From the NCBI GenBank assembly GCA_019635875.1, contig JAHBYP010000001.1, forward strand, positions 1,116,001-1,180,000: a DNA stretch of 64,000 nucleotides, given 5' to 3'. Positions within the stretch are counted from its first letter, which is position 1. Each line of letters starts with the position of its first letter. This DNA is from Alphaproteobacteria bacterium. Lineage in GTDB: Bacteria > Pseudomonadota > Alphaproteobacteria > Reyranellales > Reyranellaceae. Under the pieces are notes generated by a model. That model had not been told where the DNA came from, made no database searches, and saw nothing but the letters and a program-made list of their open reading frames with translations. The translations under genes were made by a program, and so were the position numbers. This document shows, piece by piece, positions 1 to 64,000 of this stretch.

Positions 1-1507
<1,507 letters not shown>

Positions 1508-1508
<1 letters not shown>

Positions 1509-2563
1509 CAGAAGAAACTCGCCGCTTCCATTCCAGACAGGCGCAGGGCCGGGATCAGGCTCGGCTTCTGCCGCGGCGGCAGGTCGCGCACCGCCTCAGC
1601 GATTGCCTTGATATGCGCCGGCGTCGTGCCGCAGCAGCCGCCGACGACATTGATCCAGCCGGCCTCGGCCCATTTGCGCACCAGCTTGGCAGTCAGCTCG
1701 GGCGGCTCGTCATAGGCGCCCATGTCGTTGGGCAGGCCGGCGTTGGGATAGACGCAGACCAGGCTGTCGACGCGGCCGTTCATGTCGGCGACGTAGGGCT
1801 GCAGTTCGGTGGCACCGAAGCTGCAGTTCAGCCCCATGGTCAACGGCCGCACGTGGCGGATCGAATGCCAGAAGGCCTCGACCGTCTGGCCCGAGAGGTT
1901 GCGGCCGGCGAGGTCGGTGAGCGTCATCGAGACCATCACGGGCAGCTCTTCGCCGAGAGCCTCGGCCGCCTCGTCGGCGGCCACCAGGGCCGCCTTGGCG
2001 TTCAGCGTGTCGAACACCGTCTCGACCAGGATGAAGTCGACGCCGCCCTCGAGCAGCCCGTCGATCTGCTCGCGGTAGATGGCCTTGACCTCGTCGAAGC
2101 TCACGGCGCGATAGCCCGGATCGTTGACGTTGGGCGAGACCGACAGCGTCTTGTTGGTCGGGCCCAGCGCGCCGACGACGAAGCGCGGCTTGCCCGGATC
2201 CTTCGCGGTCCAGCGGTCGGCGTGCTCGCGCGTGATCTTCGCGGCGGCGATATTGATCTCGCGCGCCATGGTCTGGATGCCGTAGTCGCTGAGGCTGATG
2301 GCGTTGGCGTTGAAGGTGTTGGTGGCGACGATGTCGGCGCCGGCGGCGAGATAGGCGTCGCAGATCTCGCCGACGATCTCCGGCCGCGTCACGTTCAGGA
2401 GGTCGTTGTCGCCCTTCTGGTCGTGGTTGAAACTGCGGCCGCCGCGGAAGCCGTCCTCATCGAGCCTGTAGCTCTGGATCATCGAGCCGTAGGGCCCGTC
2501 CTTCACCAGGATGCGCTCCTGCGCGATCTGCAGCAGCAGGTCGGCTTTCTCACTGCGGGTCAT
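1508..2563 (-). CDS. metH: Methionine synthase, homocysteine S-methyltransferase part
   Basis: A 351-residue protein that matches the N-terminal homocysteine-binding barrel of MetH. It contains the [15 protein letters not shown] segment and two cysteine motifs typical of the zinc site, GLNCSFGA and GGCCGTTP, which would activate the homocysteine thiol. The stand-alone length fits the split-MetH arrangement, in which the pterin/B12 part is the next gene. Its stop overlaps that start by one base. It follows metF after a gap of about 114 bp that is filled by a palindromic repeat. It lies in an operon with an ArsR-methyltransferase regulator and metF, which supplies the methyl donor. Confidence 0.93.
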
Positions 2564-2586
2564 GTCACGGATTCCGATAGCTCGTT

Positions 2587-2687
2587 GTCGTCCTGAGCGC
2601 AGCGAAGGACCTTGCGGTGCTGCGTCCGGATGCGATGGTTCGATGTGGCCGCCATGCCGCGAGGTCCTTCGCTGCGCTCAGGACGAC
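2587..2687. repeat. Palindromic interspersed repeat, copy 1 (26-bp arms)
   Basis: The arms at 2587-2612 and 2662-2687 are exact reverse complements (core CTGAGCGCAGCGAAGGA) around a 49-base loop. The right arm overlaps the end of metF and supplies its TGA stop codon. The core resembles those of three further copies at 34598, 58636 and 63503, which share CGAGCG(C/G)AGCGAGG. It has the features of a REP/ERIC-like intergenic repeat: short, palindromic, and close to gene ends. In the transcript it would form a strong stem between metF and metH. Confidence 0.8.
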
Positions 2688-3607
2688 GGGGTGCGTGCCG
2701 GCCGGACGCCCAGCAGATGGCAGATGGCGAAGGTCAGGTCGGCGCGGTTCAGCGTGTAGAAGTGGAAGGCGTTGACGCCCTCGCTCTCGAGGCGGCGGCA
2801 GAGATCGCCGGCGACGGTGGCGGCGATCATGCGGCGCGTCTCGACGTCGTCGTCGAGGCCCTCGAACATCTCGGCCAGCCAGCCCGGCACCCTGGCGCCG
2901 CACAGGCCGGCGATGCGCCTGACCTGGGCGAAATTGCTGACCGGCACGATGCCGGGCACGATCGGGGCGTGGATGCCCATCGCCCAGGCCTGGTCGCGGA
3001 AGCGCAGATAGTCGTCGGGCTCGAAGAAGAACTGGGTGATGGCGCGATCGGCGCCGGCGTCGATCTTGCGCTTGAGGTTCAGCAGATCCGAGGCCGTGTC
3101 GGCCGAGTCGGGATGCTTCTCGGGATAGGCCGCGACGCTGATCTGGAAGTCGCCGATCTTCTTCAGGCCGGCCACCAGCTCGGCGGCGTTGGCGTAGCCC
3201 CCGGGATGCGCGGTGTACTTGCCGCCCATGCCCGAGGGCGGATCGCCGCGCAGGGCGACGATGTGGCGGATGCCGGCGTTCCAGTAGTCGCGCGCGACCT
3301 CGTCGATCTCCGCTTTCGTCGCGCCGACGCAGGTGAGATGCGCCGCGGGGTCGACACCGGTCTCGCGCTTGATGCGCACCACGGTCTCGTGCGTGCGCTG
3401 GCGGGTCGAGCCGCCGGCGCCGTAGGTGACGGAGAAGAACGTCGGCTTCAGCGGCGCCAGACGCTCGACGGCGCCCCACAGCGTCTGCTCCATCGCCTCG
3501 GTCTTGGGCGGGAAGAACTCGAAGGAGACGGCGAGCTTGCGCGGGGCGCGGGCCGGGAACTCGGCGAGGGGCGCGGCATGGCTGAGCGGGCCGGTGTCGG
3601 GACTCAT
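2678..3607 (-). CDS. metF: Methylenetetrahydrofolate reductase
   Basis: A 309-residue FAD-dependent reductase of 5,10-methylenetetrahydrofolate, which makes the 5-methyl-THF used by MetH. The family signature is clear: SFEFFPPKT near the N terminus, FFSVTYGAGGSTR, HLTCVGATKAEI, and ALRGDPP with the nearby GGYANAAELV stretch. The ATG at 3607 was chosen because it overlaps the upstream regulator's TGA by four bases (ATGA at 3604-3607) and gives the usual family length. The last codons and the stop lie inside a palindromic repeat, so the C-terminal residues may have been replaced when the repeat arrived. It lies between the regulator and the split metH genes. Confidence 0.95.
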   Translation of the reverse strand: MSPDTGPLSHAAPLAEFPARAPRKLAVSFEFFPPKTEAMEQTLWGAVERLAPLKPTFFSVTYGAGGSTRQRTHETVVRIKRETGVDPAAHLTCVGATKAEIDEVARDYWNAGIRHIVALRGDPPSGMGGKYTAHPGGYANAAELVAGLKKIGDFQISVAAYPEKHPDSADTASDLLNLKRKIDAGADRAITQFFFEPDDYLRFRDQAWAMGIHAPIVPGIVPVSNFAQVRRIAGLCGARVPGWLAEMFEGLDDDVETRRMIAATVAGDLCRRLESEGVNAFHFYTLNRADLTFAICHLLGVRPARTPSS

Positions 3608-4572
3608 CGCGAATTCTCCTGCAGCGGGGCGCCGGTCTCGGCCGGCACGACGGCGGTATCGGCTCTCGGCTTGGTGGCGCGCCAGATGCCCACCATCAGG
3701 CGCTTGCCCGGCAGGTGCAGCGGCGGCGCGGCGTCGAGGCCGGCGGCGCTCAGCCAGCCGGCGACCTGGTTGTCGGCGAAGCCGAGATGGACATGGGCGT
3801 GCTCGCGGCGCAGCTCGACGAGATCGTGCGGCGCGAAGTCGACGATCAGCGCCGTGCCGCCGGGCGCCAGCACGCGCGCGGCCTCGCGCAGCACGGCGGC
3901 GGGATCCTCGGCATAGTGCAGCACCTGGTGGATCGACACGACGTCGAGCGACATCGAGGCGAAGGGCAGGGCGTACATGTCGGCCTGGCGGATCTCGACC
4001 TGGGCTAGGCCGGCGCGCGCCAGATTGGTGCGGGCCACCGCCAGCATCTCGCGCGACTGGTCGATGCCGGTGGCGCGCTCGGCGTGGCGCGCCAGCACCT
4101 CGAGGATTCGGCCGGTGCCGGTGCCGATGTCGAGCAGCGAGCCGACATCGTCGGGCAGCAGGCCGACCAGGGCCTTCTCGATCTCGGCGTCGTCGATGTG
4201 CAGGGCGCGCAGCTGGTCCCAGCGCTCGGCGTTGGTGCGGAAATAGGCGATGGCGCGGTTCTCGCGCCGGCGCCGCAGATCCTCGAGTCGCGCCAGGTCG
4301 CCTTCGGCGCCCAGCTTGGCGACGATCGCCTCGACCACCGGGGCCAGCTCGGGATGGCGCGCCAGCCGGAAATAGGCCCACTGGCCCTCGCGGAAGCGCT
4401 CGAGCAGGCCGGCCTCGACCATCAGCTTGAGGTGTCGCGACACCCGGGGCTGGCTCTGGCCCAGGATGTCGACGAACTCGCTGACGGTCAGCTGGTCGCG
4501 CGCCGCCAGCGCCAGGATGCGCAGCCGCGTATCCTCGGCCGCCGCCCGGAGCAACAGGAGAAGGTCTTCCAT
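3604..4572 (-). CDS. ArsR-family regulator fused to a SAM-dependent methyltransferase domain (SahR-like)
   Basis: A 322-residue protein. Residues 1-90 form an ArsR-type winged helix (SEFVDILGQSQPRVSRHLKL recognition region, then EGQWAYFRLA wing). Residues 140-300 are a class I methyltransferase fold with the SAM-binding motif LLDIGTGTGRILEVLA. No ArsR metal-binding cysteine pair is seen. It leads the metF-metH operon and overlaps metF by four bases. Fusions of this kind in alphaproteobacteria have been described as SahR, which senses S-adenosylhomocysteine to control methionine-cycle genes. That assignment rests on context, architecture and the AT-rich dyad just upstream. A catalytic methyltransferase role cannot be excluded. 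Confidence 0.85.
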   Translation of the reverse strand: MEDLLLLLRAAAEDTRLRILALAARDQLTVSEFVDILGQSQPRVSRHLKLMVEAGLLERFREGQWAYFRLARHPELAPVVEAIVAKLGAEGDLARLEDLRRRRENRAIAYFRTNAERWDQLRALHIDDAEIEKALVGLLPDDVGSLLDIGTGTGRILEVLARHAERATGIDQSREMLAVARTNLARAGLAQVEIRQADMYALPFASMSLDVVSIHQVLHYAEDPAAVLREAARVLAPGGTALIVDFAPHDLVELRREHAHVHLGFADNQVAGWLSAAGLDAAPPLHLPGKRLMVGIWRATKPRADTAVVPAETGAPLQENSR

Positions 4573-4576
4573 ATGG

Positions 4577-4600
4577 CTACATAAAGATATATTTATATAG
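4577..4600. promoter_or_regulatory. 24-bp AT-rich dyad, candidate autoregulatory operator of the methionine operon
   Basis: The sequence from CTACATAAA to TTTATATAG reads nearly the same on both strands: ten of its twelve base pairs are symmetric. It begins five bases upstream of the regulator's ATG, in a very AT-rich patch of an otherwise GC-rich region, where a promoter -10 element would lie. An ArsR dimer binding here would block the operon. The pattern recalls the SahR motif described for alphaproteobacteria, a comparison made from memory. Confidence 0.6.
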
Positions 4601-4757
4601 AGGTCAAACCAAAACTTCTAATGTCTGAAAAAAGCCGACATTGAGCAAAGCCCACGCGGATATCGGGGAAAATTTGCCGTTGTGAAATGAGCGCCCGCGC
4701 AAGCATACTGCCTCACCCTTCCGGGCCCTCGGGATAGGCGAGCAGGTCGCAACGAGA

Positions 4758-5549
4758 ATGATCAGGTATCTACTGTCCCGAGTGCGATTCGGCCTCGCGG
4801 TCGTGCTGGTGGCCGCCACCACGGGCCTGGGCGCCTGCGCCTCGCAGGAGCCCGGCGAGCCGTGGGATCCCCTGGAGGTGCCCAACCGTTTCATGTTCGC
4901 GATCAACCGCACCATCGACATGTTCGTCGTGCGGCCCCTGACGGTGACCTACAAGTTCTGGGTGCCCGAGCCGATCCAGCGCGGCGTCACCAATGTCGTG
5001 CACAACCTCGGCGAGCCGGTCACCGCGATCAACGAGGTGGCGCAGGGCGAGCCGTCGCGGGCGGCCCAGACCATCGCGCGCTTCCTGGTCAACACCACGA
5101 TCGGCATCCTCGGCATCTTCGACGTCGCCAAGGAGCTCGGCATGCCGCCGACCAAGGAGGATTTCGGCCAGACCATCGCCGTGTGGGCCAAGGCGCCGCC
5201 GGAGGACGGCGGCCCCTATCTCGTGCTGCCGCTGATCGGTCCGTCCAACGCGCGCGACGCGGTGGGCCTGCTGGTCGACTATGTGATCGACCCCTTCCGC
5301 ATCCTTACCTGGCAGCTCGACGTTGAGTACCTGATGTATGCGCGTGCCGGCGTCACCTTGGTCGACGCCCGTTCGCGCACCATGCAGGCACTGGACGACA
5401 TTGAGAAGAACTCGGTCGACTACTACTCGGCGCTGCGCAGCGCCTACACGCAGAGGCGCGTGGCCGAGATCCGGCAGAAGGGCGCTCCCCAGACCGCGTC
5501 GATCGCGCTGGTCGCGTCGGGGCGGCCGGAGCTGGGTTTCGCGCGCTGA
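4758..5549 (+). CDS. mlaA: MlaA/VacJ outer-membrane lipoprotein
   Basis: A 263-residue lipoprotein of the Mla system, which removes mislocalised phospholipids from the outer leaflet of the outer membrane. It has a signal peptide ending in the lipobox LGAC (Cys27) and the MlaA core, with DPLEVPNRFMFAINRTID, NNVVHNLGEP-like segments, the FLVNTTIGILGIFD helix, and GPYLVLPLIGPSNARDAVG. The gene is followed 23 bp later by mlaC, its periplasmic partner. The inner-membrane ABC components MlaFEDB are not in this window. The start gives a normal signal peptide. Confidence 0.94.
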   Translation: MIRYLLSRVRFGLAVVLVAATTGLGACASQEPGEPWDPLEVPNRFMFAINRTIDMFVVRPLTVTYKFWVPEPIQRGVTNVVHNLGEPVTAINEVAQGEPSRAAQTIARFLVNTTIGILGIFDVAKELGMPPTKEDFGQTIAVWAKAPPEDGGPYLVLPLIGPSNARDAVGLLVDYVIDPFRILTWQLDVEYLMYARAGVTLVDARSRTMQALDDIEKNSVDYYSALRSAYTQRRVAEIRQKGAPQTASIALVASGRPELGFAR

Positions 5550-5572
5550 CGCACCATCGGATGGAGGCTCAT

Positions 5573-6151
5573 GTGACGACGTTTCGGCGTTGGGTCGTGA
5601 CGTGCGTGGTCGCGTCGGCGGCGATGGTCCTGGCGGCGTCGGGCGCCGCCGCCCAGGAGGCGGCGCAGGTCGTCGAAAGGATGGCGAGCCAGGTCCTGGC
5701 GACGGTCAAGACCGGGGCCTCGGACGCCGAGCGCGAGCAGCAGATGACCCAGCTGTTCCGCGCCAATTTTGACATCAATGCGATCGGCCAGATGGTGCTG
5801 GGCCGGCACTGGAACAGCGCCACGCCCGACCAGCGCAGCCGGTTCATGACGGCCTTCGAGAAGGCCGAGATCCGGGCCTATTCGGGCCGCTTCAAGAACT
5901 ACCAGGGCCAGACGCTGACGGTCGGCAGGGTCACCTCCAACGGCGCCTCCCAGCTCGTCGACTCGCAGCTGGTGCAGCCCTCCGGCGGACAGCCGATCCG
6001 CATTGTCTGGGAGATCGCCCGCGGCAAGGTGGTCGACATCTCGGTCGAGGGCGTCAGCATGGGCATGACGCGGCGCTCCGACTTCAATTCCTATGTCAGC
6101 CGCAACGGCCTCGACGCGCTGATCGCCGAGCTCGAGCGCCGCGGCGGCTGA
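5573..6151 (+). CDS. mlaC: MlaC-family periplasmic phospholipid-binding protein
   Basis: A protein of about 192 residues in the Tol/Ttg2 toluene-tolerance (MlaC) family, which shuttles phospholipid between MlaA and the inner-membrane MlaFEDB complex. It has a clear Sec signal peptide ending ASGAAAQ, then the family core with LFRANFDINAIGQMVLGRHW and FKNYQGQTLTV. An in-frame ATG lies at 5561, but GGAGG at 5563-5567 sits five bases before the GTG at 5573 and overlaps that ATG, so GTG 5573 is the better start. It lies directly downstream of mlaA, most likely in one transcript. Confidence 0.92.
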   Translation: MTTFRRWVVTCVVASAAMVLAASGAAAQEAAQVVERMASQVLATVKTGASDAEREQQMTQLFRANFDINAIGQMVLGRHWNSATPDQRSRFMTAFEKAEIRAYSGRFKNYQGQTLTVGRVTSNGASQLVDSQLVQPSGGQPIRIVWEIARGKVVDISVEGVSMGMTRRSDFNSYVSRNGLDALIAELERRGG

Positions 6152-6301
6152 ACCACGCGCTCGCGTGACCCTCACGCTTCGCGTGAGTGGGATTGCTGCA
6201 GCGCGCGCTAAAACTCATGTGAGGGCGGCTTGCGCCGGCGCGCGCGCGCGGCGAGAGTCCTGCCACGAACCCGGCCAGTACTGCCGCGGGAGGACAGTCG
6301 C

Positions 6302-7102
6302 ATGGACAGCAATGTCATCGCCAGGGTCGCCGCCGTCGACCCGATCTGGACCGAGATCCGCGAAGCTGCCCAGGACCTGGCGCGCGCCGAGCCGGCGCTG
6401 GCCAGCCTGCTACACGCCGCGATCCTCAGCCAGCCGCGCTTCGAGAGCGCGCTCAGCTATCACCTCGCGCGCATGCTGGCGACCAGCGAGACGCCGGCCA
6501 TGCTGATCCGCCAGACGCTTGACGAAGCGATCGCCGGCGACCCCGAGATCGGCGTCGCCGCGCGGGCCGATATCGTCGCCGTCTACGAGCGCGATCCCGC
6601 CTGCCGCTCGCGCCTCGATCCTTTCCTGTGGTTCAAGGGATTCCACGCGCTGCAGACCCACCGCGTGGCGCACTGGCTGCTCGGCCGCGGCCGGCGCGGC
6701 ATGGCGCTGTTCCTGCAGAGCCGCTCGAGCTCGATCTTCGGCGTCGACATCAACCCGGCCGCGCGCATCGGCAAGGGCATCATGATCGACCACGCCACCG
6801 GCGTGGTGATCGGCGAGACGGCGGTGGTCGAGGACGGCGTGTCGATGCTGCAGGGCGTGACGCTCGGCGGCACCGGCAAGGAAACCGGTGATCGCCATCC
6901 CAAGATCCGCCGCGGCGTGCTGATCGGCGCCGGCGCCAAGGTACTCGGCAACATCGAGGTCGGCGCGCGCGCCAAGGTCGCCTCGGGCAGCGTCGTGCTG
7001 CACCCGGTGCCGGCGGGCTGCACCGTCGCCGGCGTACCGGCCAAGGTCGTGGGCTGCGTCGACTGCGACGAGCCGGCGCTGGAGATGGACCAGCGCATCT
7101 GA
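6302..7102 (+). CDS. cysE: Serine O-acetyltransferase
   Basis: A 266-residue serine acetyltransferase, the first step of cysteine synthesis (acetyl-CoA plus L-serine to O-acetylserine). The N-terminal helical domain contains DPIWTEIREAAQDLARAEP. The C-terminal left-handed beta helix carries hexapeptide repeats, with the catalytic region DINPAARIGKGIMIDHATG and LQGVTLGGTGKETGDRHPK. The ATG at 6302 follows GGGAGG at 6288-6293 with good spacing. An upstream in-frame extension lacks a ribosome-binding site. The C terminus ends in Ile, as is usual for SATs that dock into O-acetylserine sulfhydrylase. It stands alone between mlaC and an NlpD-like gene. Confidence 0.95.
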   Translation: MDSNVIARVAAVDPIWTEIREAAQDLARAEPALASLLHAAILSQPRFESALSYHLARMLATSETPAMLIRQTLDEAIAGDPEIGVAARADIVAVYERDPACRSRLDPFLWFKGFHALQTHRVAHWLLGRGRRGMALFLQSRSSSIFGVDINPAARIGKGIMIDHATGVVIGETAVVEDGVSMLQGVTLGGTGKETGDRHPKIRRGVLIGAGAKVLGNIEVGARAKVASGSVVLHPVPAGCTVAGVPAKVVGCVDCDEPALEMDQRI

Positions 7103-7343
7103 GGGCGACCGCCGGCCCCTTCACGTCGGCCCCTCGTCCCGGCAGAGTTCTCGTATCCGGCTGGTGTGCTGGGTTGGGGCCGCGCCGCTCCGGCCGCGCT
7201 CATGATGGGTGATTGCAGCGACGCTGCCCGAACGTCGTCGAGAACCGCATCGTGGTCGCAGCGCGCCATGACCATGTGTCCTCGCCCTGACCTCGCGCCG
7301 GGGATTCACATCGGAGCCGGGTTCGGGTAGTGTGCGCGTTCAA

Positions 7344-8249
7344 ATGAACGCGCATCGCTCCCCCTCGCGATCGCTGCCGTTCGTCGCCGCGAAGCGGGTT
7401 CTCGTCGCCCTGGCCATGCTGTTCATGGCCGCCTGCGACCGGACCTACAGCGGGCGTGAAGGCACGATCGAATATCCCGGTTCGGGCGCAAGCCCCAACG
7501 CCGTCGCGATCTATGTCACGAAGCAGGGCGATACGCTCGACGCCGTCGCCTCGCGCTTCGGCGTGCCGCGCGACGCGATCATCCAACGCAACGGTCTGAG
7601 GGAGCCTTACCGGCTGCGCCCGGGGACGAGCCTCGCGCTGCCCGGCGCGCGTGTCGTCGACACCAGCGCGGCGCGCGATGCGCCGCCGCCGTCGGCACCG
7701 GCGCCTGCGGGCGGACCCGCGCCAGCGGGCGGCCGTGTCACATCCACTGAACTTCCGCCGCCATCAGGCACACCGGCGGCTGCACCGCCACCGCCGACAT
7801 CGGCCGCACCGCAGCCGCCCGCCGATCCGGCGCCGCGCATGGCGCCGCCAGCATCCGCGCTGCCCGGCGCGGCGCCGCGCTTCGACTGGCCGGTGCGCGG
7901 CCGTACCCTGGCGGGCTTCGGCCCGCGTGCCGGCGGCCAGCGCAACGACGGCATCGACATCGCCGCCGCCGCGGGCACGCCGGTGAAGGCGGCCGACGGC
8001 GGTACCGTGGTCTATGCGGGCAACGAGGTGCGCGGCCTGGGTAACCTGCTGCTGGTCAGCCACACCGGCGGCTACATCACCGCCTATGCCCATCTCGACA
8101 GGATGTCGGTGGCCAAGGGCGCGACGGTGCGCAAGGGCCAGACCATCGGCACGGTCGGCACCTCGGGCGGCGCATCGGAACCGCAACTGCATTTCGAGAT
8201 CCGTCACCGCAACAAGCCGGTCGATCCGGTCGGCCTGCTGCCGCGCTGA
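7344..8249 (+). CDS. NlpD-like lipoprotein: LysM plus degenerate M23 (LytM) domain
   Basis: About 301 residues. It has a lipoprotein signal with the box MAAC (Cys31 from the ATG at 7344), a LysM domain (about 55-100, YVTKQGDTLDAVASRFGVP), a Pro/Ala-rich linker, and a C-terminal M23 domain (about 175-301). The first zinc ligand is missing: the usual H-x-GID reads RNDGIDI, with Asn in place of His, although AHLD and LHFEI remain. The same change occurs in NlpD/EnvC-type proteins, which do not cut peptidoglycan but activate amidases during cell separation. That role is therefore inferred. A GTG at 7332 is an alternative start four codons upstream. Confidence 0.87.
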   Translation: MNAHRSPSRSLPFVAAKRVLVALAMLFMAACDRTYSGREGTIEYPGSGASPNAVAIYVTKQGDTLDAVASRFGVPRDAIIQRNGLREPYRLRPGTSLALPGARVVDTSAARDAPPPSAPAPAGGPAPAGGRVTSTELPPPSGTPAAAPPPPTSAAPQPPADPAPRMAPPASALPGAAPRFDWPVRGRTLAGFGPRAGGQRNDGIDIAAAAGTPVKAADGGTVVYAGNEVRGLGNLLLVSHTGGYITAYAHLDRMSVAKGATVRKGQTIGTVGTSGGASEPQLHFEIRHRNKPVDPVGLLPR

Positions 8250-8308
8250 CTCTTTCTCGCCTTGTTTGCTAGGGTGCGCTCCGTCTCGTTCAACGGAGGG
8301 AAAGTATC

Positions 8309-8653
8309 ATGGTCGAACGCATCAACGCCGGACCGCGCATGAGCCAGGCGGTCGTGCACGGCAACACCGTCTATCTCGCCGGGCTGACCGCCGACGACAG
8401 CAAGGCCGACGTCAAGGGCCAGACCAAGCAGATCCTCGACAAGATCGACGCGCTGCTCGCCAAGTCCGGCACCGACAAGAGCAAGATCCTTTCGGCCAAT
8501 ATCTGGCTCACCGATATCGCCACCTGGAGCCAGATGAACGAGGTGTGGGACGCCTGGGTGGCGCCCGGCAACACACCGGCGCGCGCCACCGTCGAGGCCA
8601 AGCTCGCCGCGCCGGGGCTGAAGGTCGAGATCATGGTGCAGTGCGCGAAATAG
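8309..8653 (+). CDS. RidA/YjgF family protein
   Basis: A 114-residue protein of the RidA family, small trimeric enamine/imine deaminases that clear reactive 2-aminoacrylate formed by PLP enzymes. It shows the family pattern: GNTVYLAGLTADD early, KADVKGQTKQILDKIDALL, and near the C terminus NTPARATVEAKLAAPGLKVE, with the conserved Arg and Glu of the active-site cleft. GGAGG about ten bases before ATG 8309 supports the start. It is a single gene, convergent with the ADYC-like gene. The specific subfamily substrate cannot be told from sequence alone. Confidence 0.9.
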   Translation: MVERINAGPRMSQAVVHGNTVYLAGLTADDSKADVKGQTKQILDKIDALLAKSGTDKSKILSANIWLTDIATWSQMNEVWDAWVAPGNTPARATVEAKLAAPGLKVEIMVQCAK

Positions 8654-8710
8654 CCGCCGCCACGACAACCCCGACAACGACGGCGCGCCCCCTGCGGCGC
8701 GCCGTTCTCG

Positions 8711-9526
8711 TTACGGGTTGGAGTGATTGAAGATCACGGCGCCGTGGGCGCGGGCGAAGGCCTCGGTGCAGATCGCGCCCGTGCGGCCCTTGAGCCTGGG
8801 GTTGCGCGCCTCGAGCTGCTCCAGCGTCACATTCTCCTTCACGCGCGGATGATGGACGCAGACCGCGCCGTTCTCGTCCCACCCCGCTTCGAAGCGCATG
8901 CCGGGTACATCCTCGGGCGGCTGGATGCCGAGCGCGTCGGAGACGTTGATCTTCATGCCGTCGCGTGTCATCGGCTCATCGCGGCCGCCATAGTCGCCGC
9001 GCAGCATGCGCACGCAGGCGCGGTGCAGGGCGAGCAGGGGCCGGCCATCGGCGCTCGTCGCCCAGGGCCGGTAGCCGAACCGGGCGCACTTGGCCATGGC
9101 GCCCGACGTGCAGAGGATTTCCAGGCGCCCCGGCTCGGCGGGGCGGAGAATGCCGTCGCGGCCGGCCCGACCGGCGACCGGGAAGCCGACGCGGCGGCCG
9201 TCGGGGCCGGGCGTGCAGTGCGTTGTCCAGCGGCCATCGGCGCCTTCGACGGACAACGAATGCAGCCAGACGTCGGACGCGTAGTCGGTGGTGTCGCGCT
9301 CGACGGCGTCGATGCGCACCCTCACCGATCGCTTGCCGACGCCGATGGTCAGAATGGCGCCAACCAGCGAATCGGAATGGCGTTCCCGTCCGTCCGTCAT
9401 CGTCACGCGGAAGCGGCTGTCGACGACATCGACGCGCGCGACCCGCCGGCTGTCGGGCGCGGCCGCGGCGGTGCCGGCCTGGAGGGCGGCGAGTAGCGGC
9501 AGGACCTGGCGGAGGATGGCGTGCAC
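8711..9526 (-). CDS. Secreted ADYC-like domain protein
   Basis: A 271-residue protein with an N-terminal signal peptide ending near TAAAAP. The C-terminal half matches the pattern of ADYC-domain proteins: ACVRMLRGDYGGRDEPMTRD followed by GMKINVSDALGIQ. The motif that names the family is altered, with GDYG in place of ADYC. Eight cysteines in the exported part suggest disulfides. Function is unknown for this family. It lies 69 bp downstream of a small secreted NG-repeat peptide, from which it is separated by a GC-rich hairpin, and both probably come from one promoter. From memory, ADYC proteins often carry similar NG repeats themselves. Confidence 0.7.
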   Translation of the reverse strand: MHAILRQVLPLLAALQAGTAAAAPDSRRVARVDVVDSRFRVTMTDGRERHSDSLVGAILTIGVGKRSVRVRIDAVERDTTDYASDVWLHSLSVEGADGRWTTHCTPGPDGRRVGFPVAGRAGRDGILRPAEPGRLEILCTSGAMAKCARFGYRPWATSADGRPLLALHRACVRMLRGDYGGRDEPMTRDGMKINVSDALGIQPPEDVPGMRFEAGWDENGAVCVHHPRVKENVTLEQLEARNPRLKGRTGAICTEAFARAHGAVIFNHSNP

Positions 9527-9559
9527 GAATGGAACTCCCTGACGGTGTGAACGCGAAAC

Positions 9560-9582
9560 GGGACCGGCGGCGAGCCGGTCCC
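9560..9582 (-). terminator. Intercistronic hairpin (9-bp stem)
   Basis: GGGACCGGC and GCCGGTCCC are perfect complements around a five-base loop. The hairpin lies between the NG-repeat peptide gene and the ADYC-like gene. It is followed on the minus strand by only a short GTTTCG stretch, so it is at best a leaky terminator. It could instead stabilise the upstream short message and so raise peptide level over that of the ADYC-like protein. Confidence 0.4.
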
Positions 9583-9595
9583 GTGGTGCGGTCGA

Positions 9596-9796
9596 TCACT
9601 CCTTGGGCAGCTCGATCATCAGGATGTGACCGTGCCGCGCACCACTATCCCGGCCGTTCGTGCTGTCGAGGCCGTTCGTGCCGATGAGGCCGTTCGTGGC
9701 GCCGAGGCCGTTGTCGGTCAGCGCGGCCTGGGCCGAGGTGGCGACGGTGGCGGCCAGCAGGGTGGCGGCGATCAGGGTCGTGAAGCGCGTGAACAT
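9596..9796 (-). CDS. Small secreted NG-repeat peptide
   Basis: A 66-residue precursor with a textbook Sec signal peptide (MFTRFTTLIAATLLAATVAT followed by SAQA). The remaining mature peptide of about 42 residues contains four tandem six-residue units of the form (D/T)NGL-x-x: DNGLGA, TNGLIG, TNGLDS, TNGRDS. The DNA repeats as an 18-base unit around 9650-9721. GGGAGA lies just upstream of ATG 9796. It is followed by the ADYC-like secreted protein. I know of no function; a structural, adhesive or signal role is possible. A longer open frame reaches upstream, but only this part shows a start, signal and ribosome-binding site. Confidence 0.7.
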   Translation of the reverse strand: MFTRFTTLIAATLLAATVATSAQAALTDNGLGATNGLIGTNGLDSTNGRDSGARHGHILMIELPKE

Positions 9797-9896
9797 GGTC
9801 GTATCTCCCGTGTGGTGTTGGCCGGCGGTGTGCCGTCCTTCGATGGCGGGGAGATGCCTGTGGTGCGCGTCGCCGGAATGTCCCCGATCACTGGAC

Positions 9897-10000
9897 ATTG
9901 TGTCGTGAGTGTCGTGGCATCCAGATGTTGTGTCTTGCGGCGGCAACGTCGATGTCTCCCCGATGTCGTCAGGCGCCCGCGAAGACACACACGACACAAT
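9897..10000. promoter_or_regulatory. Cluster of TTGTGTCGTG-like motifs in a divergent promoter region
   Basis: The 11-mer ATTGTGTCGTG at 9897-9907 recurs inverted at 9990-10000. Extended, both copies read ATTGTGTCGTG(A/T)GTGTC. Further partial copies are TGTCGTG at 9910-9916 and TTGTGTCTTG at 9928-9937. They lie between the divergent starts of the NG-repeat peptide gene and the hybrid kinase gene. Tandem half-sites about nine bases apart fit binding by a winged-helix regulator, possibly the OmpR-type protein encoded at 14213-14926. Confidence 0.45.
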
Positions 10001-10052
10001 TGGCGGCATCCCGCGACATGCGTGAGACGCGCGGGAACGGCATGATGGCGCG

Positions 10053-13000
10053 ATGAACGAGTCCCCGGACGCCGCCGAGCGACCCATCGATCCGGCCGAC
10101 CGCGCCGTCGAACGCGAGCTGACGTCGCGCCTGCTGCGCCGGAGCATGGGCGTGCGCAGCTTGCTGCTCCTGATCTGGCCGATCTACGCGGTCCTCGACG
10201 CTGGCCGCAGCCCATGGTGGGTGTTTGTCGCGCTTGCAGCCCTCCACGTCGCGGGGCGTTTCGGCTATCCCCGTCTCGAGCGCGACTACGGCGCGAACGC
10301 CGATCGCCGTCCGCTTCGCCAATGGCAGAACCTGCACCTGGCGTTGACGCTGTGGAACGGCCTCGTCGTCGGCGCCGGCGCCGCGCTGGTGGCCGTGTCG
10401 GCCGATCCGCCGGTGCGCTTCTCGCTGTGCCTGCTGCTGATCATCATGACGCTGGGCTCGCCCACGCGGGCCTACTCGATGCGCAGCTATGCCGGCTACG
10501 TCTTCGCCCTGCTGACGCCGATGAGCGTCGCGCTGATCGCCGCCGGCGACATGCTGTCGGTCGTCCTGGGCGCCGCCTGCCTGCCGCCTTTCGGTCTCGG
10601 TCTCCTGCTGGTCGCGCGCGGCCAGCAGCGCTTCGCGCGCGAGATGATCGCCGTGACGCTCTCGCACGAGCGGCTGCTCGGCCGACTCGAGGCGGCGCGC
10701 GGCGAGGGCGAGGAGGCGCGCGCGACCCTGCGGACCGCACTCAACGCGCTCAGCGAAGCGGTCTTCCTCTACGCGCCCGACGGCCGGCTGCTGCTGCTCA
10801 ACGACGCCGCCTACCAGATCCACGCCATCGACCGCGCGGCGCCCCTGATCGGCCGGACCTTCCGCGAGATCATCGAGGCCCAGGCCGACCGTGGCGATTT
10901 CGGACCGCTCGGCGCAGCGACGCGTGACGCTGCGATCGCCGATCGTATGGAGCAGTTCAACCGCGGAACCAATGGCTGGCAGCAGGTACGGCGGCGCGAT
11001 CGCTGGCTCGAGCTGTCGACCACGGTGCTGCCTGACGGCCACCGGCTGATCGTGCATCGCGACGTCACCGATCTGAAGAACAGCGAAACCGCCGCCACCG
11101 AGGCGCGCGAGACGCTGCAGACCGCGCTCAACGCGCTGAGCGACGCGGTCATCCTCTATGGCCCGGACAAGCGGCTGCTGTTCATCAACGATGTCGCGCG
11201 CCGGACCCTGGGCGACATTCCCGCCGAGCGGCTGATCGGCGGCGCGCTTCGCGAGCTGGTGGAGCGCCAGATCGAGGCCGGCGTGTTCGGGCCGCTCGAT
11301 CAGGAGGAGCGCGAGGCGGCGATCGCCCTGCGCGAAGAGCTTCTCGAGAACGGGACCAACGGCTGGTACCCGTTGCGTCGGCGGGATCGATGGCTGGAAG
11401 TGTCCGTCGTCATCCTGACCGATGGCCGGCGCGTGGTCGTGCATCGCGACGTTACCGACCTCAAGAACAGCGAGACCACCGCCAGGGAGGCCGGCGCCAA
11501 GCTGATCGCGGCCATGGAGTCCAGTGCCGGCGGCATCGCCTTCCTCGATGCCGACGAGCGGCTGGAACTGTGCAACGAGGCCTTCAAGCGGTTCATGGAC
11601 GACGACCCCATGATGTGTGTGCCCGGCGCTTCGCTCGAGCTCGGCACCCGGCGGGGCGCGGAGAAGAAGCTGCCGCCGGAGAATCGGGAGGAATGGACCC
11701 GTGAAGCCCTGCGTCGCTACCGCGCCGGCGAGCCCGTGCTCGTGCCGTTCGGCGACGACAGGTGGGCCCGGCTGCTGATGCGACCGACCGGCGATGGCCG
11801 CTGGACCCTGCTGGCGACCGACGTGACGGAGCAGCGCCAGCGCCAGCGCGAGCTGGAGCAGGCGCTGGCATCGGCCACGGAATCGCGCACCAAGCTGATT
11901 GCGGCGATGGAAACCATGGCCGGCGGTATCGCCTTCCTCGACGCCGACGAGCGGCTGGAGCTGTGCAACGAGGCCTTCAAGCGCTTCGTGAATGACGACC
12001 CTCTCATGTGCTCCCCGGGGATCACGCTGGAGGGCGCGATTCGCCAGGGCGCGCTCAGGCTGCCGGCGGAAGTCAGGCAGAAGGCGATCGTCGACGCTTT
12101 GCGCCGCTACCGCGCGGGAGAGTCGGTCCTCATCCCGTTCGGAGACAATCGCTGGACCCGCATGGAAATGCGACGTACCGGCGACGGTCGCTGGACCTTG
12201 CTGGCGACCGACGTGACCGAGCAGCGCCAGCGCCAGCGCGACCTCGAACAGGCGCTCGATTCCGCCACCGAAGCGCGGCGCAAGCTGGTGGCGGCGATGG
12301 GTTCGATGGCCGACGGCATCGCGTTCTTCGACGCCGACGACCGGCTGGAATTGTGCAACGAGGCGTACGAGCGTTTCATGGGCAGCAACCCGGCGCTCTT
12401 CAAGTCCGGCCTTTCGCTGTCGATGGCCGTGGTCATCGCCGCCGACGCCGGCGCCGTTCCGGCGAACCAGAAGGCCGAGTGGATCGCCAGCACGCTGCTC
12501 AGCCTTCGGACCGGCGATCCGATCCTTTTCCGCTTCGGCAAGGGCCAGTGGGCGCGGGCGCTGGCGCGCTCGATCGAGGGACGCACTACCCTGCTGGTGA
12601 CCGATGTGACCGAGCAGCGCCGACGCCAGCGGGAACTGGAGCGGGCGCTGGAGGCCGCGGAGACGGCGCGCGTCGAGTCCGACGCGGCCAACCAGGCGAA
12701 ATCGACGTTCCTCGCCACCATGAGCCACGAGATCCGCACGCCGATGAACGGCGTGCTCGGCATGATCGAGGTGCTCGGCCGCGAGAAGCTGAACGACGAC
12801 CAGCGCGATCTCGTCCATACCATGCGCGACAGCGCCGGCTCCGTGCTGCGCCTGCTCGACGACCTGCTCGACTTCTCCAAGATCGAGGCCGGTCGCACCG
12901 ATCTGGAGGCGGCCGCCTTCTCGCTGTCGAGCGTGGTCGAGCGCGCCGCCGACAATTTCCGTGCCGCCGCCGCCGCCAAGCGCGTCAGCCTGAGCGTCGC

Positions 13001-14240
13001 CATGTCGCCCGGCTCGGCCGATGCGCTGATCGGCGACCCGACGCGCGTGCGCCAGATCGTCGCCAACCTGATCGGCAACGCGGTGAAGTTCACCGAGCGC
13101 GGCGCGGTCATCGTGCGCGCGCTGACCCGGCCGCTGGGCGAGGGCCGCACCGAGGTCGAGATCTCGGTCAGTGACACCGGCATCGGCATGGACGAGACGC
13201 AGCTCGCCGGCCTGTTCAAGCCTTTCGCCCAGGCCGACTCCGGCACGACGCGGCGCTATGGCGGCACCGGGCTGGGCCTGTCCATCGTGCGCCGCCTGTC
13301 GCAGCTCATGGACGGCGACGTGCGGGCCGAAAGCGTGCCCGGCGCCGGCTCCACCTTCACGGTGACGCTGGTCCTGCGCGCCGCGCCGGCCGATTCGCCG
13401 CTGGTCGAGCTGCAGGCGCAGTCGGTTTCCGGTGCGATCGACGTGCCGATCCCGAGCGCGCTGCCATCGAGCGCGCGTGTGCTGGTCGTCGACGATCACC
13501 CGGTCAACCTGAAGGTGGCGCTGCGCCAGCTCGCCTCGCTGGGGGTCGCCGCCGACACGGCGGTGAACGGCCGCGAAGGTCTGGAGCGCTGGCGGGCTGG
13601 CGACTACGCGCTGGTCCTCGCCGACGTGCACATGCCCGAGATGGACGGCTTCGAGATGACCGCCCGGATCCGCAGCGAGGAGGTGCGCCGCGCCCTGCCA
13701 CGCACGCCGATCGTCGCCAGCACGGCCAACGCCATGAAGGGCGAGGACGAGCGCTGTCGCGCCGCCGGCATGGACGGCTACCTCGCCAAGCCGGTCGAGA
13801 CGGAGCGGCTGCGCGCGGTGATCGAGCGCTGGCTGCCGGCGGTGGAGCAGGCGGGCTCGCGGGCCCATGTCGCGTCCGACGGACCGGGTGGCGGCGACGA
13901 AGTACTCGACCGGTCGGTGCTGGGGCGCTGGTCGGGCGGCGACGCGGCCTTCGAGCGCGAGCTCTTCGACACCTTCTCCGGCGAGCTGGAGGAGTCGGAG
14001 GGCGAAATCGACGCGGCGATGCGCGCCGGCGACCTCGCGCGCGTGGCGCGCGCGGCGCATCGGCTGAAGGGCTCGGCGCTGCAGATCGGCGCGCAGCGCG
14101 CCGGCGCGGCGGCCCTGGCGCTCGAGGAGGCCGGCAAGGCCGCGGACCGCCAGCGCTGCCAGGACGCGCGCGGCCATCTCGCCACCGAGCTGCGCCGCCT
14201 GGCGTCGGCGCTTCAGTCGGTCGGCGGCACGAACATGTAG
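10053..14240 (+). CDS. Large membrane hybrid histidine kinase (five PAS-like domains, kinase, receiver, HPt)
   Basis: A 1395-residue sensor kinase. Residues 35-200 hold about six membrane helices. Five PAS-like units follow (about 225-870): units 1-2 resemble each other, and units 3-5 form a second near-identical set (GIAFLDADERLELCNEAFKR recurs). The HisKA box SHEIRTPMNG carries His892, then come the ATPase domain with its DTGIGM and GTGLGLSIV boxes, a receiver domain with Asp1191 in LADVHMPEMDGF, and a C-terminal HPt with His1336 in AAHRLKGSA. This is a complete internal phosphorelay. The likely output is the response regulator that converges on its 3' end with a 28-bp overlap. The signal is unknown. 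Confidence 0.92.
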   Translation: MNESPDAAERPIDPADRAVERELTSRLLRRSMGVRSLLLLIWPIYAVLDAGRSPWWVFVALAALHVAGRFGYPRLERDYGANADRRPLRQWQNLHLALTLWNGLVVGAGAALVAVSADPPVRFSLCLLLIIMTLGSPTRAYSMRSYAGYVFALLTPMSVALIAAGDMLSVVLGAACLPPFGLGLLLVARGQQRFAREMIAVTLSHERLLGRLEAARGEGEEARATLRTALNALSEAVFLYAPDGRLLLLNDAAYQIHAIDRAAPLIGRTFREIIEAQADRGDFGPLGAATRDAAIADRMEQFNRGTNGWQQVRRRDRWLELSTTVLPDGHRLIVHRDVTDLKNSETAATEARETLQTALNALSDAVILYGPDKRLLFINDVARRTLGDIPAERLIGGALRELVERQIEAGVFGPLDQEEREAAIALREELLENGTNGWYPLRRRDRWLEVSVVILTDGRRVVVHRDVTDLKNSETTAREAGAKLIAAMESSAGGIAFLDADERLELCNEAFKRFMDDDPMMCVPGASLELGTRRGAEKKLPPENREEWTREALRRYRAGEPVLVPFGDDRWARLLMRPTGDGRWTLLATDVTEQRQRQRELEQALASATESRTKLIAAMETMAGGIAFLDADERLELCNEAFKRFVNDDPLMCSPGITLEGAIRQGALRLPAEVRQKAIVDALRRYRAGESVLIPFGDNRWTRMEMRRTGDGRWTLLATDVTEQRQRQRDLEQALDSATEARRKLVAAMGSMADGIAFFDADDRLELCNEAYERFMGSNPALFKSGLSLSMAVVIAADAGAVPANQKAEWIASTLLSLRTGDPILFRFGKGQWARALARSIEGRTTLLVTDVTEQRRRQRELERALEAAETARVESDAANQAKSTFLATMSHEIRTPMNGVLGMIEVLGREKLNDDQRDLVHTMRDSAGSVLRLLDDLLDFSKIEAGRTDLEAAAFSLSSVVERAADNFRAAAAAKRVSLSVAMSPGSADALIGDPTRVRQIVANLIGNAVKFTERGAVIVRALTRPLGEGRTEVEISVSDTGIGMDETQLAGLFKPFAQADSGTTRRYGGTGLGLSIVRRLSQLMDGDVRAESVPGAGSTFTVTLVLRAAPADSPLVELQAQSVSGAIDVPIPSALPSSARVLVVDDHPVNLKVALRQLASLGVAADTAVNGREGLERWRAGDYALVLADVHMPEMDGFEMTARIRSEEVRRALPRTPIVASTANAMKGEDERCRAAGMDGYLAKPVETERLRAVIERWLPAVEQAGSRAHVASDGPGGGDEVLDRSVLGRWSGGDAAFERELFDTFSGELEESEGEIDAAMRAGDLARVARAAHRLKGSALQIGAQRAGAAALALEEAGKAADRQRCQDARGHLATELRRLASALQSVGGTNM

Positions 14241-14926
14241 CCGGCGCCGCGCACGGTGCGGATCGCCTCGGGATGTGCGGCGTCCTGCTCGACCTTGCGC
14301 CGCAGACGCTTGATGCGCAGGTCGATCGAGCGCTCGAAGGCGTCCATGTCGCGGTGGCTGGTGACCTCCAGCAGCCACTCGCGGGTCAGCGGCCGGTTGG
14401 GATTCTCGGCGAAGACCTTGAGCAGATCGAACTCGCTGGCGCTCAGCGTCTCCTCGCCGCCGTCGGGATCGACCAGCAGGCGCTTGTCGAGATCGAGGAT
14501 GCGCCGGCCCATGCGTACGCGGCCGGCCGCCTTGGGCGTCACCGCGCCGGCGCCGGTTGCGCGCCGCAGCCCGGCCTTGACCCGCGCCAGCAGCTCGCGC
14601 GGATCGTAGGGCTTGGCGACGTAGTCGTCGGCGCCGGTTTCGAGCCCGACGACGCGGTCGACCGGATCGCCCGCGGCCGTGACCATGATGATCCACACAC
14701 GGCCGCTCTTTTCGCGCAGGTAGCGCGCCAGCGAGAAGCCGTCCTCGTCGGGCAGGCCGACATCGAGCAGCACCACCGCCGGCATCTCGCGATCGGCGAT
14801 CCGGCGCAGCATGCCGCCATTCTCGGCGCCGCTGACCCTGAGATTCTGGCGTGTCAGGTAGTCGACGAGCATCTGCCGCTGCGAGGCGGCGTCTTCGACA
14901 ACGACGATGTGGGGGCGGATATCCAT
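14213..14926 (-). CDS. OmpR/PhoB-family response regulator
   Basis: A 237-residue two-component regulator. The receiver domain (about 5-120) has the acidic pair Glu11-Asp12, phospho-acceptor Asp55 in LLDVGLPDEDGF, and the conserved Lys in VAKPYDP. The C-terminal winged helix (about 140-235) ends RTVRGAGYMFVPP, typical of OmpR-type DNA binding. ATG 14926 (MDIRPH) was chosen because it begins exactly at the receiver domain; a 26-residue upstream extension looks unlike the family. The gene converges on the hybrid kinase gene and overlaps its last 28 bp. It is the obvious partner for the HPt domain of that kinase, which is inference. Confidence 0.92.
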   Translation of the reverse strand: MDIRPHIVVVEDAASQRQMLVDYLTRQNLRVSGAENGGMLRRIADREMPAVVLLDVGLPDEDGFSLARYLREKSGRVWIIMVTAAGDPVDRVVGLETGADDYVAKPYDPRELLARVKAGLRRATGAGAVTPKAAGRVRMGRRILDLDKRLLVDPDGGEETLSASEFDLLKVFAENPNRPLTREWLLEVTSHRDMDAFERSIDLRIKRLRRKVEQDAAHPEAIRTVRGAGYMFVPPTD

Positions 14927-15020
14927 GGACGGTCCTACCGTCCTCGACACTGAACACCGCGTCAAGCCGCCGGACGCGATTTTATCAACCTGCGGCCAGG
15001 CCACCCGTCCGCAAACGGCC

Positions 15021-16424
15021 TCAGTTCATCGGCCCGAAGATCTTGCCCGGGTTCATGATGTTGTCGGGGTCGAGCGCCTTCTTCACGGCGCGCATCAGGC
15101 TCACCGCCTCGCCGTGCTCGGCATAGAGGTACTTGATCTTGCCGATGCCAACGCCGTGCTCGCCGGTGCAGGTGCCGCCGAGGTTCTGCGCCCGCGCGAT
15201 CATGCGGTCGTTTAGCCCTTCCGCCCGCGGCAGGTAGGTCGGATCGTTCGGGTCCACCATCATGGTGAGATGGAAATTGCCGTCGCCGACGTGGCCGACG
15301 ATGGGGGCATAGAGGCCGCTGGCCACGACGTCCTTCTGGGTCTCGAGGATGCATTCGGCGAGGTTGGAGATGGGCACGCACACGTCGGTCGCCCACATGC
15401 CCCAGCCCGGCCTGGCGGCCTTGGCGGCCCAGGCGGCATCGTGGCGCGCCTGCCACATCCTGCTGCGCTCCTCGGCCTGGCCGGTCCAGGCGAAGTCGCC
15501 GCCGCCGTTGTCGGCGGCCAGCGCCTGCACCATCTCGGCCTGCTCCCTGGTGCCGGCCTCGGTGCCGTGAAACTCCAGCAGCAGCAGGTTCTTGTGCGGC
15601 AGGCTGAGCTTGGAATACCTGTTCACGGTACTGACCGTCTCCGTGTCCATCAGCTCGATGCGCGCCACCGGGATGCCGGACTGGATCGTCTGGATCACCG
15701 TGTTGACCGCGCCCTCGAGGCTGTCGAAAGCGCAAGTCGCCGCGACCATCGATTCAGGGATGCCGTACAGGCGCAGCGTCACCTCGGTGATGATGCCCAG
15801 CGTGCCTTCGGAGCCCACGAACAGCTTCACCATGTCGTAGCCCGCGCTCGACTTGCGTGAGCGCCGGCCGAGCCGCATCAGTCGGCCGTCGGCGGTCACC
15901 ACCTGCATCGCCAGCACATTCTCGCGCATCGTGCCGTAGCGCACCGCGTTGGTGCCTGAGGCCCGCGTGCTGGCCATGCCGCCGATCGAGGCGTCGGCGC
16001 CGGGATCGATCGGGAAGAACAGGCCAGTGGCGCGGATGTACTCGTTGAGCTGCTTGCGCGTGACGCCGGGCTGCACGACAACGTCGAGGTCGGCCTCGTT
16101 GACCTGCAGAACCTTGTTCATGCGGCTGACGTCGAGCGAGATGCCGCCGTTGGGCGCGCTGATATGGCCTTCGAGCGAGGTGCCGGTGCCGTAGGCGATC
16201 ACCGGCGTGCCGTGGCGGGCACAGATCTGCACGATCTTCTGCACCTCCTCGGCCGATTCGGCGAAGACCACGGCATCGGGCAGCGGCGCCTCGTGATAGC
16301 TGATATCCTTGCCGTGCTGCTCGCGCACGGCATGCGCCGTGCTCAGCCGGTCGCCGACCAGCGCCTTGAGCTCGGCGATGGTGGCGTCGACCTGGGGCGG
16401 TCGCGAGGGGGCGGCGAGGGCCAT
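15021..16424 (-). CDS. FAD-linked oxidase (GlcD / D-lactate dehydrogenase type)
   Basis: A 467-residue flavoenzyme oxidising a 2-hydroxyacid such as D-lactate or glycolate. It has the PCMH-type FAD-binding domain (IAYGTGTSLEGHISAPNGG, PGADASIGGMASTRASGTNA) and a C-terminal FAD-oxidase domain with the metal/substrate motif VGHVGDGNFH and CTGEHGVGIGK. ATG 16424 is preceded by GGAG six bases upstream. Longer starts at 16463 and 16472 add about 13-16 residues that the family usually lacks. No Fe-S (GlcF) partner is adjacent, which favours a self-standing D-lactate dehydrogenase. It is divergent from an MFS transporter, which might carry its substrate. The substrate is not certain. Confidence 0.9.
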   Translation of the reverse strand: MALAAPSRPPQVDATIAELKALVGDRLSTAHAVREQHGKDISYHEAPLPDAVVFAESAEEVQKIVQICARHGTPVIAYGTGTSLEGHISAPNGGISLDVSRMNKVLQVNEADLDVVVQPGVTRKQLNEYIRATGLFFPIDPGADASIGGMASTRASGTNAVRYGTMRENVLAMQVVTADGRLMRLGRRSRKSSAGYDMVKLFVGSEGTLGIITEVTLRLYGIPESMVAATCAFDSLEGAVNTVIQTIQSGIPVARIELMDTETVSTVNRYSKLSLPHKNLLLLEFHGTEAGTREQAEMVQALAADNGGGDFAWTGQAEERSRMWQARHDAAWAAKAARPGWGMWATDVCVPISNLAECILETQKDVVASGLYAPIVGHVGDGNFHLTMMVDPNDPTYLPRAEGLNDRMIARAQNLGGTCTGEHGVGIGKIKYLYAEHGEAVSLMRAVKKALDPDNIMNPGKIFGPMN

Positions 16425-16540
16425 GACAAGCTCCGGTTCGGCGATGCGCTGATGGCCGGACATTGCCCACAAATGTGGGGGTCGTTCAAGGCACCGCCCG
16501 ATGCGCTGTGTCGTTTGTGAGGCAGGGAGGAGTTTCCGAC

Positions 16541-17995
16541 ATGGCGGATTCGGCTGTCACCGGCGTCAGCGGCCGGATCATCGAGACTGACATTCCCTCC
16601 CGGCTCGACAGGCTGCCGTGGAGCCGGTTCCACACGCTGGTCGTGATCGCGCTGGGCGTGACCTGGGCACTGGACGGGCTGGAAGTCACCCTGGCCGGCA
16701 CCCTGGCCGGGGCCCTGAGACAGAGTCCCGCGCTGCAGCTCAGCAACACCGAGGTCGGGCTGGCGGCCAGCGCCTATCTCGCCGGCGCGGTGCTCGGTGG
16801 CCTGGGCTTCGGCTGGCTCACCGACATTCTGGGACGCCGCAAGCTCTTCTTCATCACGCTGTCGGTCTACATCGTGGCCACGGGGGCGACGGCGTTCTCC
16901 TGGGATTTCTGGAGCTTCGCCATCTTCCGCTTCTTCACCGGCGCCGGCATCGGCGGCGAGTACACGGCGATCAACTCGACCATCCAGGAACTGATCCCGG
17001 CACGGGTGCGCGGGCGCACCGACCTGGCGATCAACGGCTGCTTCTGGCTGGGGGCGCTGTTCGGGGCGGGCGGCGCGACGGTGTTGCTCGATCCGGCGCT
17101 GTTCGAGCCGGACCACGGCTGGCGGCTCGCCTTCCTGATCGGCTCCGTGCTTGGCCTGTTCATCCTGCTGATGCGCTACTGGATTCCCGAGAGCCCGCGC
17201 TGGCTGGTGCTGCATGGCCGCGTCGAGGAGGCGCGCAGGATCGTCGAGAGGATCGAGAGGAGCGTCGCGGACCGCGGCCATCGCTTCGATGCTGCGCCGG
17301 TGCCGACGCTGAAGCTCCGGGCGCGCGAGCGCCTGCAAGTGCGCGAGGTCGTGCACGTGCTGTTCGATCTGCATCGCTGGCGGGCCATCGTCGGCCTGGT
17401 GCTGATGGCGGCGCAGGCCTTCTTCTACAATGCGATCTTCTTCACCTACGCGCTGGTGCTGGGCGAGTTCTACGGCGTGCCGGTCGACGATGTCGCGCTG
17501 TACATCATTCCCTTCGCGGTGGGCAACCTGCTGGGGCCGCTGATCCTCGGCCCGTTCTTCGACTCGGTGGGGCGGCGCGCCATGATCGCGCTGACCTATG
17601 CCGTGTCGGGCGCGCTGCTGGCGCTGAGCGCCTGGCTGTTCTGGGCCGGCTGGCTCGACGCCACGACGCAGACGATCGCCTGGTCGGGGATCTTCTTCGT
17701 CGCCTCGGCGGCGGCAAGCTCGGCCTACCTCACCGTCTCCGAGACCTTCCCGCTGGAGCTGCGCGCGGTGGCGATCGCCGTGTTCTACGCCATCGGCACG
17801 GGCGTCGGCGGCGTCGCCGGCCCGACGATCTTCGGCGCCCTGATCGACACCGGCTCGCGGTCGTCGCTGGCGGCCGGCTACATCGCCGGCGCCGCGCTGA
17901 TGCTGGGCGCGGCGCTGGTGCAGTGGCGCTGGGGCGTGGCGGCGGAGCGGCGCTCGCTGGAATCCGTCTGCCGCCCCTTGGCCGCCGTCGATTGA
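16541..17995 (+). CDS. MFS transporter (sugar/aromatic-acid porter type)
   Basis: A 484-residue membrane protein with about 12 predicted helices. It has the major facilitator signature after helix 2 (GWLTDILGRRK), the helix-4/5 motif FFTGAGIGGEYTAINS, the PESPRWLVLHGR loop typical of the sugar-porter and AAHS-like branches, and a second GRR motif in FFDSVGRRAM. ATG 16541 is preceded by GGGAGG. It is divergently arranged with a FAD-linked hydroxyacid oxidase and followed 46 bp later by a class III aminotransferase in the same direction. This suggests uptake of a small carboxylate or amine, but the substrate cannot be read from sequence. Confidence 0.9.
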   Translation: MADSAVTGVSGRIIETDIPSRLDRLPWSRFHTLVVIALGVTWALDGLEVTLAGTLAGALRQSPALQLSNTEVGLAASAYLAGAVLGGLGFGWLTDILGRRKLFFITLSVYIVATGATAFSWDFWSFAIFRFFTGAGIGGEYTAINSTIQELIPARVRGRTDLAINGCFWLGALFGAGGATVLLDPALFEPDHGWRLAFLIGSVLGLFILLMRYWIPESPRWLVLHGRVEEARRIVERIERSVADRGHRFDAAPVPTLKLRARERLQVREVVHVLFDLHRWRAIVGLVLMAAQAFFYNAIFFTYALVLGEFYGVPVDDVALYIIPFAVGNLLGPLILGPFFDSVGRRAMIALTYAVSGALLALSAWLFWAGWLDATTQTIAWSGIFFVASAAASSAYLTVSETFPLELRAVAIAVFYAIGTGVGGVAGPTIFGALIDTGSRSSLAAGYIAGAALMLGAALVQWRWGVAAERRSLESVCRPLAAVD

Positions 17996-18041
17996 CGGCC
18001 TACGGTGCGGCGACATCCCAGCCGCCGCGAGGACCAGTACC

Positions 18042-19364
18042 GTGAACCAGATTACGCCCGCCCTGCGCAACGAGCCCGAGGGCGTCAGCATCAACGCCTG
18101 GTCCTCGATCAAGGACACCTTCGGCTCGCCCCGGGTGACGCGCGCCGCGGGCGTCTACTTCCACGACGATACCGGCAAGCGCTGGCTCGACTTCACGGCG
18201 CAGCTGTTCAACGTCAATCTCGGACACCAGGACCGGCGCATCGTCGAGGCCATCAAGGCGCAGGCCGAGAAGCTCTGCTTCATCTCGCCGTTCTACCGCA
18301 ACGAGCCGCGCGAGGAGCTGGCACGGCTGCTGGCGAGCGTGACACCTGGCGACCTCAACACTTTCTTCTTCATGAACTCCGGCACCGAGGCCAACGAGGC
18401 GGCGCTGACCTTCGCGCGCATGGTCACCGGCCGGCCCAAGGTGATGTCGCGCTACCGCTCCTATCACGGCACCGGGCTCACCACGCTGGGCGTATCGGGC
18501 GACCCGCGCCGCGGCGCCAGCGCCAACAACTTCGCCAGCTCGGTGAAGTTCCCCAATCCGTACTGCTATCGCTGCACGTTCAGGCAGACCTACCCGTCCT
18601 GTGGCGTGGTCTGCGCCACCAGCATCGAGGAGCAGATCCTCGCCGAGGGGCCCGACACGATCGCGGCGATGATCTTCGAGCCGATCACCGGCGGCAACGG
18701 GCCGATCGTGGCGCCGCCGGAGTACTATGCGATCCTGCGCAGGCTTTGCGACAAGTACGGCATCCTGATGATCGCCGACGAGGTGATCAACGGCTTCGGC
18801 CGCACCGGCAAATGGTTCGCCATGCAGCACTACGACGTGGTGCCGGACATGATGACGGTGTCCAAGGGCATCAACGGCGGCGTGCTGCCGCTGGGCGCGG
18901 TGATGATGAGCGACGCCATCGCGCAGAAATTCTCCGACCGCAGCGTGGCCATCGGCTCGACGCAAACCGGCAATCCGCTGTCGTGCGCCGCGGGTGTCGC
19001 GGCAATCTCGGCGATGATCGAGGACAAGGTCGTCGACAACGCCGCGCGCCTCGGCGTGCACCTGATGCGCCGGCTGAAGGAGCTGGAGGCCAAGCACCGC
19101 CTGGTCGGCGAGGTGCGCGGGCTGGGCCTGCTGGCGACGCTCGAGCTGGTGAAGGACCGCGCCACGCGCGAGCCGCTGGTGCAGTGGAACGCGCCCGATC
19201 CGCTGGTCGGCCGCATCAAGGCGATGTTCAACGAGCGCGGCGTGCAGATCCACGTGCGGTCGAACCAGATCGTGATCTCGCCGCCGCTGACCATCACCGA
19301 GGCTGAGCTCGAGGAAGGGCTGAAGGCGGTCGACGAGGTGCTGGGAAGTATCGAAACTACTTAG
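18042..19364 (+). CDS. Class III aminotransferase (omega-aminotransferase type)
   Basis: A 440-residue PLP enzyme. It has the GTEANEAAL cofactor phosphate-binding region, the MIADEVINGFGRTGK motif with the PLP-contacting Asp, and the Schiff-base lysine Lys275 in TVSKGINGG. It starts at a GTG preceded by GAGGA. The closest architectures are taurine/beta-alanine/omega-amino acid:pyruvate aminotransferases. An insert with three cysteines (PYCYRCTF, YPSCGVVC) is a peculiarity that might bind metal. It lies downstream of the MFS gene, possibly in one unit for use of an amine substrate. Confidence 0.9.
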   Translation: MNQITPALRNEPEGVSINAWSSIKDTFGSPRVTRAAGVYFHDDTGKRWLDFTAQLFNVNLGHQDRRIVEAIKAQAEKLCFISPFYRNEPREELARLLASVTPGDLNTFFFMNSGTEANEAALTFARMVTGRPKVMSRYRSYHGTGLTTLGVSGDPRRGASANNFASSVKFPNPYCYRCTFRQTYPSCGVVCATSIEEQILAEGPDTIAAMIFEPITGGNGPIVAPPEYYAILRRLCDKYGILMIADEVINGFGRTGKWFAMQHYDVVPDMMTVSKGINGGVLPLGAVMMSDAIAQKFSDRSVAIGSTQTGNPLSCAAGVAAISAMIEDKVVDNAARLGVHLMRRLKELEAKHRLVGEVRGLGLLATLELVKDRATREPLVQWNAPDPLVGRIKAMFNERGVQIHVRSNQIVISPPLTITEAELEEGLKAVDEVLGSIETT

Positions 19365-19455
19365 GTCGAAACAATCCACAGAGCTACAACTTACGCGCGC
19401 TTCACAATTCCTATTGCTGTGGATAGAATGTTCCCTATTCGTTCGAGAGTGCGCT

Positions 19456-20214
19456 ATGGCCGATCAATCCTCTATCGAGTGGACGGACGCTACGTGGAAT
19501 CCCGTCACCGGGTGCACGAAGATCAGTTCTGGTTGCGACAACTGTTATGCGGAGCGCTTTTCAGAGCGTTTCCGCAATGTAGCCGGTCATCCGTTTGAGA
19601 CGGGCTTCGATCTCACGCTGCGACCCGAGCGATTAGACCAGCCACTGGCTTGGAAACGTCCTCGCATGATCTTCGTGAATTCGATGAGCGACCTTTTTCA
19701 CAAGGAGGTTCCTCGCGGGTTCCTCGACCGGGTCTTTGACACTATGGAGCATGCTCATTGGCACACGTTCCAAGTGCTCACAAAACGCAGCTCCTTGCTG
19801 CGGCGATATGTCAACGAACGCTATCGGGATCGCTTGGCGCCGCCTCATGTCTGGTTAGGGGTCTCGGTTGAGGACGGCACGAAGCTATCGCGCGTCGCTC
19901 ATCTTCGGGGAGCCAACGCGAGCGTTCGCTTTCTCTCTGTCGAACCGCTTATCGGCCGTGTCGGTACCTTTAGTCTCGACGGAATACATTGGGTGATTGT
20001 CGGCGGCGAGAGCGGACCTCGAGCTCGTCCAATGCTCGGGGAGTGGGTCAGAGAGATCCGCGACCAGTGCCGAGCTTCCAAGGTTCCGTTCTTCTTCAAA
20101 CAATGGGGAGGACGGACTCCAAAGGCCGGCGGGCGCCTACTCGACCGGCGGGAGTGGAATGAACTGCCCAGAAGCGGGCGCTTGTCACCGGTGATGCCGA
20201 TGGCTGCTGAGTAG
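19456..20214 (+). CDS. DUF5131 (Gp37/Gp68-like) three-Cys-motif protein
   Basis: A 252-residue protein. The N terminus reads IEWTDATWNPVTGCTKISSG then CDNCYAERF, giving a C-x6-C-x2-C arrangement (Cys20, Cys27, Cys30). The family is known as phage Gp37/Gp68-like or DUF5131 and is related to radical-SAM folds, with the cysteines as likely Fe-S ligands. Later conserved parts are IFVNSMSDLFH, TFQVLTKR, WLGVSVED and GGESGPRARPM. It lies 36 bp upstream of its characteristic partner TcmP. Its G+C is lower than its neighbours (about 55% on sampled lines), which suggests horizontal acquisition. The biochemical function is unknown. Confidence 0.9.
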   Translation: MADQSSIEWTDATWNPVTGCTKISSGCDNCYAERFSERFRNVAGHPFETGFDLTLRPERLDQPLAWKRPRMIFVNSMSDLFHKEVPRGFLDRVFDTMEHAHWHTFQVLTKRSSLLRRYVNERYRDRLAPPHVWLGVSVEDGTKLSRVAHLRGANASVRFLSVEPLIGRVGTFSLDGIHWVIVGGESGPRARPMLGEWVREIRDQCRASKVPFFFKQWGGRTPKAGGRLLDRREWNELPRSGRLSPVMPMAAE

Positions 20215-20250
20215 CTGCCACCCATCATCAGCTGATTGCGAGTAAGATCC

Positions 20251-21084
20251 ATGTCTACTGGCAGTGGCTTGATTGATGGAGACGATGGGCTTCCCGCAAG
20301 TGAGGTTGGAGCTTGGGCGTCGCAGAAACACACCTATCTTAATCGCTATCTGGACGCTTCCCGAGCAGCAAGGAGCAAGTACTTGGGAGCAGGTAAGGCT
20401 GGTGCGACGTTCCTCGATCTGTTTTGTGGCCCCGGTCGAGGAAGGGTGCGTGAGACCGGCAAATGGATTGATGGAAGTGCAGTGGCTGCGTGGAAGATGA
20501 GTCTGGAAGGTAAGGCGCCGTTCACGAAGGTGCTGGTGGCAGATCTCGATGAAGACAGAAGAGACGCTTGTGTCGAGAGACTGAGAAGATTGAATGCCCC
20601 GGTCGAGGAACTGCGAGGTTCGGCTGTTGAGGCGGCGCAGACGGCGGCGCGTTTACTCAATCCTTATGGCCTTCATTTCGCGTTCATCGATCCGTTTAAT
20701 CTCGGGACTCTGGATTTCTCCATCATTCGAGCGTTGGCGCAGCTAAAGCGGATCGACATGCTGATCCACGTGAGCGCCATGGATTTACAGCGCAATCTGG
20801 ATGCGAACATTTCAGCAGAGACCTCGGCTTTCGATGCCTTTGCTCCGGGCTGGAGAAAAGAGGTGAATCTTCGACAGTCGCAAGCAGAGGTACGACGACA
20901 AGTTGTCGAGTACTGGCGAAGCTTGGTGTTGCAGCAGGGCGTGTGGCCGGCAACAGAGATGAAGCTGATCACGGGTGCAAACAACCAACGACTCTATTGG
21001 CTGCTATTAGCAGCGAAACACAAGCTTGCGCATAAGCTATGGAGTGCGGCGGCGAACATCGAGAAGCAGCCAAGACTCCTTTGA
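20251..21084 (+). CDS. tcmP: Three-Cys-motif partner protein TcmP
   Basis: A 277-residue protein of the TcmP family, defined by its genomic pairing with three-Cys-motif proteins like the upstream gene. The N-terminal half resembles a Rossmann methyltransferase fold: FLDLFCGPGRGR is a motif I-like glycine-rich loop, followed by VLVADLDEDRRD as an acidic strand end, and HFAFIDPFNLGTLDF. ATG 20251 is preferred over a TTG five codons upstream. It probably modifies, or works with, the partner's product. That is inference, because no activity is established to my knowledge. The pair forms an isolated lower-GC insertion. Confidence 0.87.
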   Translation: MSTGSGLIDGDDGLPASEVGAWASQKHTYLNRYLDASRAARSKYLGAGKAGATFLDLFCGPGRGRVRETGKWIDGSAVAAWKMSLEGKAPFTKVLVADLDEDRRDACVERLRRLNAPVEELRGSAVEAAQTAARLLNPYGLHFAFIDPFNLGTLDFSIIRALAQLKRIDMLIHVSAMDLQRNLDANISAETSAFDAFAPGWRKEVNLRQSQAEVRRQVVEYWRSLVLQQGVWPATEMKLITGANNQRLYWLLLAAKHKLAHKLWSAAANIEKQPRLL

Positions 21085-21323
21085 AGGCAACGTGCTGGCG
21101 ATGGCGGATGATGTCGCGCCACCGACGAGCTGCTCGACCATGTGAATTCGACCATCATAGGGGCGGAAACTCAAAATGCGGCCGTGCGCTGTAAGGCGCG
21201 GCCGGGCCCCTGAATCACCCGGGCGATATCAAGTGATTCTGACTACCCTAGGGACGGAATGGGCGGCGTCGGCGATTCCTGTGCTACATACCCGCCGCCA
21301 AGAACGAACACCGAGGGACCGCC

Positions 21324-22214
21324 ATGACCATCCGCTTCGACAACCGCGTCGCCATCGTCACCGGCGCCGGCAACGGGCTGGGGCGCGCGCATGCGCTGCT
21401 GCTGGCCAGCCGCGGCGCGAAGGTGGTGGTCAACGATCCGGGCGGCGCGCGCGACGGGCGCGGCGGCGATCACGCGGCGGCCGACAAGGTCGTGGCCGAG
21501 ATCAGGGCGGCGGGCGGCCAGGCGGCGCCCAACTACGACAGCGTCGCCGACAAGGAAGGCGCCAGGAACATCGTGCGGACGGCCGTCGACGCCTTCGGCA
21601 CCGTCGATATCGTCGTCAACAACGCCGGCATCCTGCGCGACAAGTCGTTCCCCAACATGACCATGGAGGATTTCGACTTCGTCGTGCAGGTGCACTTTCT
21701 CGGAAGTGCCTACGTCACCCACGCGGCCTGGCCGATCCTGCGCGAGAAGGCCTATGGCCGCGTCGTCGTCACCTCGTCGAACTCCGGCATCTACGGCAAT
21801 TTCGGCCAGACCAACTACGCCGGCGCCAAGCTGGCCCTGGTCGGCTTCGTCAACGCGCTGCGCCTGGAGGGCCAGAAATACAACATCATGGTCAACGCCC
21901 TGGCGCCGGTCGCCGGCACGCGCATGACCGAGGACCTGATGACGCCCGAGGTGCTGGCGAAGATGAAGCCGGAATTCGTCTCGCCCATGGTCGCCTATCT
22001 GTGCAGCGAGCAGTGCCAGCACACCGGCGACATCTGGGCCGCCGGCGCCGGTTACTTCTCGCGCATCGAGTATCGCGAGGGACCGGGCGTGCGGCTGGGA
22101 CCGCAGGCCACGGTCGACGACGTCGCCGCCAACATCGAGAAGATCGCCGACCTCTCGACCAATGTGCGCTACCGCACCTCGGGCGAGGAGGTCCAGGCGG
22201 TGCTGGGTGGCTGA
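21324..22214 (+). CDS. SDR-family dehydrogenase (3-hydroxyacyl-CoA dehydrogenase / MFE-2-like)
   Basis: A 296-residue short-chain dehydrogenase. The cofactor loop is TGAGNGLGRAHA; NNAGILRD and the catalytic Ser plus YxxxK (SSNSGIYG, NYAGAKLAL) are present. The ARDGRGGDHAAADKVV insertion after beta-2 and the long C-terminal part resemble the dehydrogenase domain of peroxisomal multifunctional enzyme type 2, so the likely substrates are 3-hydroxyacyl-CoAs. GAGGGA precedes ATG 21324. The stop overlaps the start of a nucleotide cyclase gene by eight bases. Substrate preference is inferred from family resemblance only. Confidence 0.9.
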   Translation: MTIRFDNRVAIVTGAGNGLGRAHALLLASRGAKVVVNDPGGARDGRGGDHAAADKVVAEIRAAGGQAAPNYDSVADKEGARNIVRTAVDAFGTVDIVVNNAGILRDKSFPNMTMEDFDFVVQVHFLGSAYVTHAAWPILREKAYGRVVVTSSNSGIYGNFGQTNYAGAKLALVGFVNALRLEGQKYNIMVNALAPVAGTRMTEDLMTPEVLAKMKPEFVSPMVAYLCSEQCQHTGDIWAAGAGYFSRIEYREGPGVRLGPQATVDDVAANIEKIADLSTNVRYRTSGEEVQAVLGG

Positions 22215-23400
22215 CGGCGATCGCCGCTCGATCGATTGGGACCTCGCCCCCGTCCTCGACTGGCTGGTGCGCGAGGGCAGGCTGCTGCCCGATGTCGTGC
22301 CGCTGGTCGACGCGCTGGGCGCTCGCCTGCTCGAGGCGGGTGCGCCGCTGTGGCGCATGACCATCGGCCTGCAGACCATCCATCCGCAACTGCGCGCCAT
22401 GGGCACGGTGTGGCGCCGCGACCAGCCGGCCTACGAGCAGGGCCGGCCGCACGGCATCGAGACCTCGCCGGCCTTCATCGGCAGCCCGCTCCACGAGCTG
22501 GCGACGACCGGCCGCCCGGTGCGCTACCGGCTCGACCGGCTGACGCCGCAGAACCATCCAGTGCTGCATGAGGTCGCGGCCGAAGGCGGCCGCGACTACT
22601 ACGCGCTGTCGGTCGCGGTGGCGCATGGCCGCTGGCCGGCGCTGACTTTCTCGACCGACCGAGTCGAGGGCTTCGCCGAGTCGGACATCGAGAAGTTCAC
22701 GCGTCTGGCGAATCATCTCGCGCCGGTGCTCGAAGGTCACCTGCACTACCGTATCTCAACCACGCTGCTGGAGACCTACATCGGCCGCGAGACCGGAAGG
22801 CGCATTCTCGACGGCCTGATCCGTCGGGGCGACGGCGAGGAGATCAACGCCGTACTGTGGTTCTCCGACCTGCGCGGCTTCACGGCGCTCAACGAGCGGC
22901 TGTCGGCCGGCGAGATGCTGGAGCTCCTCAACAGCTATTTCGAGACCGTGGGCGATGCGCTGGCGCGGCACGGCGGCGAGATCCTGAAGTTCATCGGCGA
23001 CGGCGTGATGGGCATCTTCCCGGTGATCGACGCGATGTTCCTGCCCGACATCACCGCCGGCGCGCACGACGCGGCGCGCGAGGCGCATGCCGAGTTCGCC
23101 GAGATCAATTTCGGCCGCGCCGAGGCCGGGCGCCAGGCGATCCGCTTCGGCGTCGGCCTGCATCTCGGCATGGTGACCTTCGGCAATATCGGCACGCGCG
23201 ACCGGCTCGACTTCACGGTCATCGGCCCGGCGGTCAATCGTTGCGCGCGCATGGAAAGCATGACCAAGGCGCTCGGCGTCTCGACCATCGCCTCGGCCGA
23301 GTTCAACGAGGTCTGTCCGCGGCCGCTGCGCCCGCTGGGACCGCATCGCCTGCGCGGCGTGCCGCGTCGGGTCGAGCTCTACGCGCCCGAATGGGCCTGA
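22207..23400 (+). CDS. Class III adenylate cyclase with an N-terminal sensory region
   Basis: A protein of about 397 residues. The C-terminal catalytic domain begins at VLWFSDLRGFT, with metal-binding Asp221 and Asp265 (ILKFIGDGVMG) and purine-contacting Lys261. The segment LDFTVIGPAVNRCARME has Thr at the second specificity position and the Asn/Arg pair that stabilises the transition state, so all key residues are present and ATP is the likely substrate. The first 200 residues look like a GAF/PAS-type input domain with no membrane helix. GTG 22207 lies inside the end of the SDR gene and couples translation of the two. Confidence 0.88.
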   Translation: MADGDRRSIDWDLAPVLDWLVREGRLLPDVVPLVDALGARLLEAGAPLWRMTIGLQTIHPQLRAMGTVWRRDQPAYEQGRPHGIETSPAFIGSPLHELATTGRPVRYRLDRLTPQNHPVLHEVAAEGGRDYYALSVAVAHGRWPALTFSTDRVEGFAESDIEKFTRLANHLAPVLEGHLHYRISTTLLETYIGRETGRRILDGLIRRGDGEEINAVLWFSDLRGFTALNERLSAGEMLELLNSYFETVGDALARHGGEILKFIGDGVMGIFPVIDAMFLPDITAGAHDAAREAHAEFAEINFGRAEAGRQAIRFGVGLHLGMVTFGNIGTRDRLDFTVIGPAVNRCARMESMTKALGVSTIASAEFNEVCPRPLRPLGPHRLRGVPRRVELYAPEWA

Positions 23401-23417
23401 CTTCCGCGCGGCGGAAG
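23401..23417 (+). terminator. Short hairpin directly after the cyclase gene
   Basis: CTTCCGC and GCGGAAG are exact complements around a three-base GCG loop, right after the cyclase stop codon. No T-run follows, so it may be a weak or factor-dependent terminator between the cyclase and the HxlR gene. Confidence 0.3.
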
Positions 23418-23466
23418 CGGCCTTCCCTGCGATTGCGTGGCGTGCGTCCGGCCCTATACTCGCGCC

Positions 23467-23991
23467 ATGCGCAGGACGTCCTACGGCCACATGAACTGCT
23501 CGATCGCCGCGGCGCTCGACATCGTCGGCGAGCCGTGGACCTTCCTGATCGTGCGCGACGCGCTTTATGGCGTGCGCCGCTTCGATGATTTCCAGGCCAA
23601 TCTCGGCATCGCGCGCAACGTGCTGACGGCCAGGCTCAAGCGCCTGGTCGAGGCCGGCGTGTTCCGCCGCGTCGCCTACCAGCAGCGCCCGCTGCGCTAT
23701 GAATACCGTCTCAGCGAGAAGGGCGCGGCGCTCTTTCCCATCATCATCGGGCTGAAGGAATGGGGCGACCGCTTCGGCGCGGCCGCAGAGGATGGCCGGC
23801 CGATGGAGCTGGAGGACGCCAGCAACGGTCATCGCGTCGAGCCCGCTCTGGTCGACGCGCGCACCGGGCGCAAGCTCGATCTCATGGGCGTGCGTGCCGT
23901 CGCCGGCGAGGGCGCCACCGCCGAGACCCGGCGCTTCTTCGAGCGAATCGCCTTCGAGCGGGCGACCACCAGGCGCGTGGCGCGATCGTGA
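23467..23991 (+). CDS. HxlR-family winged-helix regulator
   Basis: A 174-residue transcription factor. It has the HxlR winged helix at the N terminus: MNCSIAAALDIVGEPWTFLI, the FDDFQANLGIARNVLTARLK recognition helix region, and LRYEYRLSEKGAALFPII in the wing and last helix. The Cys near the N terminus (Cys10) is common in this family and can be redox- or aldehyde-sensitive. An extra C-terminal stretch of about 60 residues, with RKLDLMGVRAV, is seen in many family members. ATG 23467 starts directly at the domain. It stands alone between the cyclase and a large AsmA-like gene, and its targets are not evident. Confidence 0.9.
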   Translation: MRRTSYGHMNCSIAAALDIVGEPWTFLIVRDALYGVRRFDDFQANLGIARNVLTARLKRLVEAGVFRRVAYQQRPLRYEYRLSEKGAALFPIIIGLKEWGDRFGAAAEDGRPMELEDASNGHRVEPALVDARTGRKLDLMGVRAVAGEGATAETRRFFERIAFERATTRRVARS

Positions 23992-24078
23992 AGCGCCGCG
24001 GCTTGACCGGCGGCTTGCGGGGGGTACGTAGTCTCTAGAGGGTGCGTCGCGCCCAATGGTTGGACGTCCGGGGGACGG

Positions 24079-27000
24079 ATGCGGTCGACCCGATCGTTGC
24101 TGGTGATCCTGATCGGCCTTCCGCTGCTGCTGCTGACGGCGGTGACGGCGCTGTTGCCGCTCGTGTCGTGGCACGTCACGAACGATGCCGAGCGGCGCGC
24201 CTGGATCGCGGCCTGGATCAGCGTCTTCACCGACGGCGACGTCGATCTCACCGGCCCGGTCATGGCGCGCATCCTGCCGCGTCCCGAGCTCATCCTGTCG
24301 GGCGCGCCTCGAGGTCGATCGTCACGGCGTGCGCACGGTCGTCGCGATCGACGGCGCGACGCTCGTCGCGACGATGGTCGGCTTCGATGTCGGCTGGTCG
24401 CTGTCGTTGCGGCAACCCGATATCCGGATCAATGCCGGCCGCTCGGTCGCCGCGTCGGCCGACATCGAGATGACGCGCAAGGTTTTCGAGAGCCTGCAGG
24501 TTTCGCCCTCGCTCTGCAGCTGGATGCCGGGGCGTCTCGAGCTCAACGGCGGCCACGTCTCCGTCGGTGGCTTCGGCATCGACCTCGAGCGGGTGGTGGT
24601 CGACCTCGCCGCCGGCGAGAGGATGCTCGACGTGAAGGGCGTCGAGCGACGGTCGCGGCGACCGCTCGAGGCGCGCATACGGCGCGATGCGGGCGACGGC
24701 GACGTCGTGTCCGGCGGCGTCGAGTTCAACCTGATGGGCGCGGAGGTCGACGTCCTCTTCACCATGCGCGACCTGCGCGGGCCGGATGGTGTCACCGGCT
24801 GCTGGCCCGGCCGCCTCGAGGCCGAGGTGACGTTTGCCGCCGACGATCCCGGCGAGGTTTGGGCCGCCGCGGTGCGCGCCGTCACGCCGCTCGGCGCCAA
24901 TACGCCGTCCGACACGCCGCGTGCGCGCGCGGTGCAGCCCGATCGCGGGGCGCCGCGGCTGACCGGCGGCGCGCTGCTGGATATCGCGCTGCGCGATCTC
25001 GGCGACCGTCCGCCCGTGCGGGTGAGCGGCCTGCGCGCGCGCGTAAGCTCGGTCGATCTGTTGTCGCTGAACGATCCGCGCGCCGATGTCGGCACCATCG
25101 GTGCCGCGCCGCCGCCGTCGCCGGCCGGTGACGGCGAGTTTCTGGCGGCGGTCCTGCGCGAGGTCGAGGGTCGCCTGCGTCAACTCGTGGCCTCGGTGCA
25201 ACGCGTGCACACCTGGGAGGCGCCGGTGACCGGGGTCGCCGACCGTCTCGACGCGGCGCGCCGCGCCATCGAGCTGACCTCGCCGGCCGAACTGCGCATC
25301 GACCGCGCGACCCTGCCGGGCGCCGCGTTCTCCGACATGACCCTGCGTGTCGGCCCGCCGGCGCTGGCCCGACCGGGCGTCTGCGTCGGCGGCGCGCCGC
25401 TGCAGCTCGAGATCGGCCGCGCGCGCGTCGGCGCCTGGGAAGCGCCCGTGGTGATGGCCGCGACGGTCGATTACGACCGCGTCGAGCACCGGCTCGACAG
25501 CGAGTTCTGTGCCCTGGGCTTCGGTGCCGGTCGTCAGGAGGCGGCGATCATCGGCAGGCTGTCGTTTCGTCGCTCCGGCCGGCGCAGCGGCATCCCCGGG
25601 CAGGCGATCGACATGGAGATCGATGGTGTCCTGCCGCGCATCGACACGGTCGCCGCGCGGCTGCGCACGCCGAACGAGGGCGCGCTCGACGTGTCGGCCT
25701 TCAGCCATGGCTTCAAGCTTTCGGCGACGGCGCGCTCGCGCCGCGACAACGTCGGGCGGGACGACGAGGTGATCGTCGCCCTGCGCGAGCTGCGCATCGA
25801 CCATTTCGCGCTGCGCGCGCGGCTCAGCGCGCCCAAGAGTGGCGTCGCCTCGCTCAAGGTCGAGCCGGTGCGCGGCGAGCAGGTCGTCGACGGCACCGGC
25901 CTGCTGAGCTGGCTCGACGTGCACCCCACCACCGCCGCGGCACCCGAGACCCGCCTGCCGCCGATGCCGCCGCCCACGCATTGCGTCAGGCCGCGCGCGG
26001 CGCCGGAGGATGTGATGCTGGTCGGCTCGGTCGAGCTTCCCCGGGTGAAGTTCGGCGACGGCATCCTCGAGCGGGTGTCGCTCGACCTGCATGTCGGCGC
26101 CACCGGCCTGGCGCTCGAGGACGTCCGCCTCGAGATGCCCGGCGGCGTGCGGCTCGCCGGCGATCTGCGCGCCTTCGCGCCACCCGGCGCGCAGGCCACC
26201 AGCCTCGATGGCTGCCTTGCTGTCGGCATGCGCGCGCCACAGCGGCTGGTGGACTGGGTCGTGGGTGCCGAGTTGCTGTCCGAGAACGCGCCGCTGGTGC
26301 GCTTCCTGAGCTTCAGCCAGGCCGCCAATGTCGCCGGGACACTGATGCTGACGCGGACATCGAACGGCGATTTCGACGCACAGTTGGTCGGCGTCGAGGC
26401 GACGCTGGCCGGTCAGCAGGGCGCCGTGCGGATGTCGGGAACGATGCAGAGCGATCGTGCCGCCGGGCGCGTGCGTCTGGTCAATGGTCGCCTCGATCTG
26501 CCGACTTTCGATGCGGCGATGGCCTGGCGTCTGTATGCCATCCTCGATGGACGCTCCGACGCGGCGGCGCCGCGCGAGCTCGCCGGCCGCCGGTTCTCGA
26601 TCGCCGGCGGCACGCTGGACATCGAGTTCGTCCGGGGCGAGCCGCAGGTGGTCCTGATACGCGCCGACAGTCTCGGCCTGCATCCCGCCGATCTGCGCGA
26701 GGTGCAGTTCTCCACCCTGCCTGGTGGCAGGTTCGAGGCGAAGGCGCGCCTGGGCAAGGCCGATGCCGCGCACTTCGCCGGCATCTACGAAGCGCTCGTC
26801 GCCACCTTCGGACAGCCGGGTGCCAATGGCCGCGCGTCAATGCAGGGCGCGATCGACGTCAGCGGCCAGGCTCTGTCGCTGCCCGTCAGGTATTTTGGAG
26901 CAGGCGCCGCCGGGCCGGCCGATCGCGTCGAGATCGCCGAGTACGTCTTGCGCGCCGAGTTGCGCGACGGCGCGGTGCTGGTCGATCGCCTGCACGGCGT

Positions 27001-27784
27001 CTTCGACTTCACCCGCGTCAGGCGCGACGCGCCGTGCCGGATTTCCGCCGACGACCGGCGCGAGCTGCGCACCGCCTTTCGCACCGAAGAGGCCCGCGGC
27101 AATCGTTTCACCGCGAAGGCGGCGATCCGGCCCGGGACTGGTCGGGAATGGCGAGTCGATTTCGATCTGGCACTGACCTGCATCGCGCCGCTCGACCTGC
27201 GCTACATCCTGACCGGCAGGCAGGGCGTGCCACCCGGCCAGCCGTCGATGGACGGCCAGATCGGCTTCCTGCGGATGAAGCTGGGCGGCCCGCTGGTCGA
27301 TGGCGGCTTCGTTCTGAGCGGACTGAAGGGCGAGGGCAGCTTCGAGGCGTTGATCGCGCTGAAGGGCGGGATGGCGTCCGCCGCCGGCTTCTTCGCGCTC
27401 GACGAACTCGACCAGCAGGGACTGACCTTCCGCGGCAGGCTGGGGCTGAACGACGGCCGGCTGCGCAGCACCGGCGAGCCGTGGGTCGCCATCGGCGGCG
27501 GCGCCACCCTGTCGATCAACATGATCCTGGATCTCGCGAGCGACTGCATCACGGCGGCGGCCAACGTGCGGTCCCACCGCGAGGTCGATTCGCGGCCAGG
27601 CTTCGACCAGTACTTCCAGGTGGAGTGGGGGCGTGATATCCGCTGGGAGAAGTACGAGCGGCGCGAACTGAGATCATGGAAGCCGTTCAGGGCAACGGAC
27701 GACTGCCACGGACCGCCAGACTGGCCGCCGCTGCCCACTGTCGCTCCGCGACCGCGCGGCGGCGCGCGCGCAATCCGCGACTGA
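24079..27784 (+). CDS. AsmA-like large envelope protein, frameshifted near its 5' end
   Basis: The frame beginning at ATG 24079 gives a membrane anchor (LLVILIGLPLLLL) and an AsmA-like start, DVDLTGPVMARILPRPELIL. This breaks at about 24303-24308 and continues in another frame as RLEVDRHGVRTV to the stop at 27784. The sequence there is GGCGCGCCTC; two more bases (one extra GC) would restore S-G-A-R-L-E-V. The rest, about 1160 residues, is a single open frame of repetitive beta-rich AsmA/TamB-like segments. Such proteins are anchored in the inner membrane and span the periplasm, probably moving lipid. Either the gene is inactivated or the sequence has a two-base error. Confidence 0.7.
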
Positions 27785-27786
27785 CT

Positions 27787-27975
27787 TCACGGCTTTTCGT
27801 CGTCGTTCCTGGCGTGGGCGGCGTGCTCGCGCCGGGCGCGCTCTTCCTCCAACCGGCTTGCTCGCTTCTCGGCGCCGGTGCGGCCATGCGCCGCCCGGTT
27901 GGCGGCGGCTTCTGCCTCACGCTCGCGGCGCGCCTTGTCCTTGCGCGCACGCCTGAGGTTGACGATATCGGCCAT
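27787..27975 (-). CDS. DUF4169 family small protein
   Basis: A 62-residue, highly charged protein starting MADIVNLRRARKDKARREREA, with GRTGAEKRASRLEEERA later. This matches the DUF4169 pattern of a short N-terminal D-(I/L)-(V/I)-N-L-R segment followed by a Lys/Arg/Glu/Ala-rich helix. The family is of unknown function and, as far as I recall, largely alphaproteobacterial. It lies on the opposite strand between two AsmA-like genes, three bases from the stop of the first and divergent from the second. In many genomes this gene sits next to a ribbon-helix-helix gene; here such a gene lies about 3.4 kb away. Confidence 0.8.
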   Translation of the reverse strand: MADIVNLRRARKDKARREREAEAAANRAAHGRTGAEKRASRLEEERARREHAAHARNDDEKP

Positions 27976-28019
27976 GTCGCATTGTCGCCCCGTTCCTCAT
28001 GCTTGATAAGAGTGAATCG

Positions 28020-31000
28020 ATGCGTGGAGCTTCCGTGCTGAAGAAGGTCGCGATCGGGCTGGGCGCGGTCATCGTGCTGGTCGTCGCCGTGGCGCTGGCG
28101 GCGCCGCTGTTCATTGATGCCGAGAGCTACAAGCCAAGGGTTGCCGCCGCGATCCGCGACCTCACCGGACGCGACTTGGCCATATCCGGGCCGGTGAAGT
28201 TGCGCCTGCTGCCCTCGCCGGTGCTGGAGGCCGCAGATATCCGGCTGTCGAACATGCCCGGCGGGAAGGCGGCCTCAATGGTCGAGGCCAAGTCGCTGCG
28301 CATGGCGGTCGGTCTGTTTCCGCTGCTGGCCAGGCGGCTGGAGGTCTCCGAGCTGAAGCTGGTCGAGCCGCGCATCGCGCTGGAGGTTACCGCCGACGGC
28401 CGCGCCAACTACGATTTCACCCCGTCGGCGCCGCGGCAATCCGCACAGGCCGGTGATGCGACGCCCAAGGCAGCGGGCGAGGGCTATCGCATTACCGCCG
28501 AGCGCATCATCGTCGAGAACGGCAGCGTGAGCCTGGTCGATGCCCGGGCCAGGCGCGAGGTGCGGCTGGAGCAGATCGAGCTCACCGCTTCGCTCAAGGG
28601 CATGCCAGCCCCGGCGACGCTCAATGGCGCGGTGGTGGCCAATGGCGTGCGGCTGGCGCTCGAAGTCAAACTCGCCACACCCCAGGCCAACCGTCAGCCG
28701 GTCGAGGCGGTTCTCAAGGTCGATGACGGCGATCTGCGCCTGGTCGGCGCGATCGACGATCTGGCCGGGACCCCGCGCTACACCGGCTCGGCAAAGCTCT
28801 CGGCGCCGGATTTCGCCAGCTTTGTCGCCCGACTTTCGCGCGCAACAGGCACGCCGCCGCCCGACCTGCCGCCGGCACTGGCGCGCAAGGTCGCCTATGA
28901 GGGTGGGCTCGAGGCCTCGGCCACCGGTGTCGTCGCCCGTGATTTCAAGCTGAGCCTGGGCGAGGAATCCGGTAGTGGCTCGCTGTCGGTGACGCTCTCG
29001 CCGCTGAAGCTCGACGGCAAGCTCGTCTTCACCAAGCTCGACCTCGACAAGTGGCTGGCCGATGCGCCGGCGTCGACCACGGCCGTTCCGGCTCCCGGCG
29101 TGCCAACGGCAAGGCCCGGTGGCCCGCCGTCCGATCTTGCCCTGAAGCTCGATCTGCGCGCCGCCGACCTTGTCTACGGCGGCCGCAGCGCCAAGGACGT
29201 GGTGGTCGACGTCGAAATGGCCCAAGGCAGCCTGTCGCTGCACAAGTTGGCCGCGATCCTGCCTGGTGGTGCCAGGCTCGACGCGACCAGCACGGCGCAG
29301 GGCAAGGCGCATCGCGGCACGATCAGCCTCGAGGGCGAGCGGCTGCGCGAGCTGCTGACGTGGCTGAAGGTCGATGTCGCATCGGCGCCGCAGGGCAAGC
29401 TCGGCGCCTTCTCTCTCAAGGGCAATATCAGCGGCAGCGGACTCGATACGATCTCGATCACCGACGTCACGGCGCGGCTCGACGGCACGAGCATGAAGGG
29501 CGCCCTGACGGTGGCGCTCAGGGCGACGCCGTCCTTCACATTGGACATGCAGGCCGACGCGCTGGATCTCGACTCCTGGCTTCCCAAGCGCGCTGATGCC
29601 CCACGGCCTGCAGCCAAGGGCGCGGCGCCACAGCCGGCGGCGCCCGTCGATCTGTCCGGTATCGACGCGCGCGTGAAGGCGAAGTTCGCCCGGCTGACGT
29701 GGGGCGGCGAACGCCTCGACGGCGTCGATGTCGATCTCACGCTGCGCGGCAGCCGCCTGACGATCGGCGAGTCGCGCATAGCGGGGATCGCCGGCGGCTC
29801 GCTGGCGCTGAAGGGCAGCGTTGCCGATCTTGGTACGACACCGGTCTTCGACCTCAATGTCGGAGCGCAGAACGTCAACGTCGAGCGCCTGACGAAGCTG
29901 GCCCGGCAGGCGCCGCCGGGCAAGGCGCCGATCGGCGCGGTCTCGGTGCAGGGCGGCGTCGCCGGCACGGCGAGCGAACTCTCGATGCGCGACCTGCAGG
30001 TGAGCGCGCTGGGCAGCCAGCTGCGGCTGACCGGCAAGCTGGCGCTGCAGCACGGCGGGCCGCGCTACGACTTCAGCGCCTTCTCGCTGCGCACCGACGA
30101 TCTCGGCCGGCTGTTCGCCGCGATCGGCGAGGAGCCACCCGGCGTCACCGGCGACATCAGCGCCGCCGGCGCGCTGAAGGGCGATCCCAAGGTGGTGTCC
30201 TATCGCGGCAATTTTGCCCTCAAGGGCATCCAGGCGCAGGGTTCGGTGCGTGTCGATATCGCCCAGGTGCCGCGCGTCACCGCCGACCTGCGCGTCGGCG
30301 ATCTCGACATCGACAAGCTGTTCGGCGGCAGCACCGCCGGCCCGGCCGCGGGTGCCGCCGCCGGCGGCGGCGGTGGCAGCCGCCACTCCCGCGCGCCGAT
30401 CGACCTGTCACCGCTCAAGGCGCTCGAAGGGCAGTTCAAGCTGGTCGCCACCACCCTGCAGAAGGGCGTCTGGCGCCTCGAGAATGCCCAGCTCGAGGCG
30501 ACCCTGAAGGGCGGCGTGCTGAGCATCGCGCGGCTCAATGGCGGCTTCTACGGCGGCACGCTCGACCTCACCGGCAAGGTCGATGGCGCCCGGGCGCCCG
30601 GCCGTCTCGACGCGCGCGTGATCGCGGCCAACGTCAATCTCGGCCGTTTCGGGCCGGCGATCGTCGATTCCAACCGCATCGGCGGCGCGATGAACGCCAA
30701 TGTCGCCTTCAACGCCTCGCTCGCCAGCGTGCATGACCTGGTTGGCACTCTGAATGCCGATGGCAAGATCCACGGCACCGTGCGCTTCAACGTCACGGAT
30801 GCCGAAAGGATCGCGGGCCAGGCGGTCGGCGGTGCGGCGGCGCGGGGTGCGGCCGGCGTGCTGCGCGACATCACGGGTCCGATCGTCGGCGGCATTGCGC
30901 GCGGCGCCGGCAGCACGGTCGAGGCGCTGGGTCTGGCGATACGCATCGCCATGGATCGCTTCGTCGGCCGCAACGCGCCGATGAACGGCGAGATCACCGT

Positions 31001-31334
31001 GCGCGACGGCGTGCTGAGCACCAACAACACGCGTGTCGATGGCGAGCGCGCCTGGGCGATGGTGATGGCCAATGTCAACCTGCCTGCCTGGACGCAGGAC
31101 ACGACCATCAATGTCTTCGTCCAGGAGGATCCGAGCCGGCCGGCCGTCACGGTCCGGCAGACCGGCAGCGTCGATCGTCCGCATCGCGCGATCGCCGCCA
31201 GCGGTGCCGGCGCACCGCAGCAGCAACAGCCGCAGCAGCCAGCGCCGCAACAACAGCAACCACCGCCGCCGCAGCAGCGGCCGAGCCGGGTTCCCGGGCC
31301 GGTGCGGGATTTTCTGAAGGGCCTCGGCCGCTAA
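28020..31334 (+). CDS. AsmA family protein
   Basis: A protein of about 1104 residues. It has an N-terminal anchor (KKVAIGLGAVIVLVVAVALA), then the AsmA N-terminal signature YKPRVAAAIRDLTGRDL and ISGPVKLRLLPSPVLEAADI. Long beta-rich repeats follow, then the AsmA C-terminal domain (residues about 900-1050, NVNLGRFGPAIVDSNRIGG), and a Gln/Pro-rich tail. It belongs to the AsmA-like group thought to bridge inner and outer membranes for phospholipid transport or outer-membrane biogenesis. ATG 28020 is used here. GTG 28035, preceded by TGGAG, is an equally good start, and ATG 27999 is possible. Confidence 0.9.
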   Translation: MRGASVLKKVAIGLGAVIVLVVAVALAAPLFIDAESYKPRVAAAIRDLTGRDLAISGPVKLRLLPSPVLEAADIRLSNMPGGKAASMVEAKSLRMAVGLFPLLARRLEVSELKLVEPRIALEVTADGRANYDFTPSAPRQSAQAGDATPKAAGEGYRITAERIIVENGSVSLVDARARREVRLEQIELTASLKGMPAPATLNGAVVANGVRLALEVKLATPQANRQPVEAVLKVDDGDLRLVGAIDDLAGTPRYTGSAKLSAPDFASFVARLSRATGTPPPDLPPALARKVAYEGGLEASATGVVARDFKLSLGEESGSGSLSVTLSPLKLDGKLVFTKLDLDKWLADAPASTTAVPAPGVPTARPGGPPSDLALKLDLRAADLVYGGRSAKDVVVDVEMAQGSLSLHKLAAILPGGARLDATSTAQGKAHRGTISLEGERLRELLTWLKVDVASAPQGKLGAFSLKGNISGSGLDTISITDVTARLDGTSMKGALTVALRATPSFTLDMQADALDLDSWLPKRADAPRPAAKGAAPQPAAPVDLSGIDARVKAKFARLTWGGERLDGVDVDLTLRGSRLTIGESRIAGIAGGSLALKGSVADLGTTPVFDLNVGAQNVNVERLTKLARQAPPGKAPIGAVSVQGGVAGTASELSMRDLQVSALGSQLRLTGKLALQHGGPRYDFSAFSLRTDDLGRLFAAIGEEPPGVTGDISAAGALKGDPKVVSYRGNFALKGIQAQGSVRVDIAQVPRVTADLRVGDLDIDKLFGGSTAGPAAGAAAGGGGGSRHSRAPIDLSPLKALEGQFKLVATTLQKGVWRLENAQLEATLKGGVLSIARLNGGFYGGTLDLTGKVDGARAPGRLDARVIAANVNLGRFGPAIVDSNRIGGAMNANVAFNASLASVHDLVGTLNADGKIHGTVRFNVTDAERIAGQAVGGAAARGAAGVLRDITGPIVGGIARGAGSTVEALGLAIRIAMDRFVGRNAPMNGEITVRDGVLSTNNTRVDGERAWAMVMANVNLPAWTQDTTINVFVQEDPSRPAVTVRQTGSVDRPHRAIAASGAGAPQQQQPQQPAPQQQQPPPPQQRPSRVPGPVRDFLKGLGR

Positions 31335-31374
31335 CTGCGTCCTTGGGATCGCTGGCGATCCCGGGAGGACGAAT

Positions 31375-31638
31375 TCACGCGCGTGTGGCGTCCAGCCGTT
31401 CGCGCAGATCGCCGAGGACGAACAGGCGCAGCGCGCCCGAGAGGTTGGGGGCGCTGGCGAGGTCGCGGCCGGCGATGCGCGCGCGATCGATTTCCGCCAC
31501 CAGCGCCGCCAGCGACTGGCCGCGCCGCGTCGCGATCGCCGCCAACTCGTCCCAGAACGCCGCCTCGAGCGACACGCTGGTGCGATGCCGGCCGATGGCG
31601 ATCGAGCGCTTGCGCACGCGAGCGTCGGCCGGAATCAC
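31375..31638 (-). CDS. Ribbon-helix-helix domain protein (RHH_4 type)
   Basis: An 87-residue protein. [20 protein letters not shown] begins an RHH-like fold, followed by [20 protein letters not shown] and [15 protein letters not shown]. This matches the single-RHH family common in alphaproteobacteria, presumed DNA-binding dimers. The GTG at 31638 was chosen because it overlaps the fumC stop by four bases (GTGA at 31635-31638) and has GGAG six bases upstream. The longer frame starting at 31680 would overlap fumC by 46 bases. It is co-transcribed with fumC. Targets are unknown. Confidence 0.82.
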
Positions 31639-33032
31639 GCGGGCTCCTCGGGCCGCGTCATCGCGCCGGGCTTCACCCATTGGTCGAACTGCTCCGACGT
31701 GACGAAGCCCGAGGCCAGCGCCGCATCGCGCAGCGACAGGCCCTCGAGATGCGCCTTGCGCGCGATCTTGGCCGCCTTGTCATAGCCGATATGCGGGTTG
31801 AGCGCCGTCACCAGCATCAGCGAGCGCTCCAGCAGCTCGGCGATGCGCTCGCGGTTGGCTTCGATGCCGGCGACGCAATTGCGCGCGAAGCTTTCCGATC
31901 CGTCGGCCAGCAGCCTGATCGACTGCAGCACCGCGTCGGCGATCACCGGCTTGTAGACGTTGAGCTGCAGCTGCCCGTTGGCGCCGGCGAAGGTGACGGT
32001 GGCGTGGTTGCCGATGACGCGGGCGGCCACCATGGTCAGCGCCTCGGCCTGGGTCGGGTTGACCTTGCCCGGCATGATCGAGGAGCCGGGCTCGTTCTCG
32101 GGCAGCGCCAGCTCGCCCAGGCCGGCGCGGGGACCCGAGCCCAGCAGGCGCACGTCGTTGGCGATCTTGTGCAGCGACACGGCGATGGTGTTGAGCGCGC
32201 CCGACAGCTCGACCAGCGCGTCGTGGCTGGCCAGCGCCTCGAACTTGTCGGGCGCCGTACTGAAGGGCAGGCCGGTCAGCGCGCCGATCTCGCGCGCGAA
32301 GGCCTCGGCGAACAGCGGGTGGGCGTTGAGGCCTGTGCCGACCGCGGTGCCGCCCTGCGCCAGCTCCAGCACGTGCGGCATCGCCGAGTCCAGCCGCGCC
32401 AGCGACAGCTCGACCTGCCGCGCCCAGGCACCGAACTCCTGGCCCATGGTCACCGGCGTGGCGTCCTGCAGATGGGTACGGCCGATCTTCACGATCGCGG
32501 CGAACGCGGCGGCCTTGGTCGCCAGCGCTGCGCGCAGTTCGCGTAACGCCGGCTTCAGCCGACGCTCGACGCCCAGCGCCGCGGCGATGTGCATCGCCGT
32601 CGGGAACGAGTCGTTGGAGGATTGGCCGAGATTGACGTGGTCGTTGGGATGCACCGGCGCCTTGCCGCCGCGCTTGCCGGCCAGCAGCTCGTTGGCCCGG
32701 CCGGCGATCACCTCGTTGGCGTTCATGTTGCTCTGCGTGCCCGAGCCCGTCTGCCAGACCACCAGCGGGAATTCGTCGGCCAGCGTGCCGTCGACCACCT
32801 CGTCGGCCGCCTTGAGGATCGCGCCGGCCTGCGGTTCCTTCAGCAGACCGAGCGCGATGTTGGCCAGGGCCGCGGCCTTCTTCTGCAGGCCCAGCGCCTC
32901 GACCAGGGCCGCCGGCATGCGCTCGCCGCCGATGCGGAAGTTCTCGACGCTGCGCTGCGTCTGCGCGCCCCAGTAGTGCCTGGCCGGGACCTTCACGTCG
33001 CCCAGCGAGTCGGTTTCGATCCTGTCGGCCAT
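31635..33032 (-). CDS. fumC: Class II fumarate hydratase
   Basis: A 465-residue iron-independent fumarase (fumarate to L-malate, TCA cycle) of the fumarase/aspartase superfamily. The signature [15 protein letters not shown] is present, with the substrate-binding segments [35 protein letters not shown] and the catalytic His in [13 protein letters not shown]. Aspartase-specific features are absent, and GTGLNAHP fits FumC. ATG 33032 gives the standard length. The stop is overlapped by an RHH gene. A second, unrelated class I fumarase lies at 56373-57989, so the genome carries both oxygen-stable and Fe-S enzymes. Confidence 0.95.
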
Positions 33033-33119
33033 GCGGGCTCCCGCGACGAAAAGGGCGGAACCTCGTGGCTCCGCCCATCATGTCGTATCGGCACGCGCCG
33101 GGGTCAACCCGGCCATCGC

Positions 33120-34571
<1,452 letters not shown>

Positions 34572-34597
34572 CGCTTTCAAACTCCGTATCGCACTTC

Positions 34598-34651
34598 TGT
34601 CATCCCGAGCGGAGCGAGGGATCGGGATCCCTCGCTCCGCTCGGGATGACA
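34598..34651. repeat. Palindromic interspersed repeat, copy 2 (perfect 26-bp arms)
   Basis: The arms at 34598-34623 and 34626-34651 are exact reverse complements with only GG between them (core CCCGAGCGGAGCGAGGGATC). The repeat lies in the gltB-gltD gap. It belongs to the same family as the copies at 2587, 58636 and 63503. As RNA it would make a very stable hairpin between the two GOGAT cistrons. Confidence 0.85.
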
Positions 34652-34663
34652 GGGAGGTTGGTG

Positions 34664-39313
<4,650 letters not shown>

Positions 39314-39455
39314 CGCGATCATCCCTGCTACAGTGCTCGGTCGTCGGGAGACGAGCGACCCGGACGTCCCGCCCGCCCAATGTCGCAAGCACGTTGTATG
39401 CCGCAAAGCATCGGGGAAAGCGACTCGATTCGTCAGTAGTATTGTCTTATTTTTG

Positions 39456-39471
39456 TTAATGCTTGCATTAA
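39456..39471. promoter_or_regulatory. AT-rich 16-bp palindrome in the gltB-typA divergent region
   Basis: TTAATGC and GCATTAA are perfect complements around TT. It stands out as an AT-rich island in a GC-rich genome, 143 bp upstream of the gltB start and about 180 bp upstream of typA. It fits a regulator operator, perhaps for nitrogen control of gltB. No NtrC-type sequence is evident, so the regulator is unknown. Confidence 0.45.
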
Positions 39472-39515
39472 AATGTCGTTAACCGATGGCCATACGACGC
39501 TTTATGTCGCATGCT

Positions 39516-39530
39516 GTACCGATACGGTAC
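39516..39530. promoter_or_regulatory. Second palindrome in the gltB-typA divergent region
   Basis: GTACCG and CGGTAC are perfect complements around ATA, about 120 bp upstream of typA and 45 bp from the AT-rich palindrome. It may be a second operator. No regulator can be named. Confidence 0.35.
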
Positions 39531-39649
39531 CAAACGGAATCTCCGCAGCGATCGGGACGTCCCTGTTCGAGGGCCATTCCGGAACCTGACTTGCTGCGGC
39601 GCAGCAACATCCGTATAAGCCCCATCCGCCCCCGCCTGAAAGCGTACCA

Positions 39650-41476
39650 ATGAAGCTCCGCAATATCGCGATCATCGCGCATGTCGACCATGGCAAGACG
39701 ACCCTGGTCGATGCGCTGCTGCGCCAGAGCGGCACCTTCCGCGACAACCAGCAGGTCGCCGAGCGGGCGCTGGACTCCAACGACCTGGAGCGCGAGCGCG
39801 GCATCACCATCCTGGCCAAGTGCACGTCGGTGGTGTGGAAGGACACGCGCATCAACATCGTCGACACGCCGGGCCACGCCGATTTCGGCGGCGAGGTCGA
39901 GCGCATCCTCTCGATGGTCGACGGCGTGGTGGTGCTGGTCGATGCCGCGGAAGGCGTGCTGCCGCAGACCAAGTTCGTCACCGGCAAGGCGCTGCGCCTG
40001 GGCCTGCGGCCTATCGTGGTGATCAACAAGATCGACCGGCCCGACGCGCGGCCCGACGAGGTGCTGAACGAGATCTTCGATCTCTTCGTCGCGCTGGACG
40101 CCAACGACAAGCAGCTCGACTTCCCGACGCTCTACGCCTCGGGCCGCCAGGGCTGGGCCGATCCTGAGCTCCAGGGCGCGCGTAAGGATCTTTCGCCGCT
40201 GTTCGATCTCGTCGTCGGCCATGTGCCGCCGCCGAAGGTCGAGGCCGACGCGCCATTCCGCATGCTGGTGACGACGCTGGAGTACGACTCCTTCCTCGGC
40301 CGCGTGCTGACCGGCCGCATTCTCAGCGGTTCGGTGAAGGCCAACTCGACGGTCAAGGCGCTGTCGCGCACCAACAGCCAGATCGAGCAGACCCGCATCA
40401 CCAAGCTGCTGGCCTTCCGCGGCCTGGAGCGTACCGGCGTCGAGACCGCCGAGGCGGGCGACATTGTCGCCATCGCCGGCTTCAAGACCGCGACTGTCGC
40501 CGACACGATCTGCGAGCTCGCGGTCGAGGAGGCGATCGAATCCCAGCCGATCGATCCGCCGACGCTCGCCATGACCTTCTCGGTCAACGACTCGCCGCTG
40601 GCGGGCCGCGAGGGCGACAAGGTCACCAGCCGCATGATCCGCGCGCGACTGTTCCGCGAGTCGGAAGGCAACGTCGCCATCCGCGTGCGCGAGACGGAGA
40701 ACGCCGACGCATACGAGGTCGCCGGCCGCGGTGAGCTGCAGCTCGGCGTGCTGATCGAGACCATGCGCCGCGAGGGCTTCGAGCTCGCCATCAGCCGCCC
40801 GCGCGTGCTGTTCCGCGCCGATCCGCAGACCGGCCAGCAGATGGAGCCGATCGAGGAGGTCGTGGTCGACGTCGACGAGCAATTCTCCGGCGTCGTGGTC
40901 GACAAGCTCTCGCAGCGCCGCGCCGAGATGACCGAGATGCGGCCCAGCGGCGCCGGCAAGGTGCGCATCGTTTTCCACGCGCCCTCGCGCGGCCTGATCG
41001 GCTATCACGGCGAGTTCCTCACCGACACGCGCGGCACCGGCGTGATGAACCGGCTGTTCCACAGCTACGGCCCGCACCGCGGCCCGATCGGCGGCCGCTC
41101 CAAGGGCGTGCTGATCGCCAACGGCATGGGCGAGGCGGTGGCCTATGCGCTGTGGAACCTCGAGGATCGCGGCCCGATGTTCATCGACCCGGGCACGCAG
41201 GTCTACGAGGGCATGATCATCGGCGAGCACACGCGCGACAGCGACCTCGAGGTCAACCCGCTGAAGGGCAAGCAGCTCACCAACATCCGCACGACGTCGA
41301 AGGACGAGGCGGTGCGGCTCACCCCGCCGCGCCGCATGAGCCTCGAGCAGGCCATCACCTATGTCGAGGACGACGAGCTGGTCGAGGTCACGCCCAAGGC
41401 CATCCGCATCCGCAAGCGCCTGCTGAACCCCGAGGACCGCAAGCGCGCCAAGAAGCAGGCGGCGGCGAACGGGTGA
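39650..41476 (+). CDS. typA: Translational GTPase TypA/BipA
   Basis: A 608-residue ribosome-associated GTPase of the EF-G/LepA superfamily, involved in 50S assembly and stress adaptation. The G motifs are AHVDHGKTT (residues 10-18), the switch region [13 protein letters not shown] and NKIDRPDA. Beta-barrel and EF-G-like domains III and V follow, and the family-specific C-terminal domain contains [15 protein letters not shown] and the [20 protein letters not shown] stretch that ends in LN. The length matches the family. It is divergent from gltB across 336 bp and ends three bases before the stop of the convergent vapC gene. Confidence 0.96.
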
Positions 41477-41479
41477 GCG

Positions 41480-41887
41480 TCAGCTGAACGGATTGACGAC
41501 CGCCACGCCGATCCGCTCGAAGTCCCGCACGTTGCGCGTGACGATGGTAAAGCCGTGAACCAATGCCGTCGCGGCGATCAACGCGTCGATCGCCGGCGGG
41601 GTTGGTCTTCTCGCGGCGATCGCGCCCCAGCGCAACGCGATAGCCTCCGTCACGTCCAGGATTCTGCCCGCAAATACAGACCGTGAACCGACAAGCCAGG
41701 CTTCCAGCTCTCGGGCGTGCTGCGGGTCGCGACCAAGCTGGCTTTCGATTCCCTTCTGGACCTCACCCAACGTGAGAACACTGACGAACAGCGACTGGTT
41801 GTCCTGCCGCGCGAACCATTCGACGTAGCGAGGGCCTGGCCGCCGCTTGACGGCTTGCGACAGTGAGACCGTATCCAGCAGGTACAT
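41480..41887 (-). CDS. vapC: VapC/FitB-type PIN-domain toxin
   Basis: A 135-residue PIN-domain ribonuclease. The conserved acidic residues are visible: Asp5 in YLLDTVSLSQ, Glu43-region in LTLGEVQKGI, Asp in PAIDALIAATA, and the final acidic position in VTRNVRDFERIGV. The Ser/Thr-Asn variant near the start and the QKGIE element are typical of the FitB-like branch. VapC toxins usually cut tRNA or rRNA; the target here is unknown. Its ATG shares one base with the antitoxin stop (TGATG at 41885-41889), the classic coupling of such pairs. Confidence 0.92.
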   Translation of the reverse strand: MYLLDTVSLSQAVKRRPGPRYVEWFARQDNQSLFVSVLTLGEVQKGIESQLGRDPQHARELEAWLVGSRSVFAGRILDVTEAIALRWGAIAARRPTPPAIDALIAATALVHGFTIVTRNVRDFERIGVAVVNPFS

Positions 41888-42270
41888 CAGTCAGGATCGA
41901 GATCGCGGTCGGGATCGAAGCTGGAATCCGGCATCTGCCGGTTCTCACGCATGACGTCTTCCATGATTTGGTCAAAACCATCGATCTTCGGCCCGTTGAG
42001 TATGAAGTCGATGAAGGTTCGCTGCGGCTTGGCTTTCGCGCCGGTGAGCCGGTCGTACTCTTCCTTTGACATGACGACGACCGCCGGCTTGCCATGGCGT
42101 GTCACTTCCTGTGGGCCCTCGCGCAACGCAGCTGCCACCAGCTCGCTGAAGCGGTTCTTGGCATGCTGCAACTGCCAGGTCGCGGGCGCGGCTTTGAACG
42201 GCCTTGCCTTGGGTTCGGCGAGGCCGTGGGGCTTGCGCGTACGGCGCGGCTTGGCAGGCTTGCGGACCAT
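41887..42270 (-). CDS. Phd/YefM-type antitoxin
   Basis: A 127-residue antitoxin. The core WQLQHAKNRFSELVAAALRE, then PQEVTRHGKPAVVVMSKEEY, is the Phd/YefM DNA-binding fold, and the acidic C-terminal tail (SSFDPDRDLDPD) would wrap the toxin. An unusual basic N-terminal extension of about 28 residues (KPAKPRRTRKPHG and on) precedes the core and may add DNA contact. It is the first gene of the pair, starting just after a perfect 23-bp palindrome that overlaps its promoter. Pairing of Phd-type antitoxins with PIN toxins is common. Confidence 0.9.
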   Translation of the reverse strand: MVRKPAKPRRTRKPHGLAEPKARPFKAAPATWQLQHAKNRFSELVAAALREGPQEVTRHGKPAVVVMSKEEYDRLTGAKAKPQRTFIDFILNGPKIDGFDQIMEDVMRENRQMPDSSFDPDRDLDPD

Positions 42271-42275
42271 CCTTC

Positions 42276-42304
42276 ATTCTAGCCAGTCTGGCTAGAATTT
42301 ACAA
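42276..42304 (-). promoter_or_regulatory. Promoter and palindromic operator of the toxin-antitoxin pair
   Basis: Reading the minus strand, TTGTAA (42304-42299) and TAGAAT (42281-42276) lie 17 bases apart and fit -35 and -10 elements (4/6 and 5/6 matches to consensus). A perfect palindrome, ATTCTAGCCAG-T-CTGGCTAGAAT (42276-42298), fills the spacer and covers the -10 box, as expected for an autorepressor site. The -10 lies only five bases before the antitoxin ATG, so the message may be leaderless. The -35 also contains the stop codon of the upstream VOC gene. Confidence 0.75.
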
Positions 42305-42988
42305 ATGCCCACCCGTGAGCGAGGCGCGCTGGGAGATTTCGATGTGGTTGCCGTCGGGGTCGCACACGAAGGAATAGCGCACAGTCTCGCCCAGCACGCG
42401 CAGCGGTGCGCCTTCCTCGCCGCCGCGGGCGAGGATGCCGTCGTGCTCCTTCGCGGCGTCCCAGATCTGCACCGTGGTGTAGCGATAGCCCGGCGCGCGC
42501 CACTCCTTGCTCTTCTCGACCTTGCCTTCCTCGCCGACGATCACCAGCGAGTCACCGCAGCGATAGACGCCGCGGCTCGCGGCCTCGAACTGCATGACGT
42601 GGCGATAGAAGTGCTCGGTGGCATCGCGGTTGTTGACGCGCAGCACGACACCGACGCCGACCACGCCTTCGCAGCCCCTGGGTACCAGGCTGACGCGATT
42701 GCCGTCGGGGTCGATCAGGTGGCGCGGCGCGTCGAGGCCCTCGCGCGCGATCAGGACCTCGACGATGCCCGAGGGCGGCAGCGAGGGCAGAGGATCGCGC
42801 GCGTGGTTCATCTTGAGGATCGAGCCGTTCATGTGGTGGCGATGCTGCTGCATGCCGCCGCCCAGCTTGCCGAGATGGTCGTAGGGCAGGCCGACCGGTC
42901 CCTGCCAGAAGGCGAGCTGCTGATCGCGCCGGTTGCTGAACAGGCCGACGTCGATGTGGTTCTTGGCGAGGTTCATGGTGCGCACCAT
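42299..42988 (-). CDS. VOC-family protein (two vicinal-oxygen-chelate modules)
   Basis: A protein of about 229 residues. The first module starts NHIDVGLFSNRRDQQLAFW and ends RHLIDPDGNRVSLVPRG. The second runs from VGVGVVLRVNNRDATEHFYR to SFVCDPDGNHIEISQRA. The paired DPDGN motifs and the metal-ligand Glu are typical of glyoxalase/dioxygenase-type VOC proteins. ATG 42988 or GTG 42985 are likely starts, with AGGAG close upstream. It is divergent from a LivH permease with about 36 bp between starts. The long upstream open frame to 45220 is an artefact of high GC. The reaction is not predictable. Confidence 0.85.
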   Translation of the reverse strand: MVRTMNLAKNHIDVGLFSNRRDQQLAFWQGPVGLPYDHLGKLGGGMQQHRHHMNGSILKMNHARDPLPSLPPSGIVEVLIAREGLDAPRHLIDPDGNRVSLVPRGCEGVVGVGVVLRVNNRDATEHFYRHVMQFEAASRGVYRCGDSLVIVGEEGKVEKSKEWRAPGYRYTTVQIWDAAKEHDGILARGGEEGAPLRVLGETVRYSFVCDPDGNHIEISQRASLTGGHL

Positions 42989-43024
42989 GGACTCCTGCGC
43001 CGACTTCGCCAAGACTTCGCCGGC

Positions 43025-43897
43025 GTGTCCTTCTTCATCGCCCTCATCGTCGACGGCATCCTCGCCGGATCGATCTACGCGCTGATCGCGCTTGCCTTCG
43101 TCGTGGTCTACAAGGCCGCGCGCATCATCAATTTCGCTCTCGGCGAATGCGTCATGCTGGGCGCGCTGCTGGTGGCCTTCGGGCTGCACGGGCTCGGGCT
43201 GGGCCTGGCGCCCGCGCTGCTCTTTGCCGCTTCGGGCATGGCGGCGCTGGCGCTGCTGTTCAGCCGTCTGGTGCTGTACCGCCTGCTCGGCGCGCCGCTG
43301 ATCCCGCTGATCATGGTCACCCTGGGCCTGGGCGCGCTGATCCGCGGCGGCGGCACGATCATGCTGGGCGGCGTGCCGCGCGAGATCGTCCTGCCGATAG
43401 ACCGCGCGCCGATCGAGATCGGCAGCCTGCAGGTCGGCACTGACCGGCTGGCGGCGGCGATCATCGCGGCGCTGTGCGTCGCGGCGGTCGGCTGGTTCCA
43501 TCACCGCAGCCGCACCGGCGTGGCATTGCGCGCCATCGCCGAGGATCGCGTCGCGGCGACGGCGTCGGGCATCGATGTCCCGCGTTACGTGGCCCTGACC
43601 TGGGTGGCGATGGGCGTGATCTGCGTCGCCGCCGGATCGCTGTGGACCTTCGTCTCGGGCGGTGGATTCAGCGTCGCGCTGGTCGGGCTGAAGGTGTTCC
43701 CGATCGTCATCATCGGCGGCCTCGACAGCATTGCCGGCACCATGGTCGGCGCGATGCTCGTGGGCGTGCTGGAGAGTCTCGCCGCCGGCTATCTCGATCC
43801 CGGCTTCGGCACCATCGCCGCGTGGCTCGTGCTGATCCTCGTGCTGATCCTGCGCCCGCACGGGTTGTTCGGCACCGCGCGGGTCGAGCGCGTCTAG
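43025..43897 (+). CDS. Branched-chain amino acid ABC transporter permease (LivH type)
   Basis: A protein of about 290 residues with 8-9 hydrophobic helices. It shows the LivH pattern: IVDGILAGSIYALIALAFVV at the start, AARIINFALGE, the EAA-like cytoplasmic loop GVALRAIAEDRVAATASGID, and GGLDSIAGTMVGAMLVGVLE. The GTG at 43025 gives the normal length. None of the other parts (LivM, LivG, LivF, substrate-binding LivK) lies beside it, so it is either an orphan that works with components encoded elsewhere or a remnant of a former operon. Its stop codon overlaps that of the convergent LLM gene within CTAG. Confidence 0.88.
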   Translation: MSFFIALIVDGILAGSIYALIALAFVVVYKAARIINFALGECVMLGALLVAFGLHGLGLGLAPALLFAASGMAALALLFSRLVLYRLLGAPLIPLIMVTLGLGALIRGGGTIMLGGVPREIVLPIDRAPIEIGSLQVGTDRLAAAIIAALCVAAVGWFHHRSRTGVALRAIAEDRVAATASGIDVPRYVALTWVAMGVICVAAGSLWTFVSGGGFSVALVGLKVFPIVIIGGLDSIAGTMVGAMLVGVLESLAAGYLDPGFGTIAAWLVLILVLILRPHGLFGTARVERV

Positions 43898-44958
43898 CGG
43901 ATCGCCGGCAGCACCTCCTTCTCGAACAGGGCGCGGCCGGCCGCGGCGTGGTTCGGGTCGGCGCCGCGCGTGGCGCCCGACGTGGCGATGCGCTCGAGGC
44001 CGAGCTTCTTCAGCGCCTCGAATCGCTTCACGCAGGTCTCGGGCGGGCCGACGATGGCGAAGCGGTCGATGAACTCGTTGGTCAGCGTCGTGGCCTGCTG
44101 CGAGTCGCCGCGCGTATGGGTGCGCATGTCGTAGGCGTTGCGCAGATTGTTCAGCACGTCGCGGTCCTTGGCGCCGAGCGGGCCGCTGGTTTTGCCATGC
44201 ATCACCGAGAAGCGGGCGAAGGTGGTCAGCCCGCCGCGCACCAGGCTGCGCGCCGTCTCGATGTTCGTGTGGCAACCCGAATTGACGTAGGCGCCGTAGG
44301 TGATGCCGTCGGGATCGAGACCGGCGTCCCGCCGCGTCTGGCGCGCCAGCTCGATGCCCCAGTCGATGCGTTCGACGTCGGCGCCCAGGGTGAACATGAT
44401 GCGATCGGCGTGCAGGGCGGAGATCGCGATCACCCTGGGGCCGCTGGCAGCGACCTCGACCGGCACCTTGGCGCCCTCGGCGATCCAGGCGATGCGGCTG
44501 GCCGAGGGCGCGTTGGCGAGCTCGAGCGCCGACATCGGCGGCGCGACGTCGAACGGGATGTCGATGTCGTCGAACGCCACCGACTCGCCGCGCAGGTAGA
44601 CCTGCAGCTGGCGCAGGTAGCGCTCGAACTGCGCCAGCTTCGCCGGCGCGCGTCCCAGATGCGCCAGGGCGGAGTCGCCGCGGCCGATGCCGAGCACGGC
44701 GCGGCCCTGCGACACGCGATTGACCGAGGTGATCGAGTTGGCGGTGACGGCGGCGTGGCGCGTGACGGAATTGGTGACGCCGGTGCCCAGGCCGAGCTTC
44801 GTGGTCACCGTGGCCGCCATCGCCAGCGCGACATAGGGATCGCCGGAAAGGTTCTGCGAATCGACGACCAGCAGCCCGTCCCAGCCGGCCTGCTCGGCCT
44901 GCTGCGCCACGCGCATCGTGCCGCGCGGCGAGGCGACCGTCGTGGTCCAAAGTTGCAT
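43894..44958 (-). CDS. LLM-class flavin-dependent oxidoreductase
   Basis: A 354-residue TIM-barrel protein of the luciferase-like monooxygenase group. Recognisable parts are AEQAGWDGLLVVDSQNLSGD, TTKLGLGTGVTNSVTRHAAV, NRVSQGRAVLGIGRGDSALA, and a late FAIVGPPETCVKRFEAL. The pattern resembles F420- or FMN-dependent LLM enzymes such as methylenetetrahydromethanopterin reductase-like proteins. The cofactor cannot be settled by eye. ATG 44958 starts right at the barrel. The gene lies 14 bp downstream of the TPR gene on the same strand, and it converges with the livH-like gene, sharing the CTAG stop. Confidence 0.88.
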   Translation of the reverse strand: MQLWTTTVASPRGTMRVAQQAEQAGWDGLLVVDSQNLSGDPYVALAMAATVTTKLGLGTGVTNSVTRHAAVTANSITSVNRVSQGRAVLGIGRGDSALAHLGRAPAKLAQFERYLRQLQVYLRGESVAFDDIDIPFDVAPPMSALELANAPSASRIAWIAEGAKVPVEVAASGPRVIAISALHADRIMFTLGADVERIDWGIELARQTRRDAGLDPDGITYGAYVNSGCHTNIETARSLVRGGLTTFARFSVMHGKTSGPLGAKDRDVLNNLRNAYDMRTHTRGDSQQATTLTNEFIDRFAIVGPPETCVKRFEALKKLGLERIATSGATRGADPNHAAAGRALFEKEVLPAIR

Positions 44959-44972
44959 CGCGGCGATCCTCG

Positions 44973-46268
44973 CTACGCCAGGCCGGCGACCGGCGTCGCC
45001 GGGCGGCGATCGACGCGGTTCTCGACCAGGAAGCGCGCGGTCGCCGGCCGGCCGTCCTTGAGGTAGGCCGCCAGCAGCGTGTTCTCGATGATGTCGCGCT
45101 GGGCGCGGCTGCCGCCGATGCGCACGGTCTCGACCAGCACCGGCTCGAGCACGGCGATCGCACCCTTCCAGTCGCCGCGGCCATAGGCTTCGAGACCGGC
45201 GGCGAGCCGCGGCACGACATCGCCGGTGACCGAGCGGCCGGAGTCGATGCGCTGCTTCAGGTCGGCGGCGATGGCGGCGACGCCGTCGCCGTCGCCCGCC
45301 GCGACGCAGGCCAGCGCGCGATGCACATCGATGAAGGCGATGCCGGCCTTGGGGAACGACTTCAGCGCGTAGTCGCGGATCTCGCGCCACTCGCCCTCGC
45401 GCCGGGGATGACCCGCGAGCTCGGCGCGCCACAGGAAGGCGGGCGCGTCGGTGGCGACGTTGAGCGCCGGGCCCCAGGCGGCGCCGGGCCGCACGGCCTT
45501 CTCATAGACCTGCCAGGCGCGCTCGGTCTGGCCCAGGGTCAGCGCGAACATCGCCACGTGCCAGGAGATGTGGCAGTGCATCAGGCCTTCGCGCGGGTAG
45601 GTCGGCAGCCAGGACTCGAGAAAGTCGAGCGCGGCGCGATCCTCGCCCATCTCGTACAGCACATGCGCCTTGATGTGCGCACCATGCGCATTCCTCGCGT
45701 TGGTCGCCATGCTGCGCTCGATCAGCGCCTGGGCCTCGTCGAGCCGGCCGACTTCCTCCAGCGCGAAGGCCAGCACGGACTGGTACCACCAGTCGTCTTC
45801 GAGATGCCTGCGCAGGATCTCGAGGAACTCGACCTGCTCGGGCTCGCGATCGCGCCGGCCGGAGAAGCCGATCAGGCCGAACACGCCGGTGGCCGGCGCC
45901 GCCACCATGGCGTCGCGCGGATGCTGGGCGAGATGCGTGCGGGTGGCCGCCAGCGCCTCGACCGGCTTGCCCTCCATCGCCGTGCACAGAATGTCGACGT
46001 GCGCCTGCTCGCGCGGCGTGGCTCTGGCCGCATGCTCGCGCGCCCTGGCGATCGAGGCCCGCGCCTCGGCGACATTGGCCATCAGGAAATGCGCGCGGGC
46101 CAGCGCGGCGTGGGCGACGGCGAGGTCGGGCTGCGCCATCAGCGCGCGCGCCAGATGGGCCTCGGCGCCATGTTCCGCCGACAGCACGCAGTCGACGCCG
46201 GCGACATAGGCGTCGCGCGCCACGGTGGAATCGGTGCTGATCGGCAGTCCGTAGCGGTCGGCGAGCAT
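44973..46268 (-). CDS. TPR-repeat protein
   Basis: A 431-residue all-helical protein with tetratricopeptide-like repeats, for example LARALMAQPDLAVAHAALAR, ALIERSMATNARNAHGAHIK, and VYEKAVRPGAAWGPALNVA. No signal peptide or catalytic motif is seen, so it is probably cytoplasmic and acts in protein binding. Similar proteins are annotated as tetratricopeptide proteins of unknown function near oxidoreductases. ATG 46268 is preceded by GAGGAAA. It probably forms one transcript with the LLM oxidoreductase 14 bp downstream. It borders the accessory four-gene operon. Confidence 0.85.
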   Translation of the reverse strand: MLADRYGLPISTDSTVARDAYVAGVDCVLSAEHGAEAHLARALMAQPDLAVAHAALARAHFLMANVAEARASIARAREHAARATPREQAHVDILCTAMEGKPVEALAATRTHLAQHPRDAMVAAPATGVFGLIGFSGRRDREPEQVEFLEILRRHLEDDWWYQSVLAFALEEVGRLDEAQALIERSMATNARNAHGAHIKAHVLYEMGEDRAALDFLESWLPTYPREGLMHCHISWHVAMFALTLGQTERAWQVYEKAVRPGAAWGPALNVATDAPAFLWRAELAGHPRREGEWREIRDYALKSFPKAGIAFIDVHRALACVAAGDGDGVAAIAADLKQRIDSGRSVTGDVVPRLAAGLEAYGRGDWKGAIAVLEPVLVETVRIGGSRAQRDIIENTLLAAYLKDGRPATARFLVENRVDRRPATPVAGLA

Positions 46269-46543
46269 GTCAGGCGTTTCCTCGGTTGATCTCGCCGCGA
46301 GGCTAGCCGGTTCAGCGCGGGAGTGCGACGCAAACGATGCTGTCGCGCCACTCGTCGCTGTCGCGTGCCGCTGTGCGGATCGCGGCGACGCGGTCGGGTC
46401 GAGACTGATCGTCGCTTTGACCCACAAATTCAACGGGCATACTTGCCACGGAGCACTGACCGTTTGGTCGGGGCGCATCCCTGTCCAAGACGCAAGCTTG
46501 ATTGCGAACCGTTTGAGGGGGCATGCCAACGGAATGCGCCTGC

Positions 46544-49500
46544 TTATGCGATCCTTCTGGATATCCGATCTCTCAAGTCGAGCGTCACCGGTGCGGAGAG
46601 ATAGCGCCGCCCATCAGGCGTCAGGCTACGTCCACCGGGGCCAACGCGGACCAGATCGAGGCGTGCGAGATACTCGGAAATGATTACGAAATCTGCTCGG
46701 TTTGATATTCCGAGCGCGCGGCGGATTTCCTCCTCCGCCGCAGCTCCCCGCGTCCGCAGCAATTTGAGATACTCAATGTGCTGGCTAGCTAGTCCGTTTG
46801 CGTCGATGCCAAGCGATGTCTCAAACCAGCGAGCTACGGTCCCAACGTTCATCCGTTCCGCAACCTCCTGCTTGGTTGGCACTCTCTTCAACTCCTGCTC
46901 AGCTGTTCCGTAGAAGCTGGATACCAGCGGCTCCAGGATGTTGACACTGGGACGGGGGCTGCATTGCATGCGAGCGGCTATCTCGATGCAGGTTTCGCGG
47001 GTTAACCCGGGTTCGCCAAGCTTCTCGATGGAGTGGAGCCATACGATCCCGGCCATCTCCTCAAGTGTGTACGACCGGAGTATGGTTTTGTCGGGTCGGC
47101 TCTGAAACGCCTCGCTGAGCTTTCCAGGGTCGGTTGTTGCGAGCAGGAAGACGACATCACGAAAATCGTAGATCACGTTACCGACGGTGGTGTGGCGGCG
47201 CTCGTCGAGCGCACTCAGCAAGACGGTTGCCACCGCGTTCGAGACTGCATGGATCTCGTCAATGAAAATGAGGCACGGCTCTACGCGCACAGTACCTGTG
47301 GCGCTCGCTGGTATCTTACCGAGCTCAACTAGGCGTTCGACGATCATGTCCGGCCGACGGAGATCGGCACCGTTGAAGAGGACTGGTTCGAGCTGAAGCA
47401 GTTGTTCGGCGATCCGTCGTGCCAGCGTTGTCTTGCCAACACCTGCGGGCCCGACGAACAGCTTGTCGAGGAAGCGCTCCCCCCATCCTCGTGATTTGCG
47501 CGCTTGATTGTCGAGCTCGTGAGCAATCTCGTCCTGGCCGATCATTCCCAAGGCATTAACCTTCGGCGGCCACGGCTGTCCGGATAGCGCCCCGTACTCG
47601 TCTCGAGTAGCCGGAGTCTCGATGGCCTTGGCTGCGACCGCTTCGCTGTCCGGGACTTGAGTGGTGGATGATGGCAGGATCGTCACGCCATCCGTGGCTC
47701 GCGTCGCAGACGGCGTGCCGCTCCCTGAACCGGTCTGGCCGGACGATGTTGGCGTCGTCGCGCTAGCGTCGATCGTAGTTGGAGTCTTGGGGTGAGCTTC
47801 CGGTCCTTCACCCCGGCCGCTGGGACCGCCGCCTCCGCCAGGCTCAGGGTCTGATATCTTGTGCACGAAGCCTTTGCCGAACAGCTCTTCTGCGAGCGCC
47901 TCGGTGATCGTTCGGACCATGATCGGCACCTTCCGCCCGACAACCGCAGCCTCGCGGGCGGTGTCGATTGAGCGCAGCTTCACGATGACGATTTCGCCAT
48001 CGACATGAACGATCGGCGGTTGAGGGCTGTCACCGAAGAGATCCTTGAGCCATGGCCCCCAAACCTTACGTTGGGAAACATCGTCGCTGTCGGTGCCCCA
48101 ACGATTGGCGGCGGCGCGAACCAGAACTTCCTTCAGCATTTCCGAACGAGGCGCAGCAAAGGGGCCCGTTCCGCCCACGGCATTCAGCAGCACATCCGCT
48201 GTACGCTCGATCTGGTCGGCTGCGCGCGCCACTAGGGCTGCTTCATCCGGCAGACTCGCGTCGCGCGTGGTCTTGACCTCGATGCAGGTGATCCGAAATG
48301 ACCCATCGGCGTCGCGACGGACTGCGATCAGATCGCAGCGCTCACCACCTGTTGCCGGCCCGAGCTTGAGCCAAAGCCGGGCAATACGTCCGTCGACCGA
48401 CGCCACCAGAGCGCCGGGATGCTTCTTGCGCACGTCGCGAGCGGCGAGCAGCATTCCGACAAAGCCCAGTACCTTCGCGTTGTCGGGTAGCCCGGACTGC
48501 TTCTTGATCATGTCCAGCAATCCGGCACCGATCAGGTTGACGCCCTGCCGCAGTACATGACCCAAGCCGGCATCAGTGATAGTGAGGTTGCAGGAGCCGA
48601 AGGCAGCGTACATGAGCGTTGCCAATCGCCCATAGTCTGCGGCGCAGAGCAGCAGCTGCCGGTGCCCCTCTCTACGCTCAAGCAAGCGGATTGCTTTCAT
48701 GCCACTCTCCGCAGGCAAGGCCCGATCGGCGAGCAGCACCCATTGCGCCGACGGCCGGTCACCAAGCACCAGCATGTCGATCGTTGATCGGAGCCGTTCG
48801 GCATCAGCGGATGCGATCATCGTGCTATCACGCTGCTCCTGTTCGAACTCATGAATCATCATCACAAAGTCCGAGAAAGGCGGCTCGCCGGGATGCGGGC
48901 TGAGGCTGATGTCGCCCAGCATGCGGTCGACCACGATTTCGTTGCGGACGCAAAATGGGCTCATCGGCAGCAGTCGCTCGACGCGCCGCCGTCGTACGGC
49001 GATCGAAGACTCGTCAAAGATCGCAATGAGATGTTGCGGCCGCTTGGACAATGCGGTTTGGATGAGGCGGTCAAGGTTCTCGTAAGTGTCCCGCTCGACG
49101 CGCAGTTCTAGCCTGCCGGCCGCGACCTTTTCATAGACCAGATCCTGGGCCTTTCCCTCAAGCGTGGAGGCCGCCATCAGGCGGTCGCGATGCTTGCCGG
49201 TGGCGACGATCGAGACGTCTAGTGCGGGCAACCGAGAGGGATTGTTGCGCGGGTCGTTTAGAAACTTGGTCAGCCGCTCTAGCACGCGCGCCGGTTCGGG
49301 CGGATTGACAAGCGTCAATCGAAGCGGCCGCGGATGGTTCGGATAGAGAAGGACGTAGTGATCGAGCGCCAAGATCAGTGTTTCGAGACCATCTGCGCTG
49401 CTCACGGCATTATGTAGGTTTTCGAAGGTCGCGAGCCCACAAATCGTGTTGGCAACCGGCAAGAGCTGGTCGAGACCTTTTGCCTCCGGCGTGGCACCCG

Positions 49501-51289
49501 TCCGAATAACGCCGAGGAATTGCTCGGGCCTGCGCAACTCCTCGATGATGACCTTGCGGTCGCTGTCGGACAGCGGCCCGGCGTGGACGAGATCGCGCAG
49601 GACTTGGCCCAAGCGTTGATACCTCCAAAGGTGAAGCGGATGCAGCGGCAACATGACCGCCTTTGCACTTACGCCGCCGTCGCTGCGGCGGATCCGCACC
49701 TGGACCAGATCGAGCGAGAGGATTGCATCAAGCGTCGTCTGTGCCCATTCCCTCGATTGATCCCAGACCGCCCGGTAGTTCTGCTGGATCGCCTTGTAGA
49801 GCTCGGTGGTCGCCGTAAGATACTGGCTGCACCGCTCCTTCGCTTCGGGGTGCGTGTCGAGCCATTCGCGGGGGTGGATGAGAAGCTGTCGAATGTCTTT
49901 CGCCAATGCTGAGCGCGCAGCAAGAAAATCGCGCCACATTGCTTCGATCGGACGGGCGCACGATTCCTTCACTGCGTCGACTTCGTCCCAAGCCTTGAGC
50001 AGTTGGTCGATCGAGTAGGTCAGACCGTTGTGCCGCCAGACCATTGCGGGATCAATGAAGACAGGATCGAACTCCGCGTATCTCGCAAGCGCTTGAGGTA
50101 AGTCGGAAACGTCAGTTTCCATGAGCCCGCCGAATCGATCGGCGGCACAGAAACCAGTGACCCAATCAATGATGCGAGGGTCGACTGCTTCGTCAATCCT
50201 TGCTACGCCCCGACTGGTCTCGCGATTGGATGCGAGATGATCGCCATTCTGATCGAACTCCGCCCAGGCATCTTCAAGCGCCTTGCCGATCGTGGCGAGG
50301 TCCTCGTCCCGGCCTTCGAGCAGCGCATCAACCGCCATATCGCGTAGATCCGGATCGTCCGGATCAGAATGGATTTGCTCGTCGTCGTCCGGCTGCTCGT
50401 CATCCGGCTCGTCCTTCGGTCGCTCGACAATCGGCAGAGCATCTGGAGGTAGCGTGACGAGTCGATCGGCGTCCTGCACGGTTAGCCCCGCATGGGGATC
50501 GCCGCGGCGGTAAAGTTCCAATCGATCCAGCGCCTGCGTGACAAGGTTCGAAGTGGTTTCGTCGCGATACCGCGCCGCTCGCAACCGACGCTGCCGGAGT
50601 TCGCCGGGGGAGAGAATGGTGACGCGCTCGCCGACGCGCAAATTGTGGAGGAGGCGCTTGGCGATATCGTCGGCTTCGAACAACTGCGGATCGGCCAAAA
50701 GCCCGAGCGCGGGCAAGGCGTCACGCGGTGCCTCGATCGCGCCCCGCGGTGCGGTGCTCCATTCGGCCAGGAAGTTCGAGATGCCTTCAAGCGAGCGAAG
50801 CGGTGCCAAAGCACGTTCAGTGCGGAGTTTCGAGAGGAGTGAGCGGTGCTGGGGTGTAGCAGTGAACTCAGCTACCCCCTCCGCCCAGTTCAAGAGATAC
50901 CTGGCGAGTTCGCCCGACGAGGCTCGCGAGAAGAAGCGTAAGCCGTGGACACTCGGATTGTATCCCCGTGCTAAGGCGATGATCCGCCGATGGAGACCGC
51001 GGTCGTTGCGCCACTTCGTCGCGACGTGGAGGTCAGTCGTGACGCCTGCGAGATCGCCGAGACCTGCTGCGGTAACGGAGGCCCGGGCTTTGTCCTCGCT
51101 GATGTCAAAACCGACAAGCGCCAGCGAGAATTGCTCTGCGGGGAGGCCACCTGCGACGAGCGCCTGTAGCAAGTTGTCGATATTGCAGCGCGGCAGGCCT
51201 TCCCGCGCGAAATCATTCTCATGATCAAGTCGGGTCAGAATCCAAGCAGCCAGCGCTTCGCCGACCAGTGAGGGCGCAGTTCGGGCCAT
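46544..51289 (-). CDS. 1581-residue protein: PD-(D/E)XK-type nuclease motif plus C-terminal RuvB-like AAA+ module
   Basis: Last gene of the four-gene operon. Residues 1-900 are unrecognised and mainly helical, with an acidic stretch around 290-320. At about 960-1010 there is a PD-(D/E)XK-like site: Asp986 in RCDLIAVRR, then Glu1004 and Lys1006 in ITCIEVKTT. A Gly/Ser/Thr/Pro-rich linker follows (about 1140-1215). The C terminus (about 1245-1575) is RuvB-like: Walker A FVGPAGVGKTTLARR (Lys1286), Walker B CLIFIDEIHA (Asp1344-Glu1345), sensor region LLATTDPGKL, and a winged helix RADFVIISEYLARLDLV. It may load onto or move along DNA and cut it. The start is one base after the preceding stop. Confidence 0.85.
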   Translation of the reverse strand: MARTAPSLVGEALAAWILTRLDHENDFAREGLPRCNIDNLLQALVAGGLPAEQFSLALVGFDISEDKARASVTAAGLGDLAGVTTDLHVATKWRNDRGLHRRIIALARGYNPSVHGLRFFSRASSGELARYLLNWAEGVAEFTATPQHRSLLSKLRTERALAPLRSLEGISNFLAEWSTAPRGAIEAPRDALPALGLLADPQLFEADDIAKRLLHNLRVGERVTILSPGELRQRRLRAARYRDETTSNLVTQALDRLELYRRGDPHAGLTVQDADRLVTLPPDALPIVERPKDEPDDEQPDDDEQIHSDPDDPDLRDMAVDALLEGRDEDLATIGKALEDAWAEFDQNGDHLASNRETSRGVARIDEAVDPRIIDWVTGFCAADRFGGLMETDVSDLPQALARYAEFDPVFIDPAMVWRHNGLTYSIDQLLKAWDEVDAVKESCARPIEAMWRDFLAARSALAKDIRQLLIHPREWLDTHPEAKERCSQYLTATTELYKAIQQNYRAVWDQSREWAQTTLDAILSLDLVQVRIRRSDGGVSAKAVMLPLHPLHLWRYQRLGQVLRDLVHAGPLSDSDRKVIIEELRRPEQFLGVIRTGATPEAKGLDQLLPVANTICGLATFENLHNAVSSADGLETLILALDHYVLLYPNHPRPLRLTLVNPPEPARVLERLTKFLNDPRNNPSRLPALDVSIVATGKHRDRLMAASTLEGKAQDLVYEKVAAGRLELRVERDTYENLDRLIQTALSKRPQHLIAIFDESSIAVRRRRVERLLPMSPFCVRNEIVVDRMLGDISLSPHPGEPPFSDFVMMIHEFEQEQRDSTMIASADAERLRSTIDMLVLGDRPSAQWVLLADRALPAESGMKAIRLLERREGHRQLLLCAADYGRLATLMYAAFGSCNLTITDAGLGHVLRQGVNLIGAGLLDMIKKQSGLPDNAKVLGFVGMLLAARDVRKKHPGALVASVDGRIARLWLKLGPATGGERCDLIAVRRDADGSFRITCIEVKTTRDASLPDEAALVARAADQIERTADVLLNAVGGTGPFAAPRSEMLKEVLVRAAANRWGTDSDDVSQRKVWGPWLKDLFGDSPQPPIVHVDGEIVIVKLRSIDTAREAAVVGRKVPIMVRTITEALAEELFGKGFVHKISDPEPGGGGGPSGRGEGPEAHPKTPTTIDASATTPTSSGQTGSGSGTPSATRATDGVTILPSSTTQVPDSEAVAAKAIETPATRDEYGALSGQPWPPKVNALGMIGQDEIAHELDNQARKSRGWGERFLDKLFVGPAGVGKTTLARRIAEQLLQLEPVLFNGADLRRPDMIVERLVELGKIPASATGTVRVEPCLIFIDEIHAVSNAVATVLLSALDERRHTTVGNVIYDFRDVVFLLATTDPGKLSEAFQSRPDKTILRSYTLEEMAGIVWLHSIEKLGEPGLTRETCIEIAARMQCSPRPSVNILEPLVSSFYGTAEQELKRVPTKQEVAERMNVGTVARWFETSLGIDANGLASQHIEYLKLLRTRGAAAEEEIRRALGISNRADFVIISEYLARLDLVRVGPGGRSLTPDGRRYLSAPVTLDLRDRISRRIA

Positions 51290-51290
51290 C

Positions 51291-52649
51291 TCAGATCAAC
51301 TCTTCGGCGTTTATAGCAACGAGGGTAAGACCGTCCGACGGCTCGACGGCCAAGCCCAGGCGGATTAGCAGTGCTTCGAAGGCGGCGGCATTGGGGCGTA
51401 GATCGTCGTCCCGATCAAGGGGGCCGAAGCGATGCGAGCGCAGGAAATCGCCGTCATGCGCACGTGCGCCGACAACAAGCGACCATGTCGATTGCAGCTG
51501 ATCGGCGAATTCCGGCAGAGTGAGAACCTGCTCCTTTTCGAGGAGACTGAGGGCAAGAACCCGCAGCGTATCCGCCTGCAATTCGATATGTTTGTGCTTA
51601 GCAGCGCCGGAACGCGGCTGGGCTATCCCGATGCGAACAGCCAGATCGCGGAAGTGTTCGTCGAGGACCTGGCGCGATTCGGCGGACGCAGCGAAGACGT
51701 TCCAATCTTTCTCGCTCACGCTTGAGTGGCCGGGTCCAGCGATGGCGCGGTCGTAGCTTACGGAGAAGAGGTCGAGAGCCCGAGTATAGCTCGTTCGGCT
51801 TTGCGCGCGAATGCGCAGATTGTCTCCCTGCAGCGAGTCGATCAGCAACACCGGCTGATCGCTCGACTGACGCAGCATGTAGGCGAACAACCAGCAGCAC
51901 AGACCGAGTACGATATAGCGAAGCGCATAGTTGGAGCGCTGGCGCTCGAGGTTGGACGCAAGCCGACCCACCGCGATCGTGCAGTCGTGCATCATCGAAC
52001 CGATTGCCGTGGCGCGCGCAGGCTCGATTGCACCGTATAGTTCGTCGTGTCGATCGGACCAGGCCTCCTCCTCGTCATCGAGCAGCGGGGAGCCCAAAGC
52101 GGCCAGCGGAGGCGCCGGCATGTCAAGAAGCCGGCGGATCATGTCTAGAGCCTGCCGGCCTTCAGGGGTTGCTTCAAAGATAGTGAGGACGAAGCTTCCA
52201 GAATGTCCGTGGTTCTTAGAGGAATCCGAAATGTATTTGATCGACGGAGCGCTGTAGTCTGCGCCGAACGTCGAATAGGGCGCAAACGACGCAGCCAGAG
52301 CAGAACCGTCATTATTGTAGGCCGCATTGAGATGGGATCGAAGCGTTCGGAAGCCGTCAAGCTCCACGGAAGCACTCATACGTTTGAGATCCACTAGCAG
52401 GGGGTGCAGTCGCTCGGACGGATACTCGTCGCGAACGCGCTGCGAATCCTTGGGCGCAACCTTCGGCACGGATGCTTTGTTTAGGTATTCTAGCCGTTGA
52501 TAGCGTCGCGTTAGTGCCAGTAGAAAACTGGTCGCAAAATGAACCGGCTTCATCCGAAGTGGCTGGTAGCCAAGCAGGGCGCCATGAACGCGCCGTTCGG
52601 CCGCAGTGTTTTCGCGCCGTTCGGCGGCAGAAAAGGAAGGCTTAGGCAT
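51291..52649 (-). CDS. Unrecognised 452-residue protein of the DruA/nuclease operon
   Basis: Third gene of the operon. I do not recognise the family. The N terminus is basic (AAERRENTAAERRVHG, MKPVHFATSFLLALTRRYQR). The middle has a hydrophobic helix at about 243-258 (RYIVLGLCCWLFAYML) that could be a membrane or buried core helix. The C-terminal part is helical with ELQADTLRVLALSLLEKEQV. No nuclease or ATPase motif is visible. In position and size it corresponds to DptG of phosphorothioation-dependent restriction loci, a comparison by context only. Its ATG overlaps the ATPase gene by eight bases, and its stop lies one base before the large nuclease/AAA gene. Confidence 0.75.
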   Translation of the reverse strand: MPKPSFSAAERRENTAAERRVHGALLGYQPLRMKPVHFATSFLLALTRRYQRLEYLNKASVPKVAPKDSQRVRDEYPSERLHPLLVDLKRMSASVELDGFRTLRSHLNAAYNNDGSALAASFAPYSTFGADYSAPSIKYISDSSKNHGHSGSFVLTIFEATPEGRQALDMIRRLLDMPAPPLAALGSPLLDDEEEAWSDRHDELYGAIEPARATAIGSMMHDCTIAVGRLASNLERQRSNYALRYIVLGLCCWLFAYMLRQSSDQPVLLIDSLQGDNLRIRAQSRTSYTRALDLFSVSYDRAIAGPGHSSVSEKDWNVFAASAESRQVLDEHFRDLAVRIGIAQPRSGAAKHKHIELQADTLRVLALSLLEKEQVLTLPEFADQLQSTWSLVVGARAHDGDFLRSHRFGPLDRDDDLRPNAAAFEALLIRLGLAVEPSDGLTLVAINAEELI

Positions 52650-54216
52650 ATCTCCGAACCCCCTCGTACCGACGCCCGTCGGTGCTCAGGTTTACTTGGA
52701 TGAGCTCCAAACTCTCGAGATGCACTGACCAAATCACGTCGCGCTGACTGGTCGCATGAGCCCCCAGCTTCTCGAGAAAGGCATCTAGCCGATGGATATC
52801 ACGCTCCGGCACCAGCTTGCGCGGCAGACCGCGTCCCAGGCGGCGAAGCGTTCGCCACAGCGGGAAGTCGATCCGTAACCGCGGCGTCTCGGCCATGTTG
52901 ATTGCGGTCAGTGCGATATGATCGGCACTGTAGCTGAAACAGTCTTCCAAGCGTGATGGTAGGCGTGGGATCTCAAGGGCGAACTGCTCGCTTGGGACTC
53001 GCTCGGCGGCAACAAACGAGCGCGAGGGTTGCTCGTGGAATCGGTGCCCGCTCCAAACATAGAGATGTTGATCGCGGGAATCGAAGCGCACTGGGCAATA
53101 GGATGCGTTGATGGCATCAACGAGCGATGCAACAGCAGCACGATCCGGGCCGCGACTCAAGAGGGCCTGGAAATCCTTAGTGTCTGGATCGGCCAACTCG
53201 AAAAGTTCTTCACCTTGTTCATGCTCAAAGTAGAAGCGACGCTTCATCGCCGCAAAATCCTCCCATTCTAAGGTCGGATGGGGTGGCGGCACCGGCGCCC
53301 GCAACGCCCAGCCTTGGCGCACTTTGGGGGCCTTAGTTTCGATTGCGGCATCCCACAGCGGATGACTGGTCGCCGCAGGGTCGACTGATTGGAGTGCGGC
53401 GGTCAGGTCGAAGCGGTCATCTCGGGCGAAGAGCGATTCAGAATACCAGTCGAGACGCTGGAAGTCGCCGCGTTCCATCCGGCCAAAGATCATGCGAGAT
53501 ATCAGGATCCAAAGTTCCCGTACTGTGGCGCGATGACCGAGCGCGATCAGACGAGTTGTAAGAGCGCGAAGGCGCGTCCGTACCCTAGGGAGCGACAAAA
53601 GTTCGACATTGCGACGTGCGACTGGCTCGGTGGCGTCCGTGAGCGACGCTGTAAAGTCCGCGTCCGCCAGCAGCTTGTCGATCAACGCGTCGAAGAAGTT
53701 TGCGCTGAGCGGGTTGCGCAGGCTGAGATCGATCACGAGCACGTTGCCAGCGGCTTCTTCCTGTGATTTCGGTCCATAAGCGAGTCGATGACGGCATTGT
53801 CGCGATACTTCTGAGAGATGTGCAGCAGCAGGGTCCGCCATCCGCAGCTGGTAGAGAGGATACTCATTCGCGGCGATACAAAACGGACGAGCTTGCTCTA
53901 TCGCTTTTTGCCATTCCGCCAGGATGGGTGCGGGATCGCCGCCTCGCATCAGCGCCGTTGCGTCCTCTACCACGATCGCTCCGGCCGCCTCCAGGGCGGT
54001 GCGGGCGCGGCGCAAGAGATGGGTCTTGCCGTCGCCAGCATTGCCAGTCAGGACGACGCTTCGACCGGCGCGAACCTGATCGGCCAAGAAGCGCTCGATC
54101 TTTCCATCGATATGCAGCCGCTCGAAATCGTCGTCGCTCAAAGCCTCCGCGATTGCTTTGGGGCCCGCCGCAGCCAGCGTCCGCCAAAGCTCGCTGCCGT
54201 TCTTGTCCCTGTCCAT
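52642..54216 (-). CDS. P-loop ATPase of the DruA/nuclease operon (DptF-like in position)
   Basis: A 524-residue protein. The Walker A motif LTGNAGDGKTHLL (Gly58 to Thr65, Lys64) is followed by a short strand AIVVEDATALMRGG, and a likely acidic site in NVLVIDLSLRNPLS. Middle and C-terminal parts are unassigned. The LTGNAGDGKT form is seen in ATPases of defence loci, including DptF-type proteins, as far as I recall. ATG 54216 is the first standard start; the frame extends 11 codons upstream to a non-standard ATT. It follows the DruA-like gene after about 25 bases and overlaps the next gene by eight. It may drive or gate the nuclease. Confidence 0.85.
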   Translation of the reverse strand: MDRDKNGSELWRTLAAAGPKAIAEALSDDDFERLHIDGKIERFLADQVRAGRSVVLTGNAGDGKTHLLRRARTALEAAGAIVVEDATALMRGGDPAPILAEWQKAIEQARPFCIAANEYPLYQLRMADPAAAHLSEVSRQCRHRLAYGPKSQEEAAGNVLVIDLSLRNPLSANFFDALIDKLLADADFTASLTDATEPVARRNVELLSLPRVRTRLRALTTRLIALGHRATVRELWILISRMIFGRMERGDFQRLDWYSESLFARDDRFDLTAALQSVDPAATSHPLWDAAIETKAPKVRQGWALRAPVPPPHPTLEWEDFAAMKRRFYFEHEQGEELFELADPDTKDFQALLSRGPDRAAVASLVDAINASYCPVRFDSRDQHLYVWSGHRFHEQPSRSFVAAERVPSEQFALEIPRLPSRLEDCFSYSADHIALTAINMAETPRLRIDFPLWRTLRRLGRGLPRKLVPERDIHRLDAFLEKLGAHATSQRDVIWSVHLESLELIQVNLSTDGRRYEGVRRYA

Positions 54217-54241
54217 CGTCCTGCTTGACCTCCGCCGCCGC

Positions 54242-56290
54242 TCATTCAATCGATTCTCCCGTTTCTTGTCTCGTTAGATTGCCTAAGGGCACAAAGCCGT
54301 CCAGCGGTAAGGCGCGCATGGTTGGTTCGTGGTTGAGTCGGCTAGCGAGCCAGCGGCGACACCAGAAGTCGGCGATTCGCTTGGTAGCATCGACATACTG
54401 CTCCGGAAATTGAAGGTAGCCAGGGAGCAACGACGTGCGCTCGACGAGCCAATCACGAGCTTCCGCGAACAGCGGCACGGCGTAGATCAGACGGTGCTGG
54501 CGATGCTGTAGCAGCTTGTCAGGATCGTATCCAAGTTTCCGCAACCCCATCTTTAGCTTTCGGAGCTTCGGACTGGTGCCTTCACCAAAGACACTGTTCA
54601 CTTCGCGAAAGTCGTTTTGCGCGGAAAGAAAAGCGTCGATCGAACGGCTGGTATCCTGGGAGAACTGGAGCGTTCCGAATCCCGAAGTTTGGCCTATTGG
54701 ATGGAATGCGATCTCGACCTGATCGGAAGCGATTACCCCCTTCGGAAGACGCAGCCTGTTATATTGGCTTGAACCGTGCACGTAGAGGCTGGTCGTGCCG
54801 AGGTAAACTAGGGCATTGTCTCGCGTGACCGGCCGGTTTCGCATTTGAGACGAAATGATCGACGGGTTGCTGTAATTGCGCCGGTAGTCTGCGCCGATGC
54901 GCGGGCTCAGCATGAGCAGCGCGACGAGCTTGCCACCCAAGAGCCGACTGTAAGGCGGGATCGCGCCGCATGTAGTAATTTCCAGCAGATTTGCGCCCGC
55001 ACGGCGACCCTTGAGCGCCTCGAGGATTATGTGGATGGCGCTGCGCACGGCTTCGATTTGAAGCACGGTGAGGGCGAGCGTGGGATCGGTTAGAGCCTCG
55101 CGATGGCGCGCGATCGTTATACGCGCCGACAAGAGCCGCGAAAGTGCCGTGGCGCGTTTCTTGGCGACTAGCTTCTTGCGAGCGCTGTGCATCCGGACAT
55201 CTACGGATGCCTTAGGCTCGAGCTGTAGAATGTCGTCATCGACCGGTGGGGCATATTCGTCGGACCAATGGCCGGGATCAAAGGCATCGCGGTCAGCACC
55301 AATGACCTCTCGCAACAAAGCTTCTCGCCTCTGCGCGAAGTCCTTACCCTGGCGCGCCAAACGACGTATGAGTTCGTCATCGGGCGCTGCGACCTGCTCG
55401 GGCGTGACGAGATTGGTCCAGTCGATCTCTTCCAGCGATGTCGCGATCTGTTGCTCAAGCCATCGCACCTCGACATCCAGCGCTTCTGTGCCCTCGAACG
55501 ACGCCTTGGTGAAGCGCTCAATGATGGTCTTCAAATGCCAGCCGATATAGGCTTCTCGCTTCTCGCCCATCTCGAGCGGACAATTGTTGAGCGCCGCGAT
55601 GCCGATCACGGGGTGCGCGGGATGAGCTGCATCGCGGACGAGGTAGAGAAGCTGGCGGCCCGGCGTTGGCACTTGCGGGATTGACCAACTATAGCGGAAA
55701 TACCGCCAGATCTCGCGGAGACGGCGCCCGGTGATCGCGTCGGCGGTGCCATCCGCCTCCTGAAGATAGGGCCGGATTGCAGTGGCCAAAGCCTCTCTGC
55801 CTTCGTCTCTTGCTTTCGACAGACGCTGGGCCAGCTCCCGCCCTTCCGCCATTAACAGCCGGACGCTTTTTCGTCCCAGTCGATCCTCACCCTCCATCTT
55901 CGCAATGAAATCGATGATTGCGGGGTGGCGACGTTGCTCCTCGACGACCGGTCGAAGCTCGTTGCGAAGGGAATCCTTGTTGGCGATCGTTTCTTGCGCG
56001 GAGCCTCCCGTTACCAGCTCCTTGGGATTTTCGAGCGCGAAGCCATAACCTTGTTCAATCACCCGCCAGCGCAGACGAGCAAGGTCGGTTAGCACCCTGA
56101 CGCAAGCCTCATAGGCGAGCGCGGTCTTGCCGAGATTTGTTGCCGACCGGCACCAGGCGATCTCAGTTTCGAGGGCATCAATCATCTCGTCTCTTCGCCC
56201 ATTACATTGGGCGTTGGAGAGCCTCATTGCAAAATCGTGGAATCGCTCGGCAGACTCGCCGTCGAGTGGTGGGTAAAGCGGAACGATCAT
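54242..56290 (-). CDS. DruA-like (DUF4338) protein
   Basis: A protein of about 682 residues, first gene of the operon. The central to C-terminal part fits the long form of DUF4338/DruA: GRRLREIWRYFRYSWSIPQV, QLLYLVRDAAHPAHPVIGIA with MGEKREAYIGW, LLEITTCGAIPPYSRLLGGK, LVYLGTTSLYVHGSSQYNRL, and NSVFGEGTSPKLRKLKMGL. DruA is a component of Druantia anti-phage systems; its activity is not clear to me. No DruE helicase is present here. ATG 56290 is used; a TTG at 56326 is an alternative. The gene starts 82 bp after the fumarase stop on the same strand, so the operon has its own promoter in that gap or relies on read-through. Confidence 0.85.
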   Translation of the reverse strand: MIVPLYPPLDGESAERFHDFAMRLSNAQCNGRRDEMIDALETEIAWCRSATNLGKTALAYEACVRVLTDLARLRWRVIEQGYGFALENPKELVTGGSAQETIANKDSLRNELRPVVEEQRRHPAIIDFIAKMEGEDRLGRKSVRLLMAEGRELAQRLSKARDEGREALATAIRPYLQEADGTADAITGRRLREIWRYFRYSWSIPQVPTPGRQLLYLVRDAAHPAHPVIGIAALNNCPLEMGEKREAYIGWHLKTIIERFTKASFEGTEALDVEVRWLEQQIATSLEEIDWTNLVTPEQVAAPDDELIRRLARQGKDFAQRREALLREVIGADRDAFDPGHWSDEYAPPVDDDILQLEPKASVDVRMHSARKKLVAKKRATALSRLLSARITIARHREALTDPTLALTVLQIEAVRSAIHIILEALKGRRAGANLLEITTCGAIPPYSRLLGGKLVALLMLSPRIGADYRRNYSNPSIISSQMRNRPVTRDNALVYLGTTSLYVHGSSQYNRLRLPKGVIASDQVEIAFHPIGQTSGFGTLQFSQDTSRSIDAFLSAQNDFREVNSVFGEGTSPKLRKLKMGLRKLGYDPDKLLQHRQHRLIYAVPLFAEARDWLVERTSLLPGYLQFPEQYVDATKRIADFWCRRWLASRLNHEPTMRALPLDGFVPLGNLTRQETGESIE

Positions 56291-56372
56291 TAGTGCGTCG
56301 GACGTTCGGCGAGTAGCCGCAGACAAGGCAAGCGGCTAGGAAGTTTGGCGGAAGGCGACACAGCGACCCTCA

Positions 56373-57989
56373 CTACATCTTCAGCTCGCTGAAGAAGTCG
56401 TTGCCCTTGTCGTCGGTGACGATGAAGGCCGGGAAGTTCTCGACCTCGATGCGCCAGATCGCTTCCATGCCGAGCTCGGGATACTCCAGCACCTCGACCT
56501 TGCGGATGTTGTTCTTGGCCAGGATCGCGGCCGGGCCGCCGATCGAGCCGAGGTAGAAGCCCTTGTGCTTCCGGCAGGCGTCGACGACCTGCTGGCTGCG
56601 GTTGCCCTTGGCCAGCATCACCATCGAGCCGCCGGCGGCCTGGAACAGATCGACGTAGGAATCCATGCGGCCCGCGGTGGTTGGGCCGAAGGAGCCCGAG
56701 GCCATGCCCGTCGGCGTCTTGGCCGGACCGGCGTAGTAGACCGGGAAATCCTTGAAGTACTGCGGCAGGCCCTGGCCGGCGTCGAGCCGCTCCTTGAGCT
56801 TGGCATGCGCGGAGTCGCGCGCGACGATCAGCGTGCCGCTGAGGCTGACGCGCGTCTTCACGGGATGCTTCGTGAGCGTCGCGAGGGTGTGCGCCATGCC
56901 CTTGTTGAGATCGACCGGCACGACCTCGCCGGAGAGCTGCGTCGGCTCGACCTCGGGCAGATACTGCGCCGGGTTGGTCTCGAGCTGCTCGAGATAGACG
57001 CCGTCCCGGGTGATCTTGCCCATGGCCTGGCGGTCAGCGGAGCAGGAGACGCCGAGCCCGATCGGCACCGAAGCGCCGTGCCGCGCCAGCCGGATCACGC
57101 GCACGTCGTGGCAGAAATACTTGCCGCCGAACTGCGCGCCGATGCCCATCTTGCGCGTGAGATCGAGCACCTTCTGCTCCATCTCGCGGTCGCGGATGGC
57201 CACGCCGTGCTTGTTGCCCTCTCCCGGCAGGTTATCGAGGTAGCGCGTCGAGGCGAGCTTCACCGTCTTGAGGTTCAGCTCGGCCGAGGTGCCGCCGATG
57301 ACGATGGCGAGGTGATAGGGCGGGCAGGCCGCGGTGCCGAGCGTGCGGATCTGGGTGTCGAGGAACTTCAGCAGCGAGGCCTCGTTCAGCACCGCCGGCG
57401 TCTGCTGGTAGAGGTAGCTCTTGTTGGCCGAGCCGCCGCCCTTGGCGATGAACAGGAATTTGTAGGCGTCGCCCTCGGTGGCGTAGATCTCGATCTGCGC
57501 CGGCAGGTTGGTGCCGGTCTGCGCCTCCTTGAACATCGAAAGCGGCGCGACCTGCGAGTAGCGCAAATTGGTCTCGGTGTAGGTCTTGAACACGCCCCTG
57601 GCGATCGCCGCCTCGTCGCCGCCGCCGGTCCAGACCCGCTGGCCCTTCTTGCCCATGACGATGGCGGTGCCGGTGTCCTGGCACATCGGCAGCACGCCGC
57701 CGGCCGAGATGTTGGCGTTCTTCAGGAGCTCCAGCGCCACGTACTTGTCGTTGGCCGTCGCCTCGGCATCGTCGAGGATCGAGGCGAGCTGCTTGAGATG
57801 GCCGGGCCGCAGCAGGTGCGAGATGTCGTGGAAGGCGGCGGCGGTCAGCGTCGTGATCGCTTCGGGATCGACGGTGAGCACCTCGGCGCCGTTGAGCGTC
57901 GTGGTGCCGACGAAATCCGACGTCAGCTTGCGGTACGGCGTGGCATCGTCGCCGAGCGGAAACATGTCCTGATAAACGAAATCGACCAT
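56373..57989 (-). CDS. fumA: Class I (Fe-S) fumarate hydratase
   Basis: A 538-residue class I fumarase with a 4Fe-4S cluster. Cysteines that could bind the cluster are in [12 protein letters not shown] (Cys103), [17 protein letters not shown] and [13 protein letters not shown]. The C-terminal beta domain contains [15 protein letters not shown] and [15 protein letters not shown]. Class I enzymes of this length act as homodimers on fumarate/malate and may also act on tartrate isomers. ATG 57989 gives the full family length. The genome also has class II fumC (31635-33032). This gene marks the upstream border of the accessory four-gene operon. Confidence 0.94.
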
Positions 57990-58167
57990 CGCGCCCTCCG
58001 GGGTGGGCGTTGCCTACACGTGCCGGCCCGTCCAGGCAATGGCCGCGCGCCAGCCACGCCGCCCGATCACGATGGCGAGGAACGGGCGTCCTCTTCCCGG
58101 CCTGTTGTCGTGGTAGAGTGCTCGCCCGGTGGGCGCATGCCGACCGACCTCCAGTGGAGACGCGATC

Positions 58168-58608
58168 ATGTCCGATCTGACGCCAGAGAATGTCCTGGTG
58201 ATGCTGTCGCGGATCGGACTGAGCCAGAGCGAGGTGGCGCGCGTGGTCGGCGCGCAGGAGCGCACGGTGCGCCGCTGGCTGGGCGGCGAGCCCGGGCCCG
58301 ATGGCGATGCCTTCCTGCCCTCGCCGCAGCACTGGCTGCGCCTGTTCAACCTGTGCAAGGCGCAGGATCGCGCCGCCGAGCAGGCGATGCGCCTGATCCG
58401 CCGGCTGCGGACCAACGCCGAGGAAACCGGCCGGCCGCTCGACCCGGTCAGCGTGCGGCTGGCACGCGACGATTCGGACGCGCGACGCGCCGGCATGCCG
58501 TTCCTGTCGGCCCATGTCGCCGTGGTGCGCCGGATCGTCGAGCGCTGCGAGGCGGAGCGGATTCCCTACGAGGTCGTCGCCATGGCGCCGTCGCCGCGGC
58601 GCGGTTAG
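58168..58608 (+). CDS. Small helix-turn-helix protein
   Basis: A 146-residue protein. The N-terminal part, LTPENVLVMLSRIGLSQSEV then ARVVGAQERTVRRWLGGE, reads as an XRE- or transposase-like helix-turn-helix. The remainder is helical and basic and carries no further motif. ATG 58168 has TGGAGA about eight bases upstream. It is divergent from fumA and followed by a palindromic repeat and the convergent sspB. It may be a regulator of fumA or a stand-alone DNA-binding protein; nothing in the sequence shows its target. Confidence 0.7.
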   Translation: MSDLTPENVLVMLSRIGLSQSEVARVVGAQERTVRRWLGGEPGPDGDAFLPSPQHWLRLFNLCKAQDRAAEQAMRLIRRLRTNAEETGRPLDPVSVRLARDDSDARRAGMPFLSAHVAVVRRIVERCEAERIPYEVVAMAPSPRRG

Positions 58609-58635
58609 CGCATCGAGCGGTTGGTCGGACGCATC

Positions 58636-58702
58636 TGTCATCCCGAGCGCAGCGAGGGATCCAGGGAAGCTGCCTGGATTCCTCGCTGCGCTCGGAATGA
58701 CA
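58636..58702. repeat. Palindromic interspersed repeat, copy 3
   Basis: The left arm TGTCATCCCGAGCGCAGCGA and on, and the right arm ending TCGGAATGACA, are complementary apart from two positions, with a short loop in which CCAGG and CCTGG also pair. It lies between the convergent HTH and sspB genes, where it could serve as a bidirectional terminator-like stem. Confidence 0.8.
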
Positions 58703-58717
58703 GTGGAGGTGAAAAGG

Positions 58718-59275
58718 TTACTTCTTGCGGAAGGCGTCGAGGGCCACGACCTTGGCGTCGCCGTCCGTGGCCGGCTTGTCGTCCTTCATGTCCTCCGGCG
58801 TGACATGCATCGAGGCACTGTCGGCCGTCGCGGCGGTGCCGTCGGCCGGCGGCTGGTCAGTGCCGGGCGGGCCCGCCAGCGCCGGCAGCTTTTCCGGCGC
58901 CGGCAGCTGGCCGGCAGGCTGGTCGCGCTTCTCGAACTGCAGGCCGAATCGCACCGAGGGATCGACGAAGGCGAGCATGGCGGCGAACGGCACCTTCAGC
59001 CGCTCGTTGCGCTTGTTGAAGCTCACCGTGACCTCGAACGACTCCTCGCCGACCTCGAGACCCCAGTACTGGTGCTGCAGCACGATGGTCATGTCGTCGG
59101 GATACTTCTCGCGCAGATAGTCGGGCATCTCCACGCCCGGCGCCGTGGTGCGGAAGCTGATGTAGAAATGATGCGCGCCGGGCAGGCCGTCGGCCGCGAT
59201 CATGCTCAGCACCCGGCGAACCACGGAGCGCAGCGCATCGTCGACCAGCGCGTCGTATTGCAGCTTGTCTGCCAT
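58718..59275 (-). CDS. sspB: SspB-type ClpXP adaptor
   Basis: A 185-residue adaptor that binds SsrA-tagged proteins and hands them to ClpXP. The N-terminal domain has DALVDDALRSVVRRVLSMIA, HHFYISFRTTAPGVEMPDYL, YPDDMTIVLQHQYWGLEV and FEVTVSFNKRNERLKVPFAA, all typical of the alphaproteobacterial branch. A Pro/Ala/Asp-rich linker (about 120-170) leads to a C-terminal AKVVALDAFRKK, the ClpX-docking tail. It lies about 2.3 kb from the tmRNA gene at 61587-61844, which makes the tag it recognises. The transcript is independent and ends near a palindromic repeat. Confidence 0.95.
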   Translation of the reverse strand: MADKLQYDALVDDALRSVVRRVLSMIAADGLPGAHHFYISFRTTAPGVEMPDYLREKYPDDMTIVLQHQYWGLEVGEESFEVTVSFNKRNERLKVPFAAMLAFVDPSVRFGLQFEKRDQPAGQLPAPEKLPALAGPPGTDQPPADGTAATADSASMHVTPEDMKDDKPATDGDAKVVALDAFRKK

Positions 59276-59337
59276 TCTTTCGTCGGACCTCTAGGCTGAG
59301 ACTTGGCCGCGCGCCGCGCCCATGTCAACCCGCGGCG

Positions 59338-61458
59338 TCACTGCTTGGTCCAGGTGATCCGGTAGATGCAACCATCGAGAAATTCCACCAGCGTGCTGCG
59401 CATGTTTCCCCCGTACGAGCGCACCGGCCGGCCGTCATAGGCGATGGTTACGGCCCTCAGCCCATCCTCGCCGATGCGGATCACCATCGGGCCGCCATAG
59501 GTCGTGCTCGCCTGCAGGACGCCGTTGGTCGCCGTGCCGGTGATGGTGAAGGAGCCCGTGCAGACGCGGCCGCGCGCATGGGTCTGCACGGAGGCGGTCG
59601 CCGACCAGCGCCCGTCGCCGGCATGCAGCGATGGCGGCGGCTTGCGCGCCGCCTCCTCGCGGCGACGGCGTTCGGCCTCGGCGGCGGCACGCCGACGCGC
59701 TTCCTCGGCCGCCGCCCGCGCCCGCGCTTCCTCCTCGGCTCTGCGCCTGGCTTCCTCCTGCGCGCGGCGTTGCGGATCGTCGGCCGCCGCCTTGCGTCGC
59801 GCCTCCTCCTCGGCCGCACGACGGCGTGCTTCCTCGGCGGCTGCACGGCGTGCCTCCTCGTCGGCGCGACGACGTGCCTCCTCGTCGGCGCGGCGACGTG
59901 CTTCCTCGTCGGCGCGGCGTCGCGCTTCCTCGTCGGCGCGGCGGCGTGCTTCCTCGTCGGCGCGGCGGCGTGCTTCCTCGTCGGCGCGGCGACGTGCTTC
60001 CTCGTCGGCGCGGCGGCGTGCTTCCTCGTCGGCACGGCGGCGAGCTTCCTCGTCGGCGCGACGGCGCGCTTCCTCCTCCGCGGCGCGGGCCCGCGCGGCC
60101 TCCTCGTCGGCGGCGCGCTGGCGGGCAGCCGCTTCCTCGATGCGGCGACGCTCGGCCTCGTCGGCGGCGGCCTTGGCGCGCGCGGCTTCGGCGGCGAGGT
60201 CGGCCTGACGGCGCTCCTCGGCGGCGCGTCGCTCGGCCTCGAGGCGGCGTTGTTCAGAGCCGTCGAACAGGCCGAGCCCGCCGGCGAACAGCAATCCGCC
60301 GCCGATGCCCAGCAGCAGGACCGCGAGCGTGCCGACGATCAGCGGCCAGCGCGCGGGTCTGGCCGGCGGATCGGCACGCGGCGAAAGGCGGCTGGGCGAC
60401 TGCTCGCGCAGCGACGGCTGGCGGACCGACGGCTCGCGCATCGAAGGCTGGCGTTGCGATGGCAGCGGCGCGGCCGGCTGTGCGGGAGGCGCCATCGCCA
60501 TCGCCTCCGACCTGCTCGAGCGCTGGCCGGCGATCACTGTCGGGAACTCGGCGCGGGTCGCCGAGAGGGTCGCGTCGGCCGGCATCGGCTCGTCGAACAG
60601 GATGGCCCGCCAGGCCGCCACCGATGGCGGACGGTTCTCCTTGCGCAGACCCAGCCCGGCATCGATGCCGGCAAGGAAGGAGTGGGGATACTTGCCCGCG
60701 GCCGCCTGCGCCGCCGGCACCATGCGGTCGTTGAGCAGGCGGGTCGTGGCGTCGGGCGGCGGCCAGCCTGTGATCGCCTCGTAGAGCGTCGCGGCCAGCG
60801 CGTAGATGTCGGTCCACGGACCCTGCTCGCCATCGGCGGCGTACTGCTCGGCGGGCGCGTAGCCCGGCGTGTAGACGCTGGTCATGGCATGCGTGCCGCT
60901 GCGCCTGGAGATGCGCGCGGCACCGAAATCGACCAGCACCGGCTGGCCGTTCGGCCGGATCAGGATATTGCCCGGCTTGATGTCGCGGTGCAGATAGCCG
61001 CGCGCATGCACGGCCTCCAGCCCGCTCAACAATTGCCGCGTGATCGGCATCAGGCGGTCGGCGGCCATGGGGCCGTCGCGATCGAGGATCAGCGCCAGGC
61101 TGCGCCCCTCGATCAGCTCCATGACCATGTAGCCGGTGCCGTTGGTTTCCATGAAATCGTGCACGGCCACGATGTTGGGCGCGCTCATCGCCGCCAGCGT
61201 GCGCGCCTCGTCGACGAAGCGCTGCAGGCCCCACTGGTAGAGCCGCGTGTCGGACTCGGTGCGCGGGCGGATCGTGGTGTCCTGCTCGCGCACAGCGACG
61301 TCGGCCGGCAGGTACTCCTTGATGGCGACGTCGCGGCGCAGGGCTTCGTCGCGCGCCCGGTAGGTGATCCCGAAGCCGCCTTCGCCCAGAACCGCGCTCA
61401 AGGTGTAGCGACCGACACGGTAGCCCGTCGGCAGCGCCACCAGTCGACCGCCCTCCAT
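59338..61458 (-). CDS. Membrane Ser/Thr protein kinase with a charged repeat region
   Basis: A 706-residue Hanks-type kinase. The kinase domain (about 15-290) has LGEGGFGITYRA, catalytic Lys47 in DVAIKEYLP, HRD with Asp159 in YLHRDIKPGNIL, and DFG with Asp177. A linker with short repeats (QPSMREPSVRQPSLREQ) follows, then one membrane helix (about 370-397) and a long Ala/Glu/Arg-rich helical region with nine tandem copies of ADEEARRR. The C-terminal domain of about 80 residues lies outside the membrane, and CTGSFTITGTATNGVLQAS suggests a small beta fold. This arrangement suggests an envelope sensor that reports to the cytoplasmic kinase. It is divergent from a VWA-domain gene, with tmRNA between. 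Confidence 0.92.
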   Translation of the reverse strand: MEGGRLVALPTGYRVGRYTLSAVLGEGGFGITYRARDEALRRDVAIKEYLPADVAVREQDTTIRPRTESDTRLYQWGLQRFVDEARTLAAMSAPNIVAVHDFMETNGTGYMVMELIEGRSLALILDRDGPMAADRLMPITRQLLSGLEAVHARGYLHRDIKPGNILIRPNGQPVLVDFGAARISRRSGTHAMTSVYTPGYAPAEQYAADGEQGPWTDIYALAATLYEAITGWPPPDATTRLLNDRMVPAAQAAAGKYPHSFLAGIDAGLGLRKENRPPSVAAWRAILFDEPMPADATLSATRAEFPTVIAGQRSSRSEAMAMAPPAQPAAPLPSQRQPSMREPSVRQPSLREQSPSRLSPRADPPARPARWPLIVGTLAVLLLGIGGGLLFAGGLGLFDGSEQRRLEAERRAAEERRQADLAAEAARAKAAADEAERRRIEEAAARQRAADEEAARARAAEEEARRRADEEARRRADEEARRRADEEARRRADEEARRRADEEARRRADEEARRRADEEARRRADEEARRRADEEARRAAAEEARRRAAEEEARRKAAADDPQRRAQEEARRRAEEEARARAAAEEARRRAAAEAERRRREEAARKPPPSLHAGDGRWSATASVQTHARGRVCTGSFTITGTATNGVLQASTTYGGPMVIRIGEDGLRAVTIAYDGRPVRSYGGNMRSTLVEFLDGCIYRITWTKQ
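59857..60073. repeat. Nine-copy 24-bp tandem repeat inside the kinase gene
   Basis: On the plus strand, a 24-base unit of the form CCTCGTCGGCGCGGCGACGTGCTT is repeated nine times with small changes, mostly at third codon positions. It encodes ADEEARRR units. The copies would form a long charged helix, and copy number probably varies between strains by slippage or recombination. It is protein-coding, not a CRISPR array: there are no spacers. Confidence 0.85.
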
Positions 61459-61586
61459 CCGGCCTGCCTCCGTCCCGGCACCTCAGTCCAGAAACCTGAG
61501 CATACGCTCACAACGCCGGACAGGAAACATCACGACTGCGCCAGCGGTAAGGCGAGTCAGAGGCGAAGCGGTGGATGAAATCAAGT

Positions 61587-61844
61587 GGAGGGGCTTCTGT
61601 TGCCCGGTGCCCCTCCGAACCGCGCTTACGTCCGCTGTTTAGGCGGCAGCAGCGAGTGCAACGTCGTTATCGTTGGCACTTCTGGTTTGGCCCGGTAACG
61701 GCGGTACCATGCCGAGCGAAAACTACGCCTTTACTGCGTCCGTCGATCCTGTTTCGCCCCCTCATGGTGGAGGCGCCGGGTACTGCCCCCGGGTCCGAGC
61801 CGCCTATGTCACGCAGCGTTTATCGCCATAGCCGGTTGCCCGGC
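61587..61844 (-). ncRNA. ssrA: tmRNA, circularly permuted two-piece form
   Basis: On the minus strand the coding piece carries the tag reading frame GCC AAC GAT AAC GAC GTT and on, giving ANDNDVALAAAA and a TAA stop. Upstream of it lies the acceptor piece, whose T stem (CCGGG/CCCGG) and CGCCTCC end in ACCA at 61765. After only TGA comes GGGGGCGAAACAGGATCGAC, the 5' end of the coding piece, whose GGGGGCG pairs with CGCCTCC as acceptor stem. This order is the permuted arrangement of alphaproteobacteria. GGAGGGGC/GCCCCTCC (61587-61616) is a probable pseudoknot stem near the 3' end. Ends are approximate. The RNA rescues stalled ribosomes and tags products for SspB/ClpXP. Confidence 0.92.
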
Positions 61845-61850
61845 AGGACC

Positions 61851-61879
61851 AATATAGGCGAGCGGGCGGGCGAAATGAA
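61851..61879 (-). promoter_or_regulatory. Probable tmRNA promoter
   Basis: Reading the minus strand, TTCATT (61879-61874) and TATATT (61856-61851) are 17 bases apart. TATATT matches the -10 consensus in five of six positions; the -35 is weak. Transcription would begin near 61844, at the foot of a GCCGG-GCAA-CCGGC hairpin. Confidence 0.5.
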
Positions 61880-61958
61880 GGCCGCTGCGCTTTGAAGGTC
61901 CGGCATCCACAGGCAATATCGTCGGTAGGCACCGCGGAGCCGTGGGGCGGCCGGGGAC

Positions 61959-63500
61959 ATGGACCAGCAAGAAGGAGACCAGCGGGAGAGGCTGCTCACC
62001 ACCACCAGCGCGGCGATCCTGCCGCTGGGCGTCGACGGCCATCCGCTGCACGGCCGCCAGGACCAGATCCGCGCCGTGGTCGAGCGCCGCCTGGGCCGGC
62101 GTCACGCCCTGCTGCTGGCCGAGGCCGAGCACCGGCCCGACAGCGACATCACCGACTGGTATTCGCCGGCCGCGGGCGCGGCCATCGGCGCGGCGGCGAT
62201 GGACGAGGAAGGGCGCAACGCCCTGCGTGGCGAGATCGACGCCCTGCTGGCGGACATCGACCGGCTGGGTGGCGAGCTCGAGCGCGCCAAAGGCGCCGCC
62301 GCGCAGGCCGCCGGCCGCCATCTGAGGCTGGCGGCGCGACGGTCGCCCGACGATGCCTTCCTCTACCGCGTCGGCGAGCAGCCGGTGCTGGTCGCCTGGG
62401 GTCATGACGACACGCGGCCGGCGGTGAAGGTCGCGCCGCCGGTGGCCGCGGCAACGCCGGCCGCTGCCGTGCCGGCCGTCGCCGCAGCGGAGCCTCCGCC
62501 GCCACCGCCACCAGCGCCGACGCCGTTGCGGGAAACTGAAGAGAAAAAGCGCGGCGTCTTCCCCTGGCGGCTGATCGCTGCCGGACTGGCCGCGTTCCTC
62601 GCCGGCCTCGGCACTGCCTGGATCCTGGCGCGCTTCATGCCGCCATCCATCGTGCAGGTCGCCGACGATCAGCGGCGCGTGGTGCCGGTAACCGTCGTGC
62701 TGCAGCGGGAGATCGACCGGCTGCGCGAGGAGGGCGAGCAGCTGCGCGCGACCCTGGCATCCCTGCGCCAGGAGTTCGCGCGCAAGCACGCGCTCTGCCC
62801 GCCGCCCGGGCTCAAGCCGCAGGAGGAGCGCGTGGTGTGCACCCGCCCGCCGCGGCGGGCGCGCATGGTGGTGATCTTCGACACCTCCAACAGCATGGGC
62901 CTGCCGACCGACAGCCCCGAGGACATCGCCGATCTCGAGCGCCGCTGGGGCGCGGGCGATGCCGAGGCGCAGCGGCGCGGCATGGAGCTGGTGCGCGGCC
63001 CCGGGCACAAGCGCATCGACGACGCGCGCGCCGCCGCGCTCGGCCTGGTCGAGGCCATGCCGCCCAACATCGATGTCGGGCTGATCACCTTCCTCACGCG
63101 CTGCGAGGTCGGCGTCGACGTGCGCCCCGGCGAGCCGCGCGCCGACGTCGCCGAGGAGCTGCGCCGCGTGCAGCCGCGCGCCAGCACGCCGCTGGCCGCC
63201 GCGCTGCGGCTCGCCGCCTCGCAGCTCTCGACCGACCCGGCGATCGCCGCGGCGCAATCGATCGTGGTGATCACCGACGGCCACGAGGGCTGCGGCGGCG
63301 ATCCCTGCGCCGCGGCGGCCGACCTGAAGGCGGCCTTCCCCTCGGTCAAGGTGCACGTCATCGACGTCGTCGGCATCTCGCGCCTGCAATGCGTCGCCGA
63401 CATCACCGGCGGCTCGACCGTCGGCGCTCGCGACACCGGGCAGCTCAAGGCCGCGATGCGCCGCACCCAGGCGGCGATCGAGCAGGACGCCTGTCGTTAG
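61959..63500 (+). CDS. Membrane protein with a C-terminal von Willebrand factor A domain
   Basis: A 513-residue protein. Residues 1-150 are soluble and unassigned, with a coiled segment EIDALLADIDRLGGELERAK. An Ala/Pro-rich linker precedes one membrane helix (about 201-227). A short coiled coil (REIDRLREEGEQLRATLASL) and a VWA domain (about 300-510) follow. The metal-ion site DxSxS is intact (Asp308, Ser310, Ser312 in FDTSNS), with Thr in ASTPLAAAL and Asp in VVITDGHEG. The VWA domain lies in the periplasm by topology, and its cysteines may form disulfides. ATG 61959 follows an AT-poor region on the other side of tmRNA. Divergent position to the Ser/Thr kinase hints at a shared process. Confidence 0.87.
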   Translation: MDQQEGDQRERLLTTTSAAILPLGVDGHPLHGRQDQIRAVVERRLGRRHALLLAEAEHRPDSDITDWYSPAAGAAIGAAAMDEEGRNALRGEIDALLADIDRLGGELERAKGAAAQAAGRHLRLAARRSPDDAFLYRVGEQPVLVAWGHDDTRPAVKVAPPVAAATPAAAVPAVAAAEPPPPPPPAPTPLRETEEKKRGVFPWRLIAAGLAAFLAGLGTAWILARFMPPSIVQVADDQRRVVPVTVVLQREIDRLREEGEQLRATLASLRQEFARKHALCPPPGLKPQEERVVCTRPPRRARMVVIFDTSNSMGLPTDSPEDIADLERRWGAGDAEAQRRGMELVRGPGHKRIDDARAAALGLVEAMPPNIDVGLITFLTRCEVGVDVRPGEPRADVAEELRRVQPRASTPLAAALRLAASQLSTDPAIAAAQSIVVITDGHEGCGGDPCAAAADLKAAFPSVKVHVIDVVGISRLQCVADITGGSTVGARDTGQLKAAMRRTQAAIEQDACR

Positions 63501-63502
63501 GC

Positions 63503-63571
63503 TGTCATCCCGAGCGCAGCGAGGGATCCCGGCCAGCCGTAGATCCCTTGCTCGCTGCGCTCGGGATGACA
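63503..63571. repeat. Palindromic interspersed repeat, copy 4
   Basis: The left arm TGTCATCCCGAGCGCAGCGA and on, and the right arm ending CTCGGGATGACA, pair fully except for a four-base insertion (TGCT) in the right arm. It lies directly after the VWA stop and before the convergent gene, a terminator-like position. Confidence 0.8.
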
Positions 63572-63577
63572 AGTGCC

Positions 63578-63868
63578 TTAGTCGAACCTGCGTTGCGGCA
63601 TCGGCGGCGCCGGATAGCGGCCCATCATGAGGTTCCAATACGTCCACGAGCGCCCGTCAAAGACGCCGGGCGGCGCGTGGTCGAGCGCTTCGCGCAAACC
63701 GTCGTCATCGACATGCTTGCGCAGCATCTTTACGTCGGCAGGGGTTCCATAAGTCAGAGCGTAGGCGATGAAATGTGCCGGATTGTTCAACGTCGCGGCC
63801 GGCTCTTTGAACCAGACGGTATTTCGAGCAACGTCTAACAGGTCAGGAAAGGGAGGGAGTGCTTTCAT
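63578..63868 (-). CDS. Small protein resembling partners of AbiEii-type nucleotidyltransferases
   Basis: A 96-residue protein from ATG 63868. Recognisable parts are LLDVARNTVWFKEPAATLNN, HFIAYALTYGTPADVKMLRK and PPGVFDGRSWTYWNLMMGRY. From memory, this pattern is common in small proteins encoded beside AbiEii/AbiGii nucleotidyltransferase toxins, where they may act as antitoxins. The same frame stays open upstream to the window edge and encodes what looks like the C terminus of such a toxin, with no stop between. It may therefore be the tail of a fused protein and not a separate gene. Confidence 0.6.
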   Translation of the reverse strand: MKALPPFPDLLDVARNTVWFKEPAATLNNPAHFIAYALTYGTPADVKMLRKHVDDDGLREALDHAPPGVFDGRSWTYWNLMMGRYPAPPMPQRRFD

Positions 63869-64000
63869 CGCGGAGTATCTGCGGCATTGAGGATCGGCGA
63901 TAGACCCGGCAGCAGCCACGGCCGTTACGAGTCGTAGCCGTACATCGGCCGGCAATGTCGGCAGGTCGCCGTCTTCAAAGAAGCAAAGCGCCTTGAGCGG
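63869..64000 (-). CDS. Possible C-terminal end of an AbiEii-type nucleotidyltransferase (partial, right edge)
   Basis: The minus-strand frame reads LKALCFFEDGDLPTLPADVR and then LRLVTAVAAAGSIADPQCRR, like the C-terminal KAL-x-(Y/F)F-(D/E)D-x-DLP pattern of AbiEii/AbiGii toxin family nucleotidyltransferases. It continues in frame, without a stop, into the downstream 96-residue protein. The catalytic domain lies outside the window, so the assignment is tentative. Confidence 0.4.

Follow-up and report, generated by a model that had tools for sequence, protein, structure and literature searches.

What is a relative of the phage-defence protein DruA doing apart from the other parts of a Druantia system? 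A first-pass annotation of the window (the whole stretch of 64,000 nucleotides that was analysed) had seen clear DUF4338 segments in the protein encoded at 54242-56290 and no DruE-type helicase or other Druantia gene around it, and had guessed at a DNA- or nucleotide-acting module shared between systems. The evidence collected here points to a horizontally moved four-gene cassette in which DruA appears to accompany a variant of the DndFGH/SspFGH complexes, with a RuvB-like motor at the end of the H subunit.

DruA within an inserted cassette

The features of the locus, in window coordinates, are as follows.

44973-46268, minus strand: left flank, TPR-repeat gene (TPR_19 match; empty site)
46269-56372, no strand assigned: island of about 10.1 kb with the four genes DruA-F-G-H and nothing else (empty site in genome G306; GC)
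46544-51289, minus strand: H, 1581 aa, DndH/SspH-like core, nuclease and C-terminal RuvB-like motor (homology)
46592-47545, minus strand: RuvB-like AAA+ motor of H with winged-helix end, aa 1249-1566 (NCBIfam, Pfam, PDB profiles, Foldseek)
48272-48334, minus strand: predicted PD-(D/E)xK nuclease residues of H, D986, E1004 and K1006 (near-invariant in the alignment)
51291-52649, minus strand: G, 452 aa, protein in the DndG/SspG position (homology via haloarchaeal G; place in the operon)
52642-54249, minus strand: F, 535 aa, SspF/DndF-like P-loop protein (PADLOC SspF, 6e-15)
54022-54048, minus strand: Walker A motif of F, TGNAGDGKT, near-invariant in relatives (alignment)
54242-56290, minus strand: DruA, long form, 682 aa from ATG (PF14236; PDLC00001; AlphaFold model)
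54443-54970, minus strand: DUF4338/DruA match, piece 2, aa 441-616, with invariant C441, G453-K454, T499, Q509-Y510 and E570 (Pfam alignment)
55526-55837, minus strand: DUF4338/DruA match, piece 1, aa 152-255 of 682 (Pfam alignment)
56373-57989, minus strand: right flank, fumarase-like gene (conserved in relatives without the island)

Judged by profile searches, the open reading frame at 54242-56290 is a genuine relative of DruA. The search with PF14236 proposed in the first-pass annotation gave a significant match (111.6 bits, E 5e-32, cut-off 27) in two pieces, bearing out the DUF4338 segments seen by eye, and the long-form DruA model of PADLOC (PDLC00001) scored 418 bits over 602 residues. 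In the predicted structure, a helical insert lies between the two Pfam pieces. The start methionine is the same in relatives that are 68-74% identical; an alternative TTG start at 56326 would give a protein of 694 aa. This is the only DruA copy in the 6.2-Mb genome, and among 76 genomes of the order a long DruA occurs in this genome alone.

The boundaries of the island are given by a genome of the same genus (G306), where the sequence left of 46269 is joined directly to that right of about 56367, leaving an empty site in which the TPR gene starts 15 bases past the stop codon of the fumarase-like gene. The island begins directly after that stop codon; the right-flank gene itself we take, from inspection by eye, to be fumarate hydratase. 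GC content is about 0.60 within the island and about 0.70 outside. No terminal repeats were seen at the island ends, and scans for promoters and terminators gave no more than expected by chance. Given the empty site, the GC contrast and the presence of long DruA in only one of the 76 genomes of the order, acquisition of the island as a set by horizontal transfer can be deduced, and we conclude that DruA-F-G-H is a complete cassette that moved as one unit. Elsewhere in the window, a permuted tmRNA gene lies at 61548-61857, about 5 kb from the island, and a gene for a protein kinase with an extended stretch of RRADEEA-type repeats is found near a gene for a von Willebrand type A domain (59338-61458 and 61959-63500).

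The F-G-H trio and the motor of H

The three genes downstream of DruA lie on the same strand with ends overlapping or touching; the last 8 bases of DruA belong to F as well. The order F-G-H and the P-loop F are those of DndFGH/DptFGH and SspFGH (PMC10853773, PMC8092258), the likeness to SspF being direct and that of G and H being traced through haloarchaeal proteins. F is therefore likely a nucleotide-binding P-loop subunit. No family model matches G directly; it aligns with a haloarchaeal G at 3e-10, which in turn matches SspG at 2.5e-12, and its position in the operon is the same in relatives, so that G is predicted to be the DNA-recognition subunit. Weak matches of G to RecA fusion chains in the PDB profile search involved one short stretch only and were set aside. 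The earlier reading of the neighbourhood thus holds insofar as no other Druantia gene is present, and fails in that it missed a recognisable DndFGH/SspFGH-type trio next to DruA.

Residues 314-1113 of H align to a haloarchaeal H at about 1e-29 by tblastn, and that haloarchaeal protein matches SspH at 1.6e-67, mainly via its FtsK part; identity to the RuvB-type H proteins of relatives is 41-76%. As in the known complexes, a long DNA-binding core appears to be followed by a PD-(D/E)xK nuclease, whose residues are present, and then by a C-terminal motor. It is in this last part that H departs from them, with a RuvB-like motor in place of a HerA or FtsK ATPase and a core only about 20% identical to FtsK-type H, and for this reason the cassette is filed as a variant of DndFGH/SspFGH and not as a full member.

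The assignment to RuvB comes from four independent kinds of comparison. The NCBIfam RuvB model matches the C-terminus (about 330 residues) at 1.8e-18 over model positions 27-326 of 330, Pfam RuvB_N and RuvB_C both match, and in the PDB profile search RuvB takes all of the first 12 places, the best at 1.6e-13. The 43 best Foldseek matches of the C-terminal model are likewise all RuvB; as this model is of low confidence, only the domain match was used and the arrangement of domains was left aside. The likeness to the RuvB branch-migration motor extends over the full length of the AAA+ and winged-helix parts and includes all the motor motifs, with Walker A, Walker B, sensor 1, arginine-finger and sensor 2 positions kept across the RuvB-type H clade. 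Unlike RuvB, the motor is fused behind a restriction-type nuclease and shows 20-25% identity.

A comparison of C-terminal motors in 59 H proteins recognised 36 of FtsK type, 13 of HerA type and 6 of RuvB type, to which L033 can be added from a fragment, making seven RuvB-type loci. In a tree of the H core from which the motor was left out they form one clade (support 99), with HerA-type proteins as nearest outgroups, and a single replacement of HerA by RuvB is accordingly the simplest history. The survey that describes capture of HerA and FtsK by DndH makes no mention of RuvB (PMC10853773), nor was it found in the literature retrieved on DndH, DptH, SspFGH and DptFGH. The motor swap to RuvB is the new part of this finding. 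One further H protein (L057:11065-15855), with a C-terminal Walker A motif GVQGAGKS, falls outside the FtsK, HerA and RuvB groups and possibly carries another captured motor.

Other peculiarities were seen in related loci. Many FtsK-type loci of Firmicutes have a fifth gene of about 226-231 aa after H; the example at L041:19853-20533 matches SfsA, the C-terminal part being an RE domain according to Pfam, and it is possibly a further nuclease of the FtsK-type variant. Weak similarity of one G (L061:13397-14887) to MAD7 and of one H (L041:15065-19846) to MAD8 hints that FGH-like parts may be shared with the methylation-associated defence system.

Partners of long DruA and the DruE-NERD-DruD block

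In all, 96 loci with long DruA were collected; in searches of genome contigs an alignment-based scan confirmed relatives and a single-sequence scan confirmed none. FGH genes accompany DruA at 73 of the 96, an HSP90/MutL-type ATPase at 18 and both at none, a sample that favours the FGH side since the genome loci were taken as the 80 most similar to the window. More even genome draws gave five long DruA genes, three with FGH and two with the HATPase. The tree of long DUF4338 proteins labelled by their neighbours, which had been suggested at the outset and was built from 96 sequences, separates the two partner sets by a single change (SH-aLRT 91). Sharing of DruA between systems, as first proposed, is therefore borne out in the form of two lineages with mutually exclusive partners. 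The HATPase-DruA(-DruE-NERD-DruD) systems have a long DruA with the same invariant residues, and differ in having an HSP90/MutL-type (MzaB-like) ATPase in place of FGH and in forming the sister lineage on the DruA tree.

A check anchored on H instead of DruA gave a similar picture, as all 7 plasmids found with the H core also carry long DruA, which adjoins F, G and H in the plasmid regions that were read; this search reaches H proteins near the present subfamily, and canonical DndH and SspH were not seen by it. DruA thus appears, from gene neighbourhoods, to be a constant partner of this FGH subfamily, and in 41 of 76 DruA open reading frames in FGH context it is fused to F. Standalone FGH without marking genes has been described before, as have DUF4338 domains (called GNAT) fused to DndF (PMC10853773); in the present cassette, by contrast with DndFGH/SspFGH, DruA is a separate gene.

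Several loci of the collection are unusual. Both FGH and HATPase DruA loci occur on contigs listed as viral by IMG/VR (L100-L105). One Halobaculum plasmid carries two DruA-FGH(FtsK) copies (L011:13776-23874 and L184:2693-13161) in which DruA, F or H is split or interrupted, with no DruE annotated nearby. In a Sphingopyxis MAG (L031:7110-12094), DruA comprises two ORFs, and F and G apparently form a single ORF of 977 aa. At L044:22-11827 one FGH set is flanked by two DruA genes, of which the first, at the locus edge, is only a fragment.

The relation to Druantia type I (DruA, DruB, DruC, DruD, DruE) was considered next to these neighbourhoods. The likeness lies in DruA itself, given its match to the type I long-form model, and the differences lie in the partners F, G and H and in the missing Druantia genes. 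With a DruE1 model, a search of the whole genome (rated completeness 100%) recovered only a 24-bit generic helicase match; tblastn of relatives of DruE, NERD, DruD and the HATPase against the window gave nothing convincing and no DruE remnant, and PADLOC Druantia models found no DruB, DruC or DruD among the remaining operon proteins. The earlier statement that no DruE-type helicase lies near DruA is hence extended from the neighbourhood to the whole genome.

The first-pass annotation had also held that a druE gene just outside the operon in close relatives would refute its reading, and on this point the relatives differ. The closest one (L021, 74% in DruA) does have such a gene: DruE (2053 aa, 1448 bits) comes directly after DruA-F-G-H, with NERD and DruD-like proteins and a divergent pair of SNF2 type next in line, whereas three genomes of the window's own clade (G290, G292 and G298) have no DruE. 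In haloarchaeal plasmids DruE adjoins the same four genes. DruE is visible at only 4 of 73 FGH loci, where the available sequence often stops about 2 kb past H, and a test at the level of genomes is consequently the stronger one: at 1e-20, no DruE was found in 40 of 48 FGH genomes, many of which are MAGs and may be incomplete. The DruE-free genomes include isolates of Muricomes, Exiguobacterium, Bhargavaea, Lutispora and several Paenibacillus. The occurrence of DruA outside Druantia, as claimed, is thus seen well beyond this locus. As DruE is attached in few relatives and absent from most FGH genomes, DruA-FGH can be viewed as a self-standing module that is joinable to a DruE module, and since the closest relative has DruE-NERD-DruD attached, DruE may help where it is present.

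The DruE-NERD-DruD block is found repeatedly, together with divergent SNF2-type helicase genes, after DruA-FGH as well as after HATPase-DruA (L130:1045-15703, L131:1352-13460, L013:16807-29632 and L008:15926-29684), and in L131 it occurs without DruA in the stretch that was read. It looks like a separate module.

Predicted chemistry of DruA and proposed control of the cassette

An AlphaFold model of DruA, built from an alignment without rows from plasmid records, reached a pLDDT of 87.5 and a pTM of 0.85. The top matches in VIA-align are GNAT acyltransferases and GNAT-like proteins, with NAA60 at Z 9.0 (162 of 176 residues aligned), the GNAT-like part of CurA at 7.9, TofI at 7.8 and PA1377 at 7.3. 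Foldseek of the model against the PDB and a PDB profile search with the protein gave no significant match and no match, respectively; the GNAT fold is thus recognised by VIA-align, as a moderate match, with Foldseek alone not significant. DUF4338 has already been assigned as GNAT in the literature, in agreement with the model (PMC10853773). A P-P-Y-x4-G-G-K-L stretch is located in the model at the expected place of the GNAT pyrophosphate loop, a putative acyl-CoA site. The core of DruA is therefore predicted to have the GNAT acyltransferase fold, and the guess of a DNA- or nucleotide-acting module finds no support in it. Because C441, G453-K454, T499, Q509, Y510, E570 and other residues are invariant in the FGH and HATPase lineages alike, one chemistry seems to serve both kinds of system. 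Kinship with phage Mu Mom and Mom-like DNA-acylating GNATs was also considered; DruA resembles them by predicted fold (PMC7824862), and a profile-profile comparison showed no similarity (hhalign probability 0.1). Coupling to nucleases is seen for some Mom genes (PMC7824862), and the analogy is functional only.

The presence of a control partner would be expected, because SspFGH without its marking partner damages the DNA of unmarked cells and is toxic (PMC8092258). The phosphorothioation partner of FGH is often absent (PMC10853773). Here, a search covering DndC/SspD-type enzymes found none of them, DndC included, in the genome, the PAPS-reductase relatives being CysH and CysD only, and phosphorothioation in the same genome was rejected; in the isolate DruA-FGH genomes G747, G778 and G784 there are no PAPS-reductase genes at all. 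This FGH subfamily must then be controlled otherwise.

Taken together, the cassette is probably an anti-invader module of the DndFGH/SspFGH restriction kind, with a RuvB-type motor and with DruA supplying control. In such a module G and the core of H would settle on foreign DNA, the RuvB-like ring would pull in duplex or branched DNA, for instance intermediates of replication or recombination, and the predicted nuclease of H would nick what is drawn in. Control would fall to DruA instead of phosphorothioation, its likeliest means being the acylation of whatever distinguishes self from non-self, either DNA or an FGH subunit. We infer the anti-phage role, the DNA cleavage and the use of branched DNA in this scheme, as well as every target of DruA, which could be DNA (a self mark), an FGH subunit (a switch) or host targets (as a suicide effector).

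The role of DruA is where the readings diverge most. Rakesh et al. proposed a suicide-effector role for DUF4338 domains fused to DndF (PMC10853773), and DruA could similarly be a backup effector, a GNAT acetylating host proteins (or tRNA) once the FGH nuclease is blocked, with FGH discriminating self by other means. The structural matches of DruA include GNAT toxins such as AtaT (VIA-align Z 6.2), and its fusion to F is shared with other variable effector domains; yet effector domains vary whereas DruA is constant in this FGH subfamily, and its invariant residues are kept in unrelated HATPase systems, so we consider this role possible without favouring it. It is unlikely, in our estimate, that DruA is the modification arm proper, placing a GNAT acyl mark on host DNA such that FGH with the RuvB motor destroys unmarked DNA. 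Were that the case, the cassette would represent restriction-modification built on DNA acylation, a Mom-like trick reached independently, and the same DruA chemistry would also serve the HATPase/DruE systems.

Two other alternatives concern the make-up of the cassette. Loss of the DruE part from a Druantia type I system, leaving DruA-FGH as a remnant, would account for the DruE adjoining the same four genes in L021 and in haloarchaeal plasmids. It is very improbable, as none of the four genes is disrupted and the insertion comprises exactly these four, no DruE trace is left in the window, DruE is missing from most FGH genomes and from three of the window's own clade, and FGH and HATPase are mutually exclusive as partners. 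The RuvB-like end of H might, on the other hand, be a regulatory ATPase or assembly ring that no longer works as a DNA motor. The pre-sensor-1 hairpin of RuvB meets RuvA; the stretch of H that matches this hairpin differs from that of true RuvB in the alignments, and the cassette has no RuvA partner. Set against this, the motor motifs are kept across the clade and the RuvB-like part occupies precisely the position that FtsK/HerA DNA pumps have in sister H proteins, and loss of the motor function seems rather unlikely.

The anti-invader module with DruA in control bears on how such loci are read. Most long DruA proteins in this collection, which was assembled by similarity to the window, have DndFGH/SspFGH-type nucleases beside them and no DruE, and reading a lone DruA as a partial Druantia would for this reason often be wrong. 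The toxicity that FGH can have when it lacks a self mark (PMC8092258), together with a constant GNAT partner, leads to a testable question, namely how the host is spared. By its genes, the cassette is a variant of DndFGH/SspFGH that combines DruA with a RuvB-like motor, and the exchange of a FtsK/HerA pump for a RuvB ring would add a branch-migration-type motor to the known DNA-restriction engines.
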